A stretch of DNA of 41,264 nt from Pseudomonadota bacterium (GTDB taxonomy: Bacteria; Pseudomonadota; Gammaproteobacteria; Burkholderiales; SG8-39), in the NCBI GenBank assembly GCA_025352885.1, contig JANXRZ010000098.1:1-41264 (forward strand), written 5' to 3'. The notes under the pieces were generated by a model. It searched no databases. It had not been told where the DNA came from and was given only the letters and a program-made list of their open reading frames with translations. Within the stretch, counting starts at the first letter, position 1, and the number at the start of each line of letters is the position of its first letter. The translations under genes and the position numbers were made by a program. Shown here in pieces: positions 1 through 41,264 of the stretch.

Positions 1-1
1 C

Positions 2-1045
2 CTTTCGCGCCTGCCCGCAATAGCTTCGGCGCTGCGCCTGGGCCACAAGGTCACGCAGGTCTCGCGCGAAGGCTTCGACAAGGTCAGGACGAACGGCCGC
101 GAACGCGCCGCATTCATGTTGCGCACAGTCGGGCTGGGCGGCATGGAAGAGCATCGCGCATGGGGCGTACTCGATGCGTCGGGCACCTGGGGCACGCCGA
201 ACCCGCTTGGCGCAAACGGATTGCAAGCGCGGGGCGAGGCGCGCTTCTCAGCGCACATCCAGCACGGCATGCCGGACGTCCTCGGGCGAGAGCGTGATCG
301 CTACGCCGGCAGGAGCACGCTGGTCGCAGGCTCCGGGCATTCGGCCGTAGGGTCCTTGATCGCGTTGGCCGAGCTTGCGAAAGCCGCGCCCGCAACTAAG
401 ATTGCCTGGGCCATTCGCGGCGACAACCTCGAGCGCTTGTATGGCGGAGGCGAGGCCGATGGATTGCCCGCGCGCGGCGAACTTGGGCTGCTGCTCAAGG
501 AATTAGTTCAGAGCGGGCGCATCAAGGTGCATACCGCCTTGCGGATTACGTCACTGCAAACAGCCCCGAACGGGATCACTGTCGTGGCCGACGACGAGCG
601 CAGCCTCGGCCCGATCGACGAAATCATCGCGAGCACCGGGTCGCGGCCGGACTGGTCGCTTGCGCGCGAGTTGCGCATCAAGCTCGATCCGTGGCTCGAG
701 AGCACCGAGGCGCTTGCGCCCCTCATCGACCCGAACGTGCACAGTTGCGGATCCGTGCGCCCGCATGGCCACCGCGAGCTCGGGCATCCGGAAGCACGGT
801 TCTATGCGATTGGCGCGAAGAGCTACGGACGCGCGCCGAACTTCCTGCTCGCCACCGGGTACGAGCAAACGCGCTCGGTCGTCGCGGCGCTCGCAGGCGA
901 TTTCGCGTCCGCCGATGACGTAAAGCTCGAGCTGCCCGAGACCGGCGTCTGCTCGAGCGGCCCCCTCAATGCGCTGGTGGCCAACGCGGCCGTTGCCAAC
1001 AGCCAAGCCGCGAAGACGTGTTGCGCGCCAACGTGCTGTAACTGA
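2..1045 (+). CDS. FAD/NAD(P)-dependent flavoprotein oxidoreductase, 5' end outside window
   Basis: The reading frame is open from the first bases of the window, so the start codon and N-terminal dinucleotide-binding fold lie upstream. About 347 residues are visible. A second dinucleotide-binding fold is present (a VAGSGHSAVGS-type glycine-rich turn), and a later STGSRPD segment is typical of pyridine-nucleotide-disulphide/flavin-monooxygenase-like proteins. Near the C-terminus an FYAIGAKSYGRAPNFLLATGYEQ segment resembles the FAD-closing region of that fold. The last residues form a cysteine-rich tail, CCAPTCC, plus one upstream Cys (ETGVCSS), which would suit binding of a soft metal or metalloid. 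The stop overlaps the start of the MFS gene (TGATG), so the two are translationally coupled. Flavoprotein-MFS pairs occur in metalloid-resistance operons, so an arsenical role is possible but inferred. Family is confident; substrate is unknown. Confidence 0.8.
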   Translation, partial: LSRLPAIASALRLGHKVTQVSREGFDKVRTNGRERAAFMLRTVGLGGMEEHRAWGVLDASGTWGTPNPLGANGLQARGEARFSAHIQHGMPDVLGRERDRYAGRSTLVAGSGHSAVGSLIALAELAKAAPATKIAWAIRGDNLERLYGGGEADGLPARGELGLLLKELVQSGRIKVHTALRITSLQTAPNGITVVADDERSLGPIDEIIASTGSRPDWSLARELRIKLDPWLESTEALAPLIDPNVHSCGSVRPHGHRELGHPEARFYAIGAKSYGRAPNFLLATGYEQTRSVVAALAGDFASADDVKLELPETGVCSSGPLNALVANAAVANSQAAKTCCAPTCCN

Positions 1046-2238
1046 TGGCGGAGGCGCTCCACCAGAGCACGAAGGGAAGCGGCAAGGTCGTCGCGGCGCT
1101 CGGCACCACGCAGACGATCGCCTGGGGCTCGAGCTACTACCTGCCGGCCGTGCTCGTCGACCCGATTGCGCGGGACCTCGGGCTGCCGGCGGACGGCATT
1201 CTGGCCGCTTTCTCTTTTGCGCTCGTCGTGTCGGCACTGTCTTCCCCGGCGGTCGGGCGCCTGATCGATCGCGCAGGCGGCCGGGGCATGCTGTGCGCGT
1301 CGAACATCGTCCTCGCCGGCGGGCTGGCTTTGCTGGCGAGCGCACAAGGCATCGTTACATTGGTGGCGGCCTGGGCGATCCTGGGGCTGGGCATGGGCAT
1401 GGGCCTCTACGACTCCGCTTTCGCCGCACTGGCCCGCTCTTATGGCACCGCGGCGCGCGGCCCGATCACGGGCATCACGCTGATCGCGGGGTTCGCGAGC
1501 ACCATCGGATGGCCGGTGACCGCCGCGCTCGATGCGGCCTTCGACTGGCGCACGGCGTGCCTTTTCTGGGCCGCAGTGCATATCGCGGTGTGCCTGCCGC
1601 TGAACCGGCTGATGCTGCCAGAGGCAAAGCATGCACCCAAGACCGGCGCGCCAAGCGAGCCGCATCCGAAGGCCACGCCGCAGGAAGTAACGATCATGTG
1701 CCTGCTGGCGTTTGCGTTCGCGTCGGCGTGGTTCGTGACCGGTGCGATGGCCACCCACCTTCCGCGCATCCTGCAGGCCGGCGGCGCAACGCCTGCGCAA
1801 GCAATTGCGTTCGCCGCGCTGGTGGGACCCGCGCAGGTCGCTGCGCGCCTGGCGGAGTTCGCCCTGATCAAGCAGGTGCACCCGGTCTGGTCGGCGCGCT
1901 TTGCCGCGTCGATGCATTCGATCGGCGTCGTCGCGCTGGCGGTGCTCGGCCCGCCCGGCATGGCCGTGTTCGCGGTCTTGCATGGCGCGGGCAACGGCCT
2001 GCTCACGATTGCCAAGGGAACCGTGCCGCTCGCGCTGCTCGGTCCGGCGGGGTACGGCTACCGGCAGGGCCTGATCTCGGCGCCCGCGCGCCTCACGCAG
2101 GCTTCGTCACCGCTCCTGTTCGGGTTGCTCGTGACGCGCTACGGGGCGGACGCCTTGTGGTTCTCGGCCGGGCTCACGCTCCTTGCGCTGGCGGCGCTCT
2201 GCCTGCTGCGCGTGCCGGCACTGAATCGCGCGAGTTGA
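1045..2238 (+). CDS. MFS transporter
   Basis: A 397-residue protein with about twelve hydrophobic segments and a motif-A-like loop after TM2 (GRLIDRAGGR), as in the major facilitator superfamily. A hydrophilic central loop at about residues 190-215 separates two six-helix halves. The ATG shares one base with the preceding flavoprotein stop codon (TGATG), which fixes the start and argues for coupled translation. It is likely an inner-membrane, proton-driven exporter acting on the substrate or product of the flavoprotein. Substrate cannot be read from the sequence; a metalloid or organometalloid is one possibility because of the partner's Cys-rich tail. Confidence 0.85.
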   Translation: MAEALHQSTKGSGKVVAALGTTQTIAWGSSYYLPAVLVDPIARDLGLPADGILAAFSFALVVSALSSPAVGRLIDRAGGRGMLCASNIVLAGGLALLASAQGIVTLVAAWAILGLGMGMGLYDSAFAALARSYGTAARGPITGITLIAGFASTIGWPVTAALDAAFDWRTACLFWAAVHIAVCLPLNRLMLPEAKHAPKTGAPSEPHPKATPQEVTIMCLLAFAFASAWFVTGAMATHLPRILQAGGATPAQAIAFAALVGPAQVAARLAEFALIKQVHPVWSARFAASMHSIGVVALAVLGPPGMAVFAVLHGAGNGLLTIAKGTVPLALLGPAGYGYRQGLISAPARLTQASSPLLFGLLVTRYGADALWFSAGLTLLALAALCLLRVPALNRAS

Positions 2239-2257
2239 TTGTACTGACACCGGTACA

Positions 2258-2316
2258 CGAATTGGCCTGAGAGCCGCCCGGCTGCTGGCTCTGCAAAAGT
2301 GAATTCGGCCAATTCG
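2258..2316. terminator. Nested inverted repeat between convergent genes (possible terminator or REP-like element)
   Basis: Outer arms CGAATTGGCC (2258-2267) and GGCCAATTCG (2307-2316) are perfect 10-bp complements. Inside them AGAGCC (2270-2275) pairs with GGCTCT (2287-2292), and GCC/GGC can extend the tip. The element sits in the 94-bp gap between the stops of the MFS gene and the minus-strand small-protein gene, where a bidirectional terminator would be expected. No clear U-tract follows on either strand, so a Rho-independent terminator is not certain. A short TGTAC/GTACA repeat lies just before it (2240-2257). Confidence 0.45.
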
Positions 2317-2332
2317 ACCGGTCGGCTGCAGG

Positions 2333-2692
2333 TTACTTTTTCTCCGGGAGCAGCGCTTCGGCGCACGCCTGGGGCACGCCCTGCAACGGCTCCTTGTCGC
2401 CCGCCATGGTGGCGAATCCGCTCTTGGCCAACACGTCGCCGCGCGAATACTGCTCGGCACCCTTGAGGGCGACGAGGCGCCCGGCCGGATCCGCACCTGC
2501 ATTGAACTGGTTGACGCAGACGTGGGCGTAAGCGGCGACCACGGCGGTCTCCGACTGGCGCTTGATCAGCGTGTCCGCGGCGGCGCCGGTCTTCCAGCCC
2601 ATCGCATCGAAGCCGACCCACACGGCAAGCACGGCACCCGCAAGGGCGCCGATGCAGAAAGGGTTTGTATCCTTATGTAGCTTGAAAGCCAT
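2333..2692 (-). CDS. Small membrane-anchored hypothetical protein
   Basis: 119 residues. The ATG at 2692 is preceded by AAAGGACAAATC, a good Shine-Dalgarno sequence; the frame stays open further upstream, but that part is shadow of the neighbouring gene. One hydrophobic segment at about residues 12-32 predicts a single N-terminal membrane anchor or uncleaved signal. The rest (about 85 residues) is hydrophilic with two Cys residues (CVNQF and QACAEA), which could pair in the periplasm. It contains the segments SETAVVAAYAHVCVNQF and ALKGAEQYSRGDVLAKSG. I recognise no named family. It is the last gene of a minus-strand run after the aspartate-dehydrogenase-like gene, with a 95-bp gap that could hold its own promoter. 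Confidence 0.7.
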   Translation of the reverse strand: MAFKLHKDTNPFCIGALAGAVLAVWVGFDAMGWKTGAAADTLIKRQSETAVVAAYAHVCVNQFNAGADPAGRLVALKGAEQYSRGDVLAKSGFATMAGDKEPLQGVPQACAEALLPEKK

Positions 2693-2787
2693 GATTTGTC
2701 CTTTGTGTCGATCGGGAGACGACCGGCTGCGGACAGTATGGGCGGGATCGCCTGACAGGACGCTTAATTTTGTTCGAAACGAGCGCG

Positions 2788-3597
2788 CTAGACGAACTCC
2801 ATCGGCCCGGAGGCATTCGCGGCCCGCAGGATCGAACCGAACTGCGAGGCAAAGACCTCGGTCCCCGAGACCCCGACCACCTGGGTCTCCTTTCTCATCG
2901 TGAGAATCATGCCGTCGCGGCCGACCGCGCGGATGTCGGCGATCGCGACCTTGAGGCCGGGGGAGGCGATGAGCTTCGCATGGCACTTGTCCAGGCCCGT
3001 GGTCGCAAGGGCGCAGGTCACCATGGTGTTGACGTTGCGCGGATAGAGCCGGGCGATGCCGCGCACAGGTCCCTCGTACACGATGGTGTCGGCGACGATG
3101 GTCTTGTCGTACCCGGACTCGGAGAAATCGATGTTCGCCGGGCTCTTGATGAAGGTGATCTCGACCTTTTCCCACATGTGCCGCCACTCGACGAGATTCT
3201 CGGTCCCGATCAGCGCGCCATGCGGGATCAGCAGACGGGTGCCCGACCGCGTGGCCTGCGCGAGCAAGCGTTCGCGCAGCGGGTCGTCGGCCAGCGCCGT
3301 GACCGAGAGCGGGAGGTAAGACGCGTGCGAGAGAATCGCCTCGCCATAGCGGCGCGTGTACTCCGGGTGCGCCATCTCGACTACGAGGTCCGGCTTGCGC
3401 GAAGCGCTTTGCGCCAAGTCTTCCAGCACGAGGTCCGGCGCCACGCCTTTGAGCCGTGCCCCGGTGCGATTGTGGACGTACGCCACTTCCAGCCCGAGCC
3501 CGGGCTGCGAGCGAATGCGCTCGTACACCTGCGAACCGATGAAGCCGAAGCCGATGAGCCCTACTCGAGTCGGCTTGCGGGGAGCCGCAGCCGTCAT
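2788..3597 (-). CDS. Aspartate dehydrogenase-like (NadX/DUF108 family) protein
   Basis: 269 residues. An N-terminal Rossmann fold shows GFGFIG at residues 16-21, followed by the family segments VVEMAHPEYTRRYGE, LPLSVTALADD, IPHGALIGTENL and LYPRNVNTMVTCALAT. These match L-aspartate dehydrogenases, which make iminoaspartate or oxaloacetate with NAD(P). Known enzymes carry a catalytic His in an N-x-H-E-I motif late in the protein. Here the aligned stretch reads KVAIADIRAVG, so the His appears to be missing. The start overlaps the upstream Bug gene's stop by four bases (ATGA), so both are made from one message, together with kynureninase. Family placement is solid; aspartate as the real substrate is doubtful. 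Confidence 0.8.
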   Translation of the reverse strand: MTAAAPRKPTRVGLIGFGFIGSQVYERIRSQPGLGLEVAYVHNRTGARLKGVAPDLVLEDLAQSASRKPDLVVEMAHPEYTRRYGEAILSHASYLPLSVTALADDPLRERLLAQATRSGTRLLIPHGALIGTENLVEWRHMWEKVEITFIKSPANIDFSESGYDKTIVADTIVYEGPVRGIARLYPRNVNTMVTCALATTGLDKCHAKLIASPGLKVAIADIRAVGRDGMILTMRKETQVVGVSGTEVFASQFGSILRAANASGPMEFV

Positions 3598-4550
3598 TGC
3601 ATCACCCAGCCGGCGGCTTTCACCTGCGGCGCCCAGAGCGCCATGCCGGCCTGCACTTTCTCGCCCATGGCGGCGGGAGTTCCCGGCGCCGGCTCGAACA
3701 CGAGCTTGGTCATGCGCTCCCGCACGTCGGGGAGCGCGAGCGCCTTCGCAAGCGATGCGTTCAGCCTCTGCACGATCGCCGCGTCGGTCTTCGCCGGCGC
3801 GAACATTCCGAGCCAGTAGTCGAACTCGAGCTTATAGCCGAGCTCGGCAAACGTCGGCACGTCGGGCACCAGCGGGCTGCGCCGCTGGTCGACCACCGCC
3901 AGGATTCGCAACCGACCTGCCGCGTGCGGCTCGAGGAAATCGCCCATCGCTGTGGTGCCTGAAGCAAGCTGGCCGCCAAGCAGGTCCTGCACGAGGGGGG
4001 CCGACCCTTTGTACGGGACCGTGGTGAGCGGCACGTTCGCCTGCTTGGCCAGCGACAGCATGCCGAAGTGCGGAATGCTGCCGGGGGCGGGGACGCCGAC
4101 ATTGGCGTTGCCGGGATTCGCACGCGCCCATGCAATGAATTCGGGCAGCGTCTTTACGCCGGTATTCGACGCCACGGCGAAAGCACCGAGATACCGGGCG
4201 ACCTGTCCCACGGGCGTGAAGTCGCGCACCGAGTCATAGCCTGGCGCGTTGACGGTGAGCGGCACGATCACCATCGAGTGGTCCGGTGTGAGCAGCAGCG
4301 TCTTGCCATCGGGCGCGGCCTGTTTGACCGCCTGCGCGGCGAGCTGGCCACCGGCCCCTGCGCGCGTCTCGACGATGAAGGGCACGCCGAGATCGTCCTT
4401 CATCTTGTCTGCGATCACTCGCGCAACCACGTCGATTGTGCCGCCGGCCGGAAAGCCGACCAGGATGCGGACCGGGGCGCCACCCGTCTGGGAGAAGGCG
4501 GGGCCCGCAGAAAAGCACAGGGCAAGCAGGGCGAGGGAAAGGGTGCGCAT
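3594..4550 (-). CDS. Tripartite tricarboxylate transporter (Bug/TctC) substrate-binding protein
   Basis: 318 residues with a Sec signal peptide (hydrophobic stretch to about residue 20, AFS-Q cleavage). The mature protein has the family landmarks: RILVGFPAGGTIDVVARVIADKM, ETRAGAGGQLAAQAVKQAAPDGKTL, a VPYKGSAPLVQDLLGGQL stretch and VPTFAELGY. Bug proteins bind small carboxylates or amides in the periplasm. The gene lies 11 bp after kynureninase and overlaps the aspartate-dehydrogenase-like gene by ATGA, suggesting that the ligand feeds those enzymes. No TctA/TctB membrane subunits are encoded nearby, so it is an orphan receptor. Confidence 0.92.
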   Translation of the reverse strand: MRTLSLALLALCFSAGPAFSQTGGAPVRILVGFPAGGTIDVVARVIADKMKDDLGVPFIVETRAGAGGQLAAQAVKQAAPDGKTLLLTPDHSMVIVPLTVNAPGYDSVRDFTPVGQVARYLGAFAVASNTGVKTLPEFIAWARANPGNANVGVPAPGSIPHFGMLSLAKQANVPLTTVPYKGSAPLVQDLLGGQLASGTTAMGDFLEPHAAGRLRILAVVDQRRSPLVPDVPTFAELGYKLEFDYWLGMFAPAKTDAAIVQRLNASLAKALALPDVRERMTKLVFEPAPGTPAAMGEKVQAGMALWAPQVKAAGWVMQ

Positions 4551-4561
4551 CGTGGTGTCCT

Positions 4562-5821
4562 TCAGGTTACGGCATTGCGTTGGTGGAATTCAGGACGGTC
4601 CCAAACGCGGGTCGCCAGCACTTCGCGAAGACTCTCGGCTGCGTCCCAGGCGTCAGCGTACCGCGTGTAGAGCGGCGTGAAGCCGAAGCGCAGCAGGCCG
4701 GGCTCACGGTAGTCGCCGATCACGCCGCGCGCAATAAGCGCCTGCATGACGGCATAGGCCTGGTCGTGATGAAAGCTCACCTGGCTTCCGCGAAGGGATG
4801 GCTCGCGCGGACTTGCGAGCGTGAGTCCGAGACCCGCGCAGCGCTCTTCCACCACCGAGATGAAAGCTTCGGTCAAGGCAATCGACTTCGCTCGAACGCG
4901 GTCGATGCCGGCTTCCAGCATGAGGTCGATGCCGCATTCGGCAACCGCCATAGAGAGGATCGGCTGTGTGCCGCAGAGGAAACGTCCGATGCCCTTCGCA
5001 GGGCGATACTCGGGCGAAAATTCAAAAGGGGCGGCATGGCCCCACCAGCCGGACAACGGCTGCTCGATCGAGTTGTGGTGGGAAGGGGCGGCGTACAGGA
5101 AGGCGGGCGCGCCCGGCCCGCCGTTCAGGTATTTGTAGGTGCAGCCCACTGCAAAGTCGGCGCCGGCTTCCACCACGCCAACGGGCAACGCGCCAACCGA
5201 ATGCGCAAGGTCCCAGACTGCGAGCGCCCCACATTCGTGGGCGAGGCGCGTGAGGCCGGCGAGGTCATGCATCGCGCCGGTGCGGTAATTGACATGGGTC
5301 AGCATGAGCACTGCCGTGTCATCGCGAAGCGCAGCGGGGAGGGCGGCCGGATTGTCGACCACGCGCAGCTCGTGCCCTGCGCCAAGGAAGCGAGACAAGC
5401 CCTGCGCGATGTAAAGGTCGGTCGGAAAATTCTCCCGCTCGGAGACGATTACGCGTCTTTCCGGCCGCAGCTTGAGCGCAACCGCCAGGACTTTGAAGAG
5501 GTTCGCAGACGTCGTGTCGGTTGCGACAACGGTGTCCTTTCCGGCCCCTATGAGTTCGGCGATCTTGTCCCCAAGCCGCCCCGGGAGTTCGAACCAGCCG
5601 GCGGTGTTCCAGCTTTTGATGAGGTCATGGCCCCATTCCGGCCCGAGAACCCGGCCGGCCGCGGCCAGGGCCGCCTTGGGGCGGGCGCCGAGGGAATTCC
5701 CGTCGAGGTACAGAATCCCTTCCGGGAGGTCGAATTGCCCCCGGAAATCGGCCAGCGGGTCGGTAACGTCCTGGCCGGCGAGCGAGGCACGGGTTGTCGA
5801 AGCGGTTGTACTGCGAAACAT
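4562..5821 (-). CDS. kynU: Kynureninase
   Basis: 419 residues, the usual length. This PLP-dependent fold-type-I enzyme cleaves kynurenine to anthranilate and alanine in tryptophan breakdown. Diagnostic features are YLDGNSLG near residues 38-45, [10 protein letters not shown] (63-72), NFPTD (131-135), the PLP-carboxylate region [10 protein letters not shown] (201-210), the PLP lysine in [12 protein letters not shown] (Lys230), and [11 protein letters not shown] plus [11 protein letters not shown] further on. No strong Shine-Dalgarno precedes the ATG; AAGGA lies about 20 bases upstream. It is the first gene of a minus-strand operon with a Bug receptor and an aspartate-dehydrogenase-like protein. 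Tryptophan dioxygenase and formamidase are not in the window, so the natural substrate could be a kynurenine analogue. Confidence 0.93.
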
Positions 5822-6046
5822 ATCTAAAGTCTATCCGTTTCCTTACAGACGCCTGTCCGGCCCAAGGCGTAACGTGAAAGTACTATTGGCGGATCGTGTT
5901 GCCCCAGTAGTTTTCCCGGTCCCGTCCCCCTACAATTCAAGCAGTTGGCGTCGGGGGGCGAAAACGCGGGGACGACTGCAGTTCGAGGTACGGCAGATAC
6001 CGACCCAACTTGGACCAGGATCGACTGGTCCGGAAAGAGACAGCGC
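5822..6046. promoter_or_regulatory. Divergent intergenic region between kynU and the REC-GAF-LuxR gene
   Basis: The 225-bp gap must hold promoters for both directions. On the plus strand TACAAT at about 5931-5936 fits a -10 box, without a convincing -35. GGACCA (6012-6017) and TGGTCC (6026-6031) form a 6-bp stem with an 8-base loop directly before the Shine-Dalgarno GGAAAGAGA (from 6032), so a 5'-UTR hairpin could touch the ribosome-binding site. No clear operator was recognised. Confidence 0.35.
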
Positions 6047-7297
6047 ATGGCTAAAGTCCTAGTCGTCGACGACCGCCCGGTAAATCGGGAACTGGTCGTG
6101 GACCTGCTCACGCTCGACAATCACCAGGTCTTAGAGGCATCCGACGGGTTCGAGGGGCTCAACCTCGTGCGCTCGGAGCATCCGCAAGTTGTCATTTCCG
6201 ACATCCTCATGCCGACCATGGACGGCTACGAATTCGTGCGCAGGCTGCGTGCCGACCCCGAGATCTCGCAGACCGAAGTCATCTTCTACACGGCGCACTA
6301 TCGCGAGCGCGAGGCGCACAACCTGGCGGAGGCGTGCGGCGTATTCCGCGTCCTCGTCAAGCCGTGCGATCCGGACGACATCCTTCGGGCCGTGGACGAG
6401 GCGGTGGAATCGCGCCGGGCCGGCCCGCCGCCGGTCGCCCAAGGGTTCGTCAACCAGCACGTGCGCCTCCTTGCCGACCAGCTCTTCAAGAAGACGAGCG
6501 AGCTGCATTCGCTCGAGCAGCGCGTTGCCGCGCTTCACGAGCTCAACTTCCAGTTCGCGCAGGAGGACGACCCGCAGAGACTGCTCGAGGATTTTTGCCG
6601 CGGCGCGCGGGACCTTACTGGCGCAAAGTACGCCGTCCTGGCCGTAAAGGCGCCTGAAGGGGGCCTTCCGTACACGACGATCAGCGGCATGGATCCGCAG
6701 ATGGCCGCCGGGCTCAAGGTGGCGCGCGTCAATGCCGGCGCTATTGGCCAGGTGTTTTCGGAGCGCCGTTCGCGGCGGTTTGCCGGACCGGTCAGGACGG
6801 GCGAGGCCATGGGCCTGCCCGAAGGGTTCCCGGAGTTCCGGTTCGCGCTCGCAGCACCGATCCTCGCGCAGAACGAGGCGTTCGGCTGGATCTGCCTGGC
6901 CGACAAGCCGGGCGCCGATGACTTCAGTCCCGAGGACGAACTCTTCCTCATCTCCATGGGCACGCAAGTGGGCCGCATCTACGAGAGGGGCCTCCGTCAC
7001 AAGAACGCCATCGAGGAATTGGTCAGCCTGCGCGTCGAGATCGAGCGGCGCCGCCAGGCCGATCGCGAGATGACGAGCCTGCTTGAGCACCTCAGCGCAA
7101 ACGAGCGCGAGATCGTGCGCATGGTTTCCGAGGGCATGTCGACAGTTGAAGTGGCGCAGTCCCTCGTGCTGTCGCCGCGAACCGTAGAAGCTTACCGCTC
7201 GCGCGTGATGCACAAGCTGGGGATTCCGGACCTGCCTTCGCTGGTGAAGTTCGCGATTCGCAGTGGCATCACTTCCTTGGATAAGCAAAGTAGCTGA
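6047..7297 (+). CDS. Response regulator, REC-GAF-LuxR HTH
   Basis: 416 residues. The ATG at 6047 is chosen because the REC fold starts immediately (AKVLVVDDRP) and GGAAAGAGA lies just upstream. REC covers about 1-120, with the acidic pair at 8-9 and phospho-acceptor Asp52 in SDILMPTMDG. A helix/coiled stretch follows, then a GAF-like domain at about 175-325, and a LuxR/NarL-type HTH at about 350-412 (LSANEREIVRMVSEGMSTVEVAQSL). The GAF module between receiver and output is unusual and suggests DNA binding gated by both phosphorylation and a small ligand. It lies 38 bp before a multi-sensor diguanylate cyclase. No histidine kinase is adjacent, so the partner is unknown. Confidence 0.9.
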   Translation: MAKVLVVDDRPVNRELVVDLLTLDNHQVLEASDGFEGLNLVRSEHPQVVISDILMPTMDGYEFVRRLRADPEISQTEVIFYTAHYREREAHNLAEACGVFRVLVKPCDPDDILRAVDEAVESRRAGPPPVAQGFVNQHVRLLADQLFKKTSELHSLEQRVAALHELNFQFAQEDDPQRLLEDFCRGARDLTGAKYAVLAVKAPEGGLPYTTISGMDPQMAAGLKVARVNAGAIGQVFSERRSRRFAGPVRTGEAMGLPEGFPEFRFALAAPILAQNEAFGWICLADKPGADDFSPEDELFLISMGTQVGRIYERGLRHKNAIEELVSLRVEIERRRQADREMTSLLEHLSANEREIVRMVSEGMSTVEVAQSLVLSPRTVEAYRSRVMHKLGIPDLPSLVKFAIRSGITSLDKQSS

Positions 7298-7335
7298 CAA
7301 TAGCGGCCGCAAAGCGGCTTTGGCAGGGGGGAGGG

Positions 7336-9483
7336 ATGGTGGCAACTGCGCTCGGGCTCGAAGACGCATTCCGTGCCACTTTCGAGCAGGCGGCCATCGG
7401 CATTGCGCATTCGTCTCCCGACGGTCGGTTCCTCCGCGTCAACCGCAAGTTCTGCGAAATGGTCGGGTACCCGGAAACGCCGTTGCTCGAGCGCACGTTC
7501 CTCGACCTCACGCACCCGGCGGACGTGCAGGTGGCGCGCGATCGCATGGCGCGCATCCTCAATGGAGAGGCGATCGCTTCGTCCTACGAGCCGGAGAAGC
7601 GCTACATCCGCAAGGACGGTTCGGTTCTCTGGGTCATGGTTGCGGTGGCGCTCGTGCGAACGAAGGAAGGCACGCCCGATTATTTCATTACGGTGTTGCA
7701 CGACATCACCGAGCGAAAGCGCTCGGAAGCCCTGACGCAGCTCGAGCACGTTATCGCCCGGAGCCTCGCCGGCACCGACTCGGCAGACAACACGCTGAAA
7801 GCAGTCATTCGCGCGGTCTGCGAATCGGAGAAGTGGGAACTTGGCCGCTATTGGCGCGTGGACGAGGCCGCGGGCTTGCTGCGCGCCGGTGTGCCGTGGT
7901 GTGCGCCGGACCCTGCCATCGAGCGGTTCCTGGCGACTGGGAAGGAGGTGACGTTCGTGCGCGGCGCCGGCTGGGTGGGGCGCACCTGGGCATCGGGTAA
8001 GCCGGAATGGATACCGGATATCACCCTGGACGACCGCCTGGTGCAGAAGAACATCGTGTGGGAAACCGGCCTGCGGGGCGTGTTCGCCTTCCCGGTCGTC
8101 GCAGAAGGGGCGACGGTCGGCGTGCTCTCTTTCGCCAGTCGTGAGATCCGTGAACCGGACGGGCGCCTGCTGGCGACGGCGCGCGCCATCGGCAGCCAGG
8201 TCGGGCAGTTCCTGCGCAGCAATGAAGCGGAGGAGAGCCTGCGTCGGTTCCGTGCCGCGATGGACGTCTCGGCGGACTTCGTGCTGCTGATCGACCCGGT
8301 TTCGTTACGCTATCTGGATGCGAACGACGCGGCCTGTCGGGCGCTCGGCTACAGCCATGCCGAGATGGTTGCGCTCGGTCCGCTCGATATTTTCTCGGCA
8401 ACTCGCGAACAGCTCACGGCGGCTTATGCCAGGCTCATCGCGGGTGAGCTGGAGGCGACGGCGGTCCACGGCGTGTACCGGTGCAAGGACGGGTCGTCCA
8501 TGCCGGTCGAATCTTTCCGCCGGGCGGTCCCGTCGCTGAACGGAAACGTCATTGTGAGCGTTGCACGCGACGTCACCGAGCGCAAAAAAGGCGAAGAGGC
8601 CTTGCGCAGGTTCCGCCTGGCGATGGATGCGACCTCCGATGCCATTTACCTGACCGATCGCGCCACGTTGAGGTTCCTCGACGTGAATGAGGCGGCGTGC
8701 CGCATGCAAGGGTGTACGCACGAGGAGTTGATGAGGCGCAGTCCCATCGACGTCCTCGGCCAGACCGAAGAGGAGATTGCGGCGATTTACGATTCGGTGA
8801 TCGCGGGCGGGCGAGGCACCGACCCCCTCGAACTCATGCGAATACGCAAGGACGGCTCGGTCGTGTGGGTTGAGCTGCAGCGGCGGGCCCAGCACACGCC
8901 GGAGGGGTGGATCATCATCACGGTGGTGCGCAACATCACCGAACGTAAAAAGCTCGAAGAGCGCCTCCAGCAGCAGGCCAACTACGACAACCTCACGCAA
9001 TTGCCGAACCGCGCGCTGTGCTACGACCGCCTGCGGCAGGCGCTGATCCAGGCGAAGCGCAAATCGGGCATCGCGAGCCTGCTCTTCATCGATCTCGACA
9101 AGTTCAAGTACGTGAACGACACCTTCGGGCATGGGGCCGGCGACGAACTGCTCCAGCAGGTAGCCAAGCGACTGCTGTTATGCGTGCGCGCCGGCGACAC
9201 AGTAGGGCGCCTCGGGGGCGACGAATTCGTGATCGTTCTCCCTGAAATCACGGAGGCGAAGGATGCGGGCCTGATCGCGCGCAAGGCTATCGACACGCTT
9301 GCAGCCTCATTCCAGCTCGACGGTCATGTGGCCTCCATCTCGGCCAGCATCGGCATCGCTTCGTTCCCGGCCGACGGGGATTCGGTCGAGATCCTGATCC
9401 GCAACGCCGACTCGGCTATGTTCAAGGCGAAGGAGGCCGGCCGCAACGGATGCGCCTTCTATTCGGCCGACACGCCTGCCTAG
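7336..9483 (+). CDS. Multi-sensor diguanylate cyclase (PAS-GAF-PAS-PAS-GGDEF)
   Basis: 715 residues; ATG preceded by a G-rich Shine-Dalgarno (GGGGGGAGGG). Order: PAS at about 5-130 (ending VLHDITERKR), GAF about 135-295, PAS about 300-420 (VARDVTERKK), PAS about 425-540 (VVRNITERKK), GGDEF about 550-710. The active-site signature GGDEF is at 627-631. An intact RxxD inhibitory site (RAGD, 618-621) sits five residues before it, so product inhibition is expected. DNLTQLPNR marks the domain start. There is no EAL domain and no membrane segment, so it is a cytosolic c-di-GMP synthase reading internal cues. Probably co-transcribed with the upstream REC-GAF-LuxR gene (38-bp gap). Confidence 0.95.
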   Translation: MVATALGLEDAFRATFEQAAIGIAHSSPDGRFLRVNRKFCEMVGYPETPLLERTFLDLTHPADVQVARDRMARILNGEAIASSYEPEKRYIRKDGSVLWVMVAVALVRTKEGTPDYFITVLHDITERKRSEALTQLEHVIARSLAGTDSADNTLKAVIRAVCESEKWELGRYWRVDEAAGLLRAGVPWCAPDPAIERFLATGKEVTFVRGAGWVGRTWASGKPEWIPDITLDDRLVQKNIVWETGLRGVFAFPVVAEGATVGVLSFASREIREPDGRLLATARAIGSQVGQFLRSNEAEESLRRFRAAMDVSADFVLLIDPVSLRYLDANDAACRALGYSHAEMVALGPLDIFSATREQLTAAYARLIAGELEATAVHGVYRCKDGSSMPVESFRRAVPSLNGNVIVSVARDVTERKKGEEALRRFRLAMDATSDAIYLTDRATLRFLDVNEAACRMQGCTHEELMRRSPIDVLGQTEEEIAAIYDSVIAGGRGTDPLELMRIRKDGSVVWVELQRRAQHTPEGWIIITVVRNITERKKLEERLQQQANYDNLTQLPNRALCYDRLRQALIQAKRKSGIASLLFIDLDKFKYVNDTFGHGAGDELLQQVAKRLLLCVRAGDTVGRLGGDEFVIVLPEITEAKDAGLIARKAIDTLAASFQLDGHVASISASIGIASFPADGDSVEILIRNADSAMFKAKEAGRNGCAFYSADTPA

Positions 9484-9489
9484 AAACGC

Positions 9490-9505
9490 GCCGCGAGCGA
9501 GCGGC
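9490..9505. terminator. Short hairpin between convergent genes
   Basis: GCCGC (9490-9494) and GCGGC (9501-9505) pair around a six-base loop in the 22-bp gap between the cyclase stop and the SDR stop. There is no good U-run on either side, so this is a weak bidirectional terminator candidate only. Confidence 0.25.
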
Positions 9506-10258
9506 CTAAAACTGGTACTTGCGCAACCCCCCGTCCACGGGAATGACTGTGCCGGTGATGTAGCGCCCCCGCTGGGAAGAAAGGAAACACACCAGGTTCG
9601 CAATGTCCTCCGGCTGCCCGTACTCGCCCACCGGGATCTCGTGCTCCGACTGCCACTTGCGGTATTCAGGCGTGTAGTTTCGCAGGATCTGCTCGCTGAT
9701 GATGCGGCCGGGCGGGATCGAGTTGACCGTGATGCCGTGCTTGCCCACTTCACGTGACAAACCCTTGGCCCACGAGTGCATCGCCGCCTTCGCGCAGAAC
9801 GCGCCGTTGATGCCCTCGGGCTCGCTTTTTCCGGTGATGTTCACGATGCGGCCCCAGCCGCGCGAAATCATCTGGTCGAGCAGCTTGTGGGCGAGCTGCC
9901 GCTGGCGCGTGAAATTCAGGGTCAACGCCTCGTTCCATTGCTCTTCGCCCGTGTCGAGCGAGAACTTGCGGCTGCCGCCGGCGTTGTTCACAAGGATGTC
10001 CACCGACCCCAGGCCTTCCAGCGCAGCGCGGGAGATTTCCGCGGCAGCGTCTTCGCGCATGAGGTCGCATTCGATGATCACCGGAACTGCGCCGCCTTTG
10101 GCAACGATTTGCGCCGCGACCTCATCGAGCAAAGCGCGCCGTCGCGCCGCAAGCGCCACTTTCACGCCTTCTTCGGCCAGCGCGATCGCGATGCCTCGCC
10201 CGATGCCGGTGCTTGCACCGGTGACGAGCGCAGTCTTGCCATTCAGTCCAAGGTCCAT
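9506..10258 (-). CDS. SDR-family oxidoreductase lacking the usual catalytic tyrosine
   Basis: 250 residues, classical SDR size. The cofactor motif TGASTGIG is at 13-20, NNAG at 91-94, and a C-terminal ITGTVIPVDGG segment is present. The catalytic YxxxK site reads A-F-C-A-K (153-157): Lys157 is kept but Tyr is replaced by Ala. The region NITGKSEPEGINGAFCAK is otherwise well formed, so this looks like a divergent subfamily rather than a sequencing error. Such a protein may use another residue, or bind rather than reduce. It follows a Bug receptor gene by 54 bp on the same strand, suggesting joint handling of a carboxylic substrate. Confidence 0.88.
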   Translation of the reverse strand: MDLGLNGKTALVTGASTGIGRGIAIALAEEGVKVALAARRRALLDEVAAQIVAKGGAVPVIIECDLMREDAAAEISRAALEGLGSVDILVNNAGGSRKFSLDTGEEQWNEALTLNFTRQRQLAHKLLDQMISRGWGRIVNITGKSEPEGINGAFCAKAAMHSWAKGLSREVGKHGITVNSIPPGRIISEQILRNYTPEYRKWQSEHEIPVGEYGQPEDIANLVCFLSSQRGRYITGTVIPVDGGLRKYQF

Positions 10259-10312
10259 GTCCGTTCCTCCGAGGGGGCGAGTTTACAGCGGCGCATGCAC
10301 GCGCCCGGCGCT

Positions 10313-11284
10313 TCAGTCGGCGGTCGCGCCCGTCGACTTCACCACGGGCGCCCACTTCTCGATTTCGCGCCGCACGAAAGCATCGAACTGCTCGGGGGTC
10401 GAGGCCACCGGGTCCATGCCGAACTGGAGCATGCGTTCGTTCAGGTCGGGCGTCCTCACCGCTGCTGCCACGTCGGCATAAATGCGGTTCACCAATTCGC
10501 GAGGCGTTCCTCCTGCGGCGATAAGCCCGAACATTCCGACCGCATCGAACCCCGGCACGTTCTCGGCAAACACCGGGATGCCGGGAGCAAGCGGCGTGCG
10601 CGCGGCGCCCATGAGACCGATGGTCTTGATCTTGCCTGCTTTGGCATGCTGCGTGAGCGCCGGCTGGATGGGATCGACGATGAGGTCGATGCGTCCGCCG
10701 AGCAGGTCGTTCTGCGCGGGCGCGCTTCCCTTGTACGGCACGTGGACCAGCTGGATGCCCGCCATCGAGTTGAGCAGTTCCGTCCCGAGATGCGACGAAG
10801 TGCCCGCGCCCGCCGTGCCGTAAGTGATCTTGCCGGGGCGCTTCTTCGCAAGCGCAATCAACTCCGCCGGCGTGTTCGCCTCAAGCGTTGGATGCGCCGC
10901 CACCAAAAGGTGAAGCACGCTCAGCTGCGTGACGCCGGAAAGATCCTTGAGCGTGTCGTACGGCATATTGCGCCGCAGGCTGGGATTGATGACGTGCGCC
11001 ATCGTCACCATGCCGAGCGTGTGACCGTCGGGTGCGGACTTCGCAATGAAGTCAGTCCCGACGACGGTGCCCGCGCCTGGCTTGCTTTCCACAATCACCG
11101 GCTGCTTCCACGTCTCCTGCAGCCGGCTCGCAAGCAGCCGCGCAAACGCATCCGTCGGTCCGCCCGGCGGAAAGGGCACGACGAGACGCACCGGCTTTGA
11201 CGGAAAGCCCTGCCCATGAGCAAAAGTCATTGCCAATGTCCCCAACAGAACACATGCAGCGCGAACGAGTTGGCGAATGTGCAT
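10313..11284 (-). CDS. Tripartite tricarboxylate transporter (Bug/TctC) substrate-binding protein
   Basis: 323 residues with a Sec signal peptide (to about residue 24, AHG-Q). Family features: PVRLVVPFPPGGPTDAFARLLA, VESKPGAGTVVGTDFIAKSAPDGHTLG, VPYKGSAPAQNDLLGGRIDLI and GIPVFAENVPGF. It is the first gene of a two-gene minus-strand unit with the atypical SDR. A TGTAGG half-site lies immediately before the start codon and a full TGTAGG/CCTACA palindrome 25 bp upstream, shared with the divergent lipoprotein gene. No permease partner is nearby. Confidence 0.92.
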   Translation of the reverse strand: MHIRQLVRAACVLLGTLAMTFAHGQGFPSKPVRLVVPFPPGGPTDAFARLLASRLQETWKQPVIVESKPGAGTVVGTDFIAKSAPDGHTLGMVTMAHVINPSLRRNMPYDTLKDLSGVTQLSVLHLLVAAHPTLEANTPAELIALAKKRPGKITYGTAGAGTSSHLGTELLNSMAGIQLVHVPYKGSAPAQNDLLGGRIDLIVDPIQPALTQHAKAGKIKTIGLMGAARTPLAPGIPVFAENVPGFDAVGMFGLIAAGGTPRELVNRIYADVAAAVRTPDLNERMLQFGMDPVASTPEQFDAFVRREIEKWAPVVKSTGATAD

Positions 11285-11308
11285 TTGTAGGACTCAGGTG
11301 AAAATGCG

Positions 11309-11326
11309 TGTAGGTTTTATCCTACA
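11309..11326. promoter_or_regulatory. TGTAGG-N6-CCTACA palindrome (putative operator)
   Basis: A perfect 6-bp inverted repeat around TTTTAT, in the divergent region between the Bug gene and the small lipoprotein gene. A very similar palindrome with a 7-base spacer stands at 14114-14132. The recurrence near two small exported proteins, on either side of a two-component cluster, suggests a shared transcription-factor site. The protein that binds it is not known from the sequence. Confidence 0.5.
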
Positions 11327-11416
11327 TATTACCCACTGGCGACATGCTAGATTTCGCCCATCGGTAATTCTTACAACGCATTCCCGCAGCCGAACTGCGG
11401 CTCTCTGGGAGGGAAG

Positions 11417-11629
11417 ATGGATCTAAAGGCTCGCTTTGGCCGGAACCTTGTTGTGGCCGGACTGGCAGTTTTCGTGTGCGGCTGCAGCACCGTCGAGTAC
11501 CGCACCGCGGCGACTGCGATCGAAGTGATCGAGAGCAATTACATCGAGTCGACCAATGACGCCGAGATCGTCCATGTGGAAACGCCGTCCCGGAAGGTTG
11601 CCGCGCTCAGGGCTGCAAACGCCTCGTGA
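11417..11629 (+). CDS. Small putative lipoprotein
   Basis: 70 residues with a strong Shine-Dalgarno (GGGAGGGAAG) before the ATG. An N-terminal hydrophobic run (LVVAGLAVFV) ends in CGC-STVEY, a plausible lipobox with the modified cysteine at residue 23. The mature part is only about 48 residues, acidic, with no recognised domain. It is likely anchored to a membrane facing the periplasm. It stands behind the TGTAGG/CCTACA palindrome and faces a minus-strand regulator gene (stops 12 bp apart), so it may report envelope state or be a regulon member. Function unknown. Confidence 0.65.
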   Translation: MDLKARFGRNLVVAGLAVFVCGCSTVEYRTAATAIEVIESNYIESTNDAEIVHVETPSRKVAALRAANAS

Positions 11630-11640
11630 CCCGCAGCGAT

Positions 11641-12177
11641 TCAGGCTTCGCCGCCCGCCGTGTCGCGCGAAGAGGAAAGAGTCTCCAGGAGCATGCGCAG
11701 CTGGGGCGTGTCGAGTGACTTGTCGAAAAAGTAGGATGCCCCGAACTTCGTAGCCAGGCGCCGGATGTTCGGGCCGACATGGTTGCTGTAAATGATTTTC
11801 ACCAGTCCCGGGCGCTCGCCCGTCGCGGCCAGTTGCTTGAGCACCCCTATCCCGTTGCCTTCCTTGAGTTCCAGGTCGAGGATGAGCACTTCGCAGTCGT
11901 GCCCGTCAAGCCAGTCGAGCGCCGCCTGTTGGGTTTCCGCATAGCCCTCGAGTTTCAGGCCGCGGATGTCCTCGAGATTCTCAATGACGAGCGTTCGCAC
12001 GGCAGGCAGGTCCTCCACGAGGAAGACCCGAATGTCGCCGTCTGAATTGGGGAGCCCGGGTTGTGCGGAACTTTCGATGATTGCTTGCCGGTGCAGTGGG
12101 GCGGGAAAGGGGGCCGCCCCGTGCTTGCGGGACGATGGAAACGCATAAGTGAAAATATCACGCCGGCCCCCTGCCAC
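11641..12177 (-). CDS. Response regulator receiver-domain protein
   Basis: 178 residues from a GTG at 12177, the first start in frame. The receiver begins only near residue 48 (DIRVFLVEDLPAV), so the first 45 residues may be untranslated and the true start, perhaps a rarer codon, is uncertain. Phospho-acceptor Asp101 lies in LILDLELKEGNG and the conserved Lys in YFFDKSLD. No output domain follows, so it is a CheY/Spo0F-like relay or adaptor. It is followed upstream on the same strand by a NarL-type regulator and a sigma-54 activator, so it may connect kinases in this island. Confidence 0.8.
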   Translation of the reverse strand: MAGGRRDIFTYAFPSSRKHGAAPFPAPLHRQAIIESSAQPGLPNSDGDIRVFLVEDLPAVRTLVIENLEDIRGLKLEGYAETQQAALDWLDGHDCEVLILDLELKEGNGIGVLKQLAATGERPGLVKIIYSNHVGPNIRRLATKFGASYFFDKSLDTPQLRMLLETLSSSRDTAGGEA

Positions 12178-12223
12178 ATATCGGCGTTGCGCTTACAGTT
12201 TTCGTTGCTGTGGCGCGCCGTCC

Positions 12224-12883
12224 CTAGTCGACAAGGTTGTTCTTGATGGCGTAATAGGTGAGGTCCGCATTGCTGGTCATTTTCATTTTTTCCAGAATGC
12301 GCATGCGATACGTGCTCACCGTCTTGACGCTGAGACTCAGGTCTTCCGCAATCTTGGTCGGGCCCTGGCCCTGCGCGAGGCGGCAGAAGATCTGGAATTC
12401 GCGCTCAGAGAGCGTGCCGTGCAGCGGACCGTCGCTGCTCTCGTCAATGTCCACCGCGAGCAATTGCGCTACGGCGGGGCTCACGTATTTGCGGCCCGAA
12501 ACGACGGTGCGGATTGCGCTCACCAGTTCGCCGGCCATCGCCTCTTTCTGGAGGTAGCCGCTGGCGCCGTTGCGCAGCAGCTGTACCGCATAGCGATTCT
12601 CAGGGTGCATGCTGAGGATGAGGACGGGGAGGTCGGGCTTTTCCCGCTTGATCTGCTTCAGGATCTCCACGCCGCTCTTGTCGGGCAGCGAGATGTCGAG
12701 CAGCACGACGTTCCAGTCCTGCGCGCGTACGAACCGCAGCGCTTCGTCGGAGTTGGTGGCGTCGCCTGCTATCTGCATGTCCGGCGTGTCGGTGAGGAAA
12801 TTCCTCAGGCCGGCGCGGACGACCGCGTGGTCGTCGACGACGAGGATCTTGATCTGCGCGTTCATTGGCGAGTTCATTTGCAT
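12224..12883 (-). CDS. NarL/FixJ-type response regulator
   Basis: 219 residues; AAAGGGGGCC precedes the ATG. REC at about 10-130 with Asp17/Asp18 and phospho-acceptor Asp63 (VVLLDISLPD). LuxR-type HTH at about 155-215 (TLSEREFQIFCRLAQGQGPTKIAEDL, SVKTVSTYRMRILEKM). It resembles the UvrY/FimZ branch. A HisKA_3-type kinase, the usual partner class for NarL regulators, is encoded at 14752-15456, so the two may form a pair split by the sigma-54 gene. It could be the protein that recognises the TGTAGG/CCTACA palindromes flanking the cluster; that is inference. Confidence 0.92.
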   Translation of the reverse strand: MQMNSPMNAQIKILVVDDHAVVRAGLRNFLTDTPDMQIAGDATNSDEALRFVRAQDWNVVLLDISLPDKSGVEILKQIKREKPDLPVLILSMHPENRYAVQLLRNGASGYLQKEAMAGELVSAIRTVVSGRKYVSPAVAQLLAVDIDESSDGPLHGTLSEREFQIFCRLAQGQGPTKIAEDLSLSVKTVSTYRMRILEKMKMTSNADLTYYAIKNNLVD

Positions 12884-12904
12884 GGCCCCCTTTTCCCCTG
12901 GCGC

Positions 12905-14008
12905 TTAACTGTTGAATTCGCGGCGAGCAGGCTGGCGGGATACGCCGTTGCCATACTCGTGCAGACGATTGTAAAGCGTTTTGAGGCTGACACCGAGGAT
13001 CTCGGCGGTCCGGGTCTTGTTCCCGCCGCAGCGATCGAGGGTGGCGCAGATCAGGTTCTTTTCCGATTCCGCGAGGCTCGTCCCGAGCGCGACCATCACG
13101 CGGTCCTCGGGTGGCTGCGCCGGGCTCGAACTCGACATCGCGCGGGCGACGCCCAACTCGAGCGTATCGTCCGCGAGCAGGTAAGCCCTCTGGACGAGAT
13201 TCTTGAGCTCCCGAACGTTGCCCGGCCACTGATAGCTGTGGAGGAACAGCTGGGACTCGCCGGAAAACGCTTTTTCCGACTTGCCCTCCTCGTTCAGCTG
13301 GTCGAGGAACAGTTGCGCCAGCAGGTCGATGTCGCTGCCGCGATCACGAAGCGCCGGCAGGTCGATCGGGATGACCGAGAGCCTGTACAGGAGGTCTCCC
13401 CGAAGCAGCCCGGCTTTGACGGCCTGGTCCGGGCATCGGTTGGTCGCGGCAATAACGCGCACCTTCACTTCGATTTCGGTGTCGCCGCCGACGCGGCAGA
13501 AGCGGCCGGTCTCGAGGACGCGCAGCAGCTTCACCTGCATGTCGAGCGGCATTTCGGTCACTTCATCGAGGAACAGCGTTCCGCCGCTTGCTCGCTCGAA
13601 GCATCCTTTTCGCAAACGCACTGCACCCGTGAAGCCGCCGCGCTCATGGCCGAACAATTCCGCCTCGACGAGGTTCGGTGGAAAGGCGCCGCAGTTCACC
13701 GCCACGAAGGGGTGCTGGCTGAGCGTGCTCATCTTGTGGATCGTCGTTGCGGCTAGTTCCTTGCCGGTACCGCTTTCGCCTTTGATCAGCACGACTGCCT
13801 GCGACGGGGCAACCTTCCCGAGCAGCCGGAACAGTTGTTGCATGATCGGCGAGGCGCCGTACAAATCGCCGAACCGGCTGGCCGCATGCGAGCGCGGACG
13901 CAGCTGCGCGGGGACCGAGCGTGGGGCGATGCCTGCAGTCAGCGCCTCGAGGGTTCCTATGTTGAACGGCGGCGAGTCCAAGACTTCGCTGCGGGTTGCT
14001 TCGGACAT
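12905..14008 (-). CDS. Sigma-54-dependent transcriptional activator without receiver domain
   Basis: 367 residues. A roughly 48-residue N-terminal extension lacks any REC, GAF or ACT fold. The AAA+ domain covers about 49-280: Walker A GESGTGKE (77-84), sigma-54 contact loop GGFTGA (124-129), Walker B GGTLFLDE (142-149), arginine-finger region, and WPGNVREL near the end. A Fis-type HTH is at about 325-357 (NKTRTAEILGVSLKTLYNRL). The contact loop is normally GAFTGA; Gly replaces the Ala. Without a receiver it should be controlled by concentration or by a partner protein, like PspF. A sigma-54 promoter is found in the divergent region it borders, which strongly suggests a local target. Confidence 0.93.
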   Translation of the reverse strand: MSEATRSEVLDSPPFNIGTLEALTAGIAPRSVPAQLRPRSHAASRFGDLYGASPIMQQLFRLLGKVAPSQAVVLIKGESGTGKELAATTIHKMSTLSQHPFVAVNCGAFPPNLVEAELFGHERGGFTGAVRLRKGCFERASGGTLFLDEVTEMPLDMQVKLLRVLETGRFCRVGGDTEIEVKVRVIAATNRCPDQAVKAGLLRGDLLYRLSVIPIDLPALRDRGSDIDLLAQLFLDQLNEEGKSEKAFSGESQLFLHSYQWPGNVRELKNLVQRAYLLADDTLELGVARAMSSSSPAQPPEDRVMVALGTSLAESEKNLICATLDRCGGNKTRTAEILGVSLKTLYNRLHEYGNGVSRQPARREFNS

Positions 14009-14113
14009 CGATCTCTCCTAAAACGCGTTTGTCGAATTTCTGGTTTTGCTTGTGGGTGTAAGTATTCTCGGGACTGGCCGATTTCGGGGTGATCCGGTTT
14101 CGGCTGATTCGTT

Positions 14114-14132
14114 TGTAGGAAAAACACCTACA
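14114..14132. promoter_or_regulatory. TGTAGG-N7-CCTACA palindrome (putative operator)
   Basis: Perfect 6-bp arms around AAAAACA. It matches the palindrome at 11309-11326 except for a one-base longer spacer. It lies about 140 bp upstream of the sigma-54 promoter at 14254, a usual distance for an enhancer-like site contacted through DNA looping, and about 105 bp upstream of the minus-strand activator gene. Confidence 0.5.
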
Positions 14133-14253
14133 CGGCGGGCCGTGGGCGCGCGTAAGTCGCGAAATTCCGGGCTTATTGCACGATTCCGGCGAGAAATTAC
14201 AACCTGCGGGCCCGTAAAAGCGGCTAAAGCCTTGAGCGGAGGCTGGCCGCTGG

Positions 14254-14270
14254 TTGGCACGGGGCTTGCG
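14254..14270 (+). promoter_or_regulatory. Sigma-54 (RpoN) promoter
   Basis: TTGGCACGGGGCTTGCG matches the RpoN consensus TGGCACG-N4-TTGC exactly. The invariant GG (14256-14257) and GC (14268-14269) are separated by the required 10 bp. A start at about 14281 would give an 85-base leader before the gene at 14366. A sigma-54 activator is encoded divergently 246 bp away. Recognition is by consensus only, but the match plus context is strong. Confidence 0.8.
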
Positions 14271-14320
14271 AATACCAGCGCAAGTGGAGCAGGCGACGCG
14301 CAATTTTTGCGCGTAGTCAC

Positions 14321-14348
14321 GTCAACTGGCCTCAGTCAACTGGCCTCA
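14321..14348 (+). repeat. Perfect 14-bp tandem duplication in 5' leader
   Basis: GTCAACTGGCCTCA occurs twice back to back (14321-14334 and 14335-14348), ending just before the AAAGGGAG ribosome-binding site of the 14366 gene. Slippage in this repeat would change leader length and spacing by 14 bases without touching the coding sequence. Confidence 0.75.
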
Positions 14349-14365
14349 AAGGGAGTGATGCGCGG

Positions 14366-14725
14366 ATGAATAAACGGGAGCGTCCCGTAGGCGCCGGACT
14401 GCTTGCTGTGGTGGCTATGGCATTTACCGCGCTACCGCTCGTTCTTGATGCGCAGCCAGCAGGACCCTCCGGATATGTAACCGACCAAGGAGGGTCCGCG
14501 CTGCGCAACACGAACTACTTATGCTGGCATACAGGCTACTGGACGCCTGCAGCGGCCATCGCCGAGTGCGACCCAGATCTCGTCGCAAAGCCGTCTGGCA
14601 AAGCGGCCGTGCCGCCTGAGAAAGACCCGCCAGTCTCGCGCTCTTCGCCCTCGCCCGTGCAAGCGTCCGGCCGCGTGAAGGAAGCAGCTCGGGATGCGGG
14701 GCCGAGGTTGAAGGACCGTAACTAG
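14366..14725 (+). CDS. Exported protein with OmpA-type N-terminal module only
   Basis: 119 residues. A signal peptide runs to about residue 30 (hydrophobic AGLLAVVAMAFTALPLVL). The mature start (GYVTDQGGSALRNTNYLCWHTGYW, then TPAAAIAECDPDLV) closely resembles the short N-terminal segment that precedes the OmpA/MotB domain in betaproteobacterial OmpA-family proteins. Here the peptidoglycan-binding OmpA domain is missing: after CDPDLV comes a 45-residue Pro/Ser/Lys-rich tail and a stop. Two Cys residues (CW and ECD) are kept and may form a disulphide. The gene follows the sigma-54 promoter and is the likely target of the divergent activator. It may be a decoy or envelope signal peptide, or a truncated gene; the intact leader and start favour a real product. 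Confidence 0.7.
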   Translation: MNKRERPVGAGLLAVVAMAFTALPLVLDAQPAGPSGYVTDQGGSALRNTNYLCWHTGYWTPAAAIAECDPDLVAKPSGKAAVPPEKDPPVSRSSPSPVQASGRVKEAARDAGPRLKDRN

Positions 14726-14751
14726 CCGTCGATGAAGGGCAGTTTCAGGAC

Positions 14752-15456
14752 TCAGGCGCTCGGGACGAACACGTCGACGGTAGTGCCGACGCCGTTCTCG
14801 CCGCGGCGGATTTCGAACGTGCCGCCGACCATGGAAATACGCTCGCGTGCTTCGAGCAGGCCATGCCCCGAAAGGCGATCGAATGGATTGTCCGGCAGCC
14901 CGCTGCCGTTATCGGTGATGCGCATTCGGGTGCCCGAGGCGTCTGCCTTCAGCGAAAGCGTGAGCTGCGAAGGCTTCCCGTGCGCAGCAGCGTTGCCGAG
15001 GGATTGCTGCGCCACCGTGAACAGCGCGATAGACGAGTCGCGATGCAGTGTCCCGAGGTCGTCCGGGAGGTCGGTGGCGCATTCGAGGCCGGTTCTCTCG
15101 GCCAAATCTTCGCAATGTCCTCGTAAAGCCTCGGCGAGGTCCATGTTATCAAGGGCGCTCGGGCGGAGGTCTTCTATCATCCGGCGACTCAGTCCCACCA
15201 CCGTTCGCAAGGACTCGAGCGCCCTGCGAAGCCGTACTGCAAGCGCGGGATCGACGCTCTTCAGCTTGTCTTCGACGGAGGCCACATCGAGGTTGACCGC
15301 GGTAAGGTTGGAGCCGAGCTCGTCATGGAGTTCCCGGGCCAGCCGCGCTTTTTCGTTGTCGTTCTTGCGGATGAGGTGGTGGACCAGCCGGCAAAGCTGC
15401 TCCTCCCGGCCTTCGCTTGCGTTCTTTCCAGGCGTTTCGTTTATCGCTGATGACAT
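14752..15456 (-). CDS. Sensor histidine kinase (HisKA_3 / HATPase), soluble
   Basis: 234 residues from the ATG at 15456, chosen over an ATG 23 codons upstream because AAAGGA precedes it and the upstream part is low-complexity. HisKA_3 dimerisation domain at about 20-105 with phospho-acceptor His44 in LARELHDELGSNLT. HATPase at about 130-232: degenerate N-box (SLGNAAAHG), DNGSGLPD and GHGLLEARERI. There is no membrane segment or sensor domain, so it must be controlled by a partner. This class phosphorylates NarL-type regulators, and the one at 12224-12883 is the obvious candidate. The gene converges with the OmpA-N-like gene (26-bp gap). Confidence 0.9.
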   Translation of the reverse strand: MSSAINETPGKNASEGREEQLCRLVHHLIRKNDNEKARLARELHDELGSNLTAVNLDVASVEDKLKSVDPALAVRLRRALESLRTVVGLSRRMIEDLRPSALDNMDLAEALRGHCEDLAERTGLECATDLPDDLGTLHRDSSIALFTVAQQSLGNAAAHGKPSQLTLSLKADASGTRMRITDNGSGLPDNPFDRLSGHGLLEARERISMVGGTFEIRRGENGVGTTVDVFVPSA

Positions 15457-15682
15457 CCCGAAGTCCTTTCTACCGCATCTGCTGGCGAACCGGGTGGCAA
15501 ATGTCCGCGAGTGCATGGTATCCAAGTGCGCAAGCGCTCGCTATAGGAGAACCCGCTTCAGCCCTTTCCCGAAATCACTACAAATCGTCGGACGAAGGCG
15601 GCACTGGTTGCGCCGCCCGCGCCTCGCCTGCCGGGTATTATTCCGCTTCCAGAAACAGTTTGCCGCCCGTCTCGGAGACCTG

Positions 15683-16303
15683 ATGCAAGACAAGGAATTT
15701 CGCGCCCTGATCCACGACCTTCGCAATCGGATTGCGCCGATTCGAAATGCGACGCACCTGCTGCGGCTGCGGGGCGGCGGGGAGGCCTGGCTGCAGGACA
15801 CGGCCGCGCTCATCGAAAGGCAGGTGCAGGCCATGGCGGAGCTGCTCGATGCCGCGACGCCGACCCGGACGCCGGACATCGAGCCGCCGGCAGCAAAGGA
15901 ACCGGTCGCGCAGCCCTCGGTCGTGCAGCCCAATAAGGCAGGGCGCACCCGCCGGGTCCTGATCGCGGACGACAGCCCCGCGGTCTGCGAATCCCTGGCG
16001 GCGGTCCTGCGCGATCTTGGACACGAAGTGAAGACGGCAAATGACGGGCTTGAGACGATCGATACCGCGACGGCATGGATGCCCGACCTCGTCCTCCTGG
16101 ACATCAACATGCCGAAACTGAACGGGTATGAAACCGCACGCCGCCTTCGCGCCCAGTTCCCGTCGTCCGCAATGCGCCTCGTGATGATCAGCGGTGCGGA
16201 CATCGACAACGGCGTGCTCGCTGCGGCGCGGCAGGCGGGCTTCGACGATTGCCTCGACAAGCTGGTGGATCTTGCGGCGCTGAGGAAAGTGCTCGATACC
16301 TGA
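15683..16303 (+). CDS. DHp-like histidine domain fused to a receiver domain (no ATPase)
   Basis: 206 residues. The ATG at 15683 has GGAG just upstream and begins exactly at the domain. Residues 5-60 look like the dimerisation/phosphotransfer helix pair of a histidine kinase (FRALIHDLRNRIAPIRNATHL), with a candidate phospho-His at 11 in HDLRN, the same form as the HELRN box in hybrid kinases. No HATPase domain follows: a Pro-rich linker (60-88) leads directly to a REC domain (about 90-206; ADDS at 95-98, phospho-acceptor Asp140 in LVLLDINMP, Lys in CLDKLVD). It could be a phosphorelay protein combining histidine transfer and receiver roles, or a decayed hybrid kinase. Confidence 0.8.
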   Translation: MQDKEFRALIHDLRNRIAPIRNATHLLRLRGGGEAWLQDTAALIERQVQAMAELLDAATPTRTPDIEPPAAKEPVAQPSVVQPNKAGRTRRVLIADDSPAVCESLAAVLRDLGHEVKTANDGLETIDTATAWMPDLVLLDINMPKLNGYETARRLRAQFPSSAMRLVMISGADIDNGVLAAARQAGFDDCLDKLVDLAALRKVLDT

Positions 16304-16317
16304 GAATGCTCCGCACT

Positions 16318-16430
16318 TGTAATTTTTACAGGCAAATGCAAGATCGATACCAAGTGCGCACTCGATTTATTTTCGTTTTGCATTGAAGACGATTGAGCGC
16401 AATGGCTATCATGTTTCGATAATCATCGAA
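16318..16430. promoter_or_regulatory. Cluster of short palindromes upstream of the poly-HAMP kinase gene
   Basis: The 194-bp gap before 16498 is AT-richer than its surroundings. It contains three perfect inverted repeats: TGTAA-TTT-TTACA (16318-16330), AGTGCGCACT (16353-16362) and TTCGAT-AATC-ATCGAA (16415-16430). The first could also be a weak end-of-gene hairpin for the DHp-REC gene. The last lies about 70 bp before the start codon, a normal operator position. No specific regulator can be named. Confidence 0.4.
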
Positions 16431-16497
16431 GCGTGAATGCCTTGGGAGGCTTCGCGTAGCGCCCATGCCGGGCTCCAGTTCGTTGAAGGAGCGCACA

Positions 16498-22241
<5,744 letters not shown>

Positions 22242-22242
<1 letters not shown>

Positions 22243-23477
22243 TGACGGCACCGGCGAATGTCCTTGTCGTAGACGACCGCGCGGACAAGCTCCTCGTCCT
22301 CGGTACGCTGCTCGAGCCGCTCGGCCAGAACGTGATCCTCGCGCACTCGGGCGAGGAAGCGCTCAAGGCGATGCTCGAGCAGGAGTTCGCGGTCATCCTC
22401 ATGGACGTCAACATGCCGACGATGGACGGCCTCGAGACGGCCGCCCTGATCCGGGAACGAAAGAAGACCGCGCACACGCCGATCATCTTCATCACCGCCT
22501 ATGCCGACGAGATGCACACGGCGCGCGGGTACTCGCTGGGCGCGGTCGACTACATCCTCACGCCGATCGTTCCAGAGGTGCTCTGCACGAAGGTCAAGGT
22601 CTTCGTCGATCTCTACCTCATGGCCGCGCAGATCAAGGACCAGGCCGACCAGCGGGTGGCGCTCGCCCATGAGCAAGCCGCGCGGCTCGCCGCCGAGGAA
22701 ACCAGCCGGCGCCTGCGCGAAGCCGACGAGCGCAAGGACGAATTCCTCGCCATGCTCTCCCACGAGCTTCGCAATCCCATGTCGGCGATCCGCAACGCTG
22801 TGGAGCTCATGAAGATCGGCGGCCTGGCGCCGGAGAAAGTGAATTTCGCTCGCGACGTGATCGACCGGCAGTCCTCCCTCCTGGCGCACCTCGTGGATGA
22901 TTTGCTCGACCTGTCACGCATCACCCGCGGGAAGATCGAGCTGCGCAGGCAGCGCTTCGACCTCGCCAAGGCGATCCAGTCCGCGGTCGAAACGAACCGG
23001 TCGCTCATCGAGACGCGCCGCCATGCGGTCAGCGTGTCGATCCCCGAGGAGAAGTTCATGCTCGACGGGGACTACGCCCGGACAGTGCAGATCGTGGCGA
23101 ACCTCATCCACAACGCGGCCAAGTACACCTCCAGCGGCGGGAAGATCTCGGTCGAGGTGCACGACGAAACCGGCTGCACGGTGATCCGCGTGCGCGATTC
23201 CGGGATCGGTCTCCCTGCGGACAAGCTGGCCGACATCTTCGAGCCGTTCGTCCAGCTCGAGCGTGGCGCAAACGGGTCGCAGGGCGGCCTGGGCGTCGGG
23301 CTCACACTGGTTAAGACGCTCGTCGAACTGCACGGCGGCACCGTGAGCGCGCAAAGCGATGGGCCGGGGAAGGGAAGCGAGTTCGAGGTCCGCCTGCCGG
23401 GCCCGGCGGCCCAGCGCGTGGGCGCGAGCGCGCCCACGCGCCGGCGCGCGTCGGTCAGGGCGCGAGGATCAGCTTGA
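22242..23477 (+). CDS. Receiver-histidine kinase (REC-HisKA-HATPase)
   Basis: 411 residues. The ATG shares a base with the poly-HAMP stop (TGATG). N-terminal REC at about 5-125 with phospho-acceptor Asp55 (AVILMDVNMPTMDG); the usual Lys near the end of REC is Thr here (DYILTPIVPE). A short coiled coil leads to HisKA with His174 (FLAMLSHELRNPMSAIRN) and HATPase (about 290-395; LIHNAAKY, VRDSGIGLP, GGLGVGLTLVK). The receiver in front of the kinase suggests that another protein, most simply the poly-HAMP kinase, controls its activity. The Arg/Ala-rich C-terminal tail overlaps the convergent gene by 23 bp. Confidence 0.93.
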
Positions 23478-23823
23478 GCTTGTCGAGGTCCAGCGGCTTC
23501 ACGAGGTGATGGTCTATCCCGGCTTCTGAAGAGCGCTTCCGGTCCGGTTCCTGTCCCCACCCGGTCAGCGCGACGATCAGCAATTCCGCCCCGGGGCACC
23601 GGCTGCGCACCTGGCGTGCGGCTTCGTAGCCGTTGATCCCCGGCAGCCCGATGTCCATGAGGATGACGTTGGGGGGCCGGTTCTCCGCGGCTGCGACGGC
23701 CGCTTCCCCGTCGTGCACAGCCTCGACGGCATGGCCAAGGGCCTCGAGGAGCATCTTGAGGCTGAGCGCCGAGTCTTCGTTGTCCTCGACGACCAGGATG
23801 CGTTTTTGGGCGGGCGTGCTCAC
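23455..23823 (-). CDS. Single-domain response regulator (CheY-like)
   Basis: 122 residues, a complete REC domain only: EDN at 13-15, phospho-acceptor Asp57 in VILMDIGLPGINGYE, Thr in ALTGWG and Lys in HHLVKPLD. This is the type often fused to, or encoded beside, hybrid kinases with HELRN H-boxes. Its 3' end runs 23 bp into the end of the convergent REC-kinase gene, so the two messages overlap tail to tail. Probably a phosphate sink or relay for the neighbouring kinases. Confidence 0.9.
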   Translation of the reverse strand: MSTPAQKRILVVEDNEDSALSLKMLLEALGHAVEAVHDGEAAVAAAENRPPNVILMDIGLPGINGYEAARQVRSRCPGAELLIVALTGWGQEPDRKRSSEAGIDHHLVKPLDLDKLKLILAP

Positions 23824-23910
23824 CGGCGGGTCAGCTCATAGCTTCTCATTGGCCTGGACCAATGATAGCCGAGCCGGCCCGCCGTGCTGCGATCGGTTAC
23901 GAGTTGCGGC

Positions 23911-24222
23911 TCAGGCAAGCCGCATGTCGTTGCGCACGGACCGCACGCCGGTCACCGAGCGCGCCGTCTCCACTGCGCGGACCATCACGTCCCGGCTGGC
24001 CACGAACCCGCTCAACTGCACGACCCCCCGGGAAGTCGATACGTGGATGCCCGCGTGCCCGACGTCCGGCGCTCGCAGCAGCGCGCTCTTGACCGCGGCG
24101 TTGACGAAGGTGTCGTCGCTTCCAGGTGCGAAGGCTACCCGCGCGAATGCGCTGGGCTGGCGCGAGGCGTTGATCGGGAATGACGAGCCGGGCAGCTTGA
24201 ACAGGCGCGAGATCGGGGTCAT
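23911..24222 (-). CDS. BON-domain protein
   Basis: 103 residues. The ATG at 24222 is preceded by AAGGAGG at ideal spacing; reading frame further upstream is ignored. Residues about 38-102 form one BON module (DTFVNAAVKSALLRAPDVGHAGIHVSTSRGVV, then LSGFVASRD and a VRSVRNDMRL end). BON domains usually bind phospholipid or envelope surfaces, and many are stress-induced. Unlike OsmY-type proteins this one has no evident signal peptide, so it may be cytoplasmic. It is probably co-transcribed with the upstream hemerythrin-like gene (25-bp gap). Confidence 0.82.
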   Translation of the reverse strand: MTPISRLFKLPGSSFPINASRQPSAFARVAFAPGSDDTFVNAAVKSALLRAPDVGHAGIHVSTSRGVVQLSGFVASRDVMVRAVETARSVTGVRSVRNDMRLA

Positions 24223-24247
24223 GCAAGGCCTCCTTGGTGCGACGAAG

Positions 24248-24877
24248 TTAGCGCGGATGCGCGTCGTCCCGCCCCCGGCGCTGGCGCCAGAGGGCGAGGG
24301 AAATCGTATTGCGCAGGCCCGTGGGCTTGCTGCTCGTGCCCACAAGGCGCGGGGAGCGCGGGGTGCCGGCGACTGCGGCGAGGCGAAGCTTGCGCTGCGC
24401 GTAGTCGTCGCCGAGCCAGCGCAGCTGGGTTCTAGAGAGTCGGGCGAGCACGAAAGGCAGGAGAATGTGCCGCCGTTCCGCCAGGTTCCGCCGGATCATC
24501 TCTTTGAGGCGCACGAGCGAGGCCTCCCGGGCAGGCCGGGCCCGGGTCGAATCGCGGATTTCCGAAATGCGCATGGAGATGCCATGGCCCACAAGCAGGA
24601 AGCCGAAGACCAGCTTGTCGTCGTACGAGCGCAGGGCGGGGTAGAGGACCTCCTCTTCCGCCAGGCGCTGGATTGCGAGCATTTCGCAGATTCGGGCCAG
24701 CAGCCTGTCGCGGACCGACTGGGGGGCGTCCCGCTTTTCGGCCAGCCGATCGAACAATTCGGTGACGCGCGCGTCGTCCGCCTCAAGCAGTTCGACGATG
24801 GACTCGGCGGTCCTGCCGTCGTTTGCCCATTCCGGAATTCGTTCCAAGTGGCCCCCTTTCTGTCGTCTGGCGAACAT
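24248..24877 (-). CDS. Hemerythrin-like four-helix protein with lost metal ligands
   Basis: 209 residues from the ATG at 24877. A TTG at 24847 preceded by AAAGGGGG is an equally good start. Residues about 25-150 follow the HHE/hemerythrin pattern (VELLEADDARVTELFDRL, then IQRLAEEEVLYPAL, GFLLVGHGISMRISEI and a later ERRHILLPFV). Where the family has His at D-H and at H-x-x-x-E-E, this protein has Asp and Gln. Only later His residues remain, so the di-iron centre is probably incomplete. A basic C-terminal tail (about 160-209) has no recognised fold. Gene lies upstream of the BON gene and diverges from the FAH-family gene. Role unknown; perhaps a scaffold or damaged oxygen/NO sensor. Confidence 0.7.
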   Translation of the reverse strand: MFARRQKGGHLERIPEWANDGRTAESIVELLEADDARVTELFDRLAEKRDAPQSVRDRLLARICEMLAIQRLAEEEVLYPALRSYDDKLVFGFLLVGHGISMRISEIRDSTRARPAREASLVRLKEMIRRNLAERRHILLPFVLARLSRTQLRWLGDDYAQRKLRLAAVAGTPRSPRLVGTSSKPTGLRNTISLALWRQRRGRDDAHPR

Positions 24878-24895
24878 AGGTCAAGCAGGTGCTTT

Positions 24896-24939
24896 TTTAT
24901 GTCGTCATAAAGCGGAATTAGTCGTCAGAAATATCTGAC
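24896..24939. promoter_or_regulatory. Two perfect palindromes in a divergent promoter region
   Basis: TTTATG-TCGT-CATAAA (24896-24911) and GTCAGA-AATA-TCTGAC (24924-24939) both have 6-bp arms with 4-base centres, 28 bp centre to centre. They share the element TCGTCA. They lie between the hemerythrin-like gene and the FAH-family gene in an AT-rich stretch, with ATTAAAAT just downstream as a possible -10. Likely operator sites of one dimeric regulator; none is encoded next to them. Confidence 0.5.
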
Positions 24940-25022
24940 ATTAAAATCAGGCGACCGTAGCGGGTGCCGAAAACGGCTTTCTGGCCGCCCGATAAAATGA
25001 CGCTTCATCCGGAGGAGACAAC

Positions 25023-26039
25023 ATGAACAAGAATCGCAGGACATTCCTGAAAACCACTGTCGCAGCAGGAACTGTCGCGGCCGCGAGCCCGCTCGCATCG
25101 TCGCCCGCGCAGGCGGCCGGCCAGGGCGCGAGGCTCGAGTCGCCCGCAATGGCCCGCAGCCTGACACTGCTCAACATGCGGCAGGGCAACCGGTACGCGC
25201 TCGGTGTCAAGACTGACAAAGGCGTCCTCGACGTCGCCCGGGCGGCCCGCGCCTTCAAGACGACGGCGCCGGTGACCACGGATGACGTCGTGCAGAACGG
25301 TGACCAGGGCCTCGGCGCGCTGGTCGCGCAGGCACTCGCCAAGGGTCCGCAGGGCCTCTATATCGATGAGGCGCGCGTGCAGTACGGGCCGTGCATTACC
25401 AATCCCGAGAAAATCCTCTGCGTCGGCCTCAACTACGCGCGGCACGCCAAGGAAACCAACAACCCGATCCCGAAGCTTCCGATCCTGTTCAACAAGTTCA
25501 ACAATGCGCTCAACGCTCACAAGGGCACGGTGCGTATCTCGTCGATGGCGGCCGAGAAATTCGACTACGAATCTGAGCTCGTCATCGTCATGGGACGCCG
25601 CGCGACGAACGTAAGCGAGGCCGAAGCGCTCTCGTACGTGTTCGGCTATGCGACCGGGAACGATTTCACGGCACGCGACTGGCAGATGCGCAGCAGCCAG
25701 TGGATGATCGGCAAGACGATGGATGGGTCAGGGCTCGTGGGCCCCTACCTTGTCTCCTCGGACCTGGTCGGCGACCCGAACAACCTGAAGATCGAAGGGC
25801 TCGTGAACGGCGAGGTCCGCCAGTCCTCGAACACGAACGACATGGTGTTCAACTGCGCGCGGATCGTGAGTTACACCTCCAAGCTCATGACGCTGCAGCC
25901 GGGCGACATCATCTATACCGGCACGCCCGAAGGCGTGATCTCGGGATACCCGAAAGACAAGCAGGTGTGGCTCAAGCCCGGCGACAAGCTGGTCACGCGC
26001 ATCGAGAAGCTCGGCAGCCTCGAATTCTCGCTGGTATGA
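25023..26039 (+). CDS. Fumarylacetoacetate hydrolase-family protein with Tat signal
   Basis: 338 residues; GGAGGAG precedes the ATG. The N-terminus NRRTFLK followed by an Ala-rich hydrophobic stretch and AQA-A is a classic twin-arginine signal peptide, unusual for this normally cytoplasmic family. The FAH domain (about 125-338) shows CVGLNYARHAKE, FNKFNNAL, the metal-binding YESE (Glu183, Glu185) and GNDFTARDWQ (Asp214), and GDIIYTGTPEGV. The family hydrolyses, hydrates or decarboxylates beta-diketo acids and related compounds in aromatic degradation. Its stop overlaps the start of a Bug receptor gene (ATGA). Periplasmic processing of a compound before its binding or uptake is a plausible inference. 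Confidence 0.92.
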   Translation: MNKNRRTFLKTTVAAGTVAAASPLASSPAQAAGQGARLESPAMARSLTLLNMRQGNRYALGVKTDKGVLDVARAARAFKTTAPVTTDDVVQNGDQGLGALVAQALAKGPQGLYIDEARVQYGPCITNPEKILCVGLNYARHAKETNNPIPKLPILFNKFNNALNAHKGTVRISSMAAEKFDYESELVIVMGRRATNVSEAEALSYVFGYATGNDFTARDWQMRSSQWMIGKTMDGSGLVGPYLVSSDLVGDPNNLKIEGLVNGEVRQSSNTNDMVFNCARIVSYTSKLMTLQPGDIIYTGTPEGVISGYPKDKQVWLKPGDKLVTRIEKLGSLEFSLV

Positions 26040-27031
26040 GACGCGAGGCGGTGAAGGCCGTTGCGGCCATTGCGGCCATTGCGGCGCTCTTCGGCGGGCT
26101 GGCCTGCGCCCCGGCAGTAGCGCAGCAGGCGTGGCCGAACAAGGCCGTGCGCGTGATCATCCCGTTTCCCCCTGGGGCGGGCGCGGAGAACGCGGCGCGG
26201 CTCGTGTCCAACCACTGGTCGAAGGTCTTCGGTCAGGGGTTCGTGATCGATGCGCGGCCCGGCGGCAACACAATGATCGGTGCGGAAGCCGCGGCGCGCT
26301 CCGCGCCCGACGGTTACACGCTGTTCCTCTGCGCCGCGTCGACGATGGTCGTCACGCCAGGGCTGATGGGCGCCAAGTCGCCGATCAACGCGCAGCGCGA
26401 TTTCGTCCCGGTCGGACTCGTTTCGCGGCTGCCCTTCTTTCTCGTCGTGCCGGCCACGGTGCCGGTGAATTCGGTCACGGAGCTGGTTGCGCTCGCCAAG
26501 ACGAAGCCCGGCGCGGTGACCTATGCGAGCAACGGCAACGGCACCGCCGGCCACCTCGGGTTCGAGGTGCTCAAGCGCCAGCTCGGGATCGACGTGACGC
26601 ACATCCCTTACAAGGGCTATGCGCAGGCGTTGCCGGACCTCCTCGGCGGACGCGTAACCACGATGATGGCCGATCTTGTCGTAGTCGGACCGACGATCAA
26701 GGACGGGCGGCTGCGCGCACTGGCCGCGACTTCGCTCGAGCGCTCGCGCTTCCTGCCGAACCTGCCCACGATGGTGGAGCTCGGCTTCCCCGGCTACGAG
26801 GTGACCGTGTGGTTCGGCGTGTTCGCGCCGGCCGGCACGTCGCCGGAGATCGTGGGCAAGCTGAATGCGGAGATGCGCAAGTACCTCGTCACCGCGGAGG
26901 CTCGTGAGGCCTACGAGAAGCTCGGCCACGAGGCGGCGCCTTCCACGCCCGAAGAGCTGCGGGCGCAGGTGGCGGCCGACGCGGAAAAATACGGCAAGGT
27001 GATCCGGGACGCCGGCATCAAGCTGGAGTAG
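26036..27031 (+). CDS. Tripartite tricarboxylate transporter (Bug/TctC) substrate-binding protein
   Basis: 331 residues; ATG overlaps the FAH-family stop by ATGA. The signal peptide contains a tandem AAIAAIAAL stretch and is likely cut after AVA. The mature protein has KAVRVIIPFPPGAGAENAARLV, IDARPGGNTMIGAEAAARSAPDGYTL, a Gly/Asn-rich NGNGTAGHLG turn and IPYKGYAQALPDLLGGRV. It is an orphan periplasmic receptor translationally tied to a Tat-exported hydrolase. The ligand is probably the substrate or product of that enzyme. Confidence 0.92.
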   Translation: MRREAVKAVAAIAAIAALFGGLACAPAVAQQAWPNKAVRVIIPFPPGAGAENAARLVSNHWSKVFGQGFVIDARPGGNTMIGAEAAARSAPDGYTLFLCAASTMVVTPGLMGAKSPINAQRDFVPVGLVSRLPFFLVVPATVPVNSVTELVALAKTKPGAVTYASNGNGTAGHLGFEVLKRQLGIDVTHIPYKGYAQALPDLLGGRVTTMMADLVVVGPTIKDGRLRALAATSLERSRFLPNLPTMVELGFPGYEVTVWFGVFAPAGTSPEIVGKLNAEMRKYLVTAEAREAYEKLGHEAAPSTPEELRAQVAADAEKYGKVIRDAGIKLE

Positions 27032-27194
27032 GGCGACCGGCCAACGGTGCCACATGGCTGACGCCTATGGGTATTACGGAACTAATATTGAAATAAGCTT
27101 GCCAACCGCATGCCTGTTAGTTCTACGTAAAGCAATCTTCATGATTTAGGTGCCCGCCGCGCGCGCGCCCCGAGTCCCGCGTACCGCGCGCTAT

Positions 27195-27794
27195 TTACTT
27201 CTTGCCCCAGAGTTCCTCGAGGCGCGAATCGCGTCCGCAGCCCGTGCGGTAGACCTTGTAGCGAACCGGATTCTTCTTGTAGTAGTCCTGGTGGTAGTCC
27301 TCGGCCGCCCAGAAGTCCGAGGCAGGCTGGATCTCGGTGACGATCGCCGCCTTGAATGGCTTCGTCTTCTCGAGTTGCGCGCGCGACGTTTCGGCAAGCG
27401 CCTTCTGCTGCGGCGACAGATAATAGATCCCTGAGCGATATTGCGTGCCGCTGTCGCAGAACTGGCGGTCCCTGACGGTCGGGTCGATGTTGTGCCAGAA
27501 CACATCGAGGAGCTTTTCGTAGCTGACCTTCTTCGGGTCGTAGACGATGCGCACAGCTTCGGTGTGGCCCGTGATGCCGGCGGACACATCGTGGTAGTTC
27601 GGGTTCTTCGTGCGGCCCGCGGTGTAGCCCGAGGTGGTCGAGACGACACCGGGCAGGACATCGAAGGGCGGCTCCATGCACCAGAAGCAGCCGCCTGCAA
27701 AGATCGCGGCTTCGAATCCGGCGGGCGGCGGCTTTTCCTGGGCGAAAGCAGGGAAGCTCACGAAAGCAACGAGCAGGGCGAACAGGATATTCAT
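27195..27794 (-). CDS. msrA: Peptide methionine sulfoxide reductase A, exported
   Basis: 199 residues. The ATG at 27794 has GAGG seven bases upstream and starts directly at a signal peptide (MNILFALLVAFVSFPAFA-Q), so it is preferred to an upstream GTG. The catalytic motif GCFWC is at 35-39 (nucleophile Cys36). It is followed by SGYTAGRTKNPNYHDVSAG, TGHTEAV, the YRSGIYY substrate pocket and a C-terminal GCGRD that may provide the resolving Cys. It repairs Met-S-sulfoxide in proteins; the signal peptide places it in the periplasm. Last gene of a minus-strand run after the amidase (40-bp gap). Confidence 0.95.
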   Translation of the reverse strand: MNILFALLVAFVSFPAFAQEKPPPAGFEAAIFAGGCFWCMEPPFDVLPGVVSTTSGYTAGRTKNPNYHDVSAGITGHTEAVRIVYDPKKVSYEKLLDVFWHNIDPTVRDRQFCDSGTQYRSGIYYLSPQQKALAETSRAQLEKTKPFKAAIVTEIQPASDFWAAEDYHQDYYKKNPVRYKVYRTGCGRDSRLEELWGKK

Positions 27795-27806
27795 GGCGTG
27801 CCTCAC

Positions 27807-27839
27807 AGGATCAAGCAGGAAGGATCAAGCAGAATCAAG
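27807..27839. repeat. Short 14-bp-period tandem repeat
   Basis: AGGATCAAGCAG occurs at 27807-27818 and 27821-27832, followed by a partial third copy (ATCAAG, 27834-27839). It spans the amidase stop codon and the MsrA leader. Probably slippage-derived; no function assigned. Confidence 0.6.
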
Positions 27840-29118
27840 GCCGGTCGGCCGAAGCGACATTCGATTGGAGCCAATGCGCGCAGGCGAGCGTCCGCGCATC
27901 GTCCCCGATGCGCCCGATTACCTGGAAGCCGATCGGCAGGCCGTTGGGCCCGCGGCCGTACGGGACGTGCACTGCGGGCGTATGCAGCAGGCTCCACGTG
28001 CGATTGAACGCAGGCAATCCCGTGGCGTCACCCTTAGGCGCTTCGCCGGGGCTGCTCGGCACGACGAGCACGTCGAGGTCCCGCATCACGTCGTCGAAGC
28101 CGCGTCGTCCATCGCGCGCGAGCGTCATCGCAGCTTCGTAGTCGGCCCACGGCAGGGCGAACCCACGCGCAATCTGCCCGCGCAGCGGTTCGCGAATCTG
28201 CTCGCGATGCATCGCGTATTCGCCCGCGAGGCAGCGCGCGACTTCGTAATCCCAGATGGCGGCCTGCGCGTCGTGCATCTTTTCGTAAGGCGCGGGTAGC
28301 GCGAAATCGCTGACGATTGCGCCGGCCTCCGACATTTCGGCGCCGAGGCGAGCGAAGAGCGCCTGGACTTCAGGCAGCGCATGAGGCCATTGCGGCGTAA
28401 GGCACAGGCCGATGCGGGGGCGGGCGGTTTCGGCGCGCACTTCGAGCGGCCGGCCCGTCAACGCCGCGGTCACCAAGGCGAGATCGGCCACCGTCTTCGT
28501 AAATAGTCCTACTGTGTCGAGGCAATAAGAGATTGCTTTTACCCCGGTGGTCGGCAGGAGCGCGTATGTCGGCTTGTAGCCCACTGTGCCGCAGAACGAG
28601 GCGGGCCGGATCGTCGAGCCGACGGTCTGCGTGCCGAAAGCGACCGGCACCATGCTGTCGGCCACCGCGGCGGCCGATCCGGAAGACGATCCGCCCGGCG
28701 TGTGCTCCGGATTGTGGGGATTGCGTGTCTTGCCCGGCGGGAAGGTCGCGAATTCGGTCGTCACCGCCTTGCCGAAGATCAGTGCGCCTGCCTGCCGTGC
28801 AAGCGACACAACTGCGGCATCGACGCGGGGTTGATGGCTCTTGTAGATCGGGGAGCCGTATTCGGTGGGCAGGTCGTGCGTGTCGAACACGTCCTTGATG
28901 CCGAAAGGCAGCCCGTGCAGCGGTCCGCGGATCGCGCCGCGATCGAGATCCTGCGCGTTCCTGATAAGCGCTTCGCGGCGGATGCAGGTCCACGCCTGCA
29001 CGACCGGCTCGCGCTGGTCGATGCGCTCGAGCAAGGCCCGGACGAGGGTTTCTGCGGTGAGGTCACGAACGGCCAACCGGCGGACCAGCTGTGCGGCGGT
29101 CAGTTCGTGCAGGGGCAC
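27835..29118 (-). CDS. Amidase signature family hydrolase
   Basis: 427 residues, starting at a GTG six bases after the GNAT stop. The Ser-cisSer-Lys triad is visible: Lys75 in PFGIKDVFDT, the Gly/Ser-rich TPGGSSSGSA loop (about 140-149) and nucleophile region TVGSTIRPAS (Ser168). It hydrolyses carboxamides or related amides; family members range from indoleacetamide hydrolases to allophanate hydrolase and GatA. It is too divergent and alone (no gatB/gatC) to be GatA. Gene order with a GNAT, a thioesterase and a hydroxyacid dehydrogenase suggests a degradative operon. Substrate unknown. Confidence 0.92.
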   Translation of the reverse strand: MPLHELTAAQLVRRLAVRDLTAETLVRALLERIDQREPVVQAWTCIRREALIRNAQDLDRGAIRGPLHGLPFGIKDVFDTHDLPTEYGSPIYKSHQPRVDAAVVSLARQAGALIFGKAVTTEFATFPPGKTRNPHNPEHTPGGSSSGSAAAVADSMVPVAFGTQTVGSTIRPASFCGTVGYKPTYALLPTTGVKAISYCLDTVGLFTKTVADLALVTAALTGRPLEVRAETARPRIGLCLTPQWPHALPEVQALFARLGAEMSEAGAIVSDFALPAPYEKMHDAQAAIWDYEVARCLAGEYAMHREQIREPLRGQIARGFALPWADYEAAMTLARDGRRGFDDVMRDLDVLVVPSSPGEAPKGDATGLPAFNRTWSLLHTPAVHVPYGRGPNGLPIGFQVIGRIGDDARTLACAHWLQSNVASADRP

Positions 29119-29124
29119 GCGGGG

Positions 29125-29637
29125 TTACTTCTTGTCGAGCGTCGGGGGACGCCAGTTGAACGGCAGGGGCCCCGGCACGCGCAGCACGCGCACCATCCGG
29201 GTCGCCGATTCCTTGCCGCGGTAGTATCCCGGCACGAGTATGGTTTCGGTGAAGCCCATGGCGCGGTAAAAGGCACGCGCCGCTTCGTTGCTCGAGCGCA
29301 GCTCGAGATGGATGGAAGCCAGACCCGCCGTCGCAACCGATTGCACGAGCCATTCGATCAGGCGGCGGCCGACGCTGTGGCGGCGGTGAGTGGGGCGCAC
29401 GGCGAGGAGCACGAGGTGCGCGCGCTCGTCGCCGAATTCCATGATCGCGAAGCCCACGAGCTGCGAGCGCTCGCAGGCGACCAGCGTGACGGTGTCCCGG
29501 TCGTTCATCGCGCGCCGGATGCGGTCGGGCTCGTATTTCCAGCCCAGGCCCGCCTCGATCAGGTCGCGCGACATCAGCGCAATCGCTTGCGCGTCATCGG
29601 GTTGCGCGATCCTCAGCGTGATGGCTGTGGCAGTCAT
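29125..29637 (-). CDS. GNAT family N-acetyltransferase
   Basis: 170 residues from the ATG at 29637, where the domain begins (TLRIAQPDDAQAIALM). Typical segments: VGFAIMEFGDERAHLVLLAVRPTHR, the acetyl-CoA loop RRHSVGRRLIEWL (the first conserved Gly is Ser), LELRSSNEAARAFYRAMGF and YYRGKESATRMVR. It resembles RimI-like acetyltransferases. The target could be a protein N-terminus or a small amine. It is directly upstream of the amidase (6-bp gap); whether the two act on one compound is not known. Confidence 0.88.
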   Translation of the reverse strand: MTATAITLRIAQPDDAQAIALMSRDLIEAGLGWKYEPDRIRRAMNDRDTVTLVACERSQLVGFAIMEFGDERAHLVLLAVRPTHRRHSVGRRLIEWLVQSVATAGLASIHLELRSSNEAARAFYRAMGFTETILVPGYYRGKESATRMVRVLRVPGPLPFNWRPPTLDKK

Positions 29638-29783
29638 GGAAACATTCTGCCACAGGCGCCGGCCGCGTCCAGTGCGATCGCAGACTGATGCGCCAGGCGC
29701 TCGCAAAGCCGCCGGGCGCTCGGAAAGCACTCGCCCGCGAATGCCAAAGTGCAATCAGGATTGGCCTGGAATAAACCGTCCGC

Positions 29784-30230
29784 TCAGGGGAAGTAGCGTT
29801 GCGGGCCGTACTTGGGATCGGGATCGCCGCCGATCTTGAGGATACCGCTGATGCGCGCAATCGGCGTCCCGTCCTCGAGCGTGAGCAGTCCCTGCCCGAA
29901 TGCGAGGTTGCGCGTGGTCCTGAGCACCTCGACCCGCGCCTCGAGCCACGCGCCCATCGGCGCCGGTCCCAGGAAATCGCAGGTCACGCTGACTGTGGGC
30001 AGGAAGCGGGACAGCCTGGCCTGGATGTTTACGCCGATCGTGAGGATGAGGTCGGCAAGCGTCATCAGCATGCCGCCGTGGCACAGGCCGATCGAGCTGC
30101 AATGTCGTTCCTCGACTCGCAGGCCGAGGACAAGGTGCCCCCCGTCCATCTTGATATACAGCGGCCCGTTCGCCGCCATGAAGGCGTTGGTCGGCGGGTC
30201 GATCGCCTTGAACCCGGCGGGAATGTCCAC
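29784..30230 (-). CDS. PaaI-type hotdog thioesterase
   Basis: 148 residues from the GTG at 30230, preceded by AAGG overlapping the end of the upstream gene; frame further upstream is shadow. Single hotdog domain with CHGGMLMTLADLILTIGVN, the characteristic helix start, then TVSVTCDFLGPAPMG and a C-terminal GKI-like strand. PaaI-like enzymes cleave acyl- or aryl-CoA esters. It follows the D-2-hydroxyacid dehydrogenase gene by 11 bp, so the two are probably co-translated. A 146-bp gap separates it from the GNAT gene downstream. Confidence 0.88.
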   Translation of the reverse strand: MDIPAGFKAIDPPTNAFMAANGPLYIKMDGGHLVLGLRVEERHCSSIGLCHGGMLMTLADLILTIGVNIQARLSRFLPTVSVTCDFLGPAPMGAWLEARVEVLRTTRNLAFGQGLLTLEDGTPIARISGILKIGGDPDPKYGPQRYFP

Positions 30231-30241
30231 GGTGGCGAGCC

Positions 30242-31246
30242 TTAGTATCCGCGCACGGGATCGACCGCGTTCACGAGCTTGCGGCCCCGCGCGAGGCGCA
30301 CCGCGTTCTCGAAGGCCAAGTCGAGGGTCATCGGCATGTACTCGTCGTTGTCGTCCGACGAGCAATGCGGCGAAATGAAGACGTTCGGCGCGCGCCACAG
30401 CGAATGGCCCGCCGGCAACGGTTCGGGATCAAAGACATCGAGGATCGCGCCCGAGAGGTGGCCTGAGTGAAGCGCCGCCTCCAGGGCGGCCTGGTCGAGG
30501 ACCGGCCCGCGGCCAATGTTGATGAGGCCCGAGCCCTGGCGCATGAGCCCGAATTCTTCTGCCCCGAGGAGGTGCCGCGTCTCGGGCGTCAGCGGCGTTG
30601 CGACGACCACGGTGTCGGCCTTGGGCAGCAACCGACGCAGGTCTTTTAGCGAATGCACCTTCATCGCGTGGGGATGCGGCTTGGGATCGCGCCGGATGCC
30701 GAGCACATGCATGCCGAGCGTTTTGCCGGCCTTCGCCATGGCCCCGCCCATGTCGCCGAGGCCGACTACGAGCAGCGTCTTGCCGCGCGGAGAGCCGGTG
30801 AACACCGGCTTCCATTCGCCGCGCGCCTGTTGCGAAAAAATCTGCGGCACGCGCGCATTGATCATCAGCAGGCTCATGAGGCCGAACTCGTACACCTTCT
30901 TCACGTGCACGCCGCTGTTGTTGGTGAGGGTAAGGCCGGGCGGCATCCAGTCCAGCGGCAAAAGTCCCTCGACACCCGCGCCGATCACATGGACCCATGC
31001 GAGGTTCGGTGCGGCCGAGGCGAGGCTGCGAAGCGGGAAGCGCTTGTCGAGCAGCGCGCCCGAAGAGCAGACCAGGCCGTGCGCGCGGCCGATCGAACGC
31101 TCGAAGCCTTCGAAATCCTGCCCGCAGGAAATGCCCACGAGGGCAGCGTCGGTGTTCCGCCTTCGCGCAGCGGCCACCTGGGCAGCGGTTATGCGAAACA
31201 CATCGGGTCGCATGGTCGCGTCTTCGAAATGGATGAGCGGTTTCAT
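30242..31246 (-). CDS. D-2-hydroxyacid dehydrogenase
   Basis: 334 residues, usual length; ATG at 31246 starts the family fold. NAD-binding GLGDMG at 162-167. Catalytic residues are Arg246 in NIGRGPV, Glu275 in DVFDPEPLP and His294 in SPHCSSD. The family reduces 2-keto acids to D-2-hydroxy acids (glyoxylate/hydroxypyruvate reductase and phosphoglycerate dehydrogenase types). It is the first gene of a minus-strand run and diverges from a Bug receptor gene 58 bp away, suggesting that they share a regulated promoter region and a hydroxy- or keto-acid substrate. Confidence 0.93.
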   Translation of the reverse strand: MKPLIHFEDATMRPDVFRITAAQVAAARRRNTDAALVGISCGQDFEGFERSIGRAHGLVCSSGALLDKRFPLRSLASAAPNLAWVHVIGAGVEGLLPLDWMPPGLTLTNNSGVHVKKVYEFGLMSLLMINARVPQIFSQQARGEWKPVFTGSPRGKTLLVVGLGDMGGAMAKAGKTLGMHVLGIRRDPKPHPHAMKVHSLKDLRRLLPKADTVVVATPLTPETRHLLGAEEFGLMRQGSGLINIGRGPVLDQAALEAALHSGHLSGAILDVFDPEPLPAGHSLWRAPNVFISPHCSSDDNDEYMPMTLDLAFENAVRLARGRKLVNAVDPVRGY

Positions 31247-31304
31247 GATTTGTGGTCTGATAATTGCTGAGGAAAACGCGAGAATCAGTCTACAGGAGGC
31301 TTCA

Positions 31305-32279
31305 ATGAGGTCGGTCAGGCGTTTCGCAGGTCTGCTCGCAACGGTTGCATGCGCGCTTTTGCCGGGCACCGCGCTCCCGCAAGGTGCATTTCCCGAAAGG
31401 CCCTTGCGCCTGATCGTGCCTTTTCCGCCCGGCGGATCGACGGACATCGTCGCCCGGCTGATCGCCTTGAAGATGGGCGAGGGCATCGGCAAGACCGTGG
31501 TCGTCGAGAACAAGCCGGGTGCGGCCGGCAACGTCGGCACGTCCGAAGCGGCGAAGTCCCTGCCGGACGGCTACACGATGCTCTTCCATATCGCCACCAC
31601 TGCGGTGATCAATCCCCTGGTCATGAAGAACCTTACCTACGACCCGCTCAAGGACCTGCAGCCGGTCGCGATGATCGCCAAAATTCCGAACGTCCTCATC
31701 GTCAACAAGGACGTGCCGGCAAAGAATCTGAAGGAGCTCATTGCCTGGGTGAAAGCGAATCCCGGCAAGCTGAACTACGGCTCTTCGGGCACCGGCGGGG
31801 CGATGCACCTTTCCGGCGAGCTCTTCAAGAAGCAGGCCGGCATCGACATCCAGCACGTGCCTTACAAGGGGTCGGCCCCGGCGATGCAGGACCTCATGGG
31901 CGGCACGATCGTCTTCATGTTCGACAATGTCACCGGCTCCATCGGTCCGGCCAAGTCGGGGCAGGTCAAGCTGCTCGGCGTGACCACAGACGAGCGCATA
32001 GGCGTGGTGCCGGATGTGCCCACCATTGCCGAATCGGGATTGCCTGAGTTCAAGAACTCGAGCTGGTTCTCGATCTTCACGCGCGCAGGCGTGCCGCAGC
32101 AAGTGCTTGCGAAGCTCGAAGCGGAGGCGCTCAAGGCCATCAACCAGCCGGACACCATCGCAAAACTGAAAGAGCTTGGGGCGATTCCCGCACCGATGGG
32201 CGCGGCGCAGCTCGACCGGTTCTGGAAGGCCGACTTCGATTACTGGCGACCGGTGGTGCAGAGCGTGAACCTGGAGTGA
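31305..32279 (+). CDS. Tripartite tricarboxylate transporter (Bug/TctC) substrate-binding protein
   Basis: 324 residues; AGGAGG precedes the ATG. Signal peptide to about residue 25 (ALP-Q). Landmarks: PLRLIVPFPPGGSTDIVARLI, VENKPGAAGNVGTSEAAKSLPDGYTM, VPYKGSAPAMQDLMGGTIVFMFDN and PTIAESGLPEF. Divergent from the D-2-hydroxyacid dehydrogenase gene. It is the fourth such receptor in the window, again without TctA/TctB permease genes. Confidence 0.93.
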   Translation: MRSVRRFAGLLATVACALLPGTALPQGAFPERPLRLIVPFPPGGSTDIVARLIALKMGEGIGKTVVVENKPGAAGNVGTSEAAKSLPDGYTMLFHIATTAVINPLVMKNLTYDPLKDLQPVAMIAKIPNVLIVNKDVPAKNLKELIAWVKANPGKLNYGSSGTGGAMHLSGELFKKQAGIDIQHVPYKGSAPAMQDLMGGTIVFMFDNVTGSIGPAKSGQVKLLGVTTDERIGVVPDVPTIAESGLPEFKNSSWFSIFTRAGVPQQVLAKLEAEALKAINQPDTIAKLKELGAIPAPMGAAQLDRFWKADFDYWRPVVQSVNLE

Positions 32280-32327
32280 CCGGGTAAGATGGAGCGCGTC
32301 CGAAACGGCTTTTCCGAGGAGATTTCG

Positions 32328-32690
32328 ATGAATCGAGTACGCGCATTGTTTTACCCGCTGCTGGCCCTCATGGTGCTGGGCCTCTCCGGATGTTCTTTCC
32401 TCGATACGCGTGCAGGTCCCTCGCCAGAGGCGGAAAAAATCGGCGTCTTCGAGGCGTACCCGCCGGGCAGCCGCGGATACAGCGTCGTGCAGCGGCTTTG
32501 GGTGGGGCCGTGGAGGAGCGCGATTTCCGTTCCCAAATACGCATCCGTCGAGGCGGGCGCCGCCGACCTGCGCAACCAGGCCGTCGCGCTGGGCGGGGAT
32601 GCCGTGGTCAATTTCGGCTGCTACCACGCTGACGTCAATCCGGGTTCGGCGTACTACTGCAACGGGACAGTCATCCGCTTCACGCAGTAA
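32328..32690 (+). CDS. Small lipoprotein, DUF4156/RcsF-like
   Basis: 120 residues. The ATG at 32328 has GAGGAG upstream and begins a lipoprotein signal (hydrophobic run then LSGC, modified Cys22), so it is preferred to an ATG 13 codons earlier. The mature part contains ASVEAGAADLRNQAVALGGDAVVNF, the pattern of small envelope lipoproteins in which a repeated 'DLRNQAxxLGGDAVV' helix is followed by paired cysteines (CY and YYC here). It ends eight bases before an AI-2E family membrane-protein gene, which may be co-transcribed. Role unknown; envelope location likely. Confidence 0.82.
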   Translation: MNRVRALFYPLLALMVLGLSGCSFLDTRAGPSPEAEKIGVFEAYPPGSRGYSVVQRLWVGPWRSAISVPKYASVEAGAADLRNQAVALGGDAVVNFGCYHADVNPGSAYYCNGTVIRFTQ

Positions 32691-32698
32691 CCCTGCGC

Positions 32699-33760
32699 AT
32701 GGACCGCGAACCCCACGCTGGCGGCACGGCACACAGCCGGACGCTGACCTTCCTGCTGGTCGCGGTTTCCCTCGCGCTCGCATGGATCCTGCTGCCGTTC
32801 TACGGCACGATCCTCTGGGGGGCGATCATCGCGATGCTCTTTACGCCGATGCATCGCCGTTTCACCACGGAACTCAAGGGCCGCAGCACGCTGGCAGCCG
32901 TGGCTACGCTCTGCGTCGTGCTCGTGATCGTGGTGCTGCCGTTCGTGTTCGTCACCGCGGCGCTCGCCCGCGAAGCCGCCGGCCTCTACGACCGCATCCA
33001 TTCGGGCGAACTGAACCCGGTCATGTTTTTCGAGAAGGTGTTCGGCGCGTTGCCCGCCTGGGTGTCGTCGCTTCTCGACCGGGCGGGGCTGGTCGACTTC
33101 GCAGCGCTGCAAAAGCGGCTGTCGGCGGCCTTCGCGCAAGGCAGCCAGTACTTCGCGACGCAGGCGGTGGCGCTTGGGCAGAACACCTTCGAGTTTCTTG
33201 CCAGCTTCTTCATGACGCTCTATCTCGCCTTCTTCCTCATTCGTGATGGCGACAAGCTTGCCCGCACGCTCATCAGGGCCGTTCCGCTCGAGAGCAGGCA
33301 CAAGGCCGAGCTGCTCGATAAATTCACGACCGTGATCCGCGCCACGGTCAAGGGCAATCTGCTGGTCGCGGCCATCCAAGGCACGCTGGGAGGCCTCGCG
33401 TTCTGGTTCCTTGGCGTGGGCGGCGCGCTGCTCTGGGGCGTGCTGATGGCGTTCCTGTCGCTGTTGCCCGCGATCGGTGCGGCGCTCGTATGGCTGCCGG
33501 TGGCCATCTACCTGCTGGTGACGGGCGACGTATGGCAGGGTATCGGGCTCATTGCCTGGGGCGTGCTGGTCATCGGCCTGATCGACAATCTGCTGCGGCC
33601 CATCCTCGTGGGCAAGGATACCCAGATGCCCGATTACGTCGTGCTCATCACCACCGTGGGTGGCATGGCGGTGTTCGGCATCAACGGGTTCGTGCTCGGA
33701 CCGGCGATTGCGGCGATGTTCATCGCCGTGTGGCACATCTACATCACCACCCGGGCGTAG
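32699..33760 (+). CDS. AI-2E/PerM (YhhT) family transporter
   Basis: 353 residues, about eight hydrophobic segments. Two N-terminal helices and a third before a long amphipathic loop (about 110-170), then the conserved C-terminal membrane block with LPAIGAALVWLPVAIYL, DNLLRPILVGKD and MAVFGINGFVLGPAIAAMFIAVWHIY. Members are inner-membrane exporters; one was proposed to move autoinducer-2, others are Na+/H+ antiporters. Substrate cannot be read here. Eight bases after a lipoprotein gene and convergent with the hydratase gene (23-bp gap). Confidence 0.92.
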   Translation: MDREPHAGGTAHSRTLTFLLVAVSLALAWILLPFYGTILWGAIIAMLFTPMHRRFTTELKGRSTLAAVATLCVVLVIVVLPFVFVTAALAREAAGLYDRIHSGELNPVMFFEKVFGALPAWVSSLLDRAGLVDFAALQKRLSAAFAQGSQYFATQAVALGQNTFEFLASFFMTLYLAFFLIRDGDKLARTLIRAVPLESRHKAELLDKFTTVIRATVKGNLLVAAIQGTLGGLAFWFLGVGGALLWGVLMAFLSLLPAIGAALVWLPVAIYLLVTGDVWQGIGLIAWGVLVIGLIDNLLRPILVGKDTQMPDYVVLITTVGGMAVFGINGFVLGPAIAAMFIAVWHIYITTRA

Positions 33761-33783
33761 AGCCGGCCTAGCTCGCGAACCGC

Positions 33784-34806
33784 TCAGCAGGCCGGGCAAT
33801 GCCTCGCGAAGCGCCCGTAAACGCGATTCACATTGCCGCTGAAGATCTTTTCCTTGTCTGCGCCCGTGAGCCAGCCGGCCGCGTCGATGTAACGCTTCGT
33901 GTCGTCGAAATAATGCCCGGTCTCAGGGTCGATTCCGCGCACCGCGCCGACGACTTCTGAAGCAAACAGGATGTTGTCGGCGGGGATGACCTTGAGCAGG
34001 CAGTCGATGCCTGCCTGGTGGTACACGCAGGTGTCGAAGAAGACGTTGTTCAAGAGGAGTTCCTTCAATGGCGGCAAGCCCATGTCCTGTGCCAGTCCCC
34101 GGTAGCGGCCCCAGTGGTAGGGGACTGCGCCTCCGCCGTGCGGAATGATGAACTTGAGCGTCGGGAAATCCTTGAACAGGTTCTTCTCGATCAACTGCAT
34201 GAAGGCGGTCGTGTCGCCGTTGATGTAATGGGCGCCGGTCGGGTGGAAGTTCGGGTTGCACGACCCGCTCACGTGGATCATTGCGGGCACGTCGAGCTCG
34301 ACCATCTTTTCGTACAGGGGGTACCACCACTTGTCCGTGAGGGGCGGGTCGGTCCAGTAGCCGCCGGACGGGTCGGGATTCAGGTTGCAGCCGATGAACC
34401 CGTAGTCCTTGACACAGCGCTCCAGTTCCGGGATGCAGTTGGCCGGCGGAACGCCCGGACTCTGGGGAAGCTGGCAGACGCCCACGAAGTTGTTCGGATA
34501 CAGCACGCAGACACGGTGAATGAGCTCGTTGCAGGCTTCCGACCAATACCGGCTCGTCGCCTCGTTGCCAATGTGATGCCCCATGCCCATCGCGCGCGGC
34601 GAAAAGATCGTGAGCGACGTGCCCCGCTCACGCTGGATCTTGAGCTGCGCGTTCTCGAGGCTTTCGCGGATCTCGTCGTCTGTGATGCCGAGGTTCGCTC
34701 CGGTATGGACGTACGACGGGTCCTTCGCGCCGGCGATCTGGGCGTCCCGGTAGGTCTGGAGCTGTTTCGGCGAAGTCGTGTAATGCCCGTGGCAATCGAT
34801 GATCAT
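33784..34806 (-). CDS. ligJ: 4-oxalomesaconate hydratase-type amidohydrolase
   Basis: 340 residues of the amidohydrolase/metal-dependent hydrolase superfamily (COG2159). The metal-binding start MIIDCHGHYTT, the DLTIFSPRA-like SLTIFSPRAMGMGHHIG, LPQSPGV, GCNLNPDPSGGYWTDPPLTD, GAHYINGDTTAFMQ, HGGGAVPYHWGRYRGLAQ and the VRGIDPETGHYFDDTKRYI segment agree closely with LigJ. LigJ hydrates 4-oxalomesaconate in the protocatechuate 4,5-cleavage pathway. AAAGGGGA precedes the ATG. It lies 14 bp after a 4,5-dihydroxyphthalate-decarboxylase-like gene, consistent with a phthalate/protocatechuate route, although the ring-cleavage genes are absent here. Confidence 0.87.
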   Translation of the reverse strand: MIIDCHGHYTTSPKQLQTYRDAQIAGAKDPSYVHTGANLGITDDEIRESLENAQLKIQRERGTSLTIFSPRAMGMGHHIGNEATSRYWSEACNELIHRVCVLYPNNFVGVCQLPQSPGVPPANCIPELERCVKDYGFIGCNLNPDPSGGYWTDPPLTDKWWYPLYEKMVELDVPAMIHVSGSCNPNFHPTGAHYINGDTTAFMQLIEKNLFKDFPTLKFIIPHGGGAVPYHWGRYRGLAQDMGLPPLKELLLNNVFFDTCVYHQAGIDCLLKVIPADNILFASEVVGAVRGIDPETGHYFDDTKRYIDAAGWLTGADKEKIFSGNVNRVYGRFARHCPAC

Positions 34807-34820
34807 GCTGGTGTCCCCTT

Positions 34821-35702
34821 TTATTTTCCGAGTGAGCGGGTGACGTCGTCGAACAACTCGTCGACCTCGAAACGCCTTGGGATCAGTCCCTGCGAGTGGA
34901 CGAAATCGATTGCGACCTCGAGGTTGCGGCGATTTGCTTCCAGGCCCATCGGCGAAAAATCGATTTCGCCGGGTTTGGGCAGGCCGGACATGCGCTTCGC
35001 TTCGGCCAGCAAGTCATAGAACTCGCTAATGGCCTCGGGATAAGCCTGTGAAACCGAAGCCTTGACGGCCACCATGTGATTGATCGGCAGGACGCCCATG
35101 CGCTTGTGCCAGTCGGATGCGGCCGGGTCGGGAAGCAGGGGCTGCAGGCGGGTGTCGGACCCCGCGCCTTCGGCCACGACGCCCGCATCGGCATCCCCGG
35201 CAATCAGCAGGTCCGCGATGGTCCGGCCTGCAGGGGCCCGCTCGACGTTCGGCGGATCCTTGAATTCGGCGACATGCGCGTCCTCGAATACGATCCAGCG
35301 CACCTTTGCGAGGTCGATGCCGTAGTCGCGGGCGAGGATGCCTCGCAGCCAGGTAACGGTGGTGACGGAACTGGAGCGGATCGCCACGCGCTTGCCCTCG
35401 AGGTCGCGCGGCGACAGGGGACCGCGGTCCGGGTTGTACATCAGGAATTTATGCGGAAGACGGCCGAAAATGACCGCCGGCAGCAGCACCAGCGGCTTTC
35501 CATGTGCCTTGGCCATGAGGAAAGTCACGATAGCCAGCTCGCAGACGTCGAACTCCAGTTCGCGCACTGCGCGCTTGAACGCCGAATGCGGGGGGGCCGC
35601 GCCCGCGAACCGGTATTCAGCCCGGGAGGGCTTCAGGCGTCCCTGCCGGAGGGCGCTCGTCACCGGGTAGTCTCCCAGAAGTACATCCCACTGCGGTGCC
35701 AT
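34821..35702 (-). CDS. 4,5-dihydroxyphthalate decarboxylase-like protein (periplasmic-binding fold)
   Basis: 293 residues. The sequence follows the family in which 4,5-dihydroxyphthalate decarboxylases and NMT1/SsuA-like binding proteins share a fold: an opening GDYPVTSALRQGRLKPSR, then AFKRAVRELEFDVCELAIVTFLMAKAHGKPL, RDLEGKRVAIRSSSVTTVTWLRGIL, and LLIAGDADAGVV. There is no signal peptide, which favours a cytoplasmic enzyme over an ABC-transporter receptor. The next gene, 14 bp away, is a LigJ-type hydratase, so conversion of a phthalate-derived acid to protocatechuate feeding 4,5-cleavage is reasonable. The exact substrate remains open. Confidence 0.75.
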   Translation of the reverse strand: MAPQWDVLLGDYPVTSALRQGRLKPSRAEYRFAGAAPPHSAFKRAVRELEFDVCELAIVTFLMAKAHGKPLVLLPAVIFGRLPHKFLMYNPDRGPLSPRDLEGKRVAIRSSSVTTVTWLRGILARDYGIDLAKVRWIVFEDAHVAEFKDPPNVERAPAGRTIADLLIAGDADAGVVAEGAGSDTRLQPLLPDPAASDWHKRMGVLPINHMVAVKASVSQAYPEAISEFYDLLAEAKRMSGLPKPGEIDFSPMGLEANRRNLEVAIDFVHSQGLIPRRFEVDELFDDVTRSLGK

Positions 35703-35838
35703 AGCGAGGTTCGCTCCACGAATCGTTTATCCGGATACGTCGCATGATGGCACGGCCCAAACCCGGTAGACTTCCGGACTGAACAGGGGGCACTGGCACC
35801 GAAGGGACCTCCTTCGGCAGCCTTGTGGATGGGGAACC

Positions 35839-36615
35839 ATGGGCGCGTCGTTCAAGGTATTACAGTTCAACATGCAGTTCGGCCAGCGCTGGGATGACGC
35901 TGAACCGGACACTGCGCCCATCGATCTCGACGCAACGATCGCCGAGATCCTCAGCCATGACGCCGACCTGATCCTCCTGCAGGAAGTCGAGCAGGCGCGG
36001 GCGGGCGGCTCGCAGTCCGGCAGCCCTTCGAACCTGGCCCGAATCAAGGCGGCGCTTGCCGGGTACGACTGCTTCTTCTCGTTTCCCAAGGCGGACCCGC
36101 GGGAGTTGCCTTTCGGCATCGGCCAGGCGATCTTTTCGCGCACCCCGCTGCGCGACACGATGCGCATGGACCTGCCTTCGCCGCCGGTCGAGTTCGAATT
36201 CCGGGGCGAAAAGAAGACCCCGACGGACCGCCTCCTGATTGGCGCAGAAACGACCATCGCGGGAAAGTCGCTGCGCGTCTACAACACGCACCTGCTGGCC
36301 TTCTTCATGCTCCAGTCGAGCAGCGAGCAGCATCTCGAGCAACGGACCCTGGTCATCGAGGAGTTGAGCCGGTCCAAGGGCCCGACGCTGCTGGGCGGGG
36401 ACTTCAACGTGAGCAAGCACGAATCGCTCATCCGCCAGTTCGCAGCGGCCGGATTCAGCACTGCGCAGGACCGGGAGATCACCTGGCGCCGGCGTCCTTA
36501 CGTGCTGGACCACATCTTCTTCAGCCCGCACCTTCGGGCGGTTGCCTGCACCGTCAAGCCGACGATGTCCTCCGACCACCACGCGCTGGTGGCGGAGCTC
36601 GAGTTCACGAGCTAG
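35839..36615 (+). CDS. Endonuclease/exonuclease/phosphatase (EEP) family protein
   Basis: 258 residues with the full EEP signature: QFNMQFG (Asn11), LILLQEVEQ (catalytic Glu), YNTHLLAFF, GGDFNVS, LDHIFFS and SDHHALVAELEF at the C-terminus. No signal peptide, so cytoplasmic. The family cuts DNA, RNA or phosphoesters such as inositol phosphates; the residues do not distinguish these. Its last 11 bp overlap the convergent PQ-loop gene. The 136-bp gap upstream, shared with the decarboxylase-like gene, shows no clear operator. Confidence 0.9.
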   Translation: MGASFKVLQFNMQFGQRWDDAEPDTAPIDLDATIAEILSHDADLILLQEVEQARAGGSQSGSPSNLARIKAALAGYDCFFSFPKADPRELPFGIGQAIFSRTPLRDTMRMDLPSPPVEFEFRGEKKTPTDRLLIGAETTIAGKSLRVYNTHLLAFFMLQSSSEQHLEQRTLVIEELSRSKGPTLLGGDFNVSKHESLIRQFAAAGFSTAQDREITWRRRPYVLDHIFFSPHLRAVACTVKPTMSSDHHALVAELEFTS

Positions 36616-36895
36616 CCGTTCCCGCTTTCCGGGCCGTCTCGCGCTTGCGGTTGCGCAGGAAAATCCATTCGCCCAGCGCCGCCGTGATCAGGAGGAGGGT
36701 GTTAGTCACCACGAACACCCAGTTTTCCACCAGCCAGCTGTAGATCACGAACGCGACCGAAGCGGTCAGCTGCCCGATGAAAAGCCACTTCGACACGCCC
36801 TTGGTCTGGCCTTCGCGCCACTGCGTATAGACCTGGCGCCCGATGGTGAGGAGCAGGACGCACGCCGCGAACCACCCGATTGCCTCAACCCACAT
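36605..36895 (-). CDS. Small PQ-loop/SemiSWEET-like membrane protein
   Basis: 96 residues with three hydrophobic helices (about 5-20, 38-55, 58-80) and a GQTKGVSKWLFIGQLTASVAF stretch between the first two. This matches the three-helix half-transporter plan of SemiSWEET/PQ-loop proteins, which work as dimers. A charged C-terminal tail (RNRKRETARK) faces the cytoplasm. The start overlaps the end of the DUF445 gene by 11 bp and the end overlaps the EEP gene by 11 bp, so it is squeezed between two neighbours. Sugar transport is only an analogy. Confidence 0.72.
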   Translation of the reverse strand: MWVEAIGWFAACVLLLTIGRQVYTQWREGQTKGVSKWLFIGQLTASVAFVIYSWLVENWVFVVTNTLLLITAALGEWIFLRNRKRETARKAGTASS

Positions 36896-38201
36896 GGGTG
36901 GAACTTCCCAAAAGGCGCGTCAGCGTATAGATGAGCAGCCCCGCCGCGCCGCCGACGAGCGTCCCGTTGATGCGGATGTACTGCAGGTCCGGGCCGATGT
37001 TGCGTTCGAGTTCCTTCACGAGCGTCGCGTCCTGCCACTCGTTGATCTGCCGCTCGATGAAGCGGCCCACGCCCAGCCGATGCTCTTCGACGAACGGCGG
37101 CACGGCGAGGATGACCTGATCGTTCAGCCAGCCGCGCAGCGTCTCGTCCTCTTCAAGACGTCTTGCGACCGCGCAAAGGAAGTCTTCGGCGCGGCGCTTC
37201 ACGACCGAATCGGGTCTCGCGAGATCGGCATCAAGCCACGCGCGGAATTCTGACCACAGGCCGCCGAGATACCCCGCGAGCGCCGGGTTGCGAAGCAGGT
37301 CGTCCCTGAACACTTCGACCTTGGCGCGCGTGTTCGGGTCCATCCGGAGCCGGGTGACGAAATCCCGCGCCAGCACGTCGAAGCGCCGGCGCAACTCGTG
37401 GTCCGGGTCTTCGAGCACTTCGCCAAGCCGAGTGATTGCCGCATCGAGCAACCGCGTGGCCGCCTTGTCGTCGAGGTGCACAACCTGGTTGACCCACTTG
37501 AGCAGGGGCATCTGGGCGGCGATTTCCCTGCGCAGGAACTGGCGCGTCTCCTCGCGTCTGAGGAGCTCGCGAATGGCCGAGAGCGCCTGGTCGAGGAGCG
37601 CATGGTGGCGGCGGTTCTCGGTGAGGACGTCGAGGAGATCGGCCACCAGCGTCGCCGCATCCATCCTCGAAAGCTTCGCGGTGACCGTTCGTTGCACGAA
37701 GTCGCGGATGCGCTCATCTCCCAACGCCCCGGCCCCGTAAGCGACGGCCCTCGTGAAATAGCCTGCGAGCATCGCTGCGTTCTCGCTAACCAGGAGCCAG
37801 CCGGACAGCTGGAGCGCGGGGTTGAATTCCCGAATTCGCGCAATGAGGGCCGGGGCCGACAGGAACTGCTCCTGGATGAACTCTCCCAGGCCCTGCGCTA
37901 TGCGCGCCTTATTCTTTGGGATGATCGCGGTGTGGGGGAGCGGGATGTTCAGCGGATGACGGAAGAGGGCGACCACCGCAAACCAATCGGCAAGTGCCCC
38001 GACCATGGCCGCCTCGCACGTAGCGGCGAGATAGCCCATCAGCGGGTGGCGGCTCATCGATACTATGGCGAGCACATACAAGGCACCCACGAGCACCAGG
38101 AGGCCGGTGGCCGCGCGCTTGATCCGCGCGAGCCTCTCATCCTTGGCCGCGGATGAATCCGGCCGCACGGGAGCCGTCGGTGGACCGTCCTCGATGGTCA
38201 T
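36885..38201 (-). CDS. DUF445 (YjiN) family membrane protein
   Basis: 438 residues from the ATG at 38201, which overlaps the preceding AI-2E gene's stop by ATGA. Two N-terminal hydrophobic segments with the family signature GYLAATCEAAMVGALADWFAVVALFRHPL, followed by IPHTAIIPKNKARIAQGLGEFIQEQFLS-type sequence (here with LP before HTAIIP). A long helical soluble region (about 110-405) precedes a final membrane helix with INGTLVGGAAGLLIYTLTRLL. Function of DUF445 is not established; an envelope role is assumed. Part of a coupled three-gene membrane-protein unit. Confidence 0.9.
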   Translation of the reverse strand: MTIEDGPPTAPVRPDSSAAKDERLARIKRAATGLLVLVGALYVLAIVSMSRHPLMGYLAATCEAAMVGALADWFAVVALFRHPLNIPLPHTAIIPKNKARIAQGLGEFIQEQFLSAPALIARIREFNPALQLSGWLLVSENAAMLAGYFTRAVAYGAGALGDERIRDFVQRTVTAKLSRMDAATLVADLLDVLTENRRHHALLDQALSAIRELLRREETRQFLRREIAAQMPLLKWVNQVVHLDDKAATRLLDAAITRLGEVLEDPDHELRRRFDVLARDFVTRLRMDPNTRAKVEVFRDDLLRNPALAGYLGGLWSEFRAWLDADLARPDSVVKRRAEDFLCAVARRLEEDETLRGWLNDQVILAVPPFVEEHRLGVGRFIERQINEWQDATLVKELERNIGPDLQYIRINGTLVGGAAGLLIYTLTRLLGSSTHVG

Positions 38202-39214
38202 ATCAGTCCGCAATCGGCGAGCTCCTGCTTGAGGTAAGCATAGTAGACGGGCGCCGCAATCGCACCAGCGATGCCGAAAGCCGCTTCCATTACCAACATC
38301 GCCACGAGCAGTTCGGCGGCGCGCGCGTTGATGCGCGTACCGATGATCCGCGCGTTGAGGAAATACTCGAGCTTGTGCACGACGACTAAAAAGGCCAGTG
38401 AGGCCAATGCGATCTGGGGCGAGTGTGCAAGGCTCACCACCACGACGATGCTGTTCGAGATGAGGTTGCCCACCACGGGCAAGAGGCCCGCGATCAGCGT
38501 AACGCCGATCAATGCCGGCACGAACGGCAGCTTCACGCCCAAGGCTGGCAGGATGATCGCGAGGTAGATCGTTGTGAAGACCGTATTGAGGGCCGCGATG
38601 CGCCCTTGGGCGAAGACGACGCGCCTGAAAGCTTCACCGAGCCGCATCACCCGCTCGGTCAAGGCGATTGAAAGCGGCCCCTTGGGGAACGGCCTTGCCG
38701 CACCCCCCAGCGACACCATGGCGCCCACGATCATGCCGACGAGGATGTGCAGGGTAATGCGTCCTGCGGTGGTCCCCATCAGCTGGAGTTCCGGGGTGTG
38801 CGAGCGCAGCCAGCCTGCGAGGGCCTGGCGCAATTGGTCGGCATCTTCCGGAAGCCTCGCAACCACCCATGGCGGGAACGACTCGCGCGCCCCCTCGACG
38901 ATGTCCGCCATGCGTTTGAGGAGCCCGGCAAGGTTGCCGATGTCGCTCCTGAAGAAGGCAATCGCGCCAAAGACTGCAAGCGCTACGGTGCCGACCACCA
39001 GGGTCGTGAGGACGACGACGGCAACCACGCGCGAGCGCTCGCTCGAAACCCTGCTTTGCAATACCGGGGCCAGCGCATGCACGAGCTCATAGACGAGCAG
39101 GCCCGCGAACAACGCGGATAGCAGGTGCAGCTTCAGTATCGCAATGAGCGCGGCGGCAGCCAGGAGCCAGGAGATTTGCTCCGCCCGCGCTGCACTGAGG
39201 ATCGATGAGGCCAT
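38198..39214 (-). CDS. AI-2E family transporter (second copy, divergent)
   Basis: 338 residues from the ATG at 39214; a GTG four codons upstream is possible but abuts a terminator's U-run. Membrane plan as in the PerM/AI-2E family: an N-terminal helix pair, a third helix, a long amphipathic loop (about 85-150), then the C-terminal block (FVPALIGVTLIAGLLPVVGNLISN, ALASLAFLVVVHKLEYFLNARIIG). It is only distantly like the copy at 32699-33760. The stop overlaps the DUF445 start (ATGA). An intrinsic terminator lies just 13 bases before the ATG, so expression may be attenuated or start from within the leader. Confidence 0.88.
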   Translation of the reverse strand: MASSILSAARAEQISWLLAAAALIAILKLHLLSALFAGLLVYELVHALAPVLQSRVSSERSRVVAVVVLTTLVVGTVALAVFGAIAFFRSDIGNLAGLLKRMADIVEGARESFPPWVVARLPEDADQLRQALAGWLRSHTPELQLMGTTAGRITLHILVGMIVGAMVSLGGAARPFPKGPLSIALTERVMRLGEAFRRVVFAQGRIAALNTVFTTIYLAIILPALGVKLPFVPALIGVTLIAGLLPVVGNLISNSIVVVVSLAHSPQIALASLAFLVVVHKLEYFLNARIIGTRINARAAELLVAMLVMEAAFGIAGAIAAPVYYAYLKQELADCGLI

Positions 39215-39226
39215 GCGCGATTCCAC

Positions 39227-39264
39227 AAAAAAAGGCCCCCGGAAATGAGCAGTAACCGGGGGCC
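39227..39264 (-). terminator. Rho-independent terminator
   Basis: GGCCCCCGG (39234-39242) and CCGGGGGCC (39256-39264) are perfect complements around a 13-base loop, and on the minus strand the stem is followed immediately by seven Ts (39233-39227). It is the clearest intrinsic terminator in the window. It stops minus-strand transcripts that begin in the divergent region before they reach the AI-2E family gene. Confidence 0.85.
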
Positions 39265-39309
39265 CTACACTCGCCAGATTTCAGGGGAGGAGGGAGAACT
39301 GGCGAATGC
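39227..39309 (-). ncRNA. Candidate small RNA with anti-Shine-Dalgarno loop and intrinsic terminator
   Basis: Read on the minus strand, a perfect 7-bp stem (TCGCCAG at 39305-39299 with CTGGCGA at 39277-39271) closes a 21-base loop containing CTCCCTCCTCCCC. Six bases later a perfect 9-bp GC-rich hairpin is followed by seven T residues. This two-hairpin, roughly 80-nt layout with an exposed CCUCCUCCC sequence recalls anti-SD-loop sRNAs such as the CcsR/cuckoo class known from alphaproteobacteria. A GACAAT box (39321-39316) is placed about right for a -10; the -35 is poor. No minus-strand gene upstream would otherwise need this terminator. An alternative is an attenuator in the leader of the 39214 gene. 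Confidence 0.55.
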
Positions 39310-39426
39310 GGCCCCATTGTCGCCCGGGAGGTGCGCGAACTCTGTGCGCTGTCTCACACAAGGGTGCCGCAACACGTGCGCAATCGAACAGAGTGTCGGA
39401 CCCTCGGCGACGTAATTTTGCGAGCG

Positions 39427-40854
39427 ATGGCACTCGCGCGCTCAATTGAAAAATTCGAAACGCTCCTTTGGAATACTGGTATTGCGCGACGCGCAGTTTT
39501 CACGATCGTACTGGTCGCTGCCATTTCGGCATGCGCGACGCTGCCGAACGTCGATGCGCTGCTCGACCGCCCTGCGTCGAGCGTGCGGTTCCAGACCGCC
39601 GCAGGGCCGTTGTCGGAAAAGAAAAGCGCCGCGCTGCTTGCGGCACTCAAGCGCAAGGCAGGCGACACGGATATCCTCGACAAGCATGTCGCAGTCGAAA
39701 ATGCGTTGGTCGAAACCCCGCTCGTCCTTGGCAACCGCGTGAGGCTCCTGCACGACGGTCCGCAAACGTATGACGCAATGTTTTCGGCGATCGCGTCGGC
39801 GCGCGACCACATTCACCTCGAGACCTATATCTTCGATGAAGACGAAATCGGCCACCAGTTCGCTGATGCCCTGATTGCCAAGCGAGGCCAAGGGGTCCAG
39901 GTCAGCGTGATCTACGACAGCGTCGGTGCGATCAAGACGTCGCGCGCGTTTTTCGATCGCCTCTCGGCAGTGGGCGTCGAGATGCTCGAATTTAATCCCG
40001 TCAACCCGCTGACGGCGCGCGCCGGATGGCAGGTGAACAATCGCGACCATCGGAAGCTGCTCGTCGTGGACGGTCGAACTGCTTTCGTGGGCGGCATCAA
40101 CATCAGCGGCGTGTACTCGAGGGGCTCCTGGCCAAGGGGCGGCTCGGGCGGATCGCACGCCAACGTTCCTTGGCGGGACATGCACATGCAGATCGATGGG
40201 CCGGTTGTCGCGGACTACCAGAAGCTTTTTGTCGAGACCTGGGAGAAGCAGAAAGGTCCGCGCCTCGCGCCGAGGACCCTGTTCCCGGCGCTTAAGGACG
40301 AGGGCCGTGAGATCGTGCGCGCGGTCGGCAGCACGCCCGATGATCCTTACAGCCAGATGTACCTGACGTTGCTGTCCGCCATCCGCAGCGCTGAAAGGGC
40401 CATCCACCTCACGAATGCCTATTTTGTTCCCGACCCTAACCTGCTCGAGGTTCTGCGCGCAGCTTCGGCAAGGGGCGTGGACGTGAAGCTGATCCTCCCG
40501 AGCAGGAGCGACTCCGCCGTGGTTCTGCATGCTGGCCGCTCGCACTACAGCGACCTGCTGGCGGCGGGCGTGAAGTTGTATGAACGGCGCGACGCATTGC
40601 TGCATGCGAAGGCGGCGGTTATCGACGGCGTCTGGTCGACTGTGGGATCTACGAACCTCGACTGGCGCAGCTTCCTCTTGAACGACGAACTGAACGCCGT
40701 GGTGCTGGGCCTCGAGTTCGGCCAGCAGATGGAAGCGGTATTTGCACGCGACCTGGCCGCGTCGGATCCTATTGAACGCGAGACGTGGGAGCGCAGGCCT
40801 CTATCGGAGCGGGCTAAAGAATGGGGCGCCCGGCTTTTGGAGCGGCTGCTTTGA
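39427..40854 (+). CDS. Phospholipase D/cardiolipin synthase-like lipoprotein
   Basis: 475 residues from the ATG at 39427, chosen because it begins a signal with basic residues, a hydrophobic run (FTIVLVAAISAC) and a lipobox Cys; a GTG 32 codons upstream is the alternative. Two HxKx4D motifs are complete: HRKLLVVD (His208) and HAKAAVID (His393), each followed by the G-G/S-x-N element. Spacing and ETYIFDEDEIGHQF, WRDMHMQIDGPVV match bacterial cardiolipin synthases of the ClsB/ClsC kind. As a predicted lipoprotein it would act at the periplasmic membrane surface. Divergent from the AI-2E gene, across the sRNA/terminator region. Confidence 0.9.
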   Translation: MALARSIEKFETLLWNTGIARRAVFTIVLVAAISACATLPNVDALLDRPASSVRFQTAAGPLSEKKSAALLAALKRKAGDTDILDKHVAVENALVETPLVLGNRVRLLHDGPQTYDAMFSAIASARDHIHLETYIFDEDEIGHQFADALIAKRGQGVQVSVIYDSVGAIKTSRAFFDRLSAVGVEMLEFNPVNPLTARAGWQVNNRDHRKLLVVDGRTAFVGGINISGVYSRGSWPRGGSGGSHANVPWRDMHMQIDGPVVADYQKLFVETWEKQKGPRLAPRTLFPALKDEGREIVRAVGSTPDDPYSQMYLTLLSAIRSAERAIHLTNAYFVPDPNLLEVLRAASARGVDVKLILPSRSDSAVVLHAGRSHYSDLLAAGVKLYERRDALLHAKAAVIDGVWSTVGSTNLDWRSFLLNDELNAVVLGLEFGQQMEAVFARDLAASDPIERETWERRPLSERAKEWGARLLERLL

Positions 40855-40971
40855 TCGGTGTCTGCATCTGGCGTAAGCGTTTCGCCTGCACAGCTTCGGG
40901 CATCCGTCCGACTGCGCGAGCATCTGGAAAGTTGAATAATCGCTTGACGTAGTCAAACTTGGAGAACAACC

Positions 40972-41256
40972 ATGAAAAGCTCTCTGCTGCCCCTGGCCCT
41001 CATCGGGGCCGTTGCACTGGCCGCCTGTGAACGTACCGTCGTGACCCCGCCGAACGCGGCTGTCATCACACCGCCTGCTGCCGTCGTAAACAACAACCCG
41101 GTGCCGGTTCCCGGACCCGCGGGCCCGCAAGGTCCGCAAGGCGCCTCCGGTTCTCCCGGTGCTGAAGGCAAGAGCCGCGACACTATCGTGGTTGCGCCGG
41201 CCACGCCTTCGTCCAGCCCCTCGTCCTCAGACAGCAGCTCGACCTCGAAGAACTAA
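40972..41256 (+). CDS. Small lipoprotein with collagen-like Gly-X-Y repeats
   Basis: 94 residues; GGAGAACAACC precedes the ATG. Lipoprotein signal with LAAC (modified Cys19). A Pro/Val/Asn-rich stretch (about 25-47) is followed by about six Gly-X-Y triplets (GPAGPQGPQGASGSPGAEGK, about 48-67) and a Ser-rich tail. Short collagen-like tracts of this kind can trimerise but are usually longer. It is probably surface- or periplasm-exposed and low in structure. TTGAC-GTA-GTCAA (40944-40956) upstream is a short palindrome overlapping a possible -35 box. Confidence 0.8.
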   Translation: MKSSLLPLALIGAVALAACERTVVTPPNAAVITPPAAVVNNNPVPVPGPAGPQGPQGASGSPGAEGKSRDTIVVAPATPSSSPSSSDSSSTSKN

Positions 41257-41264
41257 GGCTCGCG

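Follow-up and report, generated by a model that had tools for sequence, protein, structure and literature searches.

A predicted small RNA with an anti-Shine-Dalgarno loop and a Crp/Fnr-type promoter-like element, opposite a cardiolipin synthase gene

Features of the locus and predicted fold

The window, i.e. the whole 41,264 nt stretch of DNA that was analysed, includes a predicted short RNA unit on the minus strand, flanked by a divergent cardiolipin synthase (PLD) gene and by a gene for an AI-2E family transporter, which is followed by a DUF445 gene and a gene for a small MtN3_slv-like protein (the latter scoring slightly under its cut-off). The features are as follows.

39427..40854, plus strand: divergent cardiolipin synthase (PLD) gene; PF13091, and TIGR04265 at 304.5 bits (cut-off 290); a neighbour of the RNA at 9 of 37 member loci
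39375..39390, plus strand: second palindrome, facing PLD; 14/17, with a -10-like box near 39411-39417; weak, as chance gives 1.8 such scores per window size
39343..39358, minus strand: predicted Crp/Fnr-type palindrome TGTGAGACAGCGCACA, centred at -41.5 and with a degenerate left half; from alignment, score 16/17
39316..39321, minus strand: -10-like box GACAAT; position matches in aligned copies
39227..39309, minus strand: small RNA gene with a predicted 83-nt transcript; from the fold and 76.9 bits with covariance model R3, the start being predicted from promoter spacing
39267..39309, minus strand: hairpin 1, arms 39309-39299 and 39277-39267; from the fold, both partners vary in 7 of 9 modelled pairs (36 sequences)
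39285..39293, minus strand: loop motif CCTCCTCCC of hairpin 1, a complement of Shine-Dalgarno sequences; from the sequence, CCTCC in 25 of 36 member loops
39227..39266, minus strand: intrinsic terminator, arms 39266-39256 and 39242-39232, T-run 39233-39227; from the fold, both partners vary in 8 of 11 modelled pairs
38198..39226, minus strand: downstream AI-2E family transporter gene, start at ATG 39214 or GTG 39226; PF01594; in 1 of 37 member loci and outside the conserved unit

The elements described in an earlier note on this DNA are present on the minus strand, namely a 7-bp perfect stem (TCGCCAG/CTGGCGA) with a pyrimidine-rich loop complementary to Shine-Dalgarno sequences, and a 9-bp perfect GC stem followed by seven T's. 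Folding lengthens the first stem to 11 bp, including two G-U pairs, and places the second inside an 11-bp stem. The folding energy of the 86 nt from 39312 to 39227 is -41.0 kcal/mol (z -5.33), which none of 200 dinucleotide shuffles equalled, and hairpin 1 folded alone has a z of -5.67. No ATG start is found in the 83-nt unit. As the same note had stated, no minus-strand gene accounts for the terminator, because the upstream PLD gene sits on the other strand, and the ATG of the AI-2E gene is the 13th base after the T-run. The terminator is absent from the list produced by a simple terminator scan because that scan takes loops of 3-8 and the loop here is 13; a sigma-70 promoter scan listed none at the 5′ region of the RNA. 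CCTCCTCCC is not rare by itself, with 44 occurrences in the genome and 59 for the reversed control. What stands above chance is the combination of motif, hairpin and terminator, plus its recurrence in other genomes, and on this comparative evidence the conserved small-RNA gene at 39309-39227 is very probably real.

Related copies and covariation

The proper anchor for finding relatives is the divergent cardiolipin synthase gene, not the AI-2E gene. A hairpin-plus-terminator scan together with the DNA upstream of PLD genes located copies on the strand opposite to PLD in genomes G051, G056, G052 and G018, and a more diverged one in G045. When the window and the first four were aligned, 97.1% of cells were paired (31-56% with slid partners), and covariation was modest, 21 of 500 shuffles reaching its score because the rows are so few. 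Model R2, made from those five rows, was run on the 98 genomes of the home family and gave at least 78 bits in 8 of them, the own genome and 7 of the 14 of genus g15, so that strong copies have a patchy distribution. Second copies were found in G051, G055, G050 and G052. Among four genus-mates the sole readable copy is that of G004; G002 and G003 gave no match at E 0.1, and the R2 match in G001 is its anti-hemB RNA, not an RNA of the window type. The R2 listing also contains other anti-hemB RNAs, and weak copies may have been missed in it because the filters were strict.

R2 matches left out of training were those of G103, G023, G013 and G075, for an absent upstream palindrome, and those of G012 and G091 after inspection. 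Model R3 was then made from 13 training rows (92.7% of cells paired) covering the RNA only, the promoter not being in the model, and these rows were partly picked after the upstream DNA had been seen. Applied to 399 genomes of the order, it gave a match at E 0.01 in 79, many of the inspected ones being anti-hemB RNAs. Outside the home family, at least 50 bits were reached in G462, G324, G410 and G185 (family f46) and in G034 (f11), and 17 of 74 f46 genomes had matches at E 1e-4, at 22 places in total. Matches at G051:C91, G050:C340, G050:C143 and G050:C452, and order-wide R3 matches without a locus, lie outside the inspected set. A search of plasmid records with the promoter and RNA of one member gave no match.

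An alignment of 36 members, which was fitted to R3 and is biased towards it, and whose scores are also favoured by kinship among the rows, has 89.7% of cells paired (slid controls at most 57%) and 15 of 20 pairs that change on both sides; none of 500 shuffles reaches any of five measures. One of the 36, L325 (G487), has no palindrome and an odd loop and is a doubtful member. The G045 copy, L158, keeps palindrome and loop, yet gives no R3 match at E 10, and is placed outside the 36 as a tentative member. CCTCC is absent from 11 of the 36 loops, and CTCC, CCTC or CCCC occurs in 34. Both the fold and these loop counts indicate an exposed loop, complementary to Shine-Dalgarno sequences, that is kept in relatives. 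The covariance-model search that the earlier note had proposed returned covarying stems and a largely retained loop, and the outcome that it named as contrary, a terminator alone retained behind another gene, did not occur.

Promoter-like element and flanking genes

The 16-bp upstream palindrome is of the type TGTGCGC..GCGCACA. The gap between its end, CACAG or CACGG, and the -10-like box measures 20 nt in each of the 14 home-family copies; the palindrome is therefore centred at -41.5, and the predicted start is the first base of hairpin 1 in the window. Class II activators of the Crp/Fnr type bind at -41.5, and the palindrome with its -10 box has the layout of such a promoter, with a predicted start site. 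An independent test was provided by the copies in other families, 22 in f46 and 1 in f11, that had been found by the promoter-free model. Of these 23, 21 scored at least 12/17 and 18 at least 14/17, whereas 5000 random stretches of equal length, which were drawn from those loci and include true sites, gave 173 and 35 (216 and 59 in a fresh draw). When a spacing of 19-21 nt was allowed, 20 of the 23 reached at least 14, against 79 of the 5000; the best spacing was 19 nt in four copies and 21 nt in two. Both outside copies without a palindrome are in G487. None of 12 weaker hits reached a score of 12/17. The palindrome of the window scores 16/17 despite its poor left half-site. Random sequence of window size yields 1.8 scores of at least 14, so the pattern is convincing only when in place, and in the genome as a whole the palindrome with at most one mismatch is barely above the control (153 vs 124).

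A Crp-like gene was present in 5 of 37 member loci (one being the doubtful L325), and cNMP_binding and HTH_Crp_2 domains were identified in both of the Crp-like proteins examined from member loci. Contig C171, which makes up 60 kb of the 4.88 Mb of the own genome, contains 5 of the genome's 10 perfect palindrome sites and also carries genes for a Crp-like protein (HTH_Crp_2 only), a second cardiolipin synthase with the palindrome upstream, MlaE and DUF883. A probable second copy of the RNA is located at the 3′ end of this Crp-like gene (C171:17784-17705, minus strand; L250:2206-2285, minus strand). It scores 18.3 bits with R3 and combines a CCTCCC loop and a terminator with one half-site and a -10-like box at the matching positions.

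Crp/Fnr-type control of the RNA is probable, given the predicted binding site and a regulator suggested by the gene neighbourhood. The best surviving alternative is that the RNA is a small RNA with a C-rich loop under a different regulator or sigma factor and that the palindrome belongs elsewhere. The poor left half-site in the window and the two G487 copies that lack a palindrome would fit this explanation, as would the fact that the Crp-like regulator is drawn from the neighbourhood alone, but palindrome, -10-like box and RNA start keep almost constant distances in all 14 home-family copies and in most outside copies, which makes this alternative unlikely.

The genes beside the RNA vary. In the 37 member loci, AsmA was found in 13 (L316 and L327 overlap and share one of these genes, which enters the count twice), PLD in 9, the Crp-like gene in 5 and AI-2E in 1. 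Where inspected, in genus g15, the AsmA gene is convergent towards the RNA and overlaps its terminator. From these counts and the orientation of AsmA, the RNA looks like a unit of its own and the AI-2E gene like a local newcomer. Within the genus, 1 of 5 genomes carries the AI-2E gene, and within the family 11 of 98 do. In the 10 other AI-2E loci of the same family, for which 260 bases ahead of the estimated start were inspected, R3 found no strong match (best 10.5 bits), and one of the AI-2E genes (L149) is preceded by a plain terminator without a C-rich hairpin. The nearest named AI-2E matches are mostly from betaproteobacterial MAGs, which suggests that the host is a betaproteobacterium. 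Upstream scans of 80 named AI-2E loci, three of them with fewer than 300 bases there, likewise gave no strong R3 match and two weak ones (22.5 and 14.6 bits). Four Rhodocyclales AI-2E loci with CTCCTCC near -300 were rejected as copies, there being no T-run at that place.

The earlier note had also offered a riboregulatory leader of the AI-2E/DUF445/PQ-loop unit, in which the terminator would stop most transcripts and a signal would permit passage. The short distance from the T-run to the AI-2E ATG fits such a cis-acting attenuator, and a simple scan listed no promoter-like site between them, which is why read-through into AI-2E may be possible and relevant in this genome only. As a conserved role, however, a leader is not supported, given the single AI-2E gene among 37 member loci, the outcome of the R3 searches at AI-2E loci and the convergent AsmA gene that is the other neighbour where inspected in g15, and it is distinctly improbable. 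Less probable still, to the point of being hardly credible, is the view that the element is only a two-way terminator plus a fortuitous hairpin in the space that separates divergent or convergent genes. Next to AsmA, two convergent units would share the terminator, and the terminator part alone also matches the other strand, but hairpin 1 covaries in its own right, a promoter-like element precedes it and no same-strand gene lies ahead of the RNA in the window.

After the cardiolipin synthase gene, at 40972-41256 on the plus strand, there is a small collagen-like (GPQGPQG), lipoprotein-like reading frame, a relative of which lies between the RNA and the PLD gene in L252 and L254.

Known RNA families, candidate targets and proposed function

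At Rfam cut-offs the window gave no match, and none of 19 member loci reached a cut-off. Nine matches to the stretch were found below threshold, of which five are RNAs with C-rich loops. The best is ar14 (RF02344, alphaproteobacteria; E 0.0011), which resembles the window RNA in its CUCCUCCUCCC loops; however, the window RNA scores 28.0 bits where 58.8 are required, and ar14 has more C-rich loops. Anti-hemB (RF02837, Burkholderia RNA 7) shares a CTCCTCCC hairpin and a GC-rich terminator, and the terminator of the anti-hemB RNA of the own genome is 84% identical to the window RNA over ∼38 bases (DNA similarity, near E 0.001). The window RNA nevertheless scores only 20.6 bits against a cut-off of 49.5, and anti-hemB has a middle hairpin. 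The usual place of anti-hemB, which we take to be between hemB and engB, also differs from a position flanked by PLD and AI-2E. The window RNA is not the anti-hemB copy, because contig C144 of the own genome carries a true anti-hemB RNA (C144:16347-16438; L141:1948-2039, plus strand; 73 bits), and 87 of 98 family genomes likewise have one above the cut-off. Upstream of the anti-hemB RNA in L141-L143 is a GGAACTT...TCTTA-like stretch that presumably resembles an ECF sigma promoter.

The three other families score lower. CcsR1 (RF02791, Rhodobacter; cuckoo RNAs) has a CCUCCUCCC loop and a terminator, and the window RNA reaches 13.6 bits against its cut-off of 65.3. CcsR1-4 arise by processing from an operon that also contains the DUF1127 gene ccaF1 and lies behind an RpoHI/RpoHII promoter (PMC10253847), whereas the window RNA is a single unit with a Crp/Fnr-type palindrome and has PLD upstream on the other strand. 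Betaproteobacteria_toxic_sRNA (RF02278) comprises short terminated RNAs with CUCCUCC hairpins, given as 57-92 nt in B. cenocepacia (PMC4603805), but the window RNA scores 16.7 bits where 50 are needed and several positions of the first stem are unpaired. The last, sX13 (RF02232, Xanthomonadaceae), is a short structured RNA with C-rich loops, for which the window RNA scores 15.5 bits, again against 50; sX13 has three such loops and adjoins polA (PMC3771888), while the window RNA has one loop and PLD and AI-2E as neighbours. A survey of titles and abstract openings in an open-access collection of papers found nothing on an RNA of this kind with a Crp/Fnr-type site. With covarying stems, its own conserved promoter-like element and no Rfam match at cut-off, the element is best described as a putative uncatalogued small RNA with an anti-Shine-Dalgarno loop, as the earlier note had suggested.

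In Xanthomonas, the C-rich loops of sX13 act independently of Hfq to repress mRNAs that carry G-rich motifs close to the start (PMC3771888), and since this repression of mRNAs with G-rich starts is shown there, sX13 is the best working model for the window RNA. CCUCCUCCC loops in rhizobia have been termed anti-Shine-Dalgarno (PMC3927594). Hfq is encoded in the own genome and may be unnecessary for the window RNA. The 10-base complement of the loop, AGGGGAGGAG, shows no excess in the genome, with 5 sites against 9 for the control; four of the five lie apart from the RNA's own complement. One of the four, AGGGGAGGAGG (L329:1500-1520, plus strand; C186:28830 in the own genome), serves an HD-GYP response regulator as ribosome-binding site, lies 5 nt ahead of the ATG and has 11 bases complementary to the loop. 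When 60 ORFs of the window, some of them spurious, were compared, the best loop duplex (-28.8 kcal/mol) was that with a PAS/GAF/GGDEF protein (7336-9483, plus strand), in whose start region, CAGGGGGGAGGG, the G-rich run touches the ATG. These are two candidates and no proof of a link to c-di-GMP. Judged by complementarity to predicted targets, anti-Shine-Dalgarno repression by the RNA is likely.

Comparison of the copies establishes, at the level of sequence, covarying stems, a T-run, a C-rich loop, and a palindrome and -10-like box whose positions hardly vary. The explanation that we favour, with reasonable but limited confidence, is a member of a new small-RNA family that would act in trans, be switched by a Crp-like protein and block Shine-Dalgarno sites, both the switching and the blocking being predicted. 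A regulator of the Crp/Fnr family would bind the palindrome as a class II activator, with polymerase starting at about 39309 and the transcript terminating after 83 nt at the hairpin 2 terminator. The exposed CUCCCUCCUCCCC loop would then pair with purine-rich ribosome-binding sites of several mRNAs and reduce their translation, in the manner of sX13 in Xanthomonas. The divergent cardiolipin synthase gene would belong to the same regulon, and the AI-2E gene probably came to lie behind the terminator by rearrangement, with some read-through possible. Since the palindrome is at a near-fixed place and a Crp-like gene adjoins the RNA in some genomes, inducer and targets are directly testable.

More tentatively, and with chances a little short of even, a Crp/Fnr regulator may drive a multicopy family of anti-Shine-Dalgarno RNAs through which an envelope and cardiolipin regulon, present in several families of one order, exerts post-transcriptional repression. 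The regulator would raise cardiolipin synthase and other envelope genes directly, while the RNAs would lower mRNAs with strong ribosome-binding sites, perhaps including those of c-di-GMP enzymes. RNAs with C-rich loops are known as separate families in alphaproteobacteria, Xanthomonas and Burkholderia. A repeated origin of anti-Shine-Dalgarno RNAs is suggested by the presence in one genome of the window RNA, a true anti-hemB RNA and the probable second copy.

Several further RNAs were seen during the searches. Three copies of the RNA lie within ∼8 kb in L333 (G539:C20:36000-52000). Additional two-hairpin RNAs with CCTCC or CTCCCTCCC loops occur in L212, L213, L217 and L220 (G067, G100 and G099), with R3 scores of only 21.6-25.6 bits. 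A different C-rich-loop RNA of genus g15, with GCTGGCAGCTTCTCCTCCTCC and variants, was found in L205, L206, L207, L209, L211, L214, L215, L216 and L222, where it sits just past the apparent end of a lysine-rich reading frame.
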